Origin: Pseudazoarcus pumilus
GTDB lineage: Bacteria > Pseudomonadota > Gammaproteobacteria > Burkholderiales > Rhodocyclaceae
Direction of reading: 5' to 3'
Length of the DNA stretch: 64,000 nt
NCBI RefSeq assembly: GCF_002872475.1
Contig: NZ_CP025682.1
Coordinates: forward strand, 3,038,001-3,102,000
Shown here: one piece after another, positions 1 through 64,000 of the stretch
How the letters are laid out: every line of letters starts with the position of its first letter
How positions within the stretch are numbered: position 1 is the first letter of the stretch
Notes under the pieces: generated by a model
What the model was told of the DNA's origin: nothing
Seen by the model: only the letters and a program-made list of their open reading frames with translations
Databases searched by the model: none
Position numbers and translations under genes: made by a program

Positions 1-665
1 TTGAAGCGGCGGCTGGCGATGATGTTGTAGGGGTTCTCCTGCGCGTCGAGCACGCCCTGCTGCAGCGCCGAATACAGCTCGGAGACGTCCATCGACTGCG
101 GGTTGGCGCCCAGCGCGCGGAAGGTCGCCAGGTGCACCTCGTTGGGCTGCAGACGGATGCGCATGCCCTGGAAGTCTTCCACCGAGGTGATGGGACGCAG
201 GTTGTTGGTGACGTGGCGGAAACCGAGTTCGCCATAGCCCAGGTTCACGAAGCCCAGTTCGGCCATCTTGGCGTCGAAGATGTCGCCGACTTCGCCATCC
301 ATGACCTTGAAGGCCTGCTCGCGGCTGTCGAACAGGAAGGGCAGGCTCACCGCCTCGTACTCGGGCACGGTGCGCGTGAAGTAGGCGATCGACGTGAACA
401 CCGCGAAGATCGTGCCCGAGCGCACCTGGTCGACGTTCTCGGTCGCGCCGCCGAGCTGCATCGCCGGGAACAGGTCGACGCGGATGTCGCCGTTCGAATC
501 CTTTTCGACCTTCTCCTTGAATACCTCCATCGCGCGCGAGACGCTGTGGTCCAGCGGGAAGTTGCCCGCCACGCGCAGACGCTCGGCCGCGGACGCGGCC
601 GTGCTCACCACCATGCCGGCGGCCAGGGCCGCGGCGATCGCTACGAGTTTTGTCTTGCCGAACAT
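1..665 (-). CDS. dctP: TRAP transporter solute receptor DctP, partial
   Basis: This is the periplasmic solute-binding subunit (DctP/SBP_bac_7 family) of a TRAP transporter, which captures an organic anion for Na+-driven import. Only the first 221 residues are present; the C-terminal third runs off base 1. The ATG at 665 follows a strong GGAGGAGAG ribosome site. Residues 1-26 form a Sec signal peptide ending ASA before AERLRV. Family landmarks are FPAMQLGG, SLPFLF and RIRLQPNEVH. The partner permeases are presumably left of the window. The substrate cannot be read from the sequence. The gene is divergent from the GntR gene at 1131, which probably controls it. Confidence 0.9.
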   Translation of the reverse strand, partial: MFGKTKLVAIAAALAAGMVVSTAASAAERLRVAGNFPLDHSVSRAMEVFKEKVEKDSNGDIRVDLFPAMQLGGATENVDQVRSGTIFAVFTSIAYFTRTVPEYEAVSLPFLFDSREQAFKVMDGEVGDIFDAKMAELGFVNLGYGELGFRHVTNNLRPITSVEDFQGMRIRLQPNEVHLATFRALGANPQSMDVSELYSALQQGVLDAQENPYNIIASRRF

Positions 666-704
666 GTCACTCTCCTCCTGATCAGACTATGGACCGAAGC
701 CAAC

Positions 705-724
705 TGTGTACATTTTTGAACACA
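705..724. promoter_or_regulatory. Inverted repeat, candidate GntR operator
   Basis: TGTGTACA-TTTT-TGAACACA is a near-perfect inverted repeat (7 of 8 arm positions) lying 40 bp upstream of the dctP ATG in the divergent dctP/gntR spacer. Its position and symmetry suit an operator for the FCD-type GntR protein encoded at 1131. That it is bound is inference. Confidence 0.4.
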
Positions 725-923
725 ACAAATGCACCGACACCTCGGCGCACGCAGCTGTGTTCAGCATAGTTCCTAGCAACTGCAATGCCAAAAGCTTTGC
801 GCCGGCCGCCGCGTCGTGACGCAATCGCCGGAAAACCGCCTGTTTGCGCGGCCGGCCGTCGATCCCGTTCTTGCGCAGCGGCATTCATTGAACTATTTTG
901 TATTCAATACCGCACACAGTAAA

Positions 924-972
924 TGCACTATAGACGTGCAAAAAAACGCTGTAAACGTTTAGTTTGGTGCAT
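924..972. promoter_or_regulatory. Duplicated upstream block, copy A
   Basis: This block runs from TGCACTATAG to TTTGGTGCAT. It recurs at 7419-7468 with one single-base indel and shares TGCACTATAG, GTGCA, TGTAAAC and TTTGGTGCAT in the same order. It lies 259 bp upstream of the first dctP and 159 bp upstream of gntR. Nothing else in the 666-1130 spacer looks coding. It probably holds shared operator or promoter elements for the two TRAP receptor genes. Confidence 0.5.
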
Positions 973-1130
973 ACACTCGTTCCCGCATCCCGCACACAAC
1001 GTCTCGGGCACGCGCGCAAGGTCACAGCGGAGGCGCCGAAGACAACGACGTTACGGAACGGCGCGGCCGGACGCGATAGCGCTGTCGCATGCAGTGCATA
1101 CACAAAAATCAGCACAGGGGTGCGAATAAA

Positions 1131-1856
1131 ATGCGTAAACTCCATCCGGACAAGAACAAAGCGAATCCCGAACGCATGGAAGCCGCCTTCGCCAAGCCCG
1201 ATGTCGAAGACATCGCCGACCGCATCACCAACGCCGTCATGGAGCATCGCCTGCCGCCCGGCATCAAGCTCGCCGAGGAGCGACTCGCCTCGGCGTTCGG
1301 CGTGTCGCGCACCAAGATCCGCCAGGCCCTGACGATGCTCTCGCGCGAGGGGCTGGTAAAGCTATTCCCCAACCGTGGCGCCTTCGTCACCAGTCCGACC
1401 GTGCAGGAAGCGCTGGACCTCTTCGCCACGCGCCGCCTGATCGAGCCGGAGATCGTGCGCAACGCCATCGCACGTTCGGACAAGGCCGACCTCAAGCGTC
1501 TGCGCGCCCACCTCGCGGCCGAGGAAGACGCCCGCAAACGCGGCGACCGGCGCACCATCATCAAGCTCTCGGGCGCCTTCCACATGCTGCTTGCGGAAGT
1601 GGCGGGCAACAGCTTCATCGAGAAGCTGATGGCCGAACTGTGCCCGCTGACCTGCCTCATCATCTCGCTCTACGACGCACCGCAGACCCCAGCCTGCCCG
1701 GAAAACGAACACGTGCAGATCGTCGACGCGATCGAGCGCAAGGACGAGGCCGAAGCCGTGCGCCTGATGCTGCGCCACCTCGACCACGTTCGCAACGAAC
1801 TGCGTCTGGGCGAAGCGGAGAAGCAGGACATCGACTGGGACCAGATGTTCGGCTGA
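1131..1856 (+). CDS. GntR-family transcriptional regulator (FCD type)
   Basis: A 241-residue one-component regulator. Residues ~25-90 form the GntR winged helix (ERLASAFGVSRTKIRQALTML, then LFPNRGAFVTSP). Residues ~95-225 form the all-helical FCD ligand domain with its usual histidines (FHMLLAEVAGN and the LRHLDHVRNEL helix). The ATG at 1131 has AGGGG 11 bases upstream; an in-frame ATG at 1089 is possible but has no ribosome site. The gene is divergent from a TRAP receptor and precedes an amidohydrolase/TRAP operon, so it is probably a local, ligand-responsive repressor of this uptake and catabolic locus. It is not closely similar to the two GntR proteins at 20444 and 28471. Confidence 0.9.
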   Translation: MRKLHPDKNKANPERMEAAFAKPDVEDIADRITNAVMEHRLPPGIKLAEERLASAFGVSRTKIRQALTMLSREGLVKLFPNRGAFVTSPTVQEALDLFATRRLIEPEIVRNAIARSDKADLKRLRAHLAAEEDARKRGDRRTIIKLSGAFHMLLAEVAGNSFIEKLMAELCPLTCLIISLYDAPQTPACPENEHVQIVDAIERKDEAEAVRLMLRHLDHVRNELRLGEAEKQDIDWDQMFG

Positions 1857-1886
1857 ACGCCACCGTAGCCAGGGCATCGTCCCTTG

Positions 1887-2681
1887 CTACGCTCGCCCCG
1901 ACCTGCGGTGCGCGGCCCGCTGAATGCGGATGCTCAGTGCGTTGGCGCTCAACGCCGCGGCGATCGCCCCGACGAAGGCCAGCGCCAGCGGCACGACCGG
2001 CAGCAAGGCCGCCAGCGTCACGCAAAAGCTCATCATCGCGAAGTTGCCCCACAACATCCCGCGCAGCAGCACCACGACGAAGGCCGCGCCCGAGGCCCGA
2101 TGCGAGAACACGGTGAGCACCGTGCCGAGCACCGGAAACAGCGCCAGCACGCCGGCCGCGCGCGGCCCCAGCGATTCGGCGAGCCAGGTGATCAGCAGCA
2201 CCAGCGCCACCCCGCACACCATGCGCAACTGCAGGTCGAAGCGCATCGGACGCGGTGGCGGCTGCGCCGTCAGATCGCGTGGCATCGCGCGGATGCACGT
2301 CACCAGCACCACGACGTCGATCGCCGCATGCGCCCACACCGACCACGTCGATTGCGTCGCCAGCCAGGCGACGACGCCGTAGGCGGCATAGCCACCGAGC
2401 AGGCACAGCGGCCACGCGAAACGCGTCGCCAGCCACGAATAGACCAGAGCATAGGCCGCGAAGGCCGCCACCGCCGCGACCGTGCCCGCACCGGCAGCGG
2501 CTGCGAAGGGCGCCCCTTGTTCGATCGCGACGAACAGCAGGATCGGCCCGGCCACGACCGGAAAGGCCGACAGCCGGCCCGCCACCCGCGCACCCCAGCG
2601 CCGCCCGGCCAGCGTCACCGCATAGATGATGGCCGGCACCAGGGTGAGTTTGAGCGCGAGCAGCGCCAGCGCGGACGACAT
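1887..2681 (-). CDS. Multi-pass membrane protein of unknown function
   Basis: A 264-residue hydrophobic protein with about eight predicted transmembrane helices in two similar halves; both halves contain an F-P-V-(V/L)-(A/G) motif (SAFPVVAGP at ~38-46 and ALFPVLGTV at ~179-187), which suggests an internal duplication. There is no signal peptide beyond the first helix. It lies 8 bp downstream of the amidohydrolase gene on the same strand and is probably its last operon partner. It could be a small permease or exporter; I do not recognise a named family. Confidence 0.7.
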   Translation of the reverse strand: MSSALALLALKLTLVPAIIYAVTLAGRRWGARVAGRLSAFPVVAGPILLFVAIEQGAPFAAAAGAGTVAAVAAFAAYALVYSWLATRFAWPLCLLGGYAAYGVVAWLATQSTWSVWAHAAIDVVVLVTCIRAMPRDLTAQPPPRPMRFDLQLRMVCGVALVLLITWLAESLGPRAAGVLALFPVLGTVLTVFSHRASGAAFVVVLLRGMLWGNFAMMSFCVTLAALLPVVPLALAFVGAIAAALSANALSIRIQRAAHRRSGRA

Positions 2682-2689
2682 GGCGAGCC

Positions 2690-4171
2690 TCAGCGCAGGC
2701 CGTAGAGCCCGCGCAGGGCCTCACGCACGGCACTTGCGGCCGCCGGCGCTTCGGCGGAATGTGCGCTTCGCGCGGCCCGCGCGGTTTTCGCCGCCGCGTC
2801 GCGCACGGCGACGGCGTCGATGCCGGGCCACACACCGTCGCGCCAGCGCACACGACCGGCAACCATGGTCATCGCCACATCTGCCCCGCGCGCGCGCTGG
2901 GCGACGGCCTCGAGCACGGGGGTATCGGCATCGCGGTAGACGCCCTCGATACGCGTCAGCCGCAGCGCGACCAGATCGGCCTGCATGCCGGGCGCGATGC
3001 GTCCGCAACGATCCTCGACGAACGCCGCACGCGCACCGGTGGACGTCACCATGGTGAGCAGGCGCCGCGCGCGCGCGCCAGCAGCTTCGGACGGCCCGCG
3101 CCGCGCCAGCAGATCGGCCAGATGCAGCTCGGAGAGCAGATCCTCGTCGTCGCTCAGCGCGCAGTTGTCGGTGCCGATCGCCACCGGCACGCCGGCCGCG
3201 ACGAGTTCCGGCAACGGCGCGATGCCGTTGGCCAGTCGCAGGTTGGAACCGGGGTTGTGCACCACGCTCGCGCCGGACTCGGCCAGGGCCGCGATGTCGT
3301 CGGCGTCAGCGTGCACGCAGTGGGCGAGCGTCGTGCGCGGCCCCAGCGCGCCCAGCCCGGCGAGCGCGCGCATCGCGCCCTGCGGATACAGGCGGCGCGC
3401 GAGCTCGGCCTGGGTGGGCGACTCGAGCGCGTGCAGATGCAGGCCCAGACCATGTTCGGCCGCGTCGCGCGCGAGCGCTGTGAGCAACGCGTCCGACACC
3501 CATTGCGGCCCGGCCGGCCCGTAGGCGAGCGTGAGCTGCCATTCGCCCGCGTAATCGGCCTGCAGGCGACGCATCAGCGCGATCGTCGCCGCGGCGTCAC
3601 CCGCATAAGCGGGCGGAGCGGCACGGCGCACGTGCTGCGCCGCCTCGCGCGGCAGGCCGGCGATGAAGGCCTGCGCGTCGTAGCCGGGGTAGACCAGCTC
3701 GCCGCGGTCCATCGCGCCGACGCAGAAGGTCACGCGGACGCCGGCTTGCAGATAGGCCTCGATGGACGCGCGCGCCTCGGCCTCGTAATCTCCGCTGCCA
3801 TAGCTGTAGTTGGCGTGCACGGTGCACGTCGTGCCGTTGGCGAGCAGGTCCAGCGCCGCGAGCGTCGTGAGCGCACCGGCGTCCGGTGCGCCGCGCGCGC
3901 GGCGCTGCGCGATCCACGGCTCGAGCCGGTCGTCCGGGTAGCCGAGCAGCACCTGGCTGATGCCGCGCCCGTGCTGATGGGCGTTGACCAGACCCGGCAT
4001 CAGCAGCGCGCCGGGCAGGTCCACCACCTCGGCCGCGCGCGGCGCCAGCCGCGCATCCGGGCCGACGTCGATGACGCGATCGCCGTCGACCAGCACCGAC
4101 CAGCCCGCGTGCACCTCCCCCGCCGCATCGGCGAGCAGGTAAGCCGGACGGATCAGGAGCGGCCGATTCAT
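2690..4171 (-). CDS. Amidohydrolase / deaminase (chlorohydrolase family)
   Basis: A 493-residue cytosolic metal-dependent hydrolase of the AtzA/TrzN/guanine deaminase branch. The metal site is visible: H65 and H67 (NAHQHG), H247 followed by E250 (HLHALE, the proton-shuttling pair typical of deaminases), H284 (AHCVH) and D335 (IGTDN). The ATG at 4171 overlaps the TGA of the TRAP permease gene (ATGA), so the two are translationally coupled and the imported compound or a product of it is a likely substrate. An aminated or halogenated N-heterocycle is a reasonable guess but is not shown. The last ~50 residues are Ala-rich and probably disordered. Confidence 0.85.
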   Translation of the reverse strand: MNRPLLIRPAYLLADAAGEVHAGWSVLVDGDRVIDVGPDARLAPRAAEVVDLPGALLMPGLVNAHQHGRGISQVLLGYPDDRLEPWIAQRRARGAPDAGALTTLAALDLLANGTTCTVHANYSYGSGDYEAEARASIEAYLQAGVRVTFCVGAMDRGELVYPGYDAQAFIAGLPREAAQHVRRAAPPAYAGDAAATIALMRRLQADYAGEWQLTLAYGPAGPQWVSDALLTALARDAAEHGLGLHLHALESPTQAELARRLYPQGAMRALAGLGALGPRTTLAHCVHADADDIAALAESGASVVHNPGSNLRLANGIAPLPELVAAGVPVAIGTDNCALSDDEDLLSELHLADLLARRGPSEAAGARARRLLTMVTSTGARAAFVEDRCGRIAPGMQADLVALRLTRIEGVYRDADTPVLEAVAQRARGADVAMTMVAGRVRWRDGVWPGIDAVAVRDAAAKTARAARSAHSAEAPAAASAVREALRGLYGLR

Positions 4172-5478
4172 TTTCCGTACATCACGTCGGGCACGAACAG
4201 CGCCACCTGCGGGAAGGCGATCAGGATCGCGACCATCAGCAGCATGATCAGCGTAAACGGCATCGCGCCCCACACCACGTCCATCACCGAGCCGCCGTCG
4301 GGTCGCACCCCCTGCACGATGAACAGGTTCATGCCCAATGGCGGCGTGATCAGGGCGATCTCCATCATCAGCACCAGAAAGACGCCGAACCACACCGGGT
4401 CGATGCCGAAGAACAGGACGATGGGCATCACGATGGGGATGGTCGTGATCATCATCGACAGCGTCTCCAGGAAGCAGCCCAGGATCAGGTAGAACACGAT
4501 GAGCATCAGCAGGATCTGCAACTGCGTCGCACCGGTGTCGGCGACCAGGCCGGTGATCGCCTGCGGGATGCGCAGCACGCCCATGACGAAGGACAGCAAC
4601 TGCGCGGCGAGCACGATGAGCATGATCATCGCCGTGATGCGCACCACCGCCAGCACCGATTCGTTGAGCATCGCGATGGTGAGCCGCCGTCGTGCGGCGG
4701 CCAGGATCAGCGCGGCGATGACGCCCACGGCGGCCGACTCGGTGGGCGTCGCCCAGCCGGTGTAGATGGTGCCCATGACCAGCGCGAAGATCAGCAGCGG
4801 CGGCAGCAGGTCCTTGAGACGCGCGAGCTTCTCGGCCAGCGGCACCGGCGGCAGCTCGTCCCCGCCCATCCTGGGACGCAGCACGCAGACCACCGCGATG
4901 AAGATCATGAACAGCACGATCAGCAACACGCCCGGCACGATGGCGGCGAGGAACAGTCGGCCGATCGAGGTGTTCGACATCGAGCCGTAGATGATCATGT
5001 TGATCGACGGCGGAATCAGGATGCCCAGCGTCGCACCGGCGGCGATGGTGCCCAGCGCGAGGCGTTCGGAATAGCCGTGCTGCTTCATCGACGGCAACGC
5101 CACGGTGCCGATCGTCGCGGCAGTGGCCACGGACGAACCCGACACCGCCGAGAACAGGCCGCAGGCGCCGATGTTGGTGTGCAGCAATCCGCCCGGCCAG
5201 CGCCGCATCCAGTCCGACAGCGCGTTGTACATGCGGTCGGTGATGCCACTGCGCACCAGGATCTCGCCGAGCAGGATGAACATCGGGATGGCGGTGAGCA
5301 CGAAGTCGTGCAGGATGCTCCACATCTGGTTGCCGAACATCATCAGCGTCGGCGTGCCCAGATACAGGAAGGCGCCGAGGATGGCGACCGCGAACAGCGC
5401 GCCGGCCACGGGCAGGCCGATGAGCATCAGCCCGAGCATGATGAAGAAGCCCACGAAGGCTTCGGTGACGGTGATCAT
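4168..5478 (-). CDS. dctM: TRAP transporter large permease DctM
   Basis: A 436-residue integral membrane protein with about 12 helices, the size of DctM. It carries the family signatures GEILVRSGITDRMY and ATIGTVALPSMKQHGY, then the re-entrant ILIPPSINMIIYGS segment and a second similar half (GWATPTESAAVG, ITPPLGMNLFIVQG). It forms the Na+-coupled channel with DctQ. The ATG overlaps the dctQ stop (ATGA) and its own stop overlaps the amidohydrolase start, giving a tight dctP-dctQ-dctM-amidohydrolase unit transcribed leftward. Confidence 0.93.
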   Translation of the reverse strand: MITVTEAFVGFFIMLGLMLIGLPVAGALFAVAILGAFLYLGTPTLMMFGNQMWSILHDFVLTAIPMFILLGEILVRSGITDRMYNALSDWMRRWPGGLLHTNIGACGLFSAVSGSSVATAATIGTVALPSMKQHGYSERLALGTIAAGATLGILIPPSINMIIYGSMSNTSIGRLFLAAIVPGVLLIVLFMIFIAVVCVLRPRMGGDELPPVPLAEKLARLKDLLPPLLIFALVMGTIYTGWATPTESAAVGVIAALILAAARRRLTIAMLNESVLAVVRITAMIMLIVLAAQLLSFVMGVLRIPQAITGLVADTGATQLQILLMLIVFYLILGCFLETLSMMITTIPIVMPIVLFFGIDPVWFGVFLVLMMEIALITPPLGMNLFIVQGVRPDGGSVMDVVWGAMPFTLIMLLMVAILIAFPQVALFVPDVMYGK

Positions 5479-6071
5479 CGTTCGCCCTCCGCGGCCGGCG
5501 CACGCTTGTCCGCGCGCACCTCGTCGAGTTCCTCGTTGAGCGTGCGGATGCCGTACCAGCGATTGATCGCGCGCCATTCGCCGAAGACCAGGCGCAGGCA
5601 GTGCAGCGCGGTGACGCTGGCGACGGCGGCGAACAACACCATGCCGACCACCCAAACCGCCTGCGGCATCCACAGCGGCGTCATCAGCGGCGTGCCCGAC
5701 AGGCTGCCGTACTCGACGCTCTCGAGCATCGCGACGGTGGCGCGCCAGGCGAGGAAGACGGCCATCACGGCCATGAATACGGCCGAGACGGTATTGAGCA
5801 CCGCACGCAGCGACTGCGGCAGGCGCTCCATCAGGATTTCGATGCGGGTATGGCCGCGCTCGAGCAGCGCGTAGGCCGCGCCGACCGCGGTGACCGTGGC
5901 GAGCATGTAGCCGCCGTATTCGTCCGCGCCCTGCAGGGAGAACCCGAGCAGGCGACGCAGCAGGATCTCCAGCCCGATCACCAGCGTGATCGCGAGTACC
6001 GCGTAGCCGGCGACGAGCGAGAAGACACGAACGACCGGCGCACACCAGCGTTCGACGGGATTGCGATTCAT
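5475..6071 (-). CDS. dctQ: TRAP transporter small permease DctQ
   Basis: A 198-residue membrane protein with four helices (DctQ fold), including the conserved GRGHTRIE-like turn seen here as ERGHTRIEIL. The start at 6071 is chosen because GGAGG lies 7 bases upstream; a longer frame to 6125 lacks a ribosome site. It stabilises DctM and contacts the loaded receptor. It sits between dctP (58 bp upstream) and dctM (4-base overlap). Confidence 0.9.
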   Translation of the reverse strand: MNRNPVERWCAPVVRVFSLVAGYAVLAITLVIGLEILLRRLLGFSLQGADEYGGYMLATVTAVGAAYALLERGHTRIEILMERLPQSLRAVLNTVSAVFMAVMAVFLAWRATVAMLESVEYGSLSGTPLMTPLWMPQAVWVVGMVLFAAVASVTALHCLRLVFGEWRAINRWYGIRTLNEELDEVRADKRAPAAEGER

Positions 6072-6129
6072 GAGGTTGCCTCCTGCAGCGGCGGGCCGCG
6101 AAACGGCCCGCCGCGCCGGTTTCAAGCGA

Positions 6130-7185
6130 TCACTCGATGGTGATGCCGAGCGCCTTGCCGACGGTGTCGTTCCAGGTCTGCGAACAGGTCGGATCGACCG
6201 CGTTGCACGACTTGGCCCAGATCGGCAGCGTCACTTCCTGGGCCGCCTTCTTCACGCGCTCGCGATCCGATTCGGCAACCTCGACCATCTTCATCGAGAA
6301 CTTCTTGTGATCCTTGCACGGCTCCTGGCCGGTGGAGCAGTTGGCCGCATCGCCGTTGGCCGTCAGCGCGACGTCCCACAACGCCTCCTCGAGCTCGCGG
6401 AAGGTCGCTTCCAGCTTGGCCTGTTCCTCGGGGCTGAAGCGATTCCAGGCGTCGAGGTTCATGAAGTGGCCCTGCACCGAGCCGGACACCGCGATCGGCA
6501 GGAAATGGGTCGTCACCTCGGGCCAGCTGCCGGAGTTCGACGAGGTCGGCGAGGTCACGCCGCACGAGGCCACGCCACGCTGCAGCGCCGTGTACACCTC
6601 GCTGAACTGCAGCGTCACCGGCGTCGCGCCGAAGTGCTCGAGCAGCGCCGACATGGTCGGCGTGAAGCTGCGCACGCGCAGCCCCTGAAGGTCGTTCAGG
6701 GAATTGACCTCCGCGTTGCACAGGAAGACCTGCGGACCGAACGGCCACAGCGTCAGCACCTTGGCGTTGAAGCGCTTCTGCAGGCGCTCGTCGAAGGCCG
6801 GGCGGTAGGCCTCGACAGCCGTCTTCAGGGTGTCCATGTCGGTGGCCACGCCGACCACGTCGATGCCCTCGAAGAACGGGTCGTCACGCGAGGCCATGCC
6901 GATCTGCACCGACATGATGTCGAAGGCACCCGAGCGCAGCATGCGCAGCGCGTCGGGCGCACGCACGCCGACCACGTCCATGGGGTTGTAGTTGACCGCG
7001 ACGTCGACGCCGGACTTCTCCTGCAGTTGCTCGAAGAACTCGGTTTCGACGGCGACGTGCTTGACGTTCTGCGCAAAGTTGCCGGTCACGCGCAGGTTCT
7101 GCGTGGCGTGGGCGGCGGTGGCGACAACGGCGCCACAGGCGAGTGCGGCGACGAGGCGGGTGAGACGACGGGTACTGTGCTTCAT
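6130..7185 (-). CDS. dctP: TRAP transporter solute receptor DctP (second copy)
   Basis: A 351-residue periplasmic receptor of the DctP family, first gene of the dctPQM-amidohydrolase unit. The ATG at 7185 has a near-perfect CAGGAGGAAG site. The signal peptide is residues 1-~26, ending AHA. Landmarks are FGATPVTLQFSEVYTALQRGV and the RVRSFTP motif that carries the substrate-coordinating arginine region. Cysteines in the C-terminal third (CSTGQEPC, and two more near the end) suggest disulfides. It is clearly different from the partial receptor at 1-665, so the two probably bind different ligands. Confidence 0.92.
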   Translation of the reverse strand: MKHSTRRLTRLVAALACGAVVATAAHATQNLRVTGNFAQNVKHVAVETEFFEQLQEKSGVDVAVNYNPMDVVGVRAPDALRMLRSGAFDIMSVQIGMASRDDPFFEGIDVVGVATDMDTLKTAVEAYRPAFDERLQKRFNAKVLTLWPFGPQVFLCNAEVNSLNDLQGLRVRSFTPTMSALLEHFGATPVTLQFSEVYTALQRGVASCGVTSPTSSNSGSWPEVTTHFLPIAVSGSVQGHFMNLDAWNRFSPEEQAKLEATFRELEEALWDVALTANGDAANCSTGQEPCKDHKKFSMKMVEVAESDRERVKKAAQEVTLPIWAKSCNAVDPTCSQTWNDTVGKALGITIE

Positions 7186-7761
7186 GACTTCCTCCTGGGT
7201 GGTTGAATCAACACGTTGTGACGACCGCAAACTCGCAAGCGAGCCGAAGCGGCCAGAACCTGCGTTCGCGCAATCTCCGTGCCACCCCACGGGCGGGGAG
7301 CCACGGTTGCGACGCGAGTCGCAGTCGTGCCGGGCGTTCCACGCGTTTCTGACCGAAGGAATCGACTCGGGCGAAACGTTTTTATGAATATTTTGCACAC
7401 AATGCTGAACGCACGTTTTGCACTATAGGTGTGCATATCCACGGTGTAAACACTTCAATTTGGTGCATGGCAACACGGCAGAACCCATGTGGAAGGCCGC
7501 ATATCCTCGACTGCGGCAATCCGCTCATGCCGCCAAGTTGTTGCAGAAACCGGCGAACTGAGATCGCAGCCGTCGCGCTTCCGGCCTCATTCCATGTGGT
7601 ACGCGCGCCCGGCACAACTGAGTCTTTATTTTGTGCTTCATGTTGTATACAGTTAATCTCATACCACGCTCCGAATTCCGTCACTTCCGTGCGAACAAGG
7701 CACGGTTTGTGCTCAGGCGGGTCGATGTCGAGAAGACGTGGCGTACATATGGAGACCCTCA
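7186..7761. other. Divergent intergenic region
   Basis: These 576 bases separate the leftward TRAP unit from the rightward racemase/hydantoinase unit. They hold the duplicated block at 7419-7468 and a TTGTATACAG-like motif near 7642 that resembles GntR-type sites. No convincing coding frame, tRNA or terminator hairpin was seen. Confidence 0.6.
7419..7468. promoter_or_regulatory. Duplicated upstream block, copy B
   Basis: Second copy of the block at 924-972, in the same orientation. TGCACTATAG, GTGCA, GTGTAAAC and TTTGGTGCAT are conserved with one indel. It lies 234 bp upstream of the second dctP ATG and 294 bp upstream of the divergent racemase-family gene. A copy beside each TRAP receptor suggests shared control, most simply by the GntR protein at 1131. 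Confidence 0.5.
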
Positions 7762-8493
7762 ATGCCCGACACGCGAACGCTGCTCGGCGTACTCACGCCG
7801 TCCTCGAACACCGCGCTCGAGCCGCTGACCTCGGCGCTGGTCGCCGGCACCCCCGGCGTCAGCGCGCACTTCTCGCGCTTCACGGTCACCCGCATCACGC
7901 TCGACGACGCGGCGCTGGGCCAGTTCGACGACTCCAAGATCCTCGCCGCCGCCCAACTGCTCGCCGACGCGCGCGTAGACGTCATCGGCTGGAGCGGCAC
8001 CGCCGCCGGCTGGATGGGCTTCGAACAGGATCGCCGGCTGTGCGAGCGCATCCAGGAAGCCACCGGGATTCGCGCGACGACGTCGATTCTCGCGCTCAAC
8101 GAGATCCTCGAACGTTCCGGCCGACGTCGTTTCGGCCTGGTGTCGCCGTACACCGCCGACGTGCAGCAGCGCATCGTCGCCAACTACGCGCGCGAGGGCT
8201 TCGAGTGCGTCGCCGACAGCCGGCTCGACATCTCCGAGAACTTCGCCTTCTCCGAGGTCGACGCCGACACGCTGACCCGTCAGGTGCGTGAAGTGGCCGC
8301 CGCCAAGCCGGAGGCCATCGCCACCTATTGCACGAATTTGCGCGCCGCACACCTCGTGCCGCAATGGGAGGCCGAGTTCGGCATCCCGGTCTTCGACACC
8401 GTATCCACGGTGGTCTGGTCGATGCTGCGCATGACCGGCCACGACCCGGCCCGCATCACCGGCTGGGGCCGCATGTTCCAGGAGGTGAAGTGA
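7762..8493 (+). CDS. Asp/Glu racemase superfamily enzyme, arylmalonate decarboxylase-like
   Basis: A 243-residue protein of the superfamily that contains maleate isomerase, Asp/Glu racemase and arylmalonate decarboxylase. The N-terminal TPSSNTALEP motif and the second catalytic-cysteine region (ATYCTNLRA, C190) are present. The first cysteine position is serine (GWSGTAAG, S78), so the two-cysteine racemase/isomerase pair is missing. Arylmalonate decarboxylase likewise retains only the C-terminal cysteine (C188). This points to a decarboxylase or a one-cysteine isomerase rather than a racemase; that is inference. The ATG at 7762 has GGAG 7 bases upstream. The gene is coupled to the downstream hydantoinase gene. 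Confidence 0.8.
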   Translation: MPDTRTLLGVLTPSSNTALEPLTSALVAGTPGVSAHFSRFTVTRITLDDAALGQFDDSKILAAAQLLADARVDVIGWSGTAAGWMGFEQDRRLCERIQEATGIRATTSILALNEILERSGRRRFGLVSPYTADVQQRIVANYAREGFECVADSRLDISENFAFSEVDADTLTRQVREVAAAKPEAIATYCTNLRAAHLVPQWEAEFGIPVFDTVSTVVWSMLRMTGHDPARITGWGRMFQEVK

Positions 8494-9932
8494 TGAACGA
8501 TTTCGATCTGGTGATCCGCAACGCACATTGCGCGACGGCCGCCGACGTATTCGACGCCGACATCGGCATCAAGGACGGCAAGATCGCCGCACTCGGCCAG
8601 GGTCTGCCCGCCGGGCGCGAGGAGATCGACGCGGCCGGGCGCTGGGTGCTGCCCGGCGGCATCGACGGTCACTGCCACCTCGACCAGCCCATGGGCGACA
8701 ACTCGGTGATGGCCGATGACTTCCTCTCGGGCACGCGCTCGGCCGCCTGTGGCGGCACCACCACGGTGCTGCCCTTCGCCTGCCAGTTCAAGGGCCAGAG
8801 CCTGCGCGACGCGGTCGACGACTACCACCGCCGCGCGGATGGCAAGGCGGCCATCGACTACGCGTTCCATCTGATCGTGTCCGACCCCACGCCGGATGTG
8901 CTCGAACGCGAGCTGCCCGAACTGATCCGCGAGGGCTACACGTCGTTCAAGATCTACATGACCTACGACGACCTCAAGCTGGCCGACCGCGAGATCATCG
9001 ACGTGCTCGCGGTGGCGCGCGACGAGGGCGCGATGGTTATGGTGCACGCCGAAAACATCGATTGCATCGCATGGCTCACCGAGCGCCTGCTCAAGGCCGG
9101 CAAGACCGCGCCGCGCTACCACGCCGAGGCGCGTCCGATGCTCGTCGAGCGCGAGGCCACACACCGCGCGATCTCGTTCGCGGAACTGGTCGACGTGCCC
9201 ATCCTGATCGTGCATGTGTCGGGACGCGAGGCCATCGAGCAGATCCAGTGGGCGCAGAACAACGGACTGCGCATCTACGGCGAGACCTGCCCGCAATACC
9301 TGTTCCTGACCGCCGACGACCTCGGCCTGGATGACGACCACCATCACCATGGTGCCAAGTGCATCTGCAGCCCGCCGCCGCGCGACAAGGGCAACCAGCA
9401 GGTGGTTTGGAACGGGCTCGAATCGGGCGTGTTCCAGGTGTTCTCGTCGGATCACGCGCCGTTCAGGTTCGACGGCCCGAGCGGCAAAAAGGCGGCCGGC
9501 CCGAATGCGAGCTTCGACAGGATCCCCAACGGCATCCCGGGGCTGGAAACGCGCCTTCCGCTGCTGTTCACGCACGGCGTGCTGTCGGGCCGGCTGGACA
9601 TCTGCCAGTTCGTCGCACTGACCTCGACCAACGTGGCCAAGATGTACGGCCTGTATCCGCAGAAGGGCTCGATCGCGGTCGGCGCCGACGCCGACCTGAC
9701 GATCTGGGACACCGGTCTGGATCGCGTGATCCGCAATGCCGACCTCCATCACGAGGTCGATTACACGCCTTACGAGGGCATCCCGGTGTCGGCCTGGCCG
9801 GCGGTGACGTTCTCGCGCGGCAGCGTGGTGTGGCGCGACGGCGAATACCTGGGCCGCGCCGGGCGCGGCGAATTCCTGCGTTGCGACCTGCCCCAGCCGG
9901 CCCGCCCCAAGGTACGCGGGGACAGCCGATGA
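8493..9932 (+). CDS. Dihydropyrimidinase / D-hydantoinase family hydrolase
   Basis: A 479-residue cytosolic amidohydrolase that opens cyclic amides (hydantoins, dihydropyrimidines or related rings). The binuclear metal site is complete: H60 and H62 (DGHCHLD), K153 to be carboxylated (SFKIYMTY), H185 (VHAEN), H241 (IVHVSGRE) and D320 (SSDHAPF). The ATG overlaps the TGA of the racemase-family gene (TGATG) and has GGAGGTGAAG upstream. Its own stop overlaps the hydratase start (ATGA), so the three genes are one coupled unit. The exact substrate is unknown; the neighbours do not include the carbamoylase expected for simple pyrimidine degradation. Confidence 0.9.
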   Translation: MNDFDLVIRNAHCATAADVFDADIGIKDGKIAALGQGLPAGREEIDAAGRWVLPGGIDGHCHLDQPMGDNSVMADDFLSGTRSAACGGTTTVLPFACQFKGQSLRDAVDDYHRRADGKAAIDYAFHLIVSDPTPDVLERELPELIREGYTSFKIYMTYDDLKLADREIIDVLAVARDEGAMVMVHAENIDCIAWLTERLLKAGKTAPRYHAEARPMLVEREATHRAISFAELVDVPILIVHVSGREAIEQIQWAQNNGLRIYGETCPQYLFLTADDLGLDDDHHHHGAKCICSPPPRDKGNQQVVWNGLESGVFQVFSSDHAPFRFDGPSGKKAAGPNASFDRIPNGIPGLETRLPLLFTHGVLSGRLDICQFVALTSTNVAKMYGLYPQKGSIAVGADADLTIWDTGLDRVIRNADLHHEVDYTPYEGIPVSAWPAVTFSRGSVVWRDGEYLGRAGRGEFLRCDLPQPARPKVRGDSR

Positions 9933-10699
9933 GCGCACTGCCGCCGCGCAGCCAGGAGCTGGCCGCGAAGCTGGCCGACGCCTGGCGTGATGGCCGCGCA
10001 CTGTCCGCGCTCGAGGCCACGCGCCTGGCACCGCCGGATGACGCTGCGGCCTACGCCATCCAGGACACCGTGGGCGCGGCGCTGGGCTGGTTCCCGGCAG
10101 GCCGCGCGCGCGCCTGGAAGATCGCCTCGACGCCGCCCACGGCCGCGCCGGTGCCCGACGCCTTCATCGATGACGCGCCACAGACACTGCGCCCGGAGGA
10201 CTTTCACACCCTCATCGGCATCGAGGTGGAACTGGTGTTGCGCCTGGGCAGCCCGTTGCCGGCCGGCGCGGATGAGGCGCAGGCGGCCGCGGCGATCGAC
10301 GGCATCTTCGCAGCCATCGAGGTTTTCGACGTGCGCGCAGCGGACTGGAACACCCTGCCGCGCACCTTCCTGCTCGCCGACCAGCAGATGCACGGCCGCC
10401 TCCTCCTCGGCACGGGCATCGACGGCGGCTGGCAGGAGTCCTTCGCCGAGACGCAAGTCGTACTGAGCGTCGACGGCGAGGAAACGCTGCGCCGCCACGG
10501 AGGACACGCACTGGGAACCCCGGTGGCGATCCTGCCGTGGCTGGCCGGCCATGTCGCCTCGCGCGGCGCGGAACTGCGTGCCGGCGACCTGATCGCATCC
10601 GGCACCTGGATCGGACTGCACGTGGCACGGCCGGGCGAGCGCATCGAAGCCTCGTTCAAAGGCATTGGCCGCGTTCGCGTGGACGTCGCCTCCGACTGA
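9929..10699 (+). CDS. 2-keto-4-pentenoate hydratase-like protein (FAH superfamily)
   Basis: A 256-residue member of the fumarylacetoacetase-hydratase superfamily, closest in layout to MhpD/XylJ-type hydratases and oxalocrotonate decarboxylases. The acidic metal triad is suggested by IGIEVELVL and AIEVFDVR, and the C-terminal DLIASGTWIGLHVARPGERI segment is typical. It should act on an unsaturated 2-oxo acid late in a ring-cleavage path. It is translationally coupled to the hydantoinase. Its stop lies one base from the convergent response-regulator gene, with no terminator between them. Confidence 0.85.
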   Translation: MSALPPRSQELAAKLADAWRDGRALSALEATRLAPPDDAAAYAIQDTVGAALGWFPAGRARAWKIASTPPTAAPVPDAFIDDAPQTLRPEDFHTLIGIEVELVLRLGSPLPAGADEAQAAAAIDGIFAAIEVFDVRAADWNTLPRTFLLADQQMHGRLLLGTGIDGGWQESFAETQVVLSVDGEETLRRHGGHALGTPVAILPWLAGHVASRGAELRAGDLIASGTWIGLHVARPGERIEASFKGIGRVRVDVASD

Positions 10700-10700
10700 G

Positions 10701-12194
10701 TCAGTCCGCCGGGCGCTCCCCGGCGGCGGGCGTCTCGACCGCTTGCGGCGCGTCGCCCTCCGGCTCGTTGTCCGCCTCGGGGGTGGCCTGCGGCAGGTCC
10801 GCGTCTTGCGGCGCCGGCACTTCCGCAGGCGCCTCGGCCCCCGGCTTGGCCGAGGCAATGCGCTCGAGCGCGGCTCGTTTCTGCATGTCGCGGAAATCGT
10901 TCTCCAGACCGCCGGCCGCGAAGGCCTCACGCAACTGTGCGAAGACCGGCCGGATCGTGCCTTGCTCGAACAGCTTCCACGACACCGCGCGCGCGGTGTC
11001 GGCGTCGCCCAGCGCGAGCGCGGCGAGCACCACGTCCACGCTCGCGCTCAGGCCCAGATCGGCCGCCACCATGCCGGCGCTGCGCGCGGCGAAGCTCGCC
11101 CGCCCGGCCTCCGGGTCGAGTCGCACACCGAGCGCGATATGGCTGGTCTTGTCATCGAGATCGGCGGTTTCCAGTTCCACCGGCTTGATGGCCTGCATCG
11201 CCTGTTCGGCGGCCAGCGTGTCGCCGGCCTCGAGATGGCTGCGCACCAGCATGAGGCGATCGGCGATCGACGGCGGCCCACCCAGCACGTCGATCTCGAG
11301 CACTTCGGCGATGGCCTGACGCGCCGTCTCGGCGTCACCGTTGCGCAGGGCGACATCGGCCAGCAGACGCTTGCGCGCATGGTTGCGCACGCTGCGTCGC
11401 GAGGCATCCTCGACCGTACGCTGCGCTTCTGCGTGATCCCCCATTTCCATGCAGATCCTGGCCTTCAGGTCGAAGGCCTCGAAATACAACGGCGCCTGCT
11501 CGACGACGCCGTCGACCAGCTCGCGCGCCTCGGCCAGCCGGTTCTGCTGCAGCAGCGTGCGCGCCAGCCCTGCACGCGCCCATGGAAAGGGATGCAGTTC
11601 GAGGATGTCTCGATACGCCTGCTGCGCGCCATCGGCATCACCCTGCGCCAGTCGCAGTTCGGCGCGCTGGCGCATCAGGTCGAAGCGGTAGGGCTTGCCT
11701 TCCTCGCTGTCCAGATGACGCTCGATGAAGGCATTGGCGGCATCGAAGTCGCGCTCGCGCCTGGCCTCGAACAGCGGGCGGAAGAACTGCTTGCGCGTGA
11801 GCGCCCGGTCGAGTCGGAACTTCAGCCGGTCCGGAGAGAAGGGCTTGATGATGTAGTCGTCGGGGCCCAGTTCCACGGTGGCGACGACGTTCTCGTAGGC
11901 CTTCTCGGCGGTGACCATGATGAACACCGATTCCTCGGGCAGCAGGTCGTCGCGGCGCATCTCCTCGAGCAGATGCTGACCGTTGCGCTTCTCGCCAAGG
12001 TTGTAGTCGCACAGGATCACATCCGGCACGGCACGACGCACGCGTGCGATGGCGTCCTTGTAGCCGCTCGAGAACTCGACCGAGAAGGCGCCCATGGTCT
12101 GCGCGCAGGTGCGCAGACCGTCGCGCGCCGCGGGCTGGTCGTCGATGACCAGGAACCGCAGCTTGCCGTAGCGCTGTCGCCCGGAGTCGCTCAT
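10701..12194 (-). CDS. Response regulator with TPR-type output domain
   Basis: A 497-residue protein. Residues 12-130 are a CheY-like receiver with phospho-acceptor D63 (ILCDYNLG), acidic pair D18/D19, T95 and K117 (IIKPFS). Residues ~135-430 are helical repeats resembling tetratricopeptide units (QQAYRDILELHPFPWARAGLA, then ARELVDGVVEQAPLYFEAFDLKA). The last ~60 residues are Pro/Ala/Glu-rich and disordered. There is no DNA-binding domain, so output is probably by protein-protein contact. The ATG overlaps the stop of the kinase gene (ATGA), making the pair a two-component system. The signal is unknown. Confidence 0.88.
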   Translation of the reverse strand: MSDSGRQRYGKLRFLVIDDQPAARDGLRTCAQTMGAFSVEFSSGYKDAIARVRRAVPDVILCDYNLGEKRNGQHLLEEMRRDDLLPEESVFIMVTAEKAYENVVATVELGPDDYIIKPFSPDRLKFRLDRALTRKQFFRPLFEARRERDFDAANAFIERHLDSEEGKPYRFDLMRQRAELRLAQGDADGAQQAYRDILELHPFPWARAGLARTLLQQNRLAEARELVDGVVEQAPLYFEAFDLKARICMEMGDHAEAQRTVEDASRRSVRNHARKRLLADVALRNGDAETARQAIAEVLEIDVLGGPPSIADRLMLVRSHLEAGDTLAAEQAMQAIKPVELETADLDDKTSHIALGVRLDPEAGRASFAARSAGMVAADLGLSASVDVVLAALALGDADTARAVSWKLFEQGTIRPVFAQLREAFAAGGLENDFRDMQKRAALERIASAKPGAEAPAEVPAPQDADLPQATPEADNEPEGDAPQAVETPAAGERPAD

Positions 12195-12814
12195 GGCAGC
12201 ACCAGCCGGAACGCGGCTCCGCCGAGCGCGCCGCCGTTGCTCAGTTCGAGCCGACCGACCGCATCGCCCCGCCGGTGGGCCCGGGCAATCGCACGCGCGA
12301 CGTACAGTCCGAGACCGCGACGGGTCATTTCCTCGGCATCGGTGGTATCGAAACCCGGCCCGTCGTCCTCGACCATCAGGTGCAGGCCTTCAGCATCCTG
12401 CCCGGCGCGCAGCCTGACGCGCGTGCGCGCGTAGCGCGAGGCGTTGTGCACGGCATTGGACAGCACGTCGAGCATCAGCTCGCGGTCCATCGGCCATGGC
12501 GGAAGCTCGGCCGCGCACGCGATGTCGAGCGTCAGCCCGGCCGCACGCAGATGGGCATCGTTGAGCAGCCGCAGTTCATCGAGCAGGTCGGTGATGTGCA
12601 CGATTCCGATGTCGGGTGCGAGCAGGTCGCGCTCGCAGCGATAGGCGGTAAGCACGCGCTGCAGGCGGCGCGCGGCATGCTCGATGGCAAAGCGCGCCTC
12701 GTCGAGGACGATGCCATGCTCCATCTCGGCACGCACCACCGCGCTCTCTGCAACGAAGAGCTGGTTCTTGGCGTCGTGCACGCCAGAGGTCAGCATGTCG
12801 AGTACGCTTTGCAT
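12191..12814 (-). CDS. Sensor histidine kinase, cytoplasmic, short
   Basis: A 207-residue soluble histidine kinase. The likely phospho-acceptor is H13 in SGVHDAKNQL. The HATPase domain follows with an N box (LSNAVHNASRYA), a G1 box (VEDDGPGFDT) and a G2 box (RRGLGLYVARAI). There is no sensory domain or membrane segment, so it may take its input from a partner. The ATG at 12814 is chosen because AAGG lies just upstream; a GTG at 12931 would add 39 mostly charged residues. It is coupled to the TPR response regulator. Confidence 0.85.
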   Translation of the reverse strand: MQSVLDMLTSGVHDAKNQLFVAESAVVRAEMEHGIVLDEARFAIEHAARRLQRVLTAYRCERDLLAPDIGIVHITDLLDELRLLNDAHLRAAGLTLDIACAAELPPWPMDRELMLDVLSNAVHNASRYARTRVRLRAGQDAEGLHLMVEDDGPGFDTTDAEEMTRRGLGLYVARAIARAHRRGDAVGRLELSNGGALGGAAFRLVLP

Positions 12815-13081
12815 CCTTTCGTCCTTCTCGCTGCGCTTCTGCCGTTCCGACGACGATTCCGTAGCCGGTCCAGTGTAAGCATTTTTGCGCAAAGGGTCAG
12901 CACTGTTCCGGGCTTGCGCAAACTGCATCACGGTCGCTGCATCCCCGCCGCAGGGGCATGACGGATTCCTGCTGGTAATGCACGTGCCGGGCTCCTGCGG
13001 CGATACCCCTTGGCTATACTGGCAGTGTAGCGAGGATGCCTACCACCACCGGCCCAGGCGGCCGCCATACGGATCTTGCGG

Positions 13082-13822
13082 ATGCCCCGGCAGCACGACC
13101 CCCTACAGAACCACCTGCTCGCGGCGCTACGATCCGAGGATTTCGGGCCACTCGCCGACCAACTGGAACTGGTTCATCTGGCACTCGGCGAGTCGCTCTA
13201 CGAGTCGGGTACGCAGATGCATCATGTGTACTTCCCGACCGACGCCATCGTCTCCCTGCTCTACGTCATGGAAGATGGCTCCTCGGCGCAGATCGCGGTG
13301 GTCGGCAACGATGGCATCGTCGGCGTATCGCTGTTCATGGGGGGCGAAACCACCCCCAGCCGCGCCGTGGTGCAAAGTGCCGGTCACGCCTACCGCCTCA
13401 GGGGGCAGATCCTCAAGGATGCCTTCCACCGCTTCGCCGGCGCCTACGAAGGCGCCCTGCATGATCTGCTGCTGCGCTACACACAGGCGCTGCTCACGCA
13501 GATGGCGCAGACCGCCGTGTGCAATCGTCATCACGCTCTCGACCGGCAGCTTTGCCGCCTGCTGCTGCTGTCACTCGACCGTCTGCAGTCGAACGAGCTG
13601 GTGATGACCCAGGAACTGATCGCGAGCCTGCTCGGCGTACGTCGCGAGGGCGTCACCGAAGCCGCCGGCAATCTGCAGAAGGCCGGCCTGATCGCGTACC
13701 GCCGCGGCCATATCAGCGTCATCGACCGTCCCGGCCTGGAGAAGCGCAGTTGCGAGTGTTACCGGGTGGTGAGAACCGAAACCGACCGACTGCTACCGCC
13801 GCACCTGTTCCAGCGCGCTTGA
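13082..13822 (+). CDS. Crp/Fnr-family transcriptional regulator
   Basis: A 246-residue regulator: a cyclic-nucleotide-binding-like barrel at residues ~25-125 (HVYFPTDAIVSLLYVMEDG, VGVSLFMGG) and a Crp-type helix-turn-helix at ~170-220 (MTQELIASLLGVRREGVTEAAGNL). The barrel lacks an obvious cAMP-binding arginine motif and the FNR cysteine cluster, as in the betaproteobacterial subgroup with the PTDAIVS motif, so the effector is unknown. A TATACT -10-like box at 13015-13020 lies upstream. The start is ATG 13082; a TTG two codons earlier is the alternative. Confidence 0.87.
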   Translation: MPRQHDPLQNHLLAALRSEDFGPLADQLELVHLALGESLYESGTQMHHVYFPTDAIVSLLYVMEDGSSAQIAVVGNDGIVGVSLFMGGETTPSRAVVQSAGHAYRLRGQILKDAFHRFAGAYEGALHDLLLRYTQALLTQMAQTAVCNRHHALDRQLCRLLLLSLDRLQSNELVMTQELIASLLGVRREGVTEAAGNLQKAGLIAYRRGHISVIDRPGLEKRSCECYRVVRTETDRLLPPHLFQRA

Positions 13823-14248
13823 ATCGCGCGGCGCCACGCACCACCCGATCCGTCCACCCGAAGGGCTTGGCCCGACAGGCCCGCATCCGCCGCGTTGCAG
13901 CTCCTTGAGAGCCCCCGGTCCTGCTGCGTCGCGCCCTGACCTGCGGGCCAATCCGGGCAGGCGCGACCGCCGTGGCTAAAGCGAACAGACCCTATGTGCG
14001 CCAACAGACAGACGCGGCGCGCCCCCGCCCCTATCCTCGCTCAATCGGGACAGTCAGACGCGCGACGCCCACTGGCAGCATGGGTCACTGCAGGATTCTG
14101 ACCTCGCAAACGCGCCCCAACCCTTCTCGCCTGACCCGATGACCTGCTCCGCGAGCCGGCCGCGCACACTCCGCCCAGTGCAGGAAGGGCTGCACAAGAC
14201 TTGCGCCAGTACCCTCCCACACCAACCATTGATGAACGAGGCAATACC
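13823..14248. other. Non-coding spacer
   Basis: These 426 bases lie between the Crp-like gene and the small lipoprotein genes. I see no credible gene, RNA or strong terminator. The open frames here lack family features and ribosome sites. Confidence 0.5.
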
Positions 14249-14464
14249 ATGAAAACCAATCACAGACTCACCATCGCCACCCTGGCTGTCGCAGCAGTAC
14301 TGGGCCTGAGCGCATGCGGCGGCATGTCCTCGCGTGACAAGAGCACCGCAGTCGGTGCCGGTGTCGGTGCAATCGGCGGCGCGGTACTGACCGGTGGCAG
14401 TGCAGTCGGGACGGTCGGCGGCGCCGCGGTCGGCGGCATCATCGGCAACCAGGTCGGCAAATAA
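14249..14464 (+). CDS. Small glycine-zipper lipoprotein
   Basis: A 71-residue lipoprotein. Residues 1-~22 are a type II signal peptide with lipobox LSAC. The mature part is almost wholly a Gly-rich zipper (GAGVGAIGGAVLTGGSAVGTVGG and following), like OsmB and other glycine-zipper 2TM proteins. It should sit in the outer membrane. It is the first of four small envelope genes (14249-15624), which together resemble an envelope or osmotic stress group; co-regulation is inference. Confidence 0.8.
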   Translation: MKTNHRLTIATLAVAAVLGLSACGGMSSRDKSTAVGAGVGAIGGAVLTGGSAVGTVGGAAVGGIIGNQVGK

Positions 14465-14519
14465 GCATCTCGCCGGCAACGCATTCGTGCGCAGGCCGGC
14501 ATGCGGACGCAAGTCCACC

Positions 14520-14539
14520 ACGCCCGCCTCGGCGGGCGT
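14520..14539. terminator. GC-rich hairpin between lipoprotein genes
   Basis: ACGCCCGCC-TC-GGCGGGCGT is a perfect inverted repeat in the spacer between two small lipoprotein genes. There is no proper T-run, so it may be an attenuator or mRNA-stabilising hairpin rather than a full terminator. Confidence 0.4.
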
Positions 14540-14556
14540 GCACAGAGTCAAAAAAC

Positions 14557-14748
14557 ATGAAACCTGGCAACACTTTGCGCATCACCACCCTATTGCTCGC
14601 CGCCACCATGCTCGCCGGCCTGTCCGGCTGCGAAAGGGAAGGGCCGATCGAGCGCGCCGGAAAGCAGGTCGACAAGGCTGCAGATGCGGTCGGCGACTCA
14701 CTCGAGAAAGCCGGTCAGAAGATCGACGACGCGGTCCGCCCAAACTGA
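14557..14748 (+). CDS. Small lipoprotein, amphipathic helix
   Basis: A 63-residue lipoprotein with signal peptide and lipobox LSGC at about residue 25. The mature ~38 residues form a charged amphipathic helix with heptad-like repeats (RAGKQVDKAADAVGDSLEKAG). This kind of sequence occurs in many proteobacterial stress-related lipoproteins; no precise function is known. A hairpin terminator follows at 14805. Confidence 0.7.
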   Translation: MKPGNTLRITTLLLAATMLAGLSGCEREGPIERAGKQVDKAADAVGDSLEKAGQKIDDAVRPN

Positions 14749-14804
14749 GGGCTGGATCACCGCAGGTCGGCACTTCCCGGACCTGCGCTCACCCCTCGAT
14801 TTCA

Positions 14805-14827
14805 AGCCCGTTGCGCTGCAACGGGCT
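14805..14827 (+). terminator. Rho-independent-type terminator
   Basis: AGCCCGTTGC-GCT-GCAACGGGCT is a perfect 10-bp stem followed by a T-rich stretch (CGTTCGTTT). It lies about 55 bases after the small lipoprotein gene. Confidence 0.6.
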
Positions 14828-15024
14828 CGTTCGTTTCAGTGCCAAGCCCGGGCCGGCACGTCCGGCGCTTCCCGGCAAAAACCGCCCACCGACGGATCCA
14901 TGAATCAGCGACGCGTTGGGCCTCGCACACCTGATGCACCTCCGCATTCATGCCGACGAGCTCGACGCAGTCGGGCCCGCCTGAAACAGACGCGCCCTAG
15001 CGTTGCGAACCGAGCTGCAAGAGC

Positions 15025-15189
15025 CTACCTCCTGCCGATCCCTCCCATTACGAGCGAGGCGACGAACAGGACGATGAAGATGAAGAACAGTACGCGCGCG
15101 ATGTCGACTGCACCGGCGGCAAGGCCGGTGAATCCGAACAGACCGGCGATCAGCGCGACGACCAGAAACACGACAGTGTAGTAAAGCAT
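15025..15189 (-). CDS. DUF1328 / UPF0391 small membrane protein
   Basis: A 54-residue protein with two transmembrane helices (LYYTVVFLVVALIAGLFGF and VLFFIFIVLFVASLVMG), which matches the YtjA/DUF1328 family in length and motif. The ATG at 15189 follows AGGAG; a longer frame adds only unrelated residues. The function of the family is unknown; members are often stress-induced. It is preceded on the same strand by the BON-domain gene. Confidence 0.85.
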   Translation of the reverse strand: MLYYTVVFLVVALIAGLFGFTGLAAGAVDIARVLFFIFIVLFVASLVMGGIGRR

Positions 15190-15306
15190 CGAAATCACTC
15201 CTGCATTGAAGCCACATGATCCACGCAACAGGTCCGAGAGGACTGGTACGCAACCCCCTCTGCCTGCGTATCGATCGGGTGTATGACAGCTGCTCTCGTC
15301 TTACGC

Positions 15307-15624
15307 CTACTTGCGACGCATGTCGTTGCGCACGTCCTTGACACCCTTGACTCCGCGCGCCAGTTCGACCGCCCGATTGATGTCGGAGCGCGAATTGACA
15401 AAGCCGGAGAGCTGCACCACTCCGTCATAGGTCTCGACCGTCACATCGGTCACGCGCAGCACGGGATCATCGAAGATCGCAGCCTTGACCTTGGTGGTCA
15501 GCACGCTGTCGTCGAAGTACTCGCCGGCCGTCTGCTTGGGACCCGCGGAAGTGGAGCAACCCACCGTCAATGCCACGGCCGAAGCGAGCAGGATCGGCAT
15601 CAGATACCGGGACGGTTTTTTCAT
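15307..15624 (-). CDS. BON-domain lipoprotein
   Basis: A 105-residue protein with a lipoprotein signal (LTVGC) and a single BON domain from about residue 35 to the end (DSVLTTKVKAAIFDDP, VQLSGFVNS, VKGVKDVRND). BON domains bind phospholipid, and OsmY-like members protect the envelope. The single copy and lipid anchor suggest an outer-membrane-tethered periplasmic protein. The ATG at 15624 follows AAGGAG with a 10-base spacer. Confidence 0.85.
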   Translation of the reverse strand: MKKPSRYLMPILLASAVALTVGCSTSAGPKQTAGEYFDDSVLTTKVKAAIFDDPVLRVTDVTVETYDGVVQLSGFVNSRSDINRAVELARGVKGVKDVRNDMRRK

Positions 15625-16137
15625 GACTGGAACTCCTTGATGGAAACGGTGCGGGGCCGAGTGGTTGCCAAGCTGCACCCCGCCCTGAAGCGGGCACCGG
15701 CGGCGCCGCATTACCCCGCTGATATCCAGCATGCGCGAAGCGATTGCCGGGGTCTGTGCGGCGACGCACACACATGCGCGCCAGGCCCCGGCGGCCAGCG
15801 CAGGCTCACCCGGCGAAAGTGCGCTGCGGGATCGACCGCGCCCGGCCCGGGCGAGGCGGCAAGCGGTCACGATTCCGGATCACCAGCAGCACGCGTCCGC
15901 TCGCTGTAGCGCATTGCGTTGCTCGGCGCGCATTCCGCGCGCGGTCGCCACATCGGCGTGGCACTTTTACAACGGCCGGGAACCGCGCCACGACGGGCTT
16001 CGTCCAATTCAAAACACTTGCTTACAGACACCGCAATGACACCCGGCCGCCTCCGGCCCGACAATTCGTAACAAGCCGAAATCCGGCAGCGTGGCCTGAC
16101 TCCGGTCCGCTGGCCCGTACACTCCGAGGAGTTCTCA
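15625..16137. other. Non-coding spacer upstream of porin
   Basis: These 513 bases lie between the divergent BON-domain and porin genes and presumably hold both promoters. No gene, RNA or repeat could be supported. Confidence 0.5.
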
Positions 16138-17250
16138 ATGTTCAGAAAGAGGATCGTGCTGTTGCTCGCCGCGCTGGGCGCGACGAGCGTATCCGCACAA
16201 TCGAACATCACGCTCTACGGCATCGTCGACGCCAACGTCAGTTTCTCGAAAATCGGCGACAACCGCTTCCGTGGCGTGCAGTCGGGCGGCCTGTCGGCCT
16301 CGCGCATCGGCTTTCGCGGCACCGAGGACCTGGGCAACGGCCTGAAGGTCCTGTTCACGCTGGAATACGGCATCAGCACCGACACCGGCGACGGCATTAC
16401 CGGCGCACGCCAGTCGTGGGTCGGCCTCGAAGGCGATTACGGCTTCGTCGGCATCGGTCGCCAGTATTCGCCCGGCTACAACGTCTCGGGCCTGATCGAT
16501 CCGTTCGCCAGTTCGGCGGCACTCTCGCCGGTACTGCTCGCGCAGGGGGTCAATTATCAGGGCAGCGTCTTCCCGGTCAGCACCGCCGCGACCATCCAGG
16601 GCGGCGGCGGCGGGCGCTTCGACAATTCGCTGCTGTATCGTTCGCGCGACTTCGGCGGCCTGCGCTTCGAGGCGATGTACGCCTTCGGCGAGAACGCCGA
16701 CCAGGGCGACATGCTTGGCAACCGCGACGCGGGCAACTTCATCGGCCTGGGCGGGACCTACCGCAACGGCCCGCTGACGCTGGGCATCGCCTACCACCGC
16801 AGCGAGAGCACGCGTTTCAGTTTCATGGGCTTCGACGGCCGCCAGCTCGACAAGAGAGAATGGTATCTGGGCGGACGCTACGATCTGGGCCCGGCCGAGC
16901 TGGCCGTCTCCTGGCAGGAAATTCGCAGCGGCGCTTCGTTCTCAGGGGTTGGCACGGACAACTGGCGCGACCGCATCTGGCAGGTGTCGGGACTGGTTCC
17001 GATCAACCAGGCCGGCTCCATTCTCGCCGGCTACGCCCAACTGGACGCCGAGTACGGAGACGAGGACGTCAAGGTGTGGACGCTGGCCTATACCCATGCC
17101 ATGTCTCGGCGCACCACGGCCTATGCCGGTTACCGTCACGTCGACAATCGCGACGCGGCCGGCACCGGCGCCCTGCCGGGGCTGCGGGTGGACGACAATT
17201 TCGGGCGCAGCAGCCAGGGGCTTGTGCTGGGTGTGCGACACGCGTTCTGA
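16138..17250 (+). CDS. Gram-negative general porin
   Basis: A 370-residue outer-membrane beta-barrel of the Neisseria/Burkholderia porin family. The signal peptide is ~20 residues, ending SVSA before QSNITLYG. Features are the start TLYGIVDANV, the repeated aromatic strands, the GFRGTEDLGNGLKVLFTLE motif typical of the family, and the C-terminal phenylalanine (GVRHAF) read by the BAM machinery. GAGGAG lies 7 bases upstream of the ATG. It is monocistronic with a strong terminator after it. It should form a trimeric diffusion channel. Confidence 0.93.
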   Translation: MFRKRIVLLLAALGATSVSAQSNITLYGIVDANVSFSKIGDNRFRGVQSGGLSASRIGFRGTEDLGNGLKVLFTLEYGISTDTGDGITGARQSWVGLEGDYGFVGIGRQYSPGYNVSGLIDPFASSAALSPVLLAQGVNYQGSVFPVSTAATIQGGGGGRFDNSLLYRSRDFGGLRFEAMYAFGENADQGDMLGNRDAGNFIGLGGTYRNGPLTLGIAYHRSESTRFSFMGFDGRQLDKREWYLGGRYDLGPAELAVSWQEIRSGASFSGVGTDNWRDRIWQVSGLVPINQAGSILAGYAQLDAEYGDEDVKVWTLAYTHAMSRRTTAYAGYRHVDNRDAAGTGALPGLRVDDNFGRSSQGLVLGVRHAF

Positions 17251-17272
17251 AGCACCGACCGACACGACGCGA

Positions 17273-17303
17273 AACGGGCACCCCGCGAGGTGCCCGTTTT
17301 CGT
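17273..17303 (+). terminator. Rho-independent terminator of porin gene
   Basis: AACGGGCACC-CCGCGA-GGTGCCCGTT is a 10-bp stem followed by TTCGTTT, 22 bases after the porin stop. Confidence 0.85.
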
Positions 17304-17330
17304 TTGCGGTGACAGGAGTCCGTGCCCGGC

Positions 17331-18149
17331 TCAGCTCGCCAGCGCCCTGTCGATCACCTGCTCCTCTTCGGGCGTGAGTTCGGGGCCGTCCAGCGTCACG
17401 CGCGAGTCGTCCACCCGGAAGCGCTCGATGATGGGGCGCAGGTCCTTCTTCACGTGCGACTCGTCATAGCCGTTGAACAGCGTGCCGAGCAGACCGCGAT
17501 CGAGGTCGCTGGTGCCCATGAACCAGTCGGCGATCGGGAAGGTGAGGTTCATGTTGTACTTCATCATGATCCCCTGGTTGTGATGCGCCGTGTGATGGCG
17601 ACGGATGGTGTTGATGAAGGGCATGTTGCGCACGAACCAGTTGTCGTGGCAGTGGCAGCAATAGTGGAAGGTCTCGTAGGTCAGGTATTGCGCGACCATG
17701 GTCATGAACAGCACGTAGCCCGCGTTCGGTCCGAACAGCCAGCCGGCGATGAAGGCCAGCGGCAACCCGGCCGCACCCAGCGTGGCGAGCACGCGCCACG
17801 GGAAGAACACGATGCGGAATTCGCGCGAGGAGTCGATCGTCGCCTCGTTGTCGGTGAAGTACTGGTGGTGCTGGCGTGTGTGGCGCTCGTAGATCTGGCG
17901 CAGGCCGAACACGTTGATGCGCCGATGCATCACGTAGCGGTGCATGAACCACTCGACGAAGTTGCCGGCGATGAACACGGGCACGGCGATCAGCCATTCC
18001 CAGCCCAGATTCTCGATCTGACTCACGCAATACCAGATCGCGGCAATGCCCACGCCGTACATCACGATGATGTGTACCAGGCCGTTGTACATCGGGCTGA
18101 TGTCGGCCTTGTACTGTTCCCGGAACTTGCGTTGCTTCTCGGTCATCAT
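17331..18149 (-). CDS. Fatty acid hydroxylase / sterol desaturase-like di-iron protein
   Basis: A 272-residue integral membrane protein of the fatty acid hydroxylase superfamily. Four to five hydrophobic segments carry the histidine clusters of the di-iron centre: HRYVMH, RHTRQHHQYF, HYCCHCHD and RRHHTAHH. It should hydroxylate or desaturate a membrane-associated lipid or small hydrophobic substrate. GGAGGTGA precedes the ATG. A perfect CTAATATATTAG palindrome lies 30 bp upstream of the start, which ties it to the GntR regulon spanning 17-38 kb. Its substrate in that regulon is not evident. Confidence 0.85.
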   Translation of the reverse strand: MMTEKQRKFREQYKADISPMYNGLVHIIVMYGVGIAAIWYCVSQIENLGWEWLIAVPVFIAGNFVEWFMHRYVMHRRINVFGLRQIYERHTRQHHQYFTDNEATIDSSREFRIVFFPWRVLATLGAAGLPLAFIAGWLFGPNAGYVLFMTMVAQYLTYETFHYCCHCHDNWFVRNMPFINTIRRHHTAHHNQGIMMKYNMNLTFPIADWFMGTSDLDRGLLGTLFNGYDESHVKKDLRPIIERFRVDDSRVTLDGPELTPEEEQVIDRALAS

Positions 18150-18178
18150 GTCGGGTCACCTCCGTGGCGTATATATGA

Positions 18179-18190
18179 CTAATATATTAG
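18179..18190. promoter_or_regulatory. Palindrome CTAATATATTAG, operator copy 1 (perfect)
   Basis: A perfect 12-bp palindrome (14 bp counting the flanking A/T pair), 30 bp upstream of the fatty acid hydroxylase ATG. Identical copies occur at 33085 and 37907 and near copies at 20356 and 28363, each upstream of a transcription unit. AT-rich palindromes are rare in this GC-rich DNA, so recurrence at promoters is strong evidence for an operator. Confidence 0.8.
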
Positions 18191-18258
18191 TTGTCCGGGC
18201 AGTCTCAGTCAAGGAGAAATTCCATCCTGTCTTCCTCGTTTTCGCGATCTGACCCGTC

Positions 18259-18285
18259 AAAAAAATACCCCGGCGACAGCCGGGG
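18259..18285 (-). terminator. Rho-independent terminator of ADH/hydrolase unit
   Basis: Read leftward, CCCCGGC-TGTC-GCCGGGG is followed by TATTTTTTT. It lies ~90 bases after the alcohol dehydrogenase stop and before the operator of the next gene, so the hydroxylase is a separate unit. Confidence 0.9.
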
Positions 18286-18377
18286 CAGCGAACGGCGTTC
18301 AATGATCGCTCGACGCGCCAGCGGCGGCGCGTGACGGGGAGGAAATCCGGCAAGCGTCACCATCTCCTGTGCGGGGA

Positions 18378-19619
18378 TTACGCGTCGACGGCGAGCCGCC
18401 CATGCCAGGCCGCATCGACGATGCGGCGGTAGCTGGCCGGCACGTCGGCGACCGGAAAGGCCTTGGCCAGACGCGCAACGCCCAGCGCATCTTCGGTGAG
18501 CCGGTCGATGTCCTCGCGCGCGATGCCGAAACGCTCCAGATCGTTCGGGATGTCCAGCTTCCCGACCACTTCGCGCATGCGCCGCGGCGTCTCCAGCAGC
18601 ACGGCGTCGTCGTCGCCGGTCAGCCCGAACATGCGGCCAACGTCGATCAGTTCGGCGCGACGCACCTCACGCATCGCGTCCAGCACATAGGGCAGCATCA
18701 CGGCGTTGGTACTGCCGTGTGACTTGTGCGTCTGACCAGCCACCGCGTAGGCGATGCCATGCACCGCGTTGAGTCCGGCGCTGCCGTAGGACAGCGCGGC
18801 GTAGTAGCTCGCGTAGGCCATGCCGATGCGCGCCTCGCGGTCGTCGCCGTGGGTGTAGCTGCGCTCCAGGTACAGACCGCACAGCCGGATGGCCTCGCGC
18901 GCGAACATCATGGTCAGCGACGAGCGTCCGCTGTAGCCCGGATCGGGGTTGCCACCACGGTCGAATTCGGCCGAATCCATGGTCATGTAGGACTCGACCG
19001 CATGGGTCAGCGCGTCGATGCCGGCATCGGCCGTGACGCGCGGCGGGCAGGTGTAGGTGAACTCGGGGTCGATCAGTGCGACAACCGGGCGCAGCACGTT
19101 GTCCATCACCGCCACCTTGGTGGCGTTGTCCGGGTCGATCAGGATCGCCCCCGGCGTCGCCTCCGAGCCGGTACCGGCGGTAGTCGGCAAGGCCACCAAC
19201 GGCAGTGCCTGCGGTTGTGCCGCGAGCGCGCCCGCGAATTCTCGGATGGGACGACCGTCGACCAGCGTCAGACACAAGGCCTTGGCCAGATCGATGTTGC
19301 TGCCACCGCCCAGCGCGATCACGTGATCGATGCGTTCGTCGCCCAGCGCGTCACGGATCTCGGCCGTGGCCGTGTCGCACAGGACGGTCGTCGGATCGGG
19401 CTCGCCACCGGCGTAGACATGGGTGCGGATGCCCAGGGCGTTGGCGGCCTCGACATACTCGCGCACCCACGGCGTGTGCCCGGTAAAGAAGGTGTCGGTC
19501 ACCAGCACGCCGCTGCGATGGCCCATGCGCGCGAGCAGCGCCGGAAGATCGGCGCGCGTGCCGCAGCCGAAAACGGTGCGCGCCGGCGCGCACCAGTGGA
19601 TCAGGTCTTCGCTTCTCAT
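18378..19619 (-). CDS. Iron-containing (type III) alcohol dehydrogenase
   Basis: A 413-residue NAD(P)-dependent dehydrogenase. The nucleotide site is ALGGGSNIDLAKAL; the substrate loop is PTTAGTGSEATP. The metal ligands lie in DAGIDALTHAVE (D and H), AVHGIAYAVAG (H) and KSHGSTNAV (H). It reversibly oxidises a primary alcohol or hydroxy-acid; 3- or 4-hydroxy-acid oxidation would fit the neighbouring malonate genes but is not shown. The ATG overlaps the stop of the hydrolase gene. The pair shares one operator at 20356. Confidence 0.88.
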   Translation of the reverse strand: MRSEDLIHWCAPARTVFGCGTRADLPALLARMGHRSGVLVTDTFFTGHTPWVREYVEAANALGIRTHVYAGGEPDPTTVLCDTATAEIRDALGDERIDHVIALGGGSNIDLAKALCLTLVDGRPIREFAGALAAQPQALPLVALPTTAGTGSEATPGAILIDPDNATKVAVMDNVLRPVVALIDPEFTYTCPPRVTADAGIDALTHAVESYMTMDSAEFDRGGNPDPGYSGRSSLTMMFAREAIRLCGLYLERSYTHGDDREARIGMAYASYYAALSYGSAGLNAVHGIAYAVAGQTHKSHGSTNAVMLPYVLDAMREVRRAELIDVGRMFGLTGDDDAVLLETPRRMREVVGKLDIPNDLERFGIAREDIDRLTEDALGVARLAKAFPVADVPASYRRIVDAAWHGRLAVDA

Positions 19620-20332
19620 CGTTTCCCCGTCAGGTTCAGGCTTTGCAGAAAGTCGCGCACTTCGCGCGCCACGTCCCCGGTGGCGTCCTTGAGCACGCTA
19701 TGGCCAATGCCGGCAAGCCCGCACAGCCGTGCGTCGGGCAGGCCGGCGGCCAGCAACTCGGCATGCGCCCATGGCGAATCCGCGTCGTCGCGACCGTGAA
19801 TGATCAGTGTCGGTATCGTGATCGCCCTCAGCAGACGCGTCTGGTTGGTTCCGCGGATCGCCTCCCAGGTCCACGCGGCAGCGTCGCGGTCGGCTGCCTC
19901 GACCAGACCCAGACGCACTTCACGCTCGGCGATCTCTTCGATCAACGCCGCACCGCGCTCGCGGAACCATTGAGCACGATCGAGCGTCGGCGTACCCGAC
20001 ATCAGCACCAGACCTTGTGGGCGTGGCACGCCGCTACGCGACAGGTATTCCAGCGACACCGACACGCCCATGCTCCAGCCGGCGAGCACGAAGGGCGCGT
20101 CACTGACGCGCTCCCGGATGACCTCTTCGAGATCGTCGGCGAGGCATTCGAGACGGTAGTCCTCGACGCCAGTGCCACGACGGGCCGCTGCGCGTCCGCG
20201 CAGATTCGGCAGCACGAAGCGTGCCTCGCCGCACAACTGGCTCGCCAGAGCGTTCCACGCGGCGCGCGTACCCTGGATGCCGTGCACGGCGACGATGGTC
20301 ACCGGACCGCTACCGGTGTCGACGACGTCCAT
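19616..20332 (-). CDS. Alpha/beta-fold hydrolase
   Basis: A 238-residue alpha/beta hydrolase with nucleophile S87 (GWSMG), acid D182 or D183 (HGRDDAD), catalytic H211 (GIGHSV) and oxyanion loop VHGIQG. It is cytosolic, with no signal peptide. It is probably an esterase or enol-lactonase acting before or after the coupled alcohol dehydrogenase (4-base overlap). The operator near-copy at 20356 lies 24 bp upstream and also fronts the divergent GntR gene. Confidence 0.85.
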   Translation of the reverse strand: MDVVDTGSGPVTIVAVHGIQGTRAAWNALASQLCGEARFVLPNLRGRAAARRGTGVEDYRLECLADDLEEVIRERVSDAPFVLAGWSMGVSVSLEYLSRSGVPRPQGLVLMSGTPTLDRAQWFRERGAALIEEIAEREVRLGLVEAADRDAAAWTWEAIRGTNQTRLLRAITIPTLIIHGRDDADSPWAHAELLAAGLPDARLCGLAGIGHSVLKDATGDVAREVRDFLQSLNLTGKR

Positions 20333-20355
20333 GATGCACTCCTCATGAATATTTG

Positions 20356-20367
20356 TTGTATATTACT
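20356..20367. promoter_or_regulatory. Operator copy 2 (imperfect)
   Basis: On the minus strand this reads GTAATATACAAC, which shares GTAATATAC with the copy at 28363 and resembles CTAATATATTAG. It lies in the divergent hydrolase/GntR spacer, so it could serve autoregulation as well as the hydrolase/ADH unit. Confidence 0.6.
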
Positions 20368-20443
20368 GATATCCCGATCGCCGCGCAAACCACTCCACAA
20401 GCCGCGCCGGCACGACCCATTGATCAGGAGGCATGCACGCCCG

Positions 20444-21145
20444 ATGTCCGCAGCCCGAGCTCCAGCAAGCGCAAGCGCGCCCGCCCCTCTCGCCGGCCGG
20501 CCTCGTCCGACCCTCAAGGAACAGGCCTATACGCGCATCGAGGAAGCCATCGTCACGCTGGAGCTGCCACCCGGCCGCGTGGTGTCGGAGTCGGCGATGA
20601 GCGAGATGACCGGCATCGGCCGCACGCCGATCCGCGAAGCCATTCAGCGTCTGGCGCAGGAGAACCTCATCATCGTGCTGCCGCAGCGCGGCCTGCTGGT
20701 GGCCGAGATGGATGTGCGCAAGCAGTTGCGCCTGCTCGAGACACGCCGCGAGGTCGAGCGTCTGATCGCGCGCAGCGCCGCGCGACGCGCGACAGCAGCC
20801 GAACGCCAGCGCTTCGCCGAACTGGCCGCCGAATTCGAGGCCGAGGCGGTGGCCGATGACGACACCGGCTTCGTACGCAGCGACCGCGACTTCAACGAGC
20901 TTTGCCTGAGCGCTGCGCGCAACGAGTTCGCCGAGGGCGCGATGCGGCTGATGCACGGCCTGTCGCGCCGCTTCTGGTACGTGCACTACAAGCAGGCCGC
21001 GGACCTGCCCGAAACCGCCAGGTTGCACGCGGCGATCGCGGACGCGATCGCGCGCGGCGAGGTCGAAGGGGCGGGTCGCGCGCTCGACCGCCTGCTCGAC
21101 CAGATGGAGGAGTTCACACGCTCGACTGTGCTTTCCGACCTGTAG
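20444..21145 (+). CDS. GntR-family regulator (FCD), paralogue 1
   Basis: A 233-residue regulator: a Pro/Ala-rich N-terminus, a winged helix at ~23-90 (SEMTGIGRTPIREAIQRLAQE) and an FCD domain at ~95-220 (RSDRDFNELCL, RRFWYVHYKQ). By eye it is about 85% identical to the 233-residue protein at 28471, with an identical recognition helix, so both should bind the same operator. AGGAGG lies 12 bases before the ATG. It is encoded inside the set of genes that carry the palindrome, in the position of a local repressor. The ligand is unknown; malonate or a related acid is a reasonable hypothesis because MdcY and MatR are GntR proteins. Confidence 0.9.
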   Translation: MSAARAPASASAPAPLAGRPRPTLKEQAYTRIEEAIVTLELPPGRVVSESAMSEMTGIGRTPIREAIQRLAQENLIIVLPQRGLLVAEMDVRKQLRLLETRREVERLIARSAARRATAAERQRFAELAAEFEAEAVADDDTGFVRSDRDFNELCLSAARNEFAEGAMRLMHGLSRRFWYVHYKQAADLPETARLHAAIADAIARGEVEGAGRALDRLLDQMEEFTRSTVLSDL

Positions 21146-21191
21146 CCACGACGCGGCGTCGCCCCGCCAAACCACCATAGACCAAGGCGTT

Positions 21192-21266
21192 GGCGCGATA
21201 ATCGAAGGGCATTGCGCCGAATGGGGCTCACATACGGCGGATTACGCTACGCCAATCCGCCCTACG
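21192..21266. repeat. Interspersed intergenic repeat, copy 1
   Basis: This segment shares AAT(A/C)..GGGCATTGCGCCG and the ending CCTACG with 63064-63139. The internal GGCGGATTACGCTACGCCAATCCGCC is an inverted repeat. It resembles dispersed extragenic repeats common in proteobacteria and lies between the convergent GntR and PEP-mutase-like genes. Confidence 0.55.
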
Positions 21267-21284
21267 CCATCTGCGGCCATGGGC

Positions 21285-22139
21285 TCATCGCCGCTCGAAC
21301 AGCGCGTTGGCCTCGGCATAGGGAATGGTGTCGGCGAGCATCGCGTCGAAGCGCCCGTGCTCGAGCAGGTCGATGCCGATGCGCCGCGTCAGCGCCATGA
21401 TCGCGCGCGCCGGGCCGGAACCGACACTCACGCGTGCGACACCCAGGCGCGTCATGCCCGCGATGTCCGGACAACCCGGTCCGGCCAGCACGTTGAGCGG
21501 GCAGGCTGCACCGGAGACCAGCGCGGCGATGGTGTCGGCATCGGTCACGCCGGGCACGAACACCCCGCTCGCGCCCGCGTCGCGATAGGCGCGAAGCCGA
21601 GCCAGCGTCGCCTCCAGGCGCGATTCCGCCGAGCCCAGCCGCAGCCAGAACACGTCGGTGCGCGCATTGATGTAGAGGTCGATGCCGGCCTCGCTGGCGA
21701 GCGCACGCACGGCCGCGATCAGCCCCGCCTGTTCAGCAGTGTCGCGTAACTCGCCCGGACGATCCGTTGGCGCGTCTTCGAGGTTCACCCCCACCGCACC
21801 GGCATCGATCACCGCACGCACGGTCTCGAGCACGGCCTCGCGCGTCGCCCCGTAGCCGGCCTCGATGTCCACCGTCACCGGCACATCCACGACGGCGACC
21901 ATGCGACGCACGACGTCGATCATCTCGGCCAGCGGAGTGCGCTCGCCGTCCGGGTAGCCGCGCGAGAACGCGATGCCCGCGCTGCTGGTGCCGATGGCCT
22001 GCGCGCCGGCCGCCTCGAACACGCGCGCGCTGGCCGCGTCCCAGGCGTTGGGCAACGCCAGCGCGGTGCCGCTGTGGTGCAAGGCGGTGAGGCGTCGCGC
22101 GCGCTCTCGCTGCGCGGGCGAAATCGTCGATACGCTCAT
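21285..22139 (-). CDS. Isocitrate lyase/PEP mutase superfamily protein
   Basis: A 284-residue TIM-barrel protein of the PEP mutase/2-methylisocitrate lyase/dimethylmalate lyase group. Active-site features are VTVDIEAGYG (Mg-binding Asp), VNLEDA and INARTDVF. The KKCGH loop that defines isocitrate and methylisocitrate lyases is absent, so it is not a classical lyase of that kind; a C-C lyase for a substituted malate or an oxaloacetate-type decarboxylase is possible. The ATG overlaps the stop of the IlvD-like gene. It is the last gene of the TRAP-FAD-IlvD unit (28244 to 21285). Confidence 0.82.
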   Translation of the reverse strand: MSVSTISPAQRERARRLTALHHSGTALALPNAWDAASARVFEAAGAQAIGTSSAGIAFSRGYPDGERTPLAEMIDVVRRMVAVVDVPVTVDIEAGYGATREAVLETVRAVIDAGAVGVNLEDAPTDRPGELRDTAEQAGLIAAVRALASEAGIDLYINARTDVFWLRLGSAESRLEATLARLRAYRDAGASGVFVPGVTDADTIAALVSGAACPLNVLAGPGCPDIAGMTRLGVARVSVGSGPARAIMALTRRIGIDLLEHGRFDAMLADTIPYAEANALFERR

Positions 22140-23863
22140 TTGTGGACTCCCGGCCGGCGGCGCTCGCCGAGCACCGCGCCCTGAGACATCGGCTGCACGA
22201 GCTGACGATACATCGAAAGCCAGCCCGGCTTGAGATCGAGGACCGGCGGCACGAAGGCCGCCAGGCGCGCGGCCAGTTCGTCGTCGGTCACGTCAAAGGC
22301 CAGCACGCGGCGCGTCAGGTCGATCTCGACCATATCGCCATTGCGCACCACCGCCAGCGGGCCACCCTCGGCCGCCTCGGGCATGACCTGTCCGATGGTG
22401 ATGCCGCTGTTCAGGCCCGACAGTTCGCCGTCGGTGACCACCGCCACGGTGTCACCCAGGCCCGCACCGACCAGTGCGGCCATGAAGCTCGCCGCGAACA
22501 CCGTGCCCGGCCCGCCCCTGGCGCCCATCATGCGCAGCACGATGACATCGCCGGCACGCACGGTGCCGTCCTGCAGACCGGCGATGGCTTCGTTTTCGTC
22601 CTCGAACACGCGCGCGACACCGGCAAAGCGGCGCACCGCCTCGGGCACGGCCGAGAGCTTGACCACCGCACCTTCGGGCGCGAGATTGCCGCGGATCACG
22701 ATCAGCCCCGGCTCGCGACGAAAGGGGTTGGATGCCGGGCGGATGAAGGCTTCGTCGGGTTGCGGCACTTCGGCGAGGTTGGCTTCCAGCGTCGCGCCCG
22801 TGACCGTGAGCACCGACAGGTCCAGGCGCGCGCGCAGCTGGCGCATCACGCCGGCACAGCCGCCGCCGGCGTCCAGATCCTCGATGCGGTGCGGGCCGTT
22901 GGGACGCACCAGGGTGAGCTGGTCTACATCGGCCGCGCGTTCGAACTCGGCCAGAACGTCGACCGCGCACTCGGCCTCGATGGACGTGGCGATGAGGTGA
23001 CGCACGCAGTTGACCGAACCGCCCATCGCCACGGCCACCGTGACCGCGTTGCGGAAGGCCGCCGGCGTGAGGATGTCGCGCGGACGGAGGTTCTTGTTCA
23101 CCAGCTCGACGATCTTGGCGCCGGCCTTGTCCGCCTGCTCGGCCAGGCGCGGCCCACCGGCACGGATCGGCGCACTGTGCGGCAAGGCCATGCCCAGCGC
23201 CTCGGCCATGCACTGCATGGTGTTGGCGGTGGCAAGGCCCGCGCACACGCCCGGGCCCTTGATCGCGTGGCGGGTCATGTCTTCGAGTTCGATCAGCGTC
23301 ATGCGGCCGGCCTTGACCGTACCCACCGCCTTGTACACCTCCTCGATGTCGACATGGCGCCCGCCGCACTCGCCGCCGAGCTGGTAGCCGCAAGGCAGGA
23401 TGAGCGCCGGGATGTTGAGCCGCGCGCAGGCCATCAGCTGCCCCGGCGTGGTCTTGTCGCACGAGGCGAGCAGGATCATGCCGTCCAGTTCCGCGCCTTC
23501 GACCTGGACCTCGACGTCATTGACCAGCAGGTCGCGCGTGGGCATCAGATAGCGGCCCTGCTTGCCGGCGCTGGTGACGAAATCCGAGGGGGCAACCGTG
23601 CGGATCTCGAAGGGCACGCCGCCCGCGGCGCGAATCGCCTTTTCCACCTGGCGTGCGACGTCGTCGAGATGCGCGTAGCACACCGACAGCTTGCTCGACG
23701 AATTGACGATGGCGATCTTGGGCTTGTCGAAGTCTTCCTCGGGGATGCCCATCGCCAGCCATTGCGCGCGGCGCACTGCCCAGCGCGTCGTGCCCGGTTC
23801 GAAGTTGCTGCGCAGTACTGGATCGGCCATGTCGGCTCCGTCGTGTCGGGGTGGATGCTTCAT
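22136..23863 (-). CDS. IlvD/Edd-family dehydratase
   Basis: A 575-residue Fe-S dehydratase. The three cluster cysteines are in SVCYAHLDD, LASCDKTTPG and GVCAGLATANTMQ. The C-terminal domain has the GELSGLNSGITIG signature. It removes water from a 2,3-dihydroxy acid or sugar acid. It is outside the isoleucine/valine operon, so a catabolic substrate is more likely than dihydroxy-isovalerate. Start 23863 overlaps the FAD gene stop (ATGA). An ATG at 23830 has a better GGAG site and would remove 11 residues; either is possible. Confidence 0.87.
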   Translation of the reverse strand: MKHPPRHDGADMADPVLRSNFEPGTTRWAVRRAQWLAMGIPEEDFDKPKIAIVNSSSKLSVCYAHLDDVARQVEKAIRAAGGVPFEIRTVAPSDFVTSAGKQGRYLMPTRDLLVNDVEVQVEGAELDGMILLASCDKTTPGQLMACARLNIPALILPCGYQLGGECGGRHVDIEEVYKAVGTVKAGRMTLIELEDMTRHAIKGPGVCAGLATANTMQCMAEALGMALPHSAPIRAGGPRLAEQADKAGAKIVELVNKNLRPRDILTPAAFRNAVTVAVAMGGSVNCVRHLIATSIEAECAVDVLAEFERAADVDQLTLVRPNGPHRIEDLDAGGGCAGVMRQLRARLDLSVLTVTGATLEANLAEVPQPDEAFIRPASNPFRREPGLIVIRGNLAPEGAVVKLSAVPEAVRRFAGVARVFEDENEAIAGLQDGTVRAGDVIVLRMMGARGGPGTVFAASFMAALVGAGLGDTVAVVTDGELSGLNSGITIGQVMPEAAEGGPLAVVRNGDMVEIDLTRRVLAFDVTDDELAARLAAFVPPVLDLKPGWLSMYRQLVQPMSQGAVLGERRRPGVHK

Positions 23864-25206
23864 TCGTCGAGGCGCGCGCCGTCGCGGTTGAGCACGTCGC
23901 GCAGGTCCTCACCACGGATCGCGCGCGGCGCAACGCCATCACGCAGCGCGATCGCTGCCGCATGACCGATGGCATGGCCGTAGCCGAAGCACTGTGCGGT
24001 CACGCGCGCCGAGGCCATGGCCTCGTGCTGGGCGGACAGGCAGCGCCCGGCCACCAGCAACGACTCGCCGCGCTGCGGCACGAAGCAGCCGTAGGGCACT
24101 TCGTAGTGATCCTGGAACAGCCACGACAGTCGCGGCTTCTCGCCCGAATGCAGTTCGATCGGCCACGGGCTGCGCGCGATGCCGTCGGCGCGCTTGACAC
24201 CGGTGACGACGTCCTCGTTGGCGAGCGTCGTGATGCCGTCGACCTGGCGCGTCTGGCGCACACCCACCTGCACGCCGGTGTCGTTGACGAAGGCCTGCTC
24301 GCAGCCGGCCAGCCGGTCGCGGAAGAAGCGCGCGTATTCGCGCACCTGGCGGCGGCCCTCGATCTCGGCCTCGGTGATGTCGGCCACATTGATGGGGTTG
24401 AGTTCGCGCCCGTCGCGCCCGACGATGCGCGTGGCGTTGCACAGCAACTCGCCGGGGCGCGGGGTCTCGAACAGGAACACCTTGGCGCGCGGCAGGCGGT
24501 AACGGCCCGAGGCGTTGGCCTCGACGATGGCCTGCATGACGTCGGCGCCGAGAATCGAATCCGGGCCGTAGGTCGCGACGAATCGCTCCACGTCCACCCC
24601 TTGCAGGCGGAAGATCATGGTCGGATTCTGCACCTGGCCCTCGTGCCCGACCGAGAACGGCAGGCCGGCCATGGTCACCAGATCGGCGTCGCCGCTGGCA
24701 TCCACGGTGATGCCGGCGCGCACCTCGATGCGACCCTGCTTGGTCCACGCCACGACGCCGGCGATGCGCTCGCCGCCATCGGTCAGCACATCGGTGACCA
24801 GCGTATGCAGCAGCACGTGCACGCCGGCTTCGGCGAGCAGCTCGTCGGCCGATTCGCGCCACACCAGCGGGTCGTGCACGCGGGTGAAGGTGCGTCCGTA
24901 GCGCACCGGTCCGGTGAGGCCGTTGCGCGCGCTCATGGTGCGCACGAACTCGTCGGCGAAGCCGAACACGATCTGGCGTGGTGGCGCGGTGTCGGACTCC
25001 GCCGCTTCGTACAGCCCGCAGATCGTGCCCGACAGGCCGGCCACCGCACCGCCACCGCAGAAGCCGTAGCGTTCCAGCAACAACACGCGCACCCCCTGGC
25101 GCGCAGCGGTCACCGCCGCCGCCACCCCGGCCGCACCGCCGCCGACCACCAGCACGTCGGTATCGATGCGGCTGGCCGGACGGGCATCGAGAATGGTCTC
25201 GTTCAT
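23860..25206 (-). CDS. FAD-dependent oxidoreductase (FAD_oxidored family)
   Basis: A 448-residue flavoprotein with an N-terminal Rossmann motif (VLVVGGGAAGVAAA, residues ~18-31), the Cys/Gly-rich RYGFCGGGAVAGLSG segment and a C-terminal FAD-contact region (VAGRCLSAQHEAMASARV). It belongs to the pfam12831 type that acts on small organic acids or sugar acids; the electron acceptor is not evident. There is no signal peptide. It sits 24 bp after dctM and is coupled to the IlvD-like gene, so it probably oxidises the imported solute. Confidence 0.83.
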   Translation of the reverse strand: MNETILDARPASRIDTDVLVVGGGAAGVAAAVTAARQGVRVLLLERYGFCGGGAVAGLSGTICGLYEAAESDTAPPRQIVFGFADEFVRTMSARNGLTGPVRYGRTFTRVHDPLVWRESADELLAEAGVHVLLHTLVTDVLTDGGERIAGVVAWTKQGRIEVRAGITVDASGDADLVTMAGLPFSVGHEGQVQNPTMIFRLQGVDVERFVATYGPDSILGADVMQAIVEANASGRYRLPRAKVFLFETPRPGELLCNATRIVGRDGRELNPINVADITEAEIEGRRQVREYARFFRDRLAGCEQAFVNDTGVQVGVRQTRQVDGITTLANEDVVTGVKRADGIARSPWPIELHSGEKPRLSWLFQDHYEVPYGCFVPQRGESLLVAGRCLSAQHEAMASARVTAQCFGYGHAIGHAAAIALRDGVAPRAIRGEDLRDVLNRDGARLDE

Positions 25207-25230
25207 GTCACTCCCTCCGTGTTCTGCCGG

Positions 25231-26550
25231 CTAGAAGCCCAGCACCTTGGACGGCAACCACAACACGATCTGCGGAAAGGCCATGACTACGCCCGCGACC
25301 ACGAGCTGCAGCAGGATGAACGGGATCACGCCGCGATACATGTCGGGCAGGGTGATCTCCGGTGGGCTCACCCCGCGCAGGTAGAAGATCGCCGGCGCCA
25401 TCGGCGGCGTCAGGTAGCCGGTCTGCAGCATGATCATGAAGAGGATGCAGAACCAGACCACGTCGAAGCCGGCGGCTGCGACCAGCGGCGCGAAGATCGG
25501 GATGAAGATCAGCGTGACCGAGGCCCATTCGAGGAAGAAACCCGCGATCAGGGTCAGGAACAGCACCAGGAACAGCAGCCCCCAAGGACCCAGGCCGAGC
25601 GCGTCGATCAGGTTGTTGACCACCATCATGCCGCCCGTGCCGGCGAACACGCCGGTGAACATGTTCCCTGCGAGCAGGATCAGCATGATCATCGAGGTGA
25701 TGCGCAGCGTGGCCATCAGTGCGTCGCTGAACATGCGCATGTTGAAGCGGCGGTAGAACACCGCCAGCCCCACCGAGCACAACGCGCCCAGCGCGGCTGC
25801 CTCGGTCGGCGCCGCCCAGCCCATGATCATCGAGCCGAGCACCGAGAAGATCATCACCAGCGGCGGCACCAGCGCGTAGACGGTGAGACGGATCTTCTCC
25901 CACAGGCCGGGGTCGTCGGGCGAGGGCTCGCTGCTCGGACCGTACTCGGGCCTGATCACGCAGATGGCGATGATGTAGATGGCGTAGAGGGTCGCCAGCA
26001 GCAGGCCGGGGAAGACCATGCCCATGAACAGGTCGCCGATCGACACGTTGGCCAGCGGGCCGATCACCACCGCCACCACCGACGGCGGAATGATGGTGCC
26101 GAGCGAGCCGCCGGCGCAGATCGTGCCGCTGATCAGCGCCTTGTTGTAGCGATGCTTGAGCATCGGCGGGATGGCGAGCAGGCCGATCACGGCCTCGGCC
26201 GCGCCGATCACGCCGGTCGAGGCGGCGAACAGGATGGCCATCAGGATGGTACCGACCGCCAGTCCGCCCGGCAGGCGCTTGGTCCACAGGTGGATGGCTT
26301 CGAACAGTCGGTCAGCGATGCCGGAACGTTCCAGCATCGAGCCCATGAACACGAACAGCGGAACAGCCGCGAGCACGAAATTCGAGCCGACCTCCTCGAT
26401 CTTGTCGATGAGCAGGAAGATCAGGTTGTCACCGAAGGTGACGAGGCCGAAGATCAGCGTCGTCGCCATCAGCGAGAAGGCCACCGGGAAGCCGATGAAG
26501 ATCAGCACCAGCAGCACCGGGAACATCAGCAGGGCGAGGTATTCGGACAT
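25231..26550 (-). CDS. dctM: TRAP transporter large permease DctM
   Basis: A 439-residue membrane protein with about 12 helices and DctM landmarks: FMGSMLERSGIADRLFEA, STGVIGAAEAVIG, IIPPSVVAVVIGP, GWAAPTEAAALG and TPPMAPAIFYLRG. With DctQ it forms the membrane component for the receptor at 27156. The stop/start overlap with dctQ is TGATG. Confidence 0.93.
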   Translation of the reverse strand: MSEYLALLMFPVLLVLIFIGFPVAFSLMATTLIFGLVTFGDNLIFLLIDKIEEVGSNFVLAAVPLFVFMGSMLERSGIADRLFEAIHLWTKRLPGGLAVGTILMAILFAASTGVIGAAEAVIGLLAIPPMLKHRYNKALISGTICAGGSLGTIIPPSVVAVVIGPLANVSIGDLFMGMVFPGLLLATLYAIYIIAICVIRPEYGPSSEPSPDDPGLWEKIRLTVYALVPPLVMIFSVLGSMIMGWAAPTEAAALGALCSVGLAVFYRRFNMRMFSDALMATLRITSMIMLILLAGNMFTGVFAGTGGMMVVNNLIDALGLGPWGLLFLVLFLTLIAGFFLEWASVTLIFIPIFAPLVAAAGFDVVWFCILFMIMLQTGYLTPPMAPAIFYLRGVSPPEITLPDMYRGVIPFILLQLVVAGVVMAFPQIVLWLPSKVLGF

Positions 26551-27068
26551 CAGGCAGCCCCCCCGGTGGAGGACTTGCCGGTCAACACCTGCACACCCTT
26601 GATGATTTCACCGACGATCTGCAGCGTCAGCACGACGATGGCGATCAGGAACACCAGTCGGTACGGCCACACCACCGGATTCCACGACGAGTGTCCGGAA
26701 GTCTCCATGTCGACCCAGGAAGTTTCGAAGTAATCCCACAACCCCCAGCTCAACCACAGCATGAAGGGCAGGATGAAGAACAGGTAGCCGGCGACGTCGA
26801 TGATCGCGCGCGTCTTCGCAGAGACGCTGCCGTAGATCAGGTCGACGCGCACGTGCGAGCCCTGGCGCAGCGTGTAGGCCGCGCCGAGCAGGAAATGCGA
26901 GCCCATCATCATGTAGCCAATCTCGAAGGCCCACACGGTAGGGGCGTTGAGCAGATAGCGCGAGAACACCTCGTAGGCCGTCGCGAGCACGAGCGGCACC
27001 ACGAGCCAGGCGGCGATCACACCGACGTTGCCGGTGATGCGCTCGATCAGGCTCAGCAGCTTTTGCAT
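26550..27068 (-). CDS. dctQ: TRAP transporter small permease DctQ
   Basis: A 172-residue four-helix membrane protein with the DctQ signature GAAYTLRQGSHVRVDLIYG. The start at 27068 begins at the usual N-terminal amphipathic helix (MQKLLSLIERITG); the longer frame to 27116 adds non-family residues. The ribosome site is weak. It lies between dctP (87 bp upstream) and dctM. Confidence 0.9.
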   Translation of the reverse strand: MQKLLSLIERITGNVGVIAAWLVVPLVLATAYEVFSRYLLNAPTVWAFEIGYMMMGSHFLLGAAYTLRQGSHVRVDLIYGSVSAKTRAIIDVAGYLFFILPFMLWLSWGLWDYFETSWVDMETSGHSSWNPVVWPYRLVFLIAIVVLTLQIVGEIIKGVQVLTGKSSTGGAA

Positions 27069-27155
27069 GCTTGAAATCCCGGAAGCGTGAAAAGAGAACG
27101 CCGCAGCCGGCGCCACCCACGAACGGGGCGGCGCCGGTGCGGCGCGCGAAGGCGA

Positions 27156-28244
27156 TCAGTTCTTGCCGTCGACCTTTACGTTGCGATAGCGGTCGGCGTC
27201 GGCCCAGAGCTTTTCGAACTCTTCCTGGCTCTTGAGCACGCGCGCGAACCATTCGCTTTTCTCGGCCTGCTTGCCGGCCCACTCCTTGCCGACGCGGCGC
27301 GCCTCGTACTGCACTTCCGGCTCGAGATCGATGACCTCGTTGCCCTGCTCGCGATAGAACTCAAGCGACTTGGCGTCTTCCTGGCCGATCTTCAGCCACG
27401 ACTCGTAGGTCACGAGCTTGGCGGTGGTCTCGATCAGGGCCTGGTCGGCCGGCGTGAGCTTGCCCCACATGCGCTTGTTGAGCACCAGCTCGAACGGTGC
27501 CGTGGGCTGATGCACGCCCGGGATGATCAGGTACTTGGCGACCTTGGAGAAGCCCGGGGAGATGTTCTCCCACAGCGTGCCCCATTCGGTGGCGTCGATC
27601 ACGCCGCGCTCGAGCGCGGCGTAGATCTCGCCGCCCGGCGTGGTTACCGGCGCCGCGCCCATGGCCGCCGACATCTCGATCCATGCACCGGCCGTGCGCA
27701 GCTTCAGGCCCTGCAGGTCTTCCAGGGTGCGCACCGGCTTGCGCGAGTGCAGGAACACTTCCGCCGTGCGGATGAACAGCGGGAACGAGATCACGTCGAA
27801 TTCCTTCTCGCGGAACTCGCGCTGCAGCTCGACGCCGCCACCCTCATAGAGCCAGTGCAGCATGCGCTCGGAATCGAAGGAGCCGGCATAGCCGCCGAAC
27901 AGCACCGTGGTGGTGTCCTTGCCCCAGTCGTAGCCCATCCAAAGGTGGCCCATGTCGGCAATGCCGTTCTTGACCGTCTCGCTGACCTTGAGCGCGCCGC
28001 CCAGCGCACCGCCCGGGAAGACCTGGACCTGCATGCGACCGCCCGAGAGCTGCTCGAGCCGCTCGGCGAAGGCCTTGGCGCCGATGTCCATCAGCGGTCC
28101 GCCGGCCCAGCCAGTGGCCATCTTCCACTTGCACGAGCCGACCTCGGGACAGGCCGTATCGGCCGCGACGGCCGACTGCGCGCCGAACACCGACATCAGG
28201 CCCACGGCCAGCGTGGCCAGTACCGTATTGCATTTCTTCCGCAT
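27156..28244 (-). CDS. dctP: TRAP transporter solute receptor DctP (third copy)
   Basis: A 362-residue periplasmic receptor: signal peptide of ~27 residues ending AVAA, a Cys pair near the mature N-terminus (TACPEVGSCKW), then TGWAGGPLMDIGAKAFAE and the family motif LQGLKLRTAGAWIEMSAAMGA. WGTLWENISPGF resembles receptors of the DctP/TakP 2-oxo-acid group, so a 2-oxo- or hydroxy-acid ligand is plausible. AAGGAG lies 8 bases before the ATG. It is the first gene of the unit running to 21285, under operator copy 3. Confidence 0.92.
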   Translation of the reverse strand: MRKKCNTVLATLAVGLMSVFGAQSAVAADTACPEVGSCKWKMATGWAGGPLMDIGAKAFAERLEQLSGGRMQVQVFPGGALGGALKVSETVKNGIADMGHLWMGYDWGKDTTTVLFGGYAGSFDSERMLHWLYEGGGVELQREFREKEFDVISFPLFIRTAEVFLHSRKPVRTLEDLQGLKLRTAGAWIEMSAAMGAAPVTTPGGEIYAALERGVIDATEWGTLWENISPGFSKVAKYLIIPGVHQPTAPFELVLNKRMWGKLTPADQALIETTAKLVTYESWLKIGQEDAKSLEFYREQGNEVIDLEPEVQYEARRVGKEWAGKQAEKSEWFARVLKSQEEFEKLWADADRYRNVKVDGKN

Positions 28245-28362
28245 CTCAGTCTCCTTCGGTTGGATGGTACTTCGCTTCGACCGCTACCGTTTCCGGCGCA
28301 CGATTCTTGATTGTTCAACGCATTGTCGTAGCTGTCATTCCGGCCGAACATTGCGTATATGG

Positions 28363-28374
28363 GTAATATACTAG
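28363..28374. promoter_or_regulatory. Operator copy 3 (imperfect)
   Basis: GTAATATACTAG aligns with CTAATATATTAG at 10 of 12 positions, and the flanking TTGT also matches the copy at 18179. It lies in the divergent spacer between the TRAP receptor (28244) and GntR paralogue 2 (28471). Confidence 0.65.
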
Positions 28375-28470
28375 TTGTATGGTCGGCACTGTCAAGCACT
28401 TCGTCCGCCCCGCCCTCGACGCTTCGGCCATGGCCGTATAATCGAACGCGATGCCATGCAGGAGCTTGCA

Positions 28471-29172
28471 ATGCCGAAGCACACGTCCGCTGGTGGTGCG
28501 CGCATGACGCGCGCCGCCGCTCCCGGCGAGCCGCGCACGACCCTCAAGGAACAGGCCTACCGACAGATCGAGGAGGCCATCGTCACGCTGAAACTGGCGC
28601 CGGGTGCGGTGGTGTCCGAACAGGCGATGAGCGAGATGACGGGCATCGGCCGCACGCCGATCCGCGAAGCCATCCAGCGCCTGGCGCAGGAGCGTCTCAT
28701 CGTCGTGCTGCCGCAGCGCGGCCTGCTGATCGCCGAAATGGACGTGCGCAAGCAGCTGCGCCTGCTCGAGACGCGTCGCGAGGTCGAACGCCTGACCTGC
28801 CGCAGCGCCGCGCGGCGCGCGACCGACGCCGAACGCCAGCGTTTCGCGGAACTGGCTACGGAGTTCGAAGCCGAAGCCACGGCAGATGACGACGAGGCCT
28901 TCATGCGCAGCGACCGCGAGTTCAACGAACTGTGCCTGGTCGCCGCGCGCAACGAGTTCGCCGAGGGCGCCATGCGGCTGATGCACGGCCTGTCGCGCCG
29001 CTTCTGGTACGTGCACTACAAGCAGGCCGCAGACCTGCCGCAGACCGCGCGGCGCCACGCGGCCATCGCACGCGCGATCGCGCAAGGCGACGCGAATGCC
29101 GCCGGCGAAGCGCTCGACCGTCTGCTCGACGACATCGAAGCATTCACCCGTTCGACCGTACTATCCGGTTAA
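28471..29172 (+). CDS. GntR-family regulator (FCD), paralogue 2
   Basis: A 233-residue protein, the same length as and about 85% identical to the regulator at 20444. The winged helix (GRTPIREAIQRLAQE) is identical, and most differences fall in the FCD ligand domain and N-terminus. The ATG at 28471 follows AGGAG by 7 bases; upstream in-frame ATGs lack sites. It overlaps the convergent thiol dioxygenase gene tail-to-tail by 4 bases (TTAA). It is divergent from the TRAP unit with operator copy 3 between them. A recent duplication giving one operator and two ligand specificities, or dosage control, would explain it. Confidence 0.9.
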   Translation: MPKHTSAGGARMTRAAAPGEPRTTLKEQAYRQIEEAIVTLKLAPGAVVSEQAMSEMTGIGRTPIREAIQRLAQERLIVVLPQRGLLIAEMDVRKQLRLLETRREVERLTCRSAARRATDAERQRFAELATEFEAEATADDDEAFMRSDREFNELCLVAARNEFAEGAMRLMHGLSRRFWYVHYKQAADLPQTARRHAAIARAIAQGDANAAGEALDRLLDDIEAFTRSTVLSG

Positions 29173-29762
29173 GCGCGCGACCTGTCCCAGAAATTAGGCA
29201 TGTTCGGGCTGGCATAGCCGGAGATGAACTCCTTGGCAGCGCCGGTCAGCGGATCGAACACATGGCGGCGCACGCCGCCGATGTTGGCGCCATACACATG
29301 GATGCTGATGCTGGCGCGATCGTCGAAGGCGTTGGACACGCGGTGGATGTCGCCGATGCGCGGCGAAACCGCCTCGATGCCGCCGGCCTCCAGGCGCACC
29401 GTCCCGGTCGCACGCGGCGGCGAGCCCTCACCGGCCAGCTCGAAGCCCTCGCACACCTCGGCCCCGCGCAACATGCCGATCAGCCCCCACACGGTGTGAT
29501 CGTGAATCGGCGTGCGCTGCCCCGGCCCCCACACGAAACTCACCACCGAGAAGCGCTCATGCGGATCGCAGTACAGCAGGTACTGCTGATAGTGCTCTGG
29601 ATGCGGCTGGGCGAATTCGTCGGGCAACCAGTCGTCAGACGAGATCAGATCGGCGAGCAGCGGGCGGGCGCGCTCCATCAAGCGTGGCTCGTCATGGGTA
29701 TCCCCTGCGACCGCGTCCGTCATTCCACGGATCAGGTGGCGAATCGACGAAAAGTTGGACAT
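29169..29762 (-). CDS. Cysteine dioxygenase-like thiol dioxygenase (cupin)
   Basis: A 197-residue cupin of the CDO type I/3-mercaptopropionate dioxygenase group. The metal-binding residues are visible in PIHDHTVWGLIGML (two His) and GDIHRVSNA (third His), with VWGPGQRTPIHDH as the strand signature. The Cys of mammalian CDO's Cys-Tyr crosslink is absent, as in bacterial 3-mercaptopropionate dioxygenases. It should oxidise a small thiol to a sulfinate with O2. GGGAGGGG precedes the ATG. It lies 19 bp downstream of tctA and is probably the last gene of that unit. Confidence 0.83.
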   Translation of the reverse strand: MSNFSSIRHLIRGMTDAVAGDTHDEPRLMERARPLLADLISSDDWLPDEFAQPHPEHYQQYLLYCDPHERFSVVSFVWGPGQRTPIHDHTVWGLIGMLRGAEVCEGFELAGEGSPPRATGTVRLEAGGIEAVSPRIGDIHRVSNAFDDRASISIHVYGANIGGVRRHVFDPLTGAAKEFISGYASPNMPNFWDRSRA

Positions 29763-29781
29763 TGTTCCCCTCCCAAGTCGT

Positions 29782-31290
29782 TCATGCGGCTTCGAGCGCG
29801 GCGCGCCGCCTGCGCCACTGACGCTGGAACTGGCCGTAAAAGCCGTAGATCAGCGAAAGCGCGCTCAACGCCAACAGCGTACCGGCGATCGGTCGCATCA
29901 ACACACTGCTCCAGTCAAAGCTGCTCAGCATCAGTGCGCGACGCAGGCTGATTTCGGCGACCGGACCGAGCACCAGACCGATGATCAACGGTGCGATCGG
30001 GTAGTCGAGCTTGCGCAACAGGAAGCCGAATGCGCCGAAAACCAGCATGACCACCACATCCATCACATTGTTGCGCAACGCATACACGCCGGTCATGCAC
30101 AGCACGACGATGCTGGGACCGATGAGCGCATACGGCGCATCGAGAATCTTCGCGAAGTGACGTGACGCCTTGAGACCGAAGAAGATCATCAGCAGGTTGG
30201 CGATGAACATGCCGATGAACACGGAATAGACCAGTTCCTTGTTCTGCACCAGCAGCATCGGTCCGGGCACGATGCCGTGGATCGTCAGGCCGCCGATCAT
30301 CACCGCCGTCGCCGCACTGCCGGGAATGCCAAGTGCGAGCAGGGGCACCATCGAGCCGCCCACCGCGGCGTTGTTCGCGGCCTCGGGTGCGGCGATGCCC
30401 TCCGGCTCGCCGGTACCGAATTTCTCCGGGTGGCGCGACCAGCGCACCGCTTCGCTATAGCTCATGAAGGCCGCGGTGGTGGCACCGACACCGGGCAGGG
30501 TTCCAATGATGGTACCCAGGACCGATGAGCGCGCCAGCGTGCCCTTCATCGCCATCATCTCCCTGAACTTGGGCAATGCCGTGGAGACTTTGGTGATCGC
30601 CTCGCCCTCCGGCACGCGTTCGCTGAAGCGTACCAGCACCTCGGACAGAGCGAACATGCCGATGATGGCCGGAATGAAGCCGATGCCGGACAGCAACAGG
30701 TCGTTGCCGAAGGTGAATCGGCTGCCTCCGGTCAGCGGATCGATGCCGACCGTGGCGATGACCAGCCCGAGAATGCCGGCAATCAGTGCCTTGGTGACCG
30801 AGGTCGTGCCGATGGATGCGATCGCCGTGATCCCCAGCACAGCCAGCGCGAAGTACTCCGCCGGGCCGAAGCTCAATGCGACCTTGGCCAGCGGAGGTGC
30901 GGCCAGCATCAGCACCACGGTACCGAAGATACCGCCCACCGCCGATGCGGCGAGCGCGATTCCGAGCGCTTTCCCGGCCTGCCCCCTCTTCGCCATGGGA
31001 TAGCCGTCGAGCCCGGTACAGGCCGCTTCCGGGCTACCCGGCGTGTTGAACAGGATTGCCGAGATGGAACCGCCGAAGGTGGATCCGACATACACGGAAC
31101 CGAGCAGCAGAAGACCTTCGATGGGGCCGAAGCCGAAAGTAAATGGAATCAGCAGCGCCACGCCGACCACGCCCGTCAGCCCCGGCATCGCACCGAAGAT
31201 GATGCCCCACATCATTCCGAAAACGATGAACAGCAAGGTCGTGGGGTGGCTCGCCATGTATTGCGCAGCCGTCAGAAAGCCGTCCGTCAC
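29782..31290 (-). CDS. tctA: Tripartite tricarboxylate transporter permease TctA
   Basis: A 502-residue membrane protein, about 11-12 helices, of the TctA family. Landmarks are GAMPGLTGVVGVALLIPFTFG, GSVYVGSTFGGSISAILFNTPGSP and GVGATTAAFMSYSEA, repeated in two halves. It forms the large membrane subunit with TctB. The start is GTG at 31290, chosen because AAGGAG lies 8 bases upstream. Confidence 0.93.
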   Translation of the reverse strand: MTDGFLTAAQYMASHPTTLLFIVFGMMWGIIFGAMPGLTGVVGVALLIPFTFGFGPIEGLLLLGSVYVGSTFGGSISAILFNTPGSPEAACTGLDGYPMAKRGQAGKALGIALAASAVGGIFGTVVLMLAAPPLAKVALSFGPAEYFALAVLGITAIASIGTTSVTKALIAGILGLVIATVGIDPLTGGSRFTFGNDLLLSGIGFIPAIIGMFALSEVLVRFSERVPEGEAITKVSTALPKFREMMAMKGTLARSSVLGTIIGTLPGVGATTAAFMSYSEAVRWSRHPEKFGTGEPEGIAAPEAANNAAVGGSMVPLLALGIPGSAATAVMIGGLTIHGIVPGPMLLVQNKELVYSVFIGMFIANLLMIFFGLKASRHFAKILDAPYALIGPSIVVLCMTGVYALRNNVMDVVVMLVFGAFGFLLRKLDYPIAPLIIGLVLGPVAEISLRRALMLSSFDWSSVLMRPIAGTLLALSALSLIYGFYGQFQRQWRRRRAALEAA

Positions 31291-31365
31291 TTCATTTCTC
31301 CTTCGCGCCGCTGATCACGCCGCTGCGCCTGCGGCAGACGTTGGCAGCGCGTGCACGCACATACA

Positions 31366-31875
31366 TCAGTAGATCAGCCTGCTGAAGGTCTCGAAGATCC
31401 CGGCGCCGCGCGGCAACGGCATCGACAGGACCTTGACGAAGACCAGCGTCACCAGACCGGTAAACACGAACGGGTAGATCAGTGCGATGCGCCAGTTGCC
31501 GTAGCCGATCAGCCGTGTCGCCAGCAGCAGGAAGATCACTGTCGCCAGGATGAATCCGATCGTCTGAAGGCCGACGAAATAGCCCAGGATCAGCACTGCG
31601 GCCCCGCCAAGCTTGCGCCAGTTCACAACGGACGCCTCGCCGTCATCCGTTCGGACGTTGCGGACTTCGCGGGTCGCGAGGTAGGTGAAGAATTGCTGCA
31701 GGAGTTGCACCAGTGCGATAACGGCGACCACCGCCAGCAGGATCTTGGGCCAGAAGTCGGAGTCGATCCCCGCATAACGGGCGAACTTCTGAAAATCGTC
31801 CGCAGCGAACCACAGGTAGATGGACCCCGCGAACAACAGCAACGAGAAGGCGCCATCGATGGCAATCCGGCTCAT
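31366..31875 (-). CDS. tctB: Tripartite tricarboxylate transporter small permease TctB
   Basis: A 169-residue membrane protein with four helices and the TctB layout (SRIAIDGAFSLLLFAGSIYLW, DSDFWPKILL, LGYFVGLQTIGFILAT). The ATG at 31875 follows GGAGAC; the 20 residues of the longer frame are not family-like. It lies between tctC and tctA. Confidence 0.87.
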   Translation of the reverse strand: MSRIAIDGAFSLLLFAGSIYLWFAADDFQKFARYAGIDSDFWPKILLAVVAVIALVQLLQQFFTYLATREVRNVRTDDGEASVVNWRKLGGAAVLILGYFVGLQTIGFILATVIFLLLATRLIGYGNWRIALIYPFVFTGLVTLVFVKVLSMPLPRGAGIFETFSRLIY

Positions 31876-32030
31876 CTGGAAGTCTCCTTGAGGATGTCTT
31901 TCACGCGCCTGTCCGCGTCGGTCACCAACCGACATTCGTGGCGAATCGGTGGCCGAAGCGACCCCACCGCACGCCGCAGGTCCGAACGGGTCAGGACTGC
32001 GGCGGGCAAGCGGGGGTCAGGTCAGGTGAA

Positions 32031-32996
32031 TCAGATGTGGCCGAGCTTCTGCAGCACTGCGCGATAGGTCTCGATTTCGCTCTCGAGGAAGGTCTTGAAC
32101 TCGTCCGGTCCGAGCAGCACGGAACGGTACTGAAGGCCGCTCTTCGACTCGATGTCCTTGTAGCTCTTGGCCTGGACTGCCTGCTCGAACACCGAATAGA
32201 GCGCGTCGGCGTGGGCTTCTTCATCGCCCTGCTTGAGCGCGAAACCGCGCCAGCGTCCGAGCGTCACGTCCACCCCCAGTTCGCGGGCGGTCGGCACATC
32301 CGGCAGCACCGGCAGACGCTCCTCGGCGAACACCATCAGCGGACGCAGGTCACCCGCCTCGATCATCGAGCGCGTCGGGCCGTATTCCTCATACATCACG
32401 TCGACGTGCCCGCCGAGCACGGCCGAGATGACTTCAGCACCTGAGTCGAACGGTACGGCACTCAGTTCAGCGCCGGATCGCAGGTTCCACAGGCCCACCA
32501 GGGTTTCGTCGAAACCGGCCGCACCGGTCATCGCGATATTGAGCTTGCCCGGACTCTTGCGAGCGTGGTCGATGAGGTCCTGGGCACTCTTGATCGGGCT
32601 GTCGGATTTCACGTAGAACAGACCCTGGTCGTACTGCACGCGCGCCACCGGCATAAACTTGGTGGCATCGATGCGGCCCTTGGCGTGGTTGATGACTTCT
32701 TCAGGCCCGATCGCCATCATCGTGTAGCCGTCGGCGCGGCGGCTGAAGAACTGCGTCGCGGCAGGAATGCCACCACCACCGGTAACGGAGATGCCCACCA
32801 GCGACTGGCCGGTGATGTCGCCAAAAGGCTGGCCGATCGCGCGGATGAACAGGTCGGTTCCGCCACCGGGGCCGAACTGGTTGATCACTTCAACGTTACG
32901 CGCGGGATAGTCCTTGGTGTCGGCAATGGCCGCCTGCGACACCACGCCGAGGCTGAGCATCATCAGCGCCAGGCACTTCGAAATTCTGATGTGCAT
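32031..32996 (-). CDS. tctC: Bug-family solute receptor TctC
   Basis: A 321-residue periplasmic receptor of the Bug/TctC family typical of betaproteobacteria. The signal peptide ends AIA before DTKDYPARNVE. Landmarks are NQFGPGGGTDLFIRAIG, VTGGGGIPAATQF and GHVDVMYEEYGPTRSMIEAGDLRPLMV. AAGGAGACG precedes the ATG. It is the first gene of tctCBA-dioxygenase, with a perfect operator 89 bp upstream. The adjacent malonate decarboxylase operon makes malonate or a substituted malonate a candidate ligand. Confidence 0.9.
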   Translation of the reverse strand: MHIRISKCLALMMLSLGVVSQAAIADTKDYPARNVEVINQFGPGGGTDLFIRAIGQPFGDITGQSLVGISVTGGGGIPAATQFFSRRADGYTMMAIGPEEVINHAKGRIDATKFMPVARVQYDQGLFYVKSDSPIKSAQDLIDHARKSPGKLNIAMTGAAGFDETLVGLWNLRSGAELSAVPFDSGAEVISAVLGGHVDVMYEEYGPTRSMIEAGDLRPLMVFAEERLPVLPDVPTARELGVDVTLGRWRGFALKQGDEEAHADALYSVFEQAVQAKSYKDIESKSGLQYRSVLLGPDEFKTFLESEIETYRAVLQKLGHI

Positions 32997-33084
32997 CTTC
33001 GTCTCCTTGTTCTGTTGGTATTTTCGTCCTGCACACGCCAAGTCAAAGGGCTTCGATTTGATCTAGGTCAATGCACGCCCTGAA

Positions 33085-33096
33085 CTAATATATTAG
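33085..33096. promoter_or_regulatory. Palindrome CTAATATATTAG, operator copy 4 (perfect)
   Basis: A perfect palindrome upstream of tctC and just after the malonate decarboxylase operon end (33180). It is identical to the copies at 18179 and 37907. Confidence 0.8.
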
Positions 33097-33179
33097 CGGT
33101 GTACGAGGTGCATGTTACTAACGTGCGCGACCTTGTCAAGCAACGCGTAGCGGACGTAGTCAAAAAATTGGGAGAGTGT

Positions 33180-34109
33180 TCAGCCGTTTCGTGCGAGCCA
33201 CGCGGCAGAACCGGCGACCGAACGGAATTCATCGCTGGCGCGCGCGCGGATGCCGGGAAAATCTTCCTCGATCATCCGCGTCAGGGCGCGCCCGGGACCG
33301 ATTTCGAGCACCACATCGACGCCGTACTCGATCATCGACTGCAGGCAGTCATGCCACTGCAGTGGCTCACAGATCTGCCGCGACAGCCACGCAACGGTGT
33401 CCTCATGGCGCATCAAGGCACGACCATCGAGGCCACTGAGCAAAGTCGCCCTGGGGCGTGCCCAGTTCGCGGCAGACAATGCCGCTGCAAAAGGCGGCAC
33501 CGCCGCCGCAATGAAGTGCGTATGGGATGCAAGGCTCACCGACAGCCGGCGCAGGTGGGTCGCACCGTACTCCGGCGCCTGCCGCTCGAACCGTTCGACC
33601 GCCTCCTCGGGACCGCCGATCACGACATGGCGCGGCCCGTTGACGATGGCCAGCGCCGCCCCGTGCGCCGGCGCAAGCGCTTCGGCCTGCACGGCGTCGA
33701 TGCCGATCACGGCGCTCATGCACAGGGGGCCGCAAGCGGCCGCAGCGGCGGCGTCCATGTTCTGAGCGCGCAGCGCCGTGAGTGCCAGCGTGGTCTGGGC
33801 ATCCCACACGCCGGCCGCACCATGAGCAGCCATTTCGCCCACGCTGTATCCCGCGCACAACGCCGGCCGAACGCCCTCGGCACGCAGCGCGGCGACCGTC
33901 GCGAGCGCATGACCGACGACCAGAAGCTGGGCGATGCGGTTGCCGCACAGCTCCGACTCGGTGACGCGCTCGGCCATCGTGCGCACATCGAAGCCGAGCT
34001 GTGCCGACACGAGGTCGAGCACCTCGCCCGCCGCCGGTTCGCGGGCAAGCTGCCCGAACATCGCGGGATGCTGCCCGCCCTGTCCTGCGCAGATGAACGC
34101 TATGCGCAC
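33180..34109 (-). CDS. mdcH: Malonate decarboxylase malonyl transferase MdcH
   Basis: A 309-residue FabD-like malonyl-CoA:ACP transferase that loads malonyl onto the MdcC acyl carrier to start the decarboxylase cycle. The nucleophile is S89 (GYSVGE), with GQGGQHP at the N-terminus and the catalytic His in LASHTHF. The start is GTG at 34109, overlapping the tail of an mdcB remnant. It is the last gene of the mdc operon. Confidence 0.9.
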   Translation of the reverse strand: MRIAFICAGQGGQHPAMFGQLAREPAAGEVLDLVSAQLGFDVRTMAERVTESELCGNRIAQLLVVGHALATVAALRAEGVRPALCAGYSVGEMAAHGAAGVWDAQTTLALTALRAQNMDAAAAAACGPLCMSAVIGIDAVQAEALAPAHGAALAIVNGPRHVVIGGPEEAVERFERQAPEYGATHLRRLSVSLASHTHFIAAAVPPFAAALSAANWARPRATLLSGLDGRALMRHEDTVAWLSRQICEPLQWHDCLQSMIEYGVDVVLEIGPGRALTRMIEEDFPGIRARASDEFRSVAGSAAWLARNG

Positions 34110-34231
34110 GCGTCACGCCCGAAGTCTTCGCAAGCGGCAACGAACAGGGTCGCCGCAAGCAGGTCGGCGGCACCCCCCGGACTCAGGCTGCGATCGACTG
34201 CCCGAAGATGCGCCACCGCCACGCTCACGCC
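34100..34231 (-). pseudogene. mdcB: C-terminal remnant of mdcB
   Basis: After the mdcE stop one frame encodes ~43 residues containing SLSPGGAADLLAATLFVA, the characteristic C-terminal motif of MdcB/CitG triphosphoribosyl-dephospho-CoA synthase (normally ~290 residues). No start, ATP-binding or central part exists: the upstream sequence is mdcE in another frame. The frame ends at the mdcH start. This is best read as the scar of a deletion that removed mdcG and most of mdcB. MdcB makes the prosthetic-group precursor for MdcC. Confidence 0.75.
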
Positions 34232-34956
34232 ACGACGCCCGAACGCACGGCCACGGCGATCTCCAGTGCGTGCGGTCGTCCGCCGCGCTCGGCGCCCAGA
34301 CGCCGACGCGGATCGTCCTCGGCGTCGACATGCGACAACGCCTTCGCCAGTTCGGCGCGCAGGTCGTCGGCGAACACGCCGTGCAGGCCACCGATGCGCA
34401 CGAAGTTCACCACCCCCGGCCCCAGCACGGGAAGGCTGCGCGAGAGCTCGACAAGGCGCTCTTCGGGGATGCGCGTGACGCGCGACATCGCGCTTGGCGC
34501 CATCAGGCGCAGTTCCGCATCGGGCAATGCATAGCACGCACCGGTCGCCATGCCGGTGGCCATGAAGCCGCCACTGATGGCCAGGGTGTGCACCAGACCG
34601 ATCACGCGATGACCCCCGCGGCGCGCCGCGTCGAGACATTTCGTGAGGTGCGCGATGCAGCCGTTGTTGCCCATCAGCTCGTCCCAGCGCGACAGGCGCT
34701 GACCCGAGTTGTCGACGATCAGCACGATTGGCCGGCCGGGTGCGCTGCGCATCGTGTCCAGCACGCGACGCGACATCGCGAGCGCCAGATCGACGCCGAT
34801 GTGGGCCTGATCGGTAGTCCCGATCACGGTCACGGTCTGGCCATCAACGCTTGCAGTGCCGGCAAGCAGCTTGCCCTGGCGCACGACCGCATGTTCCTCG
34901 CCGAAGAGCTCGACCAACAGGCGTTCGGACGGATGGGCCGCAGTGGTGGCGTTCAT
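34225..34956 (-). CDS. mdcE: Malonate decarboxylase gamma subunit MdcE
   Basis: A 243-residue carboxyltransferase-fold subunit that, with MdcD, decarboxylates malonyl-S-ACP. Landmarks are GTTDQAHIGVDLALAMSRRVLDT, VDNSGQRLSRWDELMG and AISGGFMATGMATGACYALPDA. It is slightly short at the C-terminus for the family, consistent with a deletion joint just beyond it. The ATG overlaps the mdcD stop (ATGA). Confidence 0.9.
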   Translation of the reverse strand: MNATTAAHPSERLLVELFGEEHAVVRQGKLLAGTASVDGQTVTVIGTTDQAHIGVDLALAMSRRVLDTMRSAPGRPIVLIVDNSGQRLSRWDELMGNNGCIAHLTKCLDAARRGGHRVIGLVHTLAISGGFMATGMATGACYALPDAELRLMAPSAMSRVTRIPEERLVELSRSLPVLGPGVVNFVRIGGLHGVFADDLRAELAKALSHVDAEDDPRRRLGAERGGRPHALEIAVAVRSGVVA

Positions 34957-35849
34957 CGCGATGTCTCCTCCAGGGTGCCGAGCAGCCGATTGAAGGCGTC
35001 GGGCTCGAGTTCCGGCACGCGTTCGGGTGCGTCCACGCCCAGGGCGGCCCACACGTCCACCCCGTCGCGGCATTCGGCAAAGCGGGTCACGCGCGCCTCC
35101 AGGCGCGCCTGTTCGGTCTCCAGCGAATCGAGATCGTGCGCGCGCGACCGGCCCAGATATCCGGCGATCGCATCGCGAAAGGCGTCCATTCCGTCGGCGA
35201 CCAGCGCGTCGGCCTCGCCGAGCAGGCGACGGTGCTTGCCGCCCATCGTGCGCCACACCAGCGCGCGATCGCGCGAGTCGAATTCCTCCACGCCCTCGAC
35301 GGCCTCGATCACTTCTGGCCCCGAGATGGAAAGACGGCCTTCCTCGCTGATCACGATCCAGTCGCAGGACCGCGCGATGATGGACATGCCGCCGTAGCAG
35401 CCGTTCCTGCCACCGATCGCGACGATGACCGGAATGCCGGCCGCGCGCACCGCAAGCACCGCACGCTGGATCTCGCCCATCGCGATGAGGCCGGCATTGG
35501 CCTCCTGAAGACGGACGCCGCCCGAATCGATGAGCAGGATCACCCCGTCGGGACGCACGTCGAGCGCTCGTTCGATGAGTCCGGTCAGTTTCGCGCCGTG
35601 CACCTCGCCGACCGAGCCGCCCATGAAACTGCCCTCCTGCGCGGCAATCAGCACCGGCCGCCCGGCCAGCAGGCCTTCGCCGACGACGACTCCGTCATCG
35701 AAGGCCACCGGCATGTCGAGCAGCGGCAGATGGGGGCTGGTGCGCCGCGCAAGCGGGCCGCAGAACTCGCGGAATGTGCCGGCGTCGAGCAGGCCGCGCA
35801 CGCGCGTGCGGGCACCGGCTTCGAGAAAGCTGTGACGCGCTATCTTCAT
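34953..35849 (-). CDS. mdcD: Malonate decarboxylase beta subunit MdcD
   Basis: A 298-residue biotin-independent carboxyltransferase subunit. Landmarks are QEGSFMGGSVGEVHGAKL, LLIDSGGVRLQEANAGL and GRNGCYGGMSIIARSCDW. It pairs with MdcE to decarboxylate malonyl-S-MdcC to acetyl-S-MdcC and CO2. The ATG at 35849 overlaps the mdcC stop (ATGA). Confidence 0.92.
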   Translation of the reverse strand: MKIARHSFLEAGARTRVRGLLDAGTFREFCGPLARRTSPHLPLLDMPVAFDDGVVVGEGLLAGRPVLIAAQEGSFMGGSVGEVHGAKLTGLIERALDVRPDGVILLIDSGGVRLQEANAGLIAMGEIQRAVLAVRAAGIPVIVAIGGRNGCYGGMSIIARSCDWIVISEEGRLSISGPEVIEAVEGVEEFDSRDRALVWRTMGGKHRRLLGEADALVADGMDAFRDAIAGYLGRSRAHDLDSLETEQARLEARVTRFAECRDGVDVWAALGVDAPERVPELEPDAFNRLLGTLEETSR

Positions 35850-36160
35850 GCCGGGGCTCCCTTGAGGTCGGCCGCGGCCTGGTCGAGGCGCAGGCACACG
35901 ACCGCCGGCGTCGCACCCCCGTCGTTGATCGAGATGCGCACGTCGGCCAGCCCCTGGCGCGTGACGAAGTCGCTCAGCACCTTGTGCCAGGTGCGCTCGT
36001 AGCCCCGGATGGCGGTGTCGACGACCGCCTCGCAGCGGCCCGACAGCTCGGCGCGCTCGAGCAGTACTTCGAGATTGCCCGAGCCGACGACGCCTGCATG
36101 GGCAAAGTCGTTGGCCGGTGCCATGCTGCCGTGATCGAAAGAGAATTCCAGATGTTCCAT
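35846..36160 (-). CDS. mdcC: Malonate decarboxylase acyl carrier protein MdcC
   Basis: A 104-residue carrier (delta subunit). The serine that receives 2'-(5''-phosphoribosyl)-3'-dephospho-CoA is S27 in GVVGSGNLEV. The length matches the family. It lies 7 bp after mdcA. Its activation normally needs MdcB and MdcG, which are not intact here. Confidence 0.92.
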   Translation of the reverse strand: MEHLEFSFDHGSMAPANDFAHAGVVGSGNLEVLLERAELSGRCEAVVDTAIRGYERTWHKVLSDFVTRQGLADVRISINDGGATPAVVCLRLDQAAADLKGAPA

Positions 36161-36167
36161 GTTCGTC

Positions 36168-37838
36168 TCACCAGTTGCGGAAACGCGCGGGGGGATCGTA
36201 GAGCCCGCCCGACCAGCGCACCAGATCCTTGATCGAGCGTGCCGCGAGCAGGTCGCGCGTCGCCAGCCGCTTGTCCACGCCGAGGTCCTCGGGATAGCTC
36301 ACGGCGCCCTTGGCCCGCAGACGACGCACCATTTCGGGATCGCGCGCCATACCCACCTCGGTGTAGCCGGCCACGCCACGAATGGCCTGTTCGCGCTCTT
36401 CGGGGCCGTCGCACAGCAAGAGGTTGGCGATGCCCTCTTCGGTGACGATGTGGGTCAGATCGTCGCCATACACCATGACCGGCGGCAGCGGCAGCCCGAA
36501 GCTCTCCTGCAGCTTCCAGGCGTCGAGCCGCTCGACGAAGGTCGAACTGAGCCCTTCGCGGAAACTCTCGACGATCTGCACGACGAGCTTGCGACCGCGC
36601 GGCATGCCGTTGCCACGGTGTGCCTCGCGTCCGGCCATCAGCCAGCTTTCGCTGCCGTGGCGGCGCGCCCGCGACTCCGAACCGAAGTTCGGCGCGCCAC
36701 CGAAGCCCGTGATGCGCGAAAGCGTGGCGGTCGAGGAGTTGCCTTCGAGATCGATCTGCAGGGTCGAGCCGATAAACAGATCCGAATAATGGCCAGCGAT
36801 CTGGCAGAAGATGCGGTTCGAGCGCATCGACCCGTCGCGTCCGGTAAAGAACACGTCCGAGCGCTCGGACACGTAGTTTTCCATGCCGAGTTCCGAGCCC
36901 GCGCAATGAATGCCCTCGACGAAGCCCGACTCGATCGCCGGAATCAGCGTGGGGCAGGGATTGACCGACATGTATTTGCAGATCTTGCCGCGCAGACCGA
37001 GATCCGCGGCGTAGGTCGGCAGGATCAGCTCGATCGCGGCGGTATCGAAGCCGATGCCGTGATTGAGCCGCGCCACCCCGTACTTCTCGTAGATGCCGCG
37101 AATCACCATCATCGCCATCAGGATCTGGACCTCGGTGATGGCGGCCGGATCGCGCGTGAAGATGGGCTCGATGTAATAGGGGCGCGGCGCTTCGACCACG
37201 AAGCTGACCCAGTCGCCGGGGACATCCACACGCGGCACGCGGTCGACGATGCGATTGACCTGCGCGATCAGGATGCCGGACTTGAACGCCGTCGCCTCGA
37301 CGATGGCCGGCGTGTCCTCGGTGTTGGGCCCGGTGTAGAGGTTGCCTTCGTGATCGGCGGCATCGGCGGCAATGAAACTCACGTTGGGCGTGAGGTCGCA
37401 GAAATACCGACCGTACAGTTCGAGGTAGGTGTGGATCGCGCCGACCTTGAGCCGCCCTTCCTTGACCAGACGCGACAGGCGCAGCCCTTGCGGGCCGGAG
37501 TAGCAGAAATCGAGCCGTTCCGCGATGCCGCGCTCGAACACGTCCAGATGCGGGGCGAGCGCGATGTTCGACTGGATGATGTGCAGGTCGTGCACGCGCT
37601 CGGGCGACACTTCGGCCAGACATTCAGCGAGAAAATCGGCATGCTTCTGGTTGTTGCCTTCGATGCACAGACGGTCACCCGGTTCGATGACGGCTTCGAG
37701 CAGGGCCACCACATCGTCCGGCGCGACTACCTTGTCCTTCGCGAGCGCCGCGCCGCGCTGCATGCGCGCACAATAACGCTCGCGCAGCGTTCCCCAGTCC
37801 CGTACCGCTCCATCGATCGCTGTCCCGGAATCACCCAT
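36168..37838 (-). CDS. mdcA: Malonate decarboxylase alpha subunit MdcA
   Basis: A 556-residue acetyl-S-ACP:malonate ACP transferase, which exchanges acetyl for malonyl on MdcC. Landmarks are EGNNQKHADFLAECLAEV, VSFIAADAADHEGNLYTGPNTEDTP and RITGFGGAPNFGSESRARRHGS. The ATG at 37838 is chosen because AAGGTGG lies 8 bases upstream and the length then fits the family; ATG 37871 would add 11 residues. A perfect operator lies 69 bp upstream. It is the first gene of mdcACDE-H. Confidence 0.92.
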   Translation of the reverse strand: MGDSGTAIDGAVRDWGTLRERYCARMQRGAALAKDKVVAPDDVVALLEAVIEPGDRLCIEGNNQKHADFLAECLAEVSPERVHDLHIIQSNIALAPHLDVFERGIAERLDFCYSGPQGLRLSRLVKEGRLKVGAIHTYLELYGRYFCDLTPNVSFIAADAADHEGNLYTGPNTEDTPAIVEATAFKSGILIAQVNRIVDRVPRVDVPGDWVSFVVEAPRPYYIEPIFTRDPAAITEVQILMAMMVIRGIYEKYGVARLNHGIGFDTAAIELILPTYAADLGLRGKICKYMSVNPCPTLIPAIESGFVEGIHCAGSELGMENYVSERSDVFFTGRDGSMRSNRIFCQIAGHYSDLFIGSTLQIDLEGNSSTATLSRITGFGGAPNFGSESRARRHGSESWLMAGREAHRGNGMPRGRKLVVQIVESFREGLSSTFVERLDAWKLQESFGLPLPPVMVYGDDLTHIVTEEGIANLLLCDGPEEREQAIRGVAGYTEVGMARDPEMVRRLRAKGAVSYPEDLGVDKRLATRDLLAARSIKDLVRWSGGLYDPPARFRNW

Positions 37839-37906
37839 CGTCATCACCACCTTGCTTTTTTCCGCCGACATCGGCAACGCAAACGTGCGCTACATCTAAA
37901 ATACTA

Positions 37907-37918
37907 CTAATATATTAG
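37907..37918. promoter_or_regulatory. Palindrome CTAATATATTAG, operator copy 5 (perfect)
   Basis: A perfect palindrome upstream of mdcA. Read toward mdcA it is followed directly by TAGTAT, a possible -10 box, so a bound repressor would cover the promoter. The divergent hemerythrin-like gene begins 127 bp to the right and could also be affected. Confidence 0.8.
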
Positions 37919-38044
37919 CAGCCTGCATTCTGCCCACCATACACCGGGGACGCAAGCATGCGTCTGTTCGAACCACGCACGGCGGCGCAAACCACACTCG
38001 AACGGACGACCGAAAAACACTGTCATTGATTGCGGAGGTTCAAC

Positions 38045-38593
38045 GTGACCAGCTCGCCAACCAACGAACGCCAGACGCGCGAGGCGCTCCCCACCTTCAC
38101 GGACTGTCACGCGGGCATCGTCGGCCATCTGGACGCGCTGGGCGAACTCGACGCCCTGCTCGCCTCGGCCGCGCGCGCGCGGAAAATCGCGCAACAGGCG
38201 GTGGAATTCTTCGACGAGATGATTCTCGAACACCACGAGGACGAGGAGCGCGAACTGTTTCCCACGGTGCGCAAACATGCCGCCGCAGGCGAAGAACGCG
38301 AACTCGTCGATTCGCTGTGTGACCGTCTCACGGCTGACCACCGTTCGCTCGAGAAGCAATGGCGTGCGATCAAGCCGCAACTGGCGCGCATCGCCGCCGG
38401 CAAGGATACCGCTCTGGACTCCGAAGCCACCGCCGCGCTGATCGCCGGCTACAAGGCGCACGCCCACTTCGAGGAAACCCGCCTGCTGCCGCTCGCCGCC
38501 GAGATCCTCGGCCGCAGCGACGCCGAACTGGCACGCCTGGGATACGCGCTGCACATCCGCCACGCCACGCGCACGGCCAAGCCCTTCGGCTGA
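38045..38593 (+). CDS. Hemerythrin HHE-domain protein
   Basis: A 182-residue helical protein with the HHE pattern: DCHAGIVGHLD, ILEHHEDEERELFP, LTADHRSLEKQW and KAHAHFEETRLLPLA supply the His and Glu ligands of a non-haem di-iron site. It should bind O2, NO or iron in the cytosol. The GTG start at 38045 is chosen because CGGAGG lies just upstream; a TTG at 38030 would leave no site. Confidence 0.85.
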   Translation: MTSSPTNERQTREALPTFTDCHAGIVGHLDALGELDALLASAARARKIAQQAVEFFDEMILEHHEDEERELFPTVRKHAAAGEERELVDSLCDRLTADHRSLEKQWRAIKPQLARIAAGKDTALDSEATAALIAGYKAHAHFEETRLLPLAAEILGRSDAELARLGYALHIRHATRTAKPFG

Positions 38594-38611
38594 TCGCGCC
38601 GCCCGCTGACA

Positions 38612-40579
38612 TCAGCGCCAGCGCGACTCGTTCTCGCGGCGCGTGAATTTCACCATGCGTCCGTCGGTGAGCACTTCGCGGATGCGCCACGGCACGCCCT
38701 CGGCGTCGATCTCCACCAGGCCGACGCCGGCGCCGTTGAGCAGGCGGCGGCCGTGCGGCGTGCCTTCGGGCTTGCGCGGGATCACGCGCATGTTGCGTCG
38801 GCGAGTGAACCAGTTGAGCGGCGAGCGGGGCGAGTACAGCCAGCGGTTGGCGCGGTCGAGCCGGTCGAGCAGCTTTGGGGGAAATTCGTTGCGCAGGCCG
38901 CTGCTGCAGATCTGCCAGATGTCGGGGCCGTGCTCGCGCCCGCGCAGTTCGACGTCGTAGACGAAGGAGTAATGCACGTCGCCGGAGAGCACGACGAAGT
39001 GCTGCGGCGTCTTGGGATGGCGGAACACGTTGAGGATGGCGTGCGCCGCGCCCGGATGGGCCATCCAGTTCTCGGCATCGACGGTGAGCGGATGGCCGCA
39101 CCAGGTGACGATGCGCTGCAGGGTCTCGATGAGCTTGACGCCGAAGATCGGCGCGGGCGAGACCATCAGCACCGCCGGATGGTCGCGCAGTTCCTGCTGC
39201 AGGTCGGTGATCGACTCCCAGTCCATCAGGCCCGACGGGCGGCGTGCGGCGGTCTCCGAGCGCCAGCGATGGGTGCGCGTGTCGATCACCACCAGCGGCG
39301 GCGTGGTGGGCCAGGTGTAGTGCCAGTCGCGGAACTTGAGCAGGCGGTCGATGCACGTTTCGTGCGCCTCGCCGCCGGGACGCGCGAGCGTGTCGGCCAC
39401 GGCGTCGAGCACCGCGTCGTCGAAGGCCTCGGGCCGGTTGCCCCAGCCCTGATGGATCAGATAGCCCACAATGGCGTTGCCCACCACGCGGCGCGAGAAC
39501 GGGTGGCCGTAGGCCACCTCCTCCCACTCACGCGACAAATTCCAGTCGTCGGTGACGTCGTGGTCGTCGAAGATCATCGCCACCGGCAGATGGGCGAACA
39601 GCCGGCGCACCGCCGGCAGCGCACGCACGAAGCCGTCGAGCAGGCCGCGCTCGCGCTCGAACAGCGCGCGTGATTCGGCATCCAGCCAGCCCTGCGCATC
39701 GAGTTCCAGCCCCTCCCACACGCTCGGCGACCAGGCCAGCAGATACATCGCCAGGACCTCGGCGAGCGCGATCAGATGGTTGTGCGCGCTGTCCGTGGTG
39801 AAGATCGGTTTCTCGACCCCGCCGAAGAGGATCTCGACGAGTTGTGCATTGCCCTTGCGCCGCGGCAGCAGGCGCTCGCGCCGATAGTAGCCGTCGGGGT
39901 GGGCGTAGAGTTGCTCGGAATCGCCCACGCCGCACTCCTCGGTGCCGTCGAGCGTCTCCGGCGGCAGACCCAGGCGGGGGATGAGGGCGTGGATGGCGCG
40001 CAGCATCGGGCCGGCGACATCGTCGCAATACACCTGATCGCCGCACAGCACCAGCGCCGAGGGCCACGCGGGCAGTTCGCCGGCGGCCTCGCACGGCGGG
40101 CCGTCGTGCGCGATGCGCCGCGCGAGCAGTTCGTCTGCCGCCGCCAATCCGTCACCGCCGTCGAAATGCGGCTTGCGGCACGAGCCATACAGCAGCGAGG
40201 CGACCTGCGGCGCGAACACGAAGCCCGGTCCCTCGCGCCCCGGGTAGCACAGGTCCGGCGCCCATTCGCGCCAGCCCTGCCACGCGGCGTCGGGCGCGTC
40301 GAGCGGCTGCACGGCGATGTCGTAGCCGATCCAGCGCTGTTCGGGCAGAGCCTCGTCGAGGGTCAGATCAAGAAGCAGATAGTGCAGATGTTCGCCGGCC
40401 GCAATCTGCCGGCAGCCCGCATCACCCGGCGCCAGCACCCGCTCGCGCGGGCCGCGGTCCGCATCCAGGCGCACGCGCAGCCGCAAGGGCCGGCTTGCCG
40501 CCAGCCACCACACCACACGCTGCGCCTCGACGCGCCGCAGGATGGGCCCGCACAGGACCAGCGGAAGTTCAGACGACAT
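38612..40579 (-). CDS. PhoD-like metallophosphatase
   Basis: A 655-residue protein of the PhoD-like phosphatase family. After an N-terminal beta domain (~1-125), the metallophosphatase core shows LVLCGDQVYCDD, MIFDDHDVTDDWN and VVLSGDVHYSF, the metal-binding Asp/Asn/His motifs, plus SCRKPHFDGGD. There is no signal peptide or Tat motif, so unlike secreted PhoD it is probably cytoplasmic; that type is widespread and of unknown substrate. The ATG at 40579 follows GGGGTGG. Confidence 0.82.
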   Translation of the reverse strand: MSSELPLVLCGPILRRVEAQRVVWWLAASRPLRLRVRLDADRGPRERVLAPGDAGCRQIAAGEHLHYLLLDLTLDEALPEQRWIGYDIAVQPLDAPDAAWQGWREWAPDLCYPGREGPGFVFAPQVASLLYGSCRKPHFDGGDGLAAADELLARRIAHDGPPCEAAGELPAWPSALVLCGDQVYCDDVAGPMLRAIHALIPRLGLPPETLDGTEECGVGDSEQLYAHPDGYYRRERLLPRRKGNAQLVEILFGGVEKPIFTTDSAHNHLIALAEVLAMYLLAWSPSVWEGLELDAQGWLDAESRALFERERGLLDGFVRALPAVRRLFAHLPVAMIFDDHDVTDDWNLSREWEEVAYGHPFSRRVVGNAIVGYLIHQGWGNRPEAFDDAVLDAVADTLARPGGEAHETCIDRLLKFRDWHYTWPTTPPLVVIDTRTHRWRSETAARRPSGLMDWESITDLQQELRDHPAVLMVSPAPIFGVKLIETLQRIVTWCGHPLTVDAENWMAHPGAAHAILNVFRHPKTPQHFVVLSGDVHYSFVYDVELRGREHGPDIWQICSSGLRNEFPPKLLDRLDRANRWLYSPRSPLNWFTRRRNMRVIPRKPEGTPHGRRLLNGAGVGLVEIDAEGVPWRIREVLTDGRMVKFTRRENESRWR

Positions 40580-40660
40580 GCCCACCCCGATGACAAGCTT
40601 CGAACACGGCCGCAGCGGCTGCGCGGCGACAGAGCGCAGCCGACCCTATCATCGGGCGCA

Positions 40661-43009
40661 TCAGCTCGCCCACCCTTGCGCGCCGGCGGCGTCGGCACCG
40701 CCCTGGTGCTGCGCGATCCAGGCCGGCACTTCTTCAGCCGCGACGGGTCGCGAAATCAGATAGCCCTGCAGATAATCGCAACCGAGCTCGCGCAGCAGTT
40801 CGCGGCTGGCCGGGGTCTCGACGCCTTCTGCGACCACCTCGAGGCCGAGGTTGTGGCCCATCTCAATGGTCGAACGCACGATGATCGCGTCGTCGCCCCC
40901 GTCGTCCAGGCGCAGGATGAAGGACTTGTCGATCTTCAGTTGCTGCACCGGCATGCGCTTGAGCTGAGCGAGCGAGGAATAGCCCGTGCCGTAGTCGTCC
41001 ACCGCAATGCTCATGCCCGCTGCGCGCAGCGCCTCGAGCGTGCGCAGGGCGAGTTCGGCGTCCTGCATGATCGCGCTTTCGGTGACTTCCAGGCTGAGGC
41101 GCTCGGTGGTCAGCGCGTGCTTGTTGAGCACCTCGAGAATGCGTGCCGGCAGAGCAGTGTCGATGACATCGTGTGCCGACAGGTTGACCGCCACGCAGAC
41201 ACGCTGCCCCTGTGCCTCCCAGGCTGCAACGTGCGCGCACACCGCCTCGATCATCCAGCCGGTGAGCAGATGGATGTTGCCCGAGCGTTCGGCCAGGCCG
41301 ATGAACTCGTCGGCCGGAATGAAGCCCAGTTCGGCGTGCTGCCAGCGCATCAACGCCTCAAATTCCACCAGTTCGCCGTCCGCGGCGCGCAACTTGGGCT
41401 GGAACACCATCGCCAGTTGCCCGCGACCCACCGCCTCCTGCAGATCGCGGATCAGCGTGAGCTGGCGCAGGTGCTGCTCGTCCTGCCCCATGGCGTAGCG
41501 CTGATGGTGCACGCGCGCGCTGCGCGCCGCTTCCAGCGCGACCTCCGCGCGGCGCAGCAGCAGCGTCGGGCTGTCGCCGTGCTCGGGAAAGCCGACTTCG
41601 CCCACCGACACCGACGGGCGGATGGGCGAGTCGCGCAGGTCGATGGGTTCGGCCATCTCGCGCTGCAGGCGCTGCAGCCACTGCGGATCGATCCCGGCGC
41701 CATCGAGCAGCAGCAGGAACTCGTCTCCCCCCAGGCGATACGCGGTGCGCGCCGGCGGCGGCATTCCCGCGAGCCGGCCCGCGAGCGTGGTCAGCACGCG
41801 ATCGCCCAGCGCGTAGCCGAAGGTATCGTTGATGGCGCGAAAGCCGTTGATCGCCAGGCGCAACAGCACGAAGGGCGCGCCTGCGGCGATCGCCACCTCG
41901 ATGTCCTGCTGGGCGGAACTGCGGTTGGCCAGGTCGGTGAGCTGGTCATGACGCGAACGATGCAGCAGCGAAGCCTCGCGCTCATCGATGTCGTCCTGCA
42001 TCACCAGCATGGTGTCGGCCAGCAGGGCGATTTCACTCTGCCGCGGGACTTCGATACGCTCGAGGCGCTCGCCGCGACCGATGCGCCGCGCCGCGTCGGC
42101 GAGTACGCCCAGCGGCCGGCTCACGCCGCGCGCACTGAGCATCGCCACCGCCGCGGCGAAGGCCAGCGTCAGCGCGAAGATGCCCAGCAGCTGCCAGCGC
42201 AGTTCGCGATAAGTGGCGAGCAGGCGGTCACGCGCCACGCTGGCGACAGCGTAGGCGCGACCGTCGTCTCCTTCATGCAGCATCGCGGCCCGGTTGAGGT
42301 AGTCCAGGCGCGCATCGAAGCCGCTGCCGTCGAGATAGTCGCCGGCGGCCAGCGCGGCGCGCAGTGCACCGGGATCGAGCCGGGCACCCCCGTCATCGAG
42401 CGAGGTGACGAACCACGGCTGTGCCGAGGCCCCGCTGTCGACCACGAAGCTCGCCGACAGGCGGGTGAGGTTGGCAATCTCGCGCGCCAGCGCCTCGTCA
42501 AGCAGAAAGCCCATGCCCACCCAGCCGATCAGGTTGGGCGCCATCACCGGCAGCAGCACGAACTGATAGGGCCGGCCTTCCTCCAGCACCACACCCACGC
42601 TGCCCGCCTCGTCGCGCGCCTGCCGCCAGGCGGCCTCAAACGGCAGCGCCGTGCCGCGCGCATGGTGACTGCCCGCCAGCAGCGTGCCCTGCGGGTCGGT
42701 GAGCAGGACCATGTCGGCCCCGGCACGATCGCCATGGTTGGCCAGCACGCTGATCAGGGTGTTCGCATCCTCGGTCGCGACCGCGCTGCGAAAGCCGAAA
42801 TCGGCGGTCAGGATGGAGACGTTGTCGCGCAACTGCTTGCCGCGCTCGTCGAGCAGTTGCCTGAGCACGCTCAGGCCGACATCGAGCTCGCGGCCGCCGC
42901 TGCTCAGCACGTCGCGCTCGATGGTGCGCAGGATCGCCACCGCGCTGACGAGCTGCGAGACCAGCACCACGGCGAGCATCACCAGAAGCAGCCGACGACC
43001 GAAACTCAT
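40661..43009 (-). CDS. GGDEF-EAL cyclic-di-GMP enzyme with periplasmic sensor
   Basis: A 782-residue membrane signalling protein: TM1 at ~7-27, a ~240-residue periplasmic domain of dCache type, TM2 at ~275-297, HAMP, a GGDEF domain (~360-515) with intact RLGGDEF, and an EAL domain (~530-770) with intact EFEALMRW, LEVTES, DDYGTGYSSL, KIDKSFI and EGVET. Both activities could be functional; phosphodiesterase residues are complete. No inhibitory RxxD I-site is evident. The ATG overlaps the stop of the upstream cupredoxin gene, suggesting a periplasmic input partner. Confidence 0.9.
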   Translation of the reverse strand: MSFGRRLLLVMLAVVLVSQLVSAVAILRTIERDVLSSGGRELDVGLSVLRQLLDERGKQLRDNVSILTADFGFRSAVATEDANTLISVLANHGDRAGADMVLLTDPQGTLLAGSHHARGTALPFEAAWRQARDEAGSVGVVLEEGRPYQFVLLPVMAPNLIGWVGMGFLLDEALAREIANLTRLSASFVVDSGASAQPWFVTSLDDGGARLDPGALRAALAAGDYLDGSGFDARLDYLNRAAMLHEGDDGRAYAVASVARDRLLATYRELRWQLLGIFALTLAFAAAVAMLSARGVSRPLGVLADAARRIGRGERLERIEVPRQSEIALLADTMLVMQDDIDEREASLLHRSRHDQLTDLANRSSAQQDIEVAIAAGAPFVLLRLAINGFRAINDTFGYALGDRVLTTLAGRLAGMPPPARTAYRLGGDEFLLLLDGAGIDPQWLQRLQREMAEPIDLRDSPIRPSVSVGEVGFPEHGDSPTLLLRRAEVALEAARSARVHHQRYAMGQDEQHLRQLTLIRDLQEAVGRGQLAMVFQPKLRAADGELVEFEALMRWQHAELGFIPADEFIGLAERSGNIHLLTGWMIEAVCAHVAAWEAQGQRVCVAVNLSAHDVIDTALPARILEVLNKHALTTERLSLEVTESAIMQDAELALRTLEALRAAGMSIAVDDYGTGYSSLAQLKRMPVQQLKIDKSFILRLDDGGDDAIIVRSTIEMGHNLGLEVVAEGVETPASRELLRELGCDYLQGYLISRPVAAEEVPAWIAQHQGGADAAGAQGWAS

Positions 43010-43710
43010 CGTACGCGGCCTGCCTCGCCGGCCTCGCGCAGGCGTTGCTGCAATGGCGAGGTGCGGCGCTCGAGCGGCGCGCTGGCACGCAGTTCCAGCG
43101 CCACATCACGCGTTGCCCCCGCCTCGACGCGACCCTCCCACCACTGCTGATGGGTGTCTTCGAGTCGCGGGTGCCATACGCGCAGGCGATGCTCGCCCGG
43201 CGGCAGCGCGTCGAATCGCGCGCGCCCGTCGGCGCCCGTCACGGCATGGGCGGTGGCCTCGCTGACCACGATGAAGGCGAGCATGTGATCATGGATGTTG
43301 CAGCCCAGCACCACCACCCCGGCACGCTCGAAAACGATGGCCGGCGGCGTATCCTCGAGGTAGAGCTTGATCTCGAAGGTCTTCGCCGGCGAGAAGGAGA
43401 ATACGTGGTGGCGCGTGGTGTCGCGGTTCGGAAAAGCCACGGCACCGCCCACGGGCACGACCGTGACATGGGGGACGAAGGTCTTGTCGCGCTGGATCAC
43501 CTGAGCTGCTGAAATATCAGCTTCGGACGCCTCCCGGTCGACGAAAATCTCGACAACGGCGTTCTCCAACGGCTGTCCGCTGGCCACATCGCGCACGGTC
43601 ACCTCGGCAGCCGAAGCGTGCAGCGCGCCGCCCGCCAGCAGGAGGACGAGCCCGCAGTGCCGTGCCAAGCCGGCCACCCGTGATCCCTTCGTTCGACAAT
43701 GGCCGCTCAC
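43006..43710 (-). CDS. Periplasmic cupredoxin-like protein (MauL-like)
   Basis: A 234-residue secreted protein with a signal peptide ending HASA before AEVTV. The central cupredoxin fold has candidate type 1 copper ligands H in TTRHHVFSF, C and H in GCNIHDHM, and M of HDHM. A carboxypeptidase-regulatory-like domain follows (VTGADGRARFDALPPGEHRLRVWHP). The GTG at 43710 follows AGGAG by 6 bases. It is coupled to the GGDEF-EAL gene, so it may report copper, redox state or a periplasmic ligand to it; that is inference. Confidence 0.8.
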   Translation of the reverse strand: MSGHCRTKGSRVAGLARHCGLVLLLAGGALHASAAEVTVRDVASGQPLENAVVEIFVDREASEADISAAQVIQRDKTFVPHVTVVPVGGAVAFPNRDTTRHHVFSFSPAKTFEIKLYLEDTPPAIVFERAGVVVLGCNIHDHMLAFIVVSEATAHAVTGADGRARFDALPPGEHRLRVWHPRLEDTHQQWWEGRVEAGATRDVALELRASAPLERRTSPLQQRLREAGEAGRVR

Positions 43711-43812
43711 ACCCTCTCCTGAAAATCCGGCTGCCATGACAGGGCGCGGATCGACCGTGCCGTGCGCGATTGCCGCGACGACAAGTCTAGCATCGCGCAC
43801 TCGGCCCACGAT

Positions 43813-45420
43813 TCAGGCGAACGACGGCGCGCGAAAGCGTGCGAGGACCGCCGCCACGCGGGTCACGAAGGCGCCGATCATCGTCGCGACCACCGCCAGG
43901 AACAGATTCTCGGGATCCAGGTGCGGCGTCTGCCACGCCAGATAGGCGGACAGCAGAAAGCCCCAGATCAGCGGTACTTCGGCATAAAATTCGCCCTTGA
44001 GGCTCGCGATGTTGCCCGACTGGCGCACGAGGTCGCGCAGCATGCCGCCACCGGCCGCGGTGATCATCGCCAGCAACGGCCCCCACATCCACAGCGGCTC
44101 GGTGCGCTCGGAAACGGCCACCGCCACACCGGTCACCGTGAAGGCGGCGATCCCGACCGCATCGGACAGCTCGTAGAGATTGCGCAACACGCGATTGCGG
44201 CCGAAGGCCTCGAGCGCCTCACCAAGGCGCCCGCGTCGCCGCACCAGACGCAGGATACGGATGAGCACGAAGCCGACAACCACCGTCGCGCCCACCAGCC
44301 CGAGATACAACGGCGTGCCGAGCACCGCGAGCGGCTCGCGGCCGACCACCAGATCGCGCATCGCACCGCCGCCGACCGCCGGCAGGGCGGCGAGCACCAG
44401 CGCCCCGAGCAGGCTGTAGCGCTCCCGAAAGGCGATCAGCAGCCCGGACAGGGCGAACGCCACGGTGCCGACGATATCGAGTACGCGAAACCAGTCGGTG
44501 TCGAGCGTCTGCGCCAGCAGGATGGGCGAGAGGAAGGCGCTGATGATGCGCCGCATCTCGCCGCGCTCCTCGAGCCGCACGATGGCCTCGTCGAAGCGCT
44601 GCACGACCTCGGGCGAGACGCTTTGCTTGCTGAAGATGAAATGGATGTCGGTCGAGAAGCGCAGCGGATGCTCCTCGACCTGCTCTCGCCAACCCCCGCG
44701 CCAGGCCGAGGTAGTCGCCACCAGACGGTCGGCGATCACCGCGTCGACTCGCTTTTCCAGCAGGTTGCGCAGGTTCTGGTAATCGTTCTCGGCGGTGACG
44801 ATCAGCGCGGCGTTGGCAGGATCCGAGATATAGCCGTTGACCGCCTCATCGGCATACGCGAACCCGTCCACCACGCCCAGCCGCAACCCGGAGCGGCGGA
44901 ACCCGTCGAGCATCTGCGCGATGTCGTCATGCGGATGCAGCCCGGCCTCACCCCGGCGCAGATAGAAGACGTTGGTCTCCTGCCGGTACGGGCGAGAGTA
45001 ATGAACATACTCGGCGCGTTGCGCAGTCCAGGTCGCGCCCGATGCGATATCGGCCCGTCCGTCGCGCAGGCGCTCATGATGTTCGGCCCAAGCCAGATAG
45101 GGCTGCTGCACCGCGAAGCCGGCCTCGCGCGCAACCGCACGCATCAGTTCGATATCCACCCCGGTGAGCACGGTCGAGCCGTCGTGCGTCTTGGTGAACT
45201 GGTAGGGATCCCACAGATACCAGCCCCCCTGCAGGACCTGCAGATGACGGCCCGCCGCATCGATCTCGCGTTCGGTGCCCTGCTCCTGGGCCAGCGCCGC
45301 GCACGCGACAAGACCGCCGGCGAGCACCACCCCGGCCTGTACGACGCACACGCCGAGGACAGCGCGCAGCGACGCCAAGCAACGCGCAACGTGTGTCGAT
45401 ATCCACCTTGCTTCGGCCAT
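43813..45420 (-). CDS. Fusion: SBP_bac_3 ligand-binding domain + UPF0126 membrane domain
   Basis: A 535-residue protein. Signal peptide of ~45 residues, then residues ~50-290 are a bacterial type 3 solute-binding domain (GVDIELMRAVAREAGF, DIASGATWTAQRAEYVHYSRPY, RVDAVIADRLVA). Residues ~300-520 are the two UPF0126/glycine-transporter repeats (VGGGAMRDLVVGREP and AGGGMLRDLVRQSG), about seven helices. UPF0126 proteins are normally stand-alone ~205-residue inner-membrane proteins related to TRIC channels. The fusion puts the ligand domain in the periplasm directly on the channel. GGGGGAG precedes the ATG. Confidence 0.82.
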   Translation of the reverse strand: MAEARWISTHVARCLASLRAVLGVCVVQAGVVLAGGLVACAALAQEQGTEREIDAAGRHLQVLQGGWYLWDPYQFTKTHDGSTVLTGVDIELMRAVAREAGFAVQQPYLAWAEHHERLRDGRADIASGATWTAQRAEYVHYSRPYRQETNVFYLRRGEAGLHPHDDIAQMLDGFRRSGLRLGVVDGFAYADEAVNGYISDPANAALIVTAENDYQNLRNLLEKRVDAVIADRLVATTSAWRGGWREQVEEHPLRFSTDIHFIFSKQSVSPEVVQRFDEAIVRLEERGEMRRIISAFLSPILLAQTLDTDWFRVLDIVGTVAFALSGLLIAFRERYSLLGALVLAALPAVGGGAMRDLVVGREPLAVLGTPLYLGLVGATVVVGFVLIRILRLVRRRGRLGEALEAFGRNRVLRNLYELSDAVGIAAFTVTGVAVAVSERTEPLWMWGPLLAMITAAGGGMLRDLVRQSGNIASLKGEFYAEVPLIWGFLLSAYLAWQTPHLDPENLFLAVVATMIGAFVTRVAAVLARFRAPSFA

Positions 45421-45567
45421 CGCTCCCCCGCCCGGCGCATGCGCAGTCGATACGAATCGTAAGCCTAACAGGCCGACATGCGAATACGGCACGGGCGCGA
45501 CTCTCGCTACGACAACGGCGACCTCTGTCTCAGGGGAAAATGACGGTTGTGCGACGCTGCAATCGGG

Positions 45568-47402
45568 ATAGGGGCGGTCAGCTTACCTGACCGTTCCCCT
45601 CCCACACCACCCGGCATGCGGGTCCGCACCGGGCGGTTCGAGCAGTTGAGGTCATGAGAGCCGGGGCACTCCGATCCGGTCGAAGTAGGCGATAGGCATT
45701 GCCCGGTTCAGCGCCATGCGGCTGTTGCGCCACCAGCACCGACTGTTCGCGGCCACCTTGCGAGCGTCCGCCTCCGAAGCGCCCAGCGCTTTCAACTCCC
45801 GATACATCGTCGTACTCCGGCGCCAGTGCTTGAGCTGCACGGCACGCAGCCGGTGTCGAATCCACTCGTCGAGTCCGCGGAACACTTGCGGCGTCTGCGC
45901 GAGCTGGAAGTAGGCCTTCCAGCCCGGCATGTAAGTCCGGAGTTGTTCGGCGATCTCCGGCAGGCTACGCCCACCCGAGCGACGCGTCATTTGTCGGATG
46001 CGTTGCTTGAAGGTCTCTTTGGCCTTGTCCGCCACCTTGCATTTGACCTGACCGCCTCGGCCATACCAGAAGGCATAACCGAGAAACTTCCGGCCAGATG
46101 CGGGCGCGACGGCCGTCTTGGCCTCATTGACCTTCAGATGGAGTCGGTCGTAGAGCTTGCGCAGCCCGTCCAACACGCGTTCGCCCGCACGACGGCTGCG
46201 TACATATACGTTGCAGTCGTCGGCGTAACGCACGAAGCGGTGACCGCGCTGTTCCAACTCCCGATCCACCTCGTCGAGCAGCACGTTGGCCAGCAGCGGC
46301 GACAATGGCCCGCCTTGCGGCGTGCCCTCGTAGCGTTCCATGACCACTCCACCCTCCATGATCCCGGCCACGAGGTAGCGACGAATCAGCCGTAGCACGG
46401 CTTTGTCGTTGATGCGCCTCGATAACCGTTCCATCAGGATGTCGTGATTGACCCGGTCGAAGAATTTCTCCAGATCCACATCGACCACCACCCGGTAGCC
46501 GTCCTGCACGTAGCGCTGTGCATCGAGCACCGCGTCATGCGCACGGCGTCCCGGTCGAAAGCCATAGCTATGTTCGGAGAACGTCGGATCAATCTTGCGC
46601 TGCAAGACTTGCAGCAGGGCTTGCTGGATCAGCCGATCCGTCACCGTCGGTATCCCCAATTCACGCACGCCCCCGTCGGGTTTCGGAATCTGGACACGGC
46701 GCACCGGCGCGGGCCGGTAGCTGCCGTCCAGTAACGTTTCCCGAATCCGGGGCCAGTGCGCTCTCAGGTAGTCCGCCGTCTCGGCAATCGACCGACCATC
46801 CACCCCTGCACTGCCGCGATTGGATTTGACGCGCTTCCACGCCGCCTCCATGTTCGCGCTCGCGAGCACCTGCGCAAGCAGGCCCTCTCGCCCCGGGCTT
46901 CCAGTTGCATGCCGCGCCGTCCGTGCTTCATCACGCATCGCCTCAAGCGCGGCTTCACCCCGCCCTCCCGCGTTGCGCCCCGCATGACCGGGCTTCTGAT
47001 GCACTGCACGTTCGAGCGACATGGCCTTCGGCCCTCCTACTCGTTCGGCCCTTCGCCCCAGCACGGCAGCTACTACGGCCTCTGCTGACTTCTCGCTCCG
47101 GCTCGGCGCCGTCGCCCTTTCAGACACAAAGCGAGATCTCCCCAGGTAAGAACGCACTCCTTCGCTGCACAACCGCCGGATCTACGCCGCTTCGCCTTGA
47201 TCACGAGAGCTTCGCGGTTTCATGCCCGCTCGCCCTGCTCGGCAGCGCCTTCTATCCGATTCTTGTTCATCGGCTCGCAGCTTATGCTCCACGCTTCCTC
47301 CCCACACTCGGTCACCCTCATGCAGTTGCGCTTCACTTCGTTCGCTGTGATCAACTTACGGCGGGACTCGCACCCGCAGGAGTGCGCCCATGCTGGGCGC
47401 AC
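45568..47402 (-). mobile_element. Group II intron with reverse transcriptase
   Basis: The element reads leftward. Its 5' end is GTGCGCC at 47402. The 3' end has a domain V-like hairpin (45592-45637, GAACCGCCCGGTGCGG / CCGCATGCCGGGTGG arms), then a domain VI hairpin (GGTCAG-GTAAG-CTGACC) with a candidate bulged A, ending CCCCTAT at 45568. The intron-encoded protein lies at 45652-47022. It sits 5 bases after a terminator-type hairpin (47408-47437), the insertion preference of class C introns. The boundaries are by motif and may be off by a few bases. Confidence 0.8.
45652..47022 (-). CDS. ltrA: Group II intron reverse transcriptase/maturase
   Basis: A 456-residue intron-encoded protein. Reverse transcriptase blocks include KSNRGSAGVDG, GIPTVTDRLIQQALLQVL, DVDLEKFFDRVNHDILM, GTPQGGPLSPLLANVLLDE and the catalytic RYADDCNVYV. 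A maturase X domain follows (MPGWKAYFQLAQTPQVFRGLDEWIRHRLR). No HNH endonuclease domain is present, which favours insertion at replication forks or terminators as for class C. ATG 47022 is chosen because of GGAGGG upstream; the frame is open further to 47172. Confidence 0.9.
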   Translation of the reverse strand: MSLERAVHQKPGHAGRNAGGRGEAALEAMRDEARTARHATGSPGREGLLAQVLASANMEAAWKRVKSNRGSAGVDGRSIAETADYLRAHWPRIRETLLDGSYRPAPVRRVQIPKPDGGVRELGIPTVTDRLIQQALLQVLQRKIDPTFSEHSYGFRPGRRAHDAVLDAQRYVQDGYRVVVDVDLEKFFDRVNHDILMERLSRRINDKAVLRLIRRYLVAGIMEGGVVMERYEGTPQGGPLSPLLANVLLDEVDRELEQRGHRFVRYADDCNVYVRSRRAGERVLDGLRKLYDRLHLKVNEAKTAVAPASGRKFLGYAFWYGRGGQVKCKVADKAKETFKQRIRQMTRRSGGRSLPEIAEQLRTYMPGWKAYFQLAQTPQVFRGLDEWIRHRLRAVQLKHWRRSTTMYRELKALGASEADARKVAANSRCWWRNSRMALNRAMPIAYFDRIGVPRLS

Positions 47403-47407
47403 ATGAC

Positions 47408-47437
47408 AAAGGGCCGGACCTTTCGGTCCGACCCTTT
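47408..47437 (-). terminator. Terminator hairpin, target of the intron
   Basis: Read leftward, AAAGGGTCGGACC-GAAA-GGTCCGGCCCTTT pairs along 13 bp, with G-U pairs. It follows the tRNA-like 3' remnant at 47445 by 7 bases, the same arrangement as the tRNA-Arg and hairpin at 57652-57777. It is probably the original tRNA-Arg terminator displaced by island insertion. Confidence 0.6.
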
Positions 47438-47444
47438 GGAAAAC

Positions 47445-47459
47445 TGGCGCGCCTGGCGC
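47445..47459 (-). repeat. Repeat of the tRNA-Arg 3' end, candidate attachment site
   Basis: TGGCGCGCCTGGCGC is identical to 57701-57715, the CCA end and acceptor strand of tRNA-Arg, in the same orientation. The rest of the tRNA is absent. This is the geometry left by a tRNA-targeting integrase, the distal direct repeat of an island lying between 47460 and 57700. Confidence 0.55.
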
Positions 47460-47499
47460 CTTGATCATCTGGGGGCGTGGGTTGCACGGCGAGCTCTTT

Positions 47500-47871
47500 T
47501 CAGTGGGGCAATTCGTAAGCGATCCCGAGCCGGGCAGTGACGCTGCCGAGGCGCCGATCGCGCGTCCAGAGCCGGGTACCCGGTGATAGCTTGGTAGCTG
47601 CCAGCAGGTGAGCATCGGTATAGCCGACGCCCAGCCCGAAGAGGGCGTGATCGTCGATGAAGCGAAAGACTTCGTCGTCGGTGGCCACGATCGCAGGCGG
47701 AAGATTCTGCATTGCCTCGAGCACGACTGCCCGATGGTTGAGACTGCCGAGTGCGATCTCGCCCAACACATGCGGGTGCATGCACACCCGTCCTTCGTTC
47801 AAAAGTTCGGACAAGTGTGCTTCGGTGCTACGCATGTGGTCGATCCAGACCGAGGTGTCCACCAGGATCAT
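47500..47871 (-). CDS. vapC: VapC-type PIN-domain toxin
   Basis: A 123-residue PIN ribonuclease. Acidic catalytic residues are in LVDTSVWIDH (D5), LGEIALGS (Glu), GYTDAHLLA (Asp) and WTRDRRL (Asp). It should cleave RNA when free of antitoxin. The ATG overlaps the vapB stop (ATGA). Confidence 0.9.
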   Translation of the reverse strand: MILVDTSVWIDHMRSTEAHLSELLNEGRVCMHPHVLGEIALGSLNHRAVVLEAMQNLPPAIVATDDEVFRFIDDHALFGLGVGYTDAHLLAATKLSPGTRLWTRDRRLGSVTARLGIAYELPH

Positions 47872-48068
47872 TCCCCGTGTTCCGTCCGGCGCCGCGGGAT
47901 GTCGGTCAGCTGTGGTTCTGAGCCGCCCAGCAGGGCCAGCCGGCGGGCGCTTTCGCGTTGGATGAGCGCTCGCAACGCCTCCTTCACCAAGGCAGATTTT
48001 TCGGCCATGCCGGTCAGCGCCTGGGCCTTGGCCAAAAGTTCATCATCGAGCGCGAGCGTGGTGCGCAT
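47868..48068 (-). CDS. vapB: VapB-type antitoxin
   Basis: A 66-residue ribbon-helix-helix antitoxin (MRTTLALDDELLAKAQALTG, then SALVKEALRALIQRESARRL), the VapB/DUF2191 type. Its C-terminal tail would occupy the VapC active site. The ATG at 48068 follows GGGAGA. A short GCATCA/TGATGC inverted repeat just upstream (~48104-48119) is a candidate autoregulatory operator. Confidence 0.87.
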   Translation of the reverse strand: MRTTLALDDELLAKAQALTGMAEKSALVKEALRALIQRESARRLALLGGSEPQLTDIPRRRTEHGE

Positions 48069-48171
48069 ACCGTATCTCCCAACAAAAGGCATACCCTACT
48101 ATAGCATCATCAAGTGATGCGCTTTTTCGTGCGGATGGGCTTCTGTGACGTCCCGCAAAGCGGATAACCTA

Positions 48172-48618
48172 TTATCTGGCTGACCGCACAAACCCCGCGC
48201 GCAAGCCGTCCTCGAGCAAGTCCTTGGCGCGATGCCACAGAACGGGATCGCCCTCGCGCAAGACCTCGAGCAGCAGCGCTTTCTCGGGGAGGTAGATGCG
48301 GGCGAATCCGCGGTCGTAGGCGAGGATGGTTGAACTGTTGTCGATGAGATCGGCGAGTTTGATCGTCTTGGCCGTTGCGGGAGCCTTGGCGATGCGCTCG
48401 CGATCGAGCGCCTTTCGTGCGGCCCGGTTTCCGCCTTCGGGGCGTGAGACATCGGTGAGCCAGCCTACCAGCGTGGCGACCTCGCCGCCAAAGGTAGCTT
48501 CGACCTCAGCGCGGGTACGTCGCGTGTCCTCGAGTACGTCATGTAGGAGCGCGGCGGCGAGCATCTGAGGGGTGTGCTCAACCGTTGCGACGAGTTCGGC
48601 GACGGCGACCGGATGCAC
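48172..48618 (-). pseudogene. HD-domain phosphohydrolase, 5'-truncated
   Basis: A 148-codon frame resembling the (p)ppGpp hydrolase-like HD family: HPVAVAELVATV, ALLHDVLEDT and KLADLIDNSS supply the second His, the HD pair and the last Asp. The N-terminal ~25 residues with the first metal-binding His are missing. The homology continues a few codons upstream (EPYIVHP) and then meets a stop at about 48630, exactly where the kinase gene of the opposite strand begins. It is probably inactive. A GTG at the VHP codon is the only start. Confidence 0.7.
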
Positions 48619-48623
48619 GATGT

Positions 48624-49832
48624 ATGGCTCTTACAAGCCTACTCGAAAGTGTCCGTGATATCGGGGTAGAACCCCATGGCAATATCACGAGTGTGCATGG
48701 CGCGGTACAGGACACTACCGAGCGTCATCGCTTGTTGAAGACTCTGGCCGAGAGCGAGGAGCGTTTCAGGCAGATCGCGGAGAGTATCGACGACGTCTTC
48801 TGGATGGCGACGACCGACAGGTCGACGATGCTCTACGTCAGCCCTGCGTACGAGCGCGTTTGGCAAAGCCGCCTTCATCATCTGTACGAATCACCAAAGT
48901 CCTGGATGGATTCCATCCTGGATGAAGATCGGCCTGCGATCCTCCAAGCGAATGAGCCGAATCTAAGGCAAGGTTGGACGGTCGAGTACCGCATTCGGCG
49001 ACCGGATGGGAGCGTGCGATGGATTCTCGACCGGGCGTTCCCAGTGTTCGATGCGCAAGGCGAAGTGATCCGGATTGTCGGGGTGGCGCGCGACGTGACC
49101 GAACAGAAGGAAGCGGAGAACAACCTACTTATTGCTTTGGATCAAGTGCAGCGCAGCAATCGTGAGTTGGAGGATTTCGCTTACGTCGCCTCGCACGACT
49201 TGCAGGAGCCGCTGCGCAAGATCAAGGTGTTTTCCGATCGTCTCGACGCGCGCTCCGACGAGTTCGACGAGAAAGGTCGTGATTATCTCTCGCGAATCTC
49301 CCGCTCGGCCGAGCGCATGCAGACCTTGATTCGCGATCTGCTCGGCTATTCGCGCGTGGCCACCCGGGCCGAAGCAATGCGGCAGGTCTCACTCGACCAG
49401 ATTCTGACCGATGTGCTCAATGACCTGGAGGTCGCCATTGGTGACGCGCAGGCGAGCATCGAACGCAGCCCGCTGCCGGTCGTTACGGGGGATCCGCGTC
49501 AGTTGCAGCAATTGATGCAGAACCTCCTGGAGAATGCGCTCAAGTTCCGTCGTCCAAAGACAGCTTCCCGAATTCGAGTTTTTTCCAGAAGCGAGCGCAC
49601 GAGCGTTCAGATCCTTGTAGAGGACAACGGCATTGGCATCGACGAAGAGTTTGTGGAACGAATCTTCCGCCCCTTCCAGCGCCTGCACGGCAAGGGTGAA
49701 TATCCTGGAAGCGGCATCGGGTTGGCGATCGTCAAGAAAATCGCCGACCGTCATGGGGCGCAGATCGAGGTCCTCCCGACACCCGGGGGAGGCGCGACGT
49801 TTTGCGTAACGTTCGCTCGCGCCGGTGGATGA
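48624..49832 (+). CDS. PAS sensor histidine kinase, probably 5'-truncated
   Basis: A 402-residue kinase. Residues ~12-36 are the tail of a PAS/PAC unit (VHGAVQDTTERHRLL) with no head, so upstream domains are lost. A full PAS/PAC follows (SEERFRQIAESIDDVFW to VGVARDVTEQKEAE), then HisKA with phospho-acceptor H191 (YVASHDLQEPLRKIK), an N box (LLENALKFRRPK), a G1 box (VEDNGIGIDEEF) and a G2 box (GSGIGLAIVKKI). It is of the light/redox-type bacteriophytochrome-like class by HisKA sequence. There is no ribosome site before the first ATG. The catalytic part is intact. Confidence 0.75.
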   Translation: MALTSLLESVRDIGVEPHGNITSVHGAVQDTTERHRLLKTLAESEERFRQIAESIDDVFWMATTDRSTMLYVSPAYERVWQSRLHHLYESPKSWMDSILDEDRPAILQANEPNLRQGWTVEYRIRRPDGSVRWILDRAFPVFDAQGEVIRIVGVARDVTEQKEAENNLLIALDQVQRSNRELEDFAYVASHDLQEPLRKIKVFSDRLDARSDEFDEKGRDYLSRISRSAERMQTLIRDLLGYSRVATRAEAMRQVSLDQILTDVLNDLEVAIGDAQASIERSPLPVVTGDPRQLQQLMQNLLENALKFRRPKTASRIRVFSRSERTSVQILVEDNGIGIDEEFVERIFRPFQRLHGKGEYPGSGIGLAIVKKIADRHGAQIEVLPTPGGGATFCVTFARAGG

Positions 49833-50113
49833 ACGCGAGCAATGTGATTCCAACACGCAAAGGCATTGGGGCGCATCCCGCTCCGGAGCAGATCCCCGCC
49901 GCGAGTTGTGACTTTCTTCACGCTTGAAACGGGCCGGTCGTTGCGTTGCAACGGGCATCAGTGAATACTGATCATGCACTGCACAAAACCGGAGACCGTT
50001 ACCGACAAAGGATTTCCGGTTAGTTCTGATTGACCGATGCTGCGCGATGATGTGATTTTCCATGGGCAGGAGAATCATCGTGGATCCGTGTAGCAGATAT
50101 CGTCCGGAATCCC

Positions 50114-50548
50114 ATGAACGACCAAATTCTCCCCGCGTCAGATCGGCGCGGCGGCTTCACCTTGATCGAGTTGATGATCGTGGTGGCGATTGCTGCCATC
50201 CTCGCAGTGGTCGCGTTGCCGTCCTACACAGCCTACCTGCAAAAGCAGAAAATCCGTGCAGCACAAGCTGACCTGTCGGCGCTGGTGCTGCAGATGGAAA
50301 ATCATTTCCAGCAGCAGTTGCGTTATCCGGAACCGACCGCCGGCACCCTCGAGACACGCACCGTCTTTCCTGGCTGGGCGCCGTCCCAGGACGATCCCGG
50401 TTTCCAGTTCCGCATCGCCGTGTCCGCCGGCAAGGTATTTACGCTGTCGGCCTCCGGTACCGGAAAGCTTGCGGGGTGCACGCTATCGATTACCCACGAG
50501 AATGTGCGCAGCGCCTCGGGCTGTAGCCATGGATCGGAGTGGCTTTGA
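50114..50548 (+). CDS. Type IV pilin PilE-like
   Basis: A 144-residue prepilin: leader of 14 residues ending GG, then FTLIELMIVVAIAAILAVVALPSY with Glu at mature +5. A C-terminal Cys pair (AGCTLSIT and ASGCSHG) forms the usual disulfide loop. It should be processed by PilD and assembled into a type IV pilus. It is the first of five overlapping pilin genes to 54344, and there is no assembly ATPase or PilY1 gene nearby. Confidence 0.9.
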   Translation: MNDQILPASDRRGGFTLIELMIVVAIAAILAVVALPSYTAYLQKQKIRAAQADLSALVLQMENHFQQQLRYPEPTAGTLETRTVFPGWAPSQDDPGFQFRIAVSAGKVFTLSASGTGKLAGCTLSITHENVRSASGCSHGSEWL

Positions 50549-51033
50549 TGCGAGCCCAACAGGCAACGCGCGGGTTCACGCTGATCGAGCTGATGATCAC
50601 GCTCGGACTGCTCGCGATCCTGCTCACGCTGGGTTTGTCCTCTTCGTACTGGAGTGAGCGTTCGCGCTCCCGCGAGGCTGTTTCGCAGCTCGGCGCCGCC
50701 TACAGCAAGGCGCGCGCGCTTGCCGTGCGAAACCCGGCAATGGTCGGGCCGGGGATGGCCGCCGCGACGGTATGTTTAAGTGGCGACGCGATTCACGTCC
50801 ATGTCGGACTGCCGGCCGATTGCGGTATCGATTCGCTTTGGCGCGCCACACTTTCCGGCGGGTCGCGCACCCAGGTGTTTGCTGACGCGGCGACGAGCAC
50901 GGACTTTGCCTGCATCGCCGTCGACAACCGGGCGCGCATCGTCGCCGCCAACGTCGATGATGCGACCTGCACGACCGCATCGGAGATCACCGTAAGACAC
51001 GGAGGCTGGAATGTTGAAGCGAGCCTCATCTAG
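50548..51033 (+). CDS. Minor pilin, FimT/GspH-like
   Basis: A 161-residue prepilin with a leader of nine residues, then FTLIELMITLGLLAILLTLG (Glu +5). The following SREAVSQLGAAYSKARALAVRNP is typical of FimT/GspH. Three cysteines lie in the C-terminal half (TVCLS, PADCGIDS, FACIAV) plus one at ATC. The ATG overlaps the pilE stop (TGATG) and GGAG lies upstream. Confidence 0.85.
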   Translation: MRAQQATRGFTLIELMITLGLLAILLTLGLSSSYWSERSRSREAVSQLGAAYSKARALAVRNPAMVGPGMAAATVCLSGDAIHVHVGLPADCGIDSLWRATLSGGSRTQVFADAATSTDFACIAVDNRARIVAANVDDATCTTASEITVRHGGWNVEASLI

Positions 51034-51469
51034 ATCCTCTCGTATGCAGTCGGGCTCGGCGTTGCTCGATGCCCTTCTTGCGACTCTGGTATTGACGATA
51101 GTCGGCATGGGGCCGTTGTTGGTCACGGCCAAGGCGCTCGTAGCTCAGCGCCAGAGTACAGTCCAGCAGCTCACAGCGGTCGAACTGCGCGAGCTGATGC
51201 AGATGCGTGGCGTGCGTAGTTGCGACGAATTGGGCACACACGAGGTGCGTGTTGGCGACAACGTCGTGCAGGTCGCGATCGATTGTCCCGAGCGTGGCCC
51301 GGTCGCCATCAACGGGGTGCCACTGACCTTGAGCGGCGCGGCCGAGCGCAACGTGCGGCTGTCGGTGACCGCGCCGGACTGGTTTGGCGGTAGCGGAAAG
51401 CTGCTGCTTGAGGAGGTTGGCGCGCCGGAGGGCGACGACGGTGAAGATGGCGGCGAGGACGGAGCATGA
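51011..51469 (+). CDS. Minor pilin, PilV-like, atypical
   Basis: A 152-residue protein with a PilV-like N-terminus after a G15 cleavage site: SALLDALLATLVLTIVGMGPL, with Asp instead of Glu at mature +5. Then RQSTVQQLTAVELRELMQMRG. The C-terminal tail is acidic and Gly-rich. It starts 23 bases inside the fimT-like gene and overlaps the next gene by 4 bases. Confidence 0.78.
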   Translation: MLKRASSRSSRMQSGSALLDALLATLVLTIVGMGPLLVTAKALVAQRQSTVQQLTAVELRELMQMRGVRSCDELGTHEVRVGDNVVQVAIDCPERGPVAINGVPLTLSGAAERNVRLSVTAPDWFGGSGKLLLEEVGAPEGDDGEDGGEDGA

Positions 51470-52179
51470 GGCGTCAGCGCGGCATTTCGCTGATCTCGAC
51501 GATGATCGGCTTGCTCATCGGCATGCTCGGCGTCGTCACGATGACGGCCATCTATGTCACGCAGTCCACGCAGACTGAACGTACGCGCCAGTCGAGTACG
51601 CTGGACGGCCAATCCGCACTGGGCATTGTCGTGGCCCAACTCGAATTGCAGCGCGCGGGGTTCGGCGTCGCCTCAGACACCAACAGTTGTTTTGGACCCT
51701 CGGACCCCGGCCCATCCGGTACCGCCAACGAGGATTTCGTATTGATTCGCGATGCCGCGTTCGATGCGGGCGGCTTCACGGCAGGCTCGGCAGTTGACGT
51801 GCCCGCGCCGGCGGGGACCGAAGATGAGGAGCCCGACCTTGCGGTCGACGGCAATGCTGTCGCCTGGCATTGGGTCGACGCCGACGGGGGCAGCCAGTGC
51901 GCGGCACTGGTGGGCGATGGCGAGCGACTTCTACTGTTGTCCGACACAGACTGTGCAACGGCCACCGACTGGGACAGTTTGAACTGGGGTGATGACGAGA
52001 TCGCAGTGGTCATGGTCAATGGCGCACCGACCTTCTCTGCTTACCGATCGGCGACGGGTTGTTCTCCTTTCGGTCGTCTGCCGCAAGGCTCTGGACTGTA
52101 CGTGTCGATCCGCGTCGGCCAAAGCGTCGCAGGCATGAACTCATCGAGTACGTTATGCATTCCCAACATCTGCCAGTGA
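51466..52179 (+). CDS. Minor pilin, PilW-like, atypical
   Basis: A 237-residue protein with leader MRRQRG, then ISLISTMIGLLIGMLGVVTM; mature +5 is Ser instead of Glu. The DGQSALGIVVAQLELQRAGFG segment is typical of PilW. Cysteine-containing loops follow in the globular part. It overlaps the pilX-like gene. Confidence 0.8.
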   Translation: MRRQRGISLISTMIGLLIGMLGVVTMTAIYVTQSTQTERTRQSSTLDGQSALGIVVAQLELQRAGFGVASDTNSCFGPSDPGPSGTANEDFVLIRDAAFDAGGFTAGSAVDVPAPAGTEDEEPDLAVDGNAVAWHWVDADGGSQCAALVGDGERLLLLSDTDCATATDWDSLNWGDDEIAVVMVNGAPTFSAYRSATGCSPFGRLPQGSGLYVSIRVGQSVAGMNSSSTLCIPNICQ

Positions 52180-54344
52180 AACGCGCGTCCCGGCGGCGTC
52201 AGCACGGTGCAATCAACCTGTTGATGGTGACGTTGGTCGGTACCGGCGTGCTGGCCGCGACCGCCGTGGCGATCAACGCCATCCGTGGCGCCCAGGATCA
52301 GCAACTGGCGCTACACGCCAACACCCAGGCCGCCGCTCGCGCGTGGGATGGCGTCGAGTTGCTGCGCCACTATTTCGCGGCCATACCCGATGAGGATTTC
52401 GACGAGTTCGAAGCCTGCTCGGAGGCCAGCCCGTGCGAATTGTCGATCTCCGGCGTCGACTATCTATCGGCGGCCGTAGTGGAATACGTCGAAGAATCGG
52501 AACTGACCTCGCAGCGGCGCGTTGTCGCCAACGTGACCGGCAGCGGTGCCGACACCACGGTATCGGTGCAGGCGATCTACGAGTTCGTGCCTCCGGGTGG
52601 CGGAGGCAATGAGAATGACGGGGGCGACGACGGCAACCCGCCCGCGCCGCTGGTCAAGATCAATTCGGACCTGAACCTGACCGGCAGCATCAATGTTCTG
52701 GGCGGAGAGAACGCCAATCTCGTCGTGGATGGCAACGTGAGCATGAGCGGTTCGGTCTCGGGCATCAACGAGATCTGCGCCACCGGGAACCTGTCGATCG
52801 GCAGTGCGATCCAGGTCAATCGCATCTGCTCGAACGCAAACGTCACGTTGACCGGCGCGGCGACCTCATCGCTGGTCGAGGCCACAGGCGATGTCACGTT
52901 GTCGGGTGGGGCCGCCACCAACATCGGCACGGTTCTGGCCAATGGCGACGTTACGTTGTCGGGCGGATCGGCCAACGTCGGGAATGTACGAACCCAGGGA
53001 GACGTATCCGTGACCGGGGGCAATGCCGTGGTGTCGGGGACGGTCGATGCTCAAGGAGACGTCGTCTGGTCCTCCGGACGCTCCGCCGACACCGTGAACT
53101 CCAACGGCGACGTGCGCTATGGAGGCGATGACGGCATTACGACGATCAACGCGCGTGGTGACGTGACGCTCACGGGTGGGGGCAACGTTCGCGACGTCAA
53201 CGCCATGGCGAACGTCTTCATCCAGAGCTACTGGGGGCAAGGGATCAGGAATCGATTGCTGGGCGGCGGCGCGCTGCAGTACAACAACAACGGCAACGTC
53301 GTAGGCTCCGGCTCGGTGGTCGGTCCGGTTTCCCCGACACCACTGGCGTCGGGGATCAACGTCAGCATCGATCCGGGGCTGGTCGTGGACGTGCCGTGGG
53401 TAGACGTGCCCGACGTCAGGCCGGTGACCGTACCGGAGAATGTGGTCGATGTGTTTGCCCTGAAGTCGGCGGCGAACTATGTGTTCGAGATCGAGGCGGC
53501 CACCGGAAAGAAGCGTGTGACCGTGCGCGACGTCAGCGGCATCGACGATGGCGAGTATTACCTCGGCAACTACAACACGGGCGGCTATCGAGACTATCTG
53601 TGTACCGAGGTGGTCGCCGCGGGAAACGCTTGGCGCTGCACGGAGCCGGCTCTGCCTACTGAAACTCGCACCATCTGTCAGGGCTACAGCGACTACAACA
53701 CCTGCTTTTCCTACAGTAGCGCTCAGAATCGCTGGACCATCGCCGGGCAGACCATGGCGCCGGGTCTGGCCTGGTTTGACGGCAACCTGACGGTCAGCAA
53801 CGGCGTCTACATCAATACCTTTCTCGCCACCGGAACCATCTCGACGGCAGGTGGCATGAAGACCTACGCACCCAACTATGCCGGTTATCAGGGGGTGTGT
53901 ACCGACAATCGCTCCGCGCAAGGCATGGCTGACATCCGCACGGGACTGTCCGGACTGTATCCGACCAACCTGTGTGTGGGCGGGACCTACGAACCGAGTG
54001 ACCTCGCCAACGTCGCCTTCATCGCAGGTGGCTACCGGTCCGGGACTTACGAGGGCGGCAATATTGCGCTGGGTGCGTCAAACCAGGTATTTGGCAGCGT
54101 GATTGCCGGTGGCCTGCTGACGACCGGGGGCAGCACCAACGTCGTCGGCTCGATCGAGATCGCCAACATGGCGGGTAGCGCGTCACCGACAAACTGGTCG
54201 GGCTCGACCACAATCGACTTGCGCAATCTGCCCGACGGATTCGACCCTGATCCCGGCTGTCTCGTCGATTGTCCGCAACCGGAAGACCCCGAGGATCCGG
54301 GCGGCTCGCTGCCGTGGCAGGTGTTCTGGACGCGGTACCTCTGA
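52155..54344 (+). CDS. Giant PilX-like protein with beta-helix domain
   Basis: A 729-residue protein, about four times the size of a normal PilX. Residues 1-18 are a basic leader ending HG; residues 19-45 are a PilX-like helix (AINLLMVTLVGTGVLAATA). A Pro/Gly linker is at ~155-165 (PPGGGGNENDGG). Residues ~165-355 are short repeats of the form NGDVTLSGG-A-NIGTV, giving a parallel beta-helix like bactofilins and adhesins. The C-terminal half has Gly-rich strands and paired cysteines (GYSDYNTCFSYS, YQGVCTDN, NLCVGG, CLVDC). It is probably displayed at the pilus tip, with adhesion a plausible role. No PilY1 is present. Confidence 0.8.
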   Translation: MHSQHLPVKRASRRRQHGAINLLMVTLVGTGVLAATAVAINAIRGAQDQQLALHANTQAAARAWDGVELLRHYFAAIPDEDFDEFEACSEASPCELSISGVDYLSAAVVEYVEESELTSQRRVVANVTGSGADTTVSVQAIYEFVPPGGGGNENDGGDDGNPPAPLVKINSDLNLTGSINVLGGENANLVVDGNVSMSGSVSGINEICATGNLSIGSAIQVNRICSNANVTLTGAATSSLVEATGDVTLSGGAATNIGTVLANGDVTLSGGSANVGNVRTQGDVSVTGGNAVVSGTVDAQGDVVWSSGRSADTVNSNGDVRYGGDDGITTINARGDVTLTGGGNVRDVNAMANVFIQSYWGQGIRNRLLGGGALQYNNNGNVVGSGSVVGPVSPTPLASGINVSIDPGLVVDVPWVDVPDVRPVTVPENVVDVFALKSAANYVFEIEAATGKKRVTVRDVSGIDDGEYYLGNYNTGGYRDYLCTEVVAAGNAWRCTEPALPTETRTICQGYSDYNTCFSYSSAQNRWTIAGQTMAPGLAWFDGNLTVSNGVYINTFLATGTISTAGGMKTYAPNYAGYQGVCTDNRSAQGMADIRTGLSGLYPTNLCVGGTYEPSDLANVAFIAGGYRSGTYEGGNIALGASNQVFGSVIAGGLLTTGGSTNVVGSIEIANMAGSASPTNWSGSTTIDLRNLPDGFDPDPGCLVDCPQPEDPEDPGGSLPWQVFWTRYL

Positions 54345-54629
54345 ACCCGCATTGCGTGCGACGAGGGTGACATCGAACCGGTCACGATTCAGACCCGCCG
54401 GTCCGTCGTGACGGCGTGACCGAAACCCACGAGCCTTCAGGAAATCGGCCCGCTCGCAACCGAGCAGGCGGCCTGCCGTTGTGAGTTCCTGAACTAGCGG
54501 GAAAGTCGCAAAGGCACGCCAGCACGACTCGTACCGACCTCAAGAATCGATTCGCCCCGCCGTTAGCAAGCGTAGACGCGCTCTTGCGGCTGCCCGCCCT
54601 GAGCCGAACGAATCTTCCGGGAGGGATCG

Positions 54630-55067
54630 ATGCGCAACAATCAGCCTGTCACCAACGTCGAGACGCCCGTTCCCGAGGGACGCTTCATCTACAGCCGCAC
54701 GGATCTGTCCGGCACCATCGTCGCGGCCAATGACCTGTTCGTCGAACTTTCCGGCTTCTCCCGCGAGGAGTTGCTCGGCTCGCCACACAACCTCGTGCGT
54801 CACCCTGATATGCCCACGGCCGCCTTCGCCGACCTGTGGGGCGCACTGAAGGCAGGCAACCCCTGGGCCGGCTACGTCAAGAACCGGCGCAAGGACGGCG
54901 GCTTCTACTGGGTGCATGCATTCGCCTCGCCGGTGCGCGAGAACGGCAAGATCACCGGCTACGAATCGGTGCGCCGCACCGTGCCGGCCGATCTGAAACC
55001 CAAACTGGAATCGGCCTACCGCAAGGTGCGCGAGGGACGCACGCTGTTGATTTCCACGCAGAATTGA
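54630..55067 (+). pseudogene. Aer-like PAS protein, 3'-truncated by IS
   Basis: 145 codons of an Aer-type PAS domain (IYSRTDLSGTIVAANDLFVELSGF, NLVRHPDMPTAAFADLW, YVKNRRKDGGFYWVHAF). In intact relatives this is followed by membrane and methyl-accepting domains. Here the frame stops at TGA 55065, which is inside the terminal repeat of the IS21 element, so the chemoreceptor half has been lost. GGAGGG precedes the ATG. The PAS fragment might still be made as a soluble protein. Confidence 0.8.
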
Positions 55068-55117
55068 CCCGGGGTTTTCATCTAAAACTGACCCACCGGT
55101 TTATACGTACAGTATAG

Positions 55118-55930
55118 CTACGCGGGGTTGGTTCCGGTTTCGGGTTGTGGTGTCTGTTCTCCTTGTGTTTTTGGGGTTCGAGTACGGCCCGGCTGCAGCC
55201 GGGCCGTACTTGTCTTGAAGCGCCAGGATTCGTTGCCGGTCTCGACGATATGGCAATGATGGGTCAGGCGGTCGAGCATGGCGGTAGTCATCTTCGCATC
55301 ACCAAAGACGTTGTCCCACTCGGCAAAGGACAGGTTGGTCGTGATCATCACGCTGGTGTGCTCGTAGAGCTTGGAGAGCAGGTGGAAGAGCAAGGCGCCG
55401 CCGGCTTGGCTGAACGGCAGGTAGCCCAGCTCATCAAGGATCACCAGATCGACGTAGAGCAGCCGATAGGCCAACTGCCCCGCCTTGCCGTTGGCCTTCT
55501 CCTGCTCCAGGGCATTGACCAACTCCACTGTCGAGAAGAAGCGCACACGCTTGCCCAGATGCTGGACGGCCTCGATGCCGATCGCGGTGGCCAGGTGCGT
55601 CTTGCCGGTACCGGGCCCGCCGATCAGCACCACGTTGTGGGCCGCCGTGATGAACTGGCCAGCGTGCAGCCGACGCACCAACGCCTCATCGGCGCGCGCC
55701 TGCGTGAAGTCGAAACCGGCCAGATCCCGATGCGCGGGGAAGCGCGCTGCGCTCATCTGGTAGGCGATCGAGCGCACTTCGCGCTCCGCGCTCTCAGCGG
55801 CCAGGAGTTCCCCCATCCATTGCTCCGGGGGCAGATCACTGTGATGCGCCTTGGCCACGAGTTCCGGCCAGCACTGTGCCATGCCATGGAGCTTGAGCGC
55901 CTTGAGGCGTCCGATCAGTTCAATCGACAT
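55118..55930 (-). CDS. istB: IS21-family ATPase IstB
   Basis: A 270-residue AAA+ helper of transposition: Walker [12 protein letters not shown], Walker [12 protein letters not shown], sensor [10 protein letters not shown], and the N-terminal IstB domain ([18 protein letters not shown]). It overlaps the end of istA by 11 bases. Confidence 0.95.
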
Positions 55931-57428
55931 GTCGGGCCTCCGCACGCAGACGACCGTAGCGATGCACATCGGGCTGGGGTTGCTCGCGCACCGTGAGCGT
56001 GGTGGCAACGGGCGTGGCCGGTGGCATGCCGGATTTGAGCCGGGCGAGCACGTTCATCACATGCTCGCCGCTGGGACGGCCGGACTCGAGCGCGAGTTCG
56101 ACCGCCACCAGCACGGCCTCCAGTCCGTGACGCGGGATGGCGCCGAGCACATCGGCCATGACGCGGTCGCCACCGGCCTGTTTGAGCAGATGACGCTGCA
56201 GGCGAAGCAGCGGCTCGGGCATCTGGGCAAACGGTGCGCCGTTTCTGAGCGCGCCCGGCTTGCGATCGACCACACCGATGTAGTGGGTGAAGTCGTAGAA
56301 GGTCTGATCGCGCTCGAAGCTGCGTGCATGGCACGCAACCTCGCCTGCGTCGGCGACCAACCGCAACTGGCTCGGGTAGATGCGCAGGCTCAGCACCGCG
56401 TGGGCGTGTTCGGCCGGCACACTGTAGCGGTTGCGCTGGAAGCGGATGAGCGCCGTGCTGGTGACCCGGACCGGTTTCTCGACATAACCGTCGAAGGGCT
56501 GCGGGTTGGGCAGCATCTGCATCAACTCATCCTGCAGCAGCTCGGCGATTGTCAGCGCCGGCCATTCCGGGTTGGCCATGTCGGCCCATGCCTGCCGGCA
56601 CTGCTCACCGAGCCAGGCGTTCAGTTCGTCCAGATCCTTCCAGCGCCGCTCGCTCGCGTGCTGCCAAATCTGGCGACGCCGATCCTGCACGTTCTTCTCG
56701 ACACGCCCCTTCTCCCAGCCGGCGGCCCGGTTACAGAAATCCGGCTCGAACAGGTAATGGCCGCACATGGCAAAGAAGCGCGGATTGATGTCGCGCGCCT
56801 TGCCCCGACCGACCTTGTCGACGGCCGTCTTCATATTGTCGTAGATGCCGCGCCGCGGCACGCCGCCAAAGGCAGCAAAGGCGCGCGCATGCGCGTCGAA
56901 CAACATCTCGTGGCTTTGCGTCGGGTACGCAGTGAGCCAGAAGGCGCGGCTCGCACACAGCTTGGTGTGCGCAACATCGAGCTTTCGGCGCAGACCGCCG
57001 ATGAAGGCGTACTCCGTGCTCCAGTCGAACTGGAAGGCTTCGCCCAGCGCAAAGCTCAGCGGCACGTACGCGGGGCCCGGCTTGCCCGATTCTTGCCTTC
57101 GCCAGCGCTTGATGAAGGCGCACACCCGGTTGTAGCTGCCCGTGTAGCCTTGCGCGCGGATCGCCTCGAACATCGCCCGCGCCGTGCGCCGATCGCGCTT
57201 TGGCCGATGCCCGTCCGTCCTGAGCCACTGCCCGAGTTGCTCTGCCCACGGATCGACGACGCTTCTGGCCTCGCGCCGCTTGTACTGCGGCTCGACAACA
57301 TCCTTGTGCCGCAGCCAGTTGCGAATGGTGTTCCGGGAAAGCCCGGTTTGCCGCGCGATCTCGCGCAGCGGCAAGTGGTCGCGGAAATGCATCCGCCTGA
57401 TCTTGGCCAACATACCCACTTTGATCAC
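55920..57428 (-). CDS. istA: IS21-family transposase IstA
   Basis: A 502-residue transposase with an N-terminal helix-turn-helix ([21 protein letters not shown]), a DDE core with Asp in FQFDWSTEY, Asp in [10 protein letters not shown] and Glu in [12 protein letters not shown], and a C-terminal Mu-type barrel ([12 protein letters not shown]). The GTG at 57428 gives the usual (V/M)[12 protein letters not shown] start; the frame is open 14 codons further. Confidence 0.93.
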
Positions 57429-57615
57429 TCCTCGATCCCCCGCCCAAAACACAGCAGGGTAGTCAATCAAAGGTGGGTCAGATTTCGATGCAAATTACCC
57501 CGGCAAGTGGGTCAATTCTGGATGGACGTCAACAAGATGCAGCCTTTGTAGGCATGATGGGCCCGGGAAGCACGGGTCAAATCTGCTCGGCTTGAAAATC
57601 AGCCGAGTGGGGGCA

Positions 57616-57659
57616 GGCCAAGGATGGGCCAAAACTGGGCCAAGCTCGGGCCAAAAAGA
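57616..57659. repeat. 11-bp-period GGCCAA array
   Basis: GGCCAA begins at 57616, 57627, 57638 and 57649, exactly 11 bp apart, with a fifth copy at 57670. The unit is roughly GGCCAA-NNCTG. It lies between the IS end and tRNA-Arg. The helical phasing suggests a protein-binding array, for example recombinase arm sites. Confidence 0.6.
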
Positions 57660-57692
57660 AAATGGGCTAGGCCAAATCTGACCTAACCCATT
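57652..57692 (-). terminator. Terminator after tRNA-Arg
   Basis: Read leftward, AATGGGTTAGGTC-AGATTT-GGCCTAGCCCATT pairs along 13 bp with G-U pairs and is followed by TTCTTTTT. It begins 8 bases after the encoded CCA of the tRNA. Confidence 0.8.
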
Positions 57693-57700
57693 GATAAATA

Positions 57701-57777
57701 TGGCGCGCCTGGCGCGATTCGAACGCACGACCCCCGCCTTCGGAGGGCGGTACTCTATCCAGCTGAGCTACAGGCGC
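57701..57777 (-). tRNA. tRNA-Arg (anticodon CCG)
   Basis: A 77-nt cloverleaf: acceptor GCGCCTG/CAGGCGC, D-arm GCTCAGCTGGATAGAGT, anticodon stem CCGCC-CTCCGAA-GGCGG with CCG, T-arm GTGCGTTCGAATCGCGC, discriminator G and encoded CCA. It reads codon CGG. Its 3' 15 bases recur at 47445. Confidence 0.95.
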
Positions 57778-57871
57778 TTGGCGCCGAGTGTACTCGACGC
57801 GCGGGGCGCAAGGATATACCCGCGGGGCGGGCGCGTCCATCCAGGCGGGCCACAAACCGCTGTCGTGCCGT

Positions 57872-57877
57872 TATAAT
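57872..57877 (+). promoter_or_regulatory. -10 box for cytochrome c gene
   Basis: TATAAT, a perfect -10 hexamer, 36 bp before the cytochrome c ATG. The expected -35 (GCCACA, 17 bp upstream) is weak. Confidence 0.55.
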
Positions 57878-57912
57878 TCGCGCTTTGCCTCGTCGAGCGA
57901 AAAGGATTGAGC

Positions 57913-58380
57913 ATGTCGAACACCCGCATCAAGACTGCCTCCGCGCAGCCCCGTCGTTTCGCCCTGCCCGTGCTCGTGCTGCTGGTGGCCGTGCTGGCCG
58001 GCTGTAGCGAGCAGGCGCCGGTCGATCCGGAGAAGACCGCGACCCTGATCCAGCCGGAGGCGCGCGTGGCGCTGAACATGGACAAACCGGCCGAGGAAGA
58101 GCCGGCCGATGCGGGCGGCCCGCCGAACGGCGAGACGATCTACAAGAAGGTGTGTGCCGCCTGTCACGCAAGTGGTGTGGCCGGCGCGCCCAAGGAAGGC
58201 GACGCGGCCGCCTGGTCCGATCGCATCGCGCAGGGTCTGGATGCCATGGTGACCTCGGCGATCAACGGCAAGGGCGCGATGCCCCCGCGCGGCGGCAACC
58301 CGAGCCTGTCCGACGAAGAGATGCGCCACGCCGTGGTGTATCTGCTCAACACCGCCGGTGGCGAGTTCAGCGCCGAATAA
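57913..58380 (+). CDS. Cytochrome c5 family lipoprotein
   Basis: A 155-residue haem protein. A lipoprotein signal (LAGC, C31) anchors it to a membrane on the periplasmic side; an acidic linker (~35-70) leads to a c5-type domain with haem site C81-A-A-C84-H85 and the axial Met in GAMPPRGG. It should carry electrons to a terminal oxidase or reductase. AAGGA precedes the ATG, and a strong terminator follows. Confidence 0.92.
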   Translation: MSNTRIKTASAQPRRFALPVLVLLVAVLAGCSEQAPVDPEKTATLIQPEARVALNMDKPAEEEPADAGGPPNGETIYKKVCAACHASGVAGAPKEGDAAAWSDRIAQGLDAMVTSAINGKGAMPPRGGNPSLSDEEMRHAVVYLLNTAGGEFSAE

Positions 58381-58399
58381 GCGCAACGGGTCACGGCAG

Positions 58400-58425
58400 A
58401 AGGGCGGCGCGAGCCGCCCTTTTTT
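58400..58425 (+). terminator. Rho-independent terminator
   Basis: AAGGGCGGC-GCGA-GCCGCCCTT followed by TTTT, 20 bases after the cytochrome c stop. Confidence 0.9.
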
Positions 58426-58463
58426 GTCTGGAGGCGGCCCGGCGAGCATGCCGGCGCCCCCTT

Positions 58464-60446
58464 TCAGCCGCGCTCGAAGATCGCCATCAGGCCGGCGGCG
58501 CGGGCACGCCCGTCTTCCTTGCTGACCGGCTCGTTGGATTTGCGCGCGGCCGAGAGCACGTCGTCGCCCATCTCCTCGATGAAGCGCGAAGCCTCGCAAC
58601 GGCGCCATTCCTTGCCCGACTTGCGCCGTTCGCACCACAGCACGTTGAGGCTGCGCTGCGCGCGCGTCACGCCGACATACATCAGGCGGCGTTCCTCTTC
58701 GATCTTGTCCTCGTCGATGCTCGACTGGTGCGGCAGCAAGCCTTCCTCGACGCCGACCATGAAGACGTGGCCGAATTCCAGGCCCTTGGAGGCGTGCAGC
58801 GTGGCCAGCTGCACGCCGTCGAAATCCGGGTCCTCCTTGTCGAGCATCGAGATCAGCGCGATGGTCTGGGTCAACTCGAGCAGGGTCTTGTCGTCCTCGT
58901 CGCCCTTGCGCGCGAGCCAGTCGACGAAGTCGCGCACGTTGCTCCACTTGCTCTCGGCCTCGCGCGGGTCGAGGTGCTCGAACAGCCAGGCCTCGTAGCG
59001 GATCGCGACGAGCAGGTCTTCGAGGACCTGCCCCGCCGGTTCGCGCGCGGCGCGCTGCTGCAGGCGGTTGATGTAGGCGGCGAACTCGTGCACCAGTTCG
59101 AGCTGGCGGGTGTTCAGATGCTCGGCCACGCCCTGTTCGAAGGCGGCCGCGAACAGACTCACGTGGCGCTGCCCGGCGTAGGCGCCGATCGCCTCCAGCG
59201 TGGCCGCGCCGACGCCGCGGCGCGGCGTGGTGATGGCGCGGATGAAGGCCAGGTCGTCGTCCTCGTTGACCAGCAGGCGCAGCCAGGCGATCAGGTCGCG
59301 GATCTCGGCCTTGTCGAAGAAGGACTGCCCGCCCGAGATCACGTAAGGAATCTTGTGGTTGCGCAACTGCTGCTCGATCACGCGCGCCTGATGGTTGCCA
59401 CGGTAGAGCACGGCGTAGTCGGCAAAGCGCGTGCGATTCTGGAAACGGTGGGCGGAGATCTTCATCGCCACCGTTTCGGCCTCGTGTTCGGCGTCGCGGC
59501 AGGCCGTCACGGTGATCTGATCACCGGGGCCGTGCTCGGACCACAGACGCTTCTCGAACAGCTTTTCGTTGTTCGCGATCAGCGTGTTGGCCGCGCCCAG
59601 GATGCGCGCAGACGAGCGGTAATTCTGTTCGAGCTTGACCACCTTGAGTTTGGGATAGTCCTGCTGCAGCAGGCGCAGGTTCTCGACGTCGGCGCCGCGC
59701 CAGGCGTAGATGGCCTGATCGTCGTCGCCCACTGCGGTGAAGGCACCGCGCACGCCGGAGAGCTGGCGCAGCAGGCGGTACTGGGCGCGATTGGTGTCCT
59801 GGTATTCGTCGATCAGCAGATAGCGCAGACGGTTCTGCCAGCGCTCGCGCACCTCGGCGTTGTCCTCGAACAGGCGCACCGGCAGGCCGATGAGGTCATC
59901 GAAATCGACCGCCTGATAGGCGCGCAGCGTGCGCTCGTACTCGGCGTAGGCCGCGGCCGCCGCCGCGGCGATCTCGTTGTCGGCCAGCTGCGCGGCCTGC
60001 TCGGGCGTGAGCATCGCGTTCTTCCACGACGAGATCTGCCATTGCATCTGCCGCGCGATGGCCTTGTCGGCGCTCTTCGCGACATCGGAGACGATCTGCA
60101 CCGTGTCGGCCGCGTCGAGAATCGAGAACTGCGGCTTGAGCCCGCAGTGCTGGGCCTCCTGGCGGATGATGCGCACGCCCAGCGCGTGAAAGGTGCACAG
60201 CGTCAGCCCCTTGGGCGCACGCCCGCCCATCAGGCCGGCGACGCGCTCCTGCATCTCCCTGGCGGCCTTGTTGGTGAAGGTGATGGCGGCGATATTGGCC
60301 GGGCTGAGCCCGCACTCCTCGACCAGCCAGGCGATCTTGTGGGTGATCACGCGCGTCTTGCCGCTGCCCGCGCCGGCGAGCACCAGACAGGGACCGTCGA
60401 GGTAGCGGATGGCTTCGCGTTGCGGGGGGTTGAGCTGGGCGGACAT
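58464..60446 (-). CDS. rep: ATP-dependent DNA helicase Rep/UvrD family
   Basis: A 660-residue superfamily 1A helicase: Q motif LNPPQREAI, Walker A AGAGSGKT, motif II LLIDEYQDTN, motif III GDDDQAIYAWRGA, motif IV QNYRSS, motif V TLHASKGLEF and motif VI VTRAQ. The length and the absence of a long C-terminal tail favour Rep over UvrD or PcrA. It acts 3'-5' at replication forks. The ATG at 60446 has no strong ribosome site. Confidence 0.9.
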   Translation of the reverse strand: MSAQLNPPQREAIRYLDGPCLVLAGAGSGKTRVITHKIAWLVEECGLSPANIAAITFTNKAAREMQERVAGLMGGRAPKGLTLCTFHALGVRIIRQEAQHCGLKPQFSILDAADTVQIVSDVAKSADKAIARQMQWQISSWKNAMLTPEQAAQLADNEIAAAAAAAYAEYERTLRAYQAVDFDDLIGLPVRLFEDNAEVRERWQNRLRYLLIDEYQDTNRAQYRLLRQLSGVRGAFTAVGDDDQAIYAWRGADVENLRLLQQDYPKLKVVKLEQNYRSSARILGAANTLIANNEKLFEKRLWSEHGPGDQITVTACRDAEHEAETVAMKISAHRFQNRTRFADYAVLYRGNHQARVIEQQLRNHKIPYVISGGQSFFDKAEIRDLIAWLRLLVNEDDDLAFIRAITTPRRGVGAATLEAIGAYAGQRHVSLFAAAFEQGVAEHLNTRQLELVHEFAAYINRLQQRAAREPAGQVLEDLLVAIRYEAWLFEHLDPREAESKWSNVRDFVDWLARKGDEDDKTLLELTQTIALISMLDKEDPDFDGVQLATLHASKGLEFGHVFMVGVEEGLLPHQSSIDEDKIEEERRLMYVGVTRAQRSLNVLWCERRKSGKEWRRCEASRFIEEMGDDVLSAARKSNEPVSKEDGRARAAGLMAIFERG

Positions 60447-60584
60447 GTGCCGCGATTCTATCCGATCACCACGGTGTGGCGCCGAGGACGCAACCTGTCA
60501 CACACTGTTCGCACAATTTGACCGCAGCGCGCGAAGTGGCCGTATGATGCAATCAGAACGGTCGCACCAGCAGGAGTAGTCGCA

Positions 60585-61022
60585 ATGAACGCCAAGGCCA
60601 AGGCCCCGAAGGAAACGCCCCAGCTCACCGAAGAGGAGTTGCTGGCGATGTCCGAAGACGACTACATGAACACCCGCCAGCTCGAGTACTTTCGCGCGCT
60701 GCTCGAACGCATGCGCGAGGAAATCTTCGCCAACGGCCAGGTGACCATCTCCCACCTGCAGGAGACGGCCGCCACGCCCGACGAGGCCGACCGCGCCACG
60801 CAGGAAGAGGAACACTCGCTCGAGCAGCGCTTTCGCGATCGCGAGCGCAAGCAGTTGCGCAAGATCGACAGCGCGCTCGATCGCATCGCCAACCGCACCT
60901 ACGGCTACTGCGAGGCCTCCGGCGAACCCATCGGCCTGCGCCGCCTGCTCGCCCGACCGACGGCGACGCTGTCGATCGAGGAGCAGGAACGGCACGAGCG
61001 TGAAGAGCGCGTGTTCCGGTAA
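60585..61022 (+). CDS. dksA: DksA, cysteine-poor type
   Basis: A 145-residue RNA polymerase secondary-channel regulator that works with ppGpp. The coiled-coil tip has D66-E-A-D69-R-A71, the DxxDxA motif. The zinc finger keeps only C109 (YGYCEASGEPIG); the other three zinc positions are Ser/Thr/Leu-type residues, so it should fold without zinc, as in alphaproteobacterial and DksA2-type proteins. GCAGGAG precedes the ATG. Confidence 0.92.
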   Translation: MNAKAKAPKETPQLTEEELLAMSEDDYMNTRQLEYFRALLERMREEIFANGQVTISHLQETAATPDEADRATQEEEHSLEQRFRDRERKQLRKIDSALDRIANRTYGYCEASGEPIGLRRLLARPTATLSIEEQERHEREERVFR

Positions 61023-61028
61023 TCGCCC

Positions 61029-61502
61029 TCAGGCCGGGCCGGAACGCAGGCCATAGGTCTTGTCGCCGACGAACAGGTATTCCACGCGCATGAACGCCGG
61101 TGCGTCTTCCATGCGCAGGATGTAGCCGATGGCCTCGACCTCGTCGCCGACGGCCGGCTCGGCGATCTTCCACTGATTCACGCGAAACAGCGGCGCGAGC
61201 TCCAGCGTCCACTCACGCTCGCCCGCAGGCGGTGCCTTGGTGCGGCGCAGGATGTCGGCGCCATCCACCGGCGAGGCCTGCGCCGGCAGCGCACGGCCAG
61301 CCAGATCGGCCGGCACCTGCAGGCCGTCGGCAATCTCGATGGTCAGCATGGCGTGCGGGTTCTCCCACTTCACGGCCTTGATGCGGCCGCGCAGATACAC
61401 CGGCGTGTCGGCGTCGAAGCCGCTCCAGCCGTGGTGGGCACGCGCCAGTTGGGGGGCGATGGCGGCAATCGCCGCGGTGAGGATGAAGTTGCGTCGGTGC
61501 AT
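61029..61502 (-). CDS. Periplasmic protein, DUF6152-like
   Basis: A 157-residue secreted protein: signal peptide of ~22 residues (ending ARA before HHGWSGFDAD), then a small beta domain (VYLRGRIKAVKWENPHAMLTIE) seen in a family of unknown function. The mature N-terminal HH could bind metal. It follows the GTG-start membrane gene at 62022 and the two may work together. Confidence 0.72.
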   Translation of the reverse strand: MHRRNFILTAAIAAIAPQLARAHHGWSGFDADTPVYLRGRIKAVKWENPHAMLTIEIADGLQVPADLAGRALPAQASPVDGADILRRTKAPPAGEREWTLELAPLFRVNQWKIAEPAVGDEVEAIGYILRMEDAPAFMRVEYLFVGDKTYGLRSGPA

Positions 61503-61581
61503 GGCGGACCTCCGTGGGTTCGTCGGACGGCGACGCCGGCGGCGTCGCGACCCGTATTCGATTGCGCCGACGCTCTCGGGT

Positions 61582-62022
61582 TCAGACGTAGGCGATCATC
61601 CGCCCGGCGACGATGATGCCCAGCCACAGCACGATGGACGAGACCAGCTGCACGGTGCGCGCCGCACCGTCGCAGCGCAGGCCATCGCAGGCATGGAAGG
61701 CCGCTGCATTGAGACCGGCGAGCACCAGCAACACCATCTTGATGCGAAAGGCGGGATTGGCGAGCAGGTCGAAGGCGTCGGCGGCGAACAGCATCAGGCC
61801 GGATGTCGCCGCCAGCGCGAAACCGCCCACGCTCACCGGCAAGGCCAGCCGCGCCAGCGCCTCGGCCGGCAGGGTGCGCGCGGCACCGAGCATGCGCAGT
61901 TCGAATACCACCAGGCTGCCGAACAGCAGCGCGATGCCGGTGATGTGCACCGCCTCGAGCGCGGGATAGGCCCACAGCGAGCCCTTGAGCCACGAACCCC
62001 ACGCGTCGAGCGGCGTGTTCAC
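61582..62022 (-). CDS. Four-helix membrane protein of unknown function
   Basis: A 146-residue inner-membrane protein with four predicted helices ([77 protein letters not shown]). A His in the first helix and another in the third suggest haem or metal binding as in DUF2214/DUF6644-like proteins. The GTG start overlaps the lipA stop (GTGA), so it is translated with lipA. Confidence 0.72.
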
Positions 62023-62966
62023 ACCACGCCGGCCCCGTGCGCCTGCTGGTCGGCCCAGTAGCTCGAACGCACCATGGGGCCGCAGGCGGCATTGCGGAAA
62101 CCCATCGCAAGCGCCTCGCGCTCGAACATCGCGAAGACGTCCGGATGCACATAGCGCAACACCGGCAGGTGGCCGGGCGAAGGCTGCAGGTACTGGCCGA
62201 TGGTGAGCATCTCGACGTCGTGCGCGCGCAGATCACGCAGCACCTCGAGGATCTCCTCGTCGGTCTCGCCCAGCCCGACCATCAGGCCGGACTTGGTCGG
62301 CACGTCGGGGTGACGCGCCTTGAATTCCCTGAGCAGACGCAGCGACCAGGCGTAGTCGGATCCGGGGCGGGCCTGCTTGTACAGGCGCGGCACGGTCTCG
62401 AGGTTGTGGTTCATGACGTCGGGCGGAGCCCGATCGAAGATCTCCAGCGCGACGTCCATGCGGCCGCGAAAGTCGGGTACCAGCACCTCGATGGTGGTAT
62501 CCGGCGAGGCCTCGCGGGTGGCGCGGATGCATTCGACGAAGTGGGCTGCGCCGCCGTCGCGCAGGTCGTCGCGATCGACCGAGGTGATCACCACGTAGTT
62601 CAGGCGCATCGCCGCAATGGTGTTGGCCAGCTCGCGCGGCTCGTCGGCGTTGAGCGCTTCCGGGCGGCCATGGCCGACGTCGCAGAACGGGCAGCGCCGC
62701 GTGCAGATGTCGCCCATGATCATGAAGGTCGCCGTGCCCTTGCCGAAGCATTCATGGATGTTGGGGCAGGAGGCTTCCTCGCACACCGTGTGCAAGCCAT
62801 GCTCGCGCAGCGTCGTCTTGATCTCGTTGAAGCGCTCGACCTCGGCGCCGGTACCCAGCCGGGTGCGGATCCATTCGGGCTTCCTGAGCCGCTCGGCCGG
62901 CACGATCTTGATCGGGATGCGGGCCGTCTTGTCGGCACCGCGCTGCTTGCGGGTGGTGGTTTCCAT
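62019..62966 (-). CDS. lipA: Lipoyl synthase
   Basis: A 315-residue radical SAM enzyme that inserts two sulfurs into octanoyl groups. The auxiliary cluster cysteines are in [15 protein letters not shown]; the SAM cluster is CTRRCPFC (CX3CX2C). [11 protein letters not shown] and the C-terminal RSSY motif (final Ser ligand) are present. lipB lies upstream on the same strand, separated by ~170 bp that include an interspersed repeat. Confidence 0.97.
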
Positions 62967-63063
62967 AGGATTCCTTGTGGTCGTCCCGGTCAGCGGTACG
63001 GACCCTGGTGGGGCCCCGCTGTCGTTGATGCGGCAGCGTGCCGCGAATGTCGGTAACTCGCAG

Positions 63064-63139
63064 GGCGCAATAACCGCAGGGCATTGCGCCGCATGTGGCT
63101 GGTCAAACGGCCGATCGCGCTGCGCTGACCCATCCTACG
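63064..63139. repeat. Interspersed intergenic repeat, copy 2
   Basis: This shares GCAATAACCGCAGGGCATTG-type sequence and the CCTACG end with 21192-21266. Its right end overlaps the lipB stop codon, so the repeat supplies the last codons or stop of lipB. Confidence 0.55.
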
Positions 63140-63773
63140 ATAAAGGCAGCAAGCGCTGCAGATGTCCGATCAGGCGCGCACCGACCGCATCAAGGGTCTC
63201 ATGCACGCCGAAATCCGCCAGCTGCGTCGTCACCAGCCCTTCGTAGCCGCAGGGGTTGATCCACGCGAACGGCGCCAGATCCATGTCGACGTTGAGCGCC
63301 AGGCCATGATAACTGCGCCCCTGCCGCACGCGAAGCCCGAGCGCGGCGATCTTGGCCTCGCCGACATATACGCCCGGCGCGCCGGCGCGGCGCTCGGCGG
63401 CGATGCCGTATTCGGCCAGGCAATCGATCAGCGCCTGTTCCATGATCGACACCAACTGGCGCACCTTGAGACCGCGCCGCGCCAGATCGATGAGCACGTA
63501 GGCCACGAGCTGACCCGGCCCATGGTAGGTGATCTGGCCGCCGCGGTCGGTCTTGAGCAGCGGGATGTCGCTCTCGCGCAGCAGGTGCTCGGCCCGACCC
63601 GCCTGACCCAGCGTGTACACCGGCGGGTGTTCGACCAGCCAGATCTCGTCGAGCGTATCGGGTGTGCGTGTGGCGGTGAAGGCGCGCATGGCTTCCCACG
63701 CGGCGGCGTATTCGACGCGGCCCGGGCGCTTGACGAGCAGGGCCGAACGCTCGACCACCACGGCCGCGCTCAC
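63135..63773 (-). CDS. lipB: Octanoyltransferase
   Basis: A 212-residue lipoyl(octanoyl) transferase that moves octanoyl from ACP to lipoyl domains. Catalytic K141 ([10 protein letters not shown]) and C175 (INPCGYEGL) are present, as are [14 protein letters not shown] and [15 protein letters not shown]. The start is GTG, overlapping the stop of the YbeD-like gene (GTGA). Confidence 0.96.
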
Positions 63774-64000
63774 AGCACCACCTTGACCATGGGGTGGGCG
63801 GTGAGCTCGCGGTAGAGTGCGTCGAGCTGCGCCTGCGAGTGCGCGCGCACGATGCAGGTCAGCGCCAGGTAGTTGCCCTTGCTCGACGGCCTCATCTCGA
63901 CGCTGGCCGCGTCGAAGCCTTCGTCGTGGCGCAGCACGACCTCGACGATGGCCTGCGCGAAACCCTCCACGCGTGCGCCCATGATCTTGATCGGAAAATC
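63770..64000 (-). CDS. ybeD: DUF493/YbeD-like protein, partial
   Basis: The C-terminal 76 residues of a YbeD/DUF493 protein ([44 protein letters not shown]). The N-terminus lies beyond base 64000. It is a small ACT-like protein usually found beside lipB, as here; its molecular role is unclear. Confidence 0.88.

Follow-up and report, generated by a model that had tools for sequence, protein, structure and literature searches.

We found that the malonate decarboxylase (mdc) operon in a 64,000-nucleotide stretch of the Pseudazoarcus pumilus genome (NZ_CP025682.1; the whole stretch is the window) has no mdcG and only a 42-codon remnant of mdcB, and that the same genome carries a second, complete mdc operon. 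We consider it probable that the presence of two operons made these genes redundant, that mdcG and then mdcB were lost from the window operon, and that its acyl carrier protein MdcC is primed in trans by the distant MdcB and MdcG.

The window operon and its mdcB remnant

The window operon lies on the minus strand in the order mdcA-C-D-E-[mdcB remnant]-H, and its features were as follows.

36168..37877, minus strand: mdcA, malonate decarboxylase alpha subunit (TIGR01110, E 4e-270, over cut-off)
35846..36160, minus strand: mdcC, acyl carrier protein, prosthetic-group serine S27 kept (TIGR03130, over cut-off)
34953..35849, minus strand: mdcD, beta subunit, starting MKIARHSF (TIGR03133, over cut-off)
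34225..34956, minus strand: mdcE, gamma subunit (TIGR03134, E 1e-61, 208.7 bits, under the curated cut-off of 237)
34100..34228, minus strand: mdcB remnant, the first mdcB codons joined in frame to the last ~35 codons
34209..34217, minus strand: mdcB deletion junction, the exact point being ambiguous inside this interval
33180..34109, minus strand: mdcH, malonyl-CoA:ACP transacylase (TIGR03131, E 2e-82, 277 bits, under the cut-off of 298)
29782..33041, minus strand: tctC-tctB-tctA-like tripartite tricarboxylate transporter genes downstream of mdcH (recognised from their translations; synteny with the sister species by tblastn)

The genes for MdcA, MdcC, MdcD, MdcE and MdcH, which a biotin-independent malonate decarboxylase needs, were all present and intact, and the NCBIfam matches to these five bore out the view of the first-pass annotation that the other subunits are complete with S27 retained. 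The MdcH of the second operon likewise scored under the TIGR03131 cut-off of 298. A profile search of the 64-kb window gave no MdcG match, which agreed with the original claim that the operon has lost mdcG and nearly all of mdcB.

Known biotin-independent operons are mdcABCDEFGHR in Klebsiella and mdcABCDEGHLM in Pseudomonas, and in such systems MdcB and MdcG make and attach the phosphoribosyl-dephospho-CoA group (PMC5534430). The window operon shares with them subunits A, C, D and E, the transacylase H and the conserved MdcC serine, but differs in the absence of mdcG, in an mdcB cut to 42 codons and in its neighbouring TTT- and TRAP-like transporter genes.

The remnant frame starts with a GTG at 34228 and ends with a TAG at 34100. 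In the sequence GTGA, this start codon overlaps the stop codon of mdcE (TGA, ending at 34225), and the 3' end of the remnant overlaps the mdcH start (GTG, 34109). A short frame between mdcE and mdcH had been described before as ~43 codons at 34100-34240; the frame itself was found, with 42 codons and a span of 34100-34228. Its proposed ending in an MdcB motif held, as the remnant aligned with positions 244-271 of the 272 in the MdcB model TIGR03132 (E 1.4e-6), at the C terminus of the profile, and its other profile matches were to related MdcB/CitG models only. When the assembled sequences were aligned, the window mdcB differed from that of the sister species by one in-frame deletion of 744 bp (248 codons). 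A deletion keeps the frame one time in three by chance, so the in-frame length gives only slight support to selection for coupling to mdcH; mdcE and mdcH may be translationally coupled through the remnant. The dN/dS of the remnant relative to the sister gene was 0.51, calculated over ~33 codons, too few to judge constraint.

A gap of this kind could also come from misassembly or from a sequencing artefact, but we regard this as very improbable. The genome is a single contig of 3,225,512 bases (99.94% complete), and the missing 744 bp are an exact multiple of a codon. A collapse between the two operons is implausible at ~67-71% nucleotide identity from mdcA to mdcE, and the absence of mdcG is common to the independently assembled genome of the sister species.

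A second, complete operon in the same genome

The search of the rest of the genome for mdcB and mdcG that had been advised earlier located both genes, complete and adjacent, at G000:C1:2228544-2229745, ~0.84 Mb from the window operon, indicating that they were lost from the operon and not from the genome. The order there is TRAP-transporter-like genes followed by mdcA-C-D-E-G-B-H. MdcG was over the TIGR03135 cut-off; MdcB matched TIGR03132 (E 2e-78) with a score of 263.6, slightly under the cut-off of 282.4, and was over the cut-off of PF01874. Full-length MdcB and MdcG are thus encoded outside the window operon and may act on the window MdcC. The two operons share the pathway, the order mdcA-C-D-E-...-H and the TRAP genes alongside; they differ in that the second keeps mdcG and mdcB, belongs to another clade and encodes an MdcC and an MdcE only 43% and 44% identical to those of the window.

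The first-pass annotation had offered two outcomes, namely that the missing functions are borrowed or that another cofactor route is used. The first gained support from the second mdcB/mdcG pair; the second did not. That the window enzyme uses another cofactor or modifying enzyme is, in our judgment, hardly credible: the absence of mdcG and mdcB from the window operon is all that favors it, while both proteins are complete in the same genome and the MdcC serine and its flanking residues are unchanged. CitX, considered as a substitute for MdcG, was rejected as it had no match in the whole genome.

Relatives and the probable order of the losses

The sister species, represented by the congeneric MAG Azoarcus sp. 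MCMED-G28, was the sole other genome of the genus compared. Its locus is syntenic with the window (phoD-like, hemerythrin-like, mdcA, C, D, E, H, tctCBA, cupin and gntR genes), its mdcE is 91% identical to that of the window, and its operon likewise lacks mdcG. In contrast to the window, however, it has an intact mdcB of 288 codons (TIGR03132, over cut-off), with the same GTGA overlap leading from mdcE straight into mdcB and then mdcH. The comparison with relatives proposed at the outset thus found the lack of mdcG, but not the short frame, in the sister. A second mdc operon is also present in the sister, on a contig (L014, G001:C119) that breaks inside mdcG. Because the contig ends there, the MdcG profile search of this draft genome was empty, and that result is misleading as to the absence of mdcG.

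Operons of the window type with a complete E-G-B-H order were found in an Ectothiorhodospiraceae MAG, Azospirillum, Ancylobacter, a Xanthobacteraceae MAG and Roseovarius. Since these outgroup operons keep mdcG and mdcB, the ancestral order would most simply have been the complete E-G-B-H, with mdcG lost first and mdcB second. In the MdcE tree, the window copy grouped with Alphaproteobacteria and Ectothiorhodospiraceae while the second copy grouped with the host's family, and because the copies fall in different lineages, the tree suggests that the window operon entered by horizontal transfer and afterwards lost genes already provided by the resident one. Among 200 family genomes, two mdcE copies occurred only in this genus.

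The operon would have arrived as a second one, with cofactor-maturation genes that duplicated the functions already encoded in the family-type operon. The loss of mdcG would predate the split from the sister species, if it was one shared loss, and mdcB would later have been gutted by the in-frame 744-bp deletion with the mdcE-to-mdcH overlaps retained. E-G-B-H, E-B-H and E-remnant-H form a three-state series in which cofactor genes are lost where a second operon is present; the intermediate state, E-B-H, is preserved in the sister species. The gap is most simply read as an ordinary, redundancy-driven loss of duplicated genes and not as new chemistry.

Elsewhere in the family, the genomes bearing MdcG were generally the same as those bearing MdcE; one genome (G085) had no MdcG match, and its MdcE was incomplete, lying at the edge of a contig. 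A genome with a window-type MdcE and no MdcG match (G502) was set aside as a further case of loss, as its contig stops 77 bases past mdcE and is uninformative. Two others (G070 and G145) were rejected as precedents for a detached mdcG, since their mdcG and mdcE lie on separate contigs because contigs end within or beside mdcG. The MdcG match of G070 (L038, G070:C33:298154-298516), apart from mdcE, has one in-frame TGA and lies at a contig end.

Selection on the retained genes

Purifying selection acts on the subunits that remain: between the window and the sister, dN/dS was 0.12 for mdcA, 0.16 for mdcC, 0.10 for mdcD, 0.19 for mdcE and 0.13 for mdcH, values that span the whole divergence, much of it possibly older than the mdcB deletion. 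There is no acceleration on the window branch after the loss of mdcB, since polarisation by outgroups assigned 24 amino-acid changes to it and 37 to the branch of the sister (P 0.12).

These data bear on the main rival to priming in trans, that the window operon is in early decay, with MdcC staying apo, the enzyme dead and the other genes not yet eroded. Of the seven mdc genes, two are absent or disrupted, and the two MdcC copies are just 43% identical, as such decay would have it, but all other frames are open with low dN/dS and an unaccelerated window branch. The operon was also kept in both species though their ancestor already lacked mdcG, if that loss was shared. We consider early decay unlikely.

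Probable cofactor supply in trans

Most likely, the window operon still yields its enzyme, with the distant operon supplying the MdcB and MdcG that prime it. One such pair could in principle serve two operons because these catalysts act on a separate carrier protein; the distant MdcB and MdcG would charge the window MdcC with phosphoribosyl-dephospho-CoA, giving a working decarboxylase. S27, which we equate with the Ser25 that is modified in Pseudomonas MdcC (PMC5534430), was invariant in an alignment of 9 homologues, and a C-terminal patch (INDxGATPAVVxLRLDQA) was largely kept in both MdcC copies. Against priming in trans, recognition of the window MdcC by the distant MdcG is not assured at 43% overall identity, and our literature search found no paper on cross-use of MdcG or of MdcG/CitX. 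More tentatively, and with somewhat less than an even chance, one MdcB/MdcG pair may prime two MdcCs of different ancestry and this low identity while the remnant is kept as an mdcE-mdcH coupling element. If priming occurs in trans, a single MdcG should accept carrier proteins that differ considerably. The case also cautions that one operon alone is insufficient to call a pathway broken.

Neighbouring genes

At gathering thresholds, no RNA elements were found around the window operon. Downstream, two transporter sets lie on the minus strand at 25231-28244 and 29782-33041, TRAP (DctPQM-like) and TctCBA-like, with a cupin-type gene and a divergent GntR-type regulator between them; the TctCBA-like set is probably for malonate uptake. 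A hemerythrin-like gene (38030-38593, plus strand) is divergent from mdcA, and the sister species keeps this neighbour at 91% identity.
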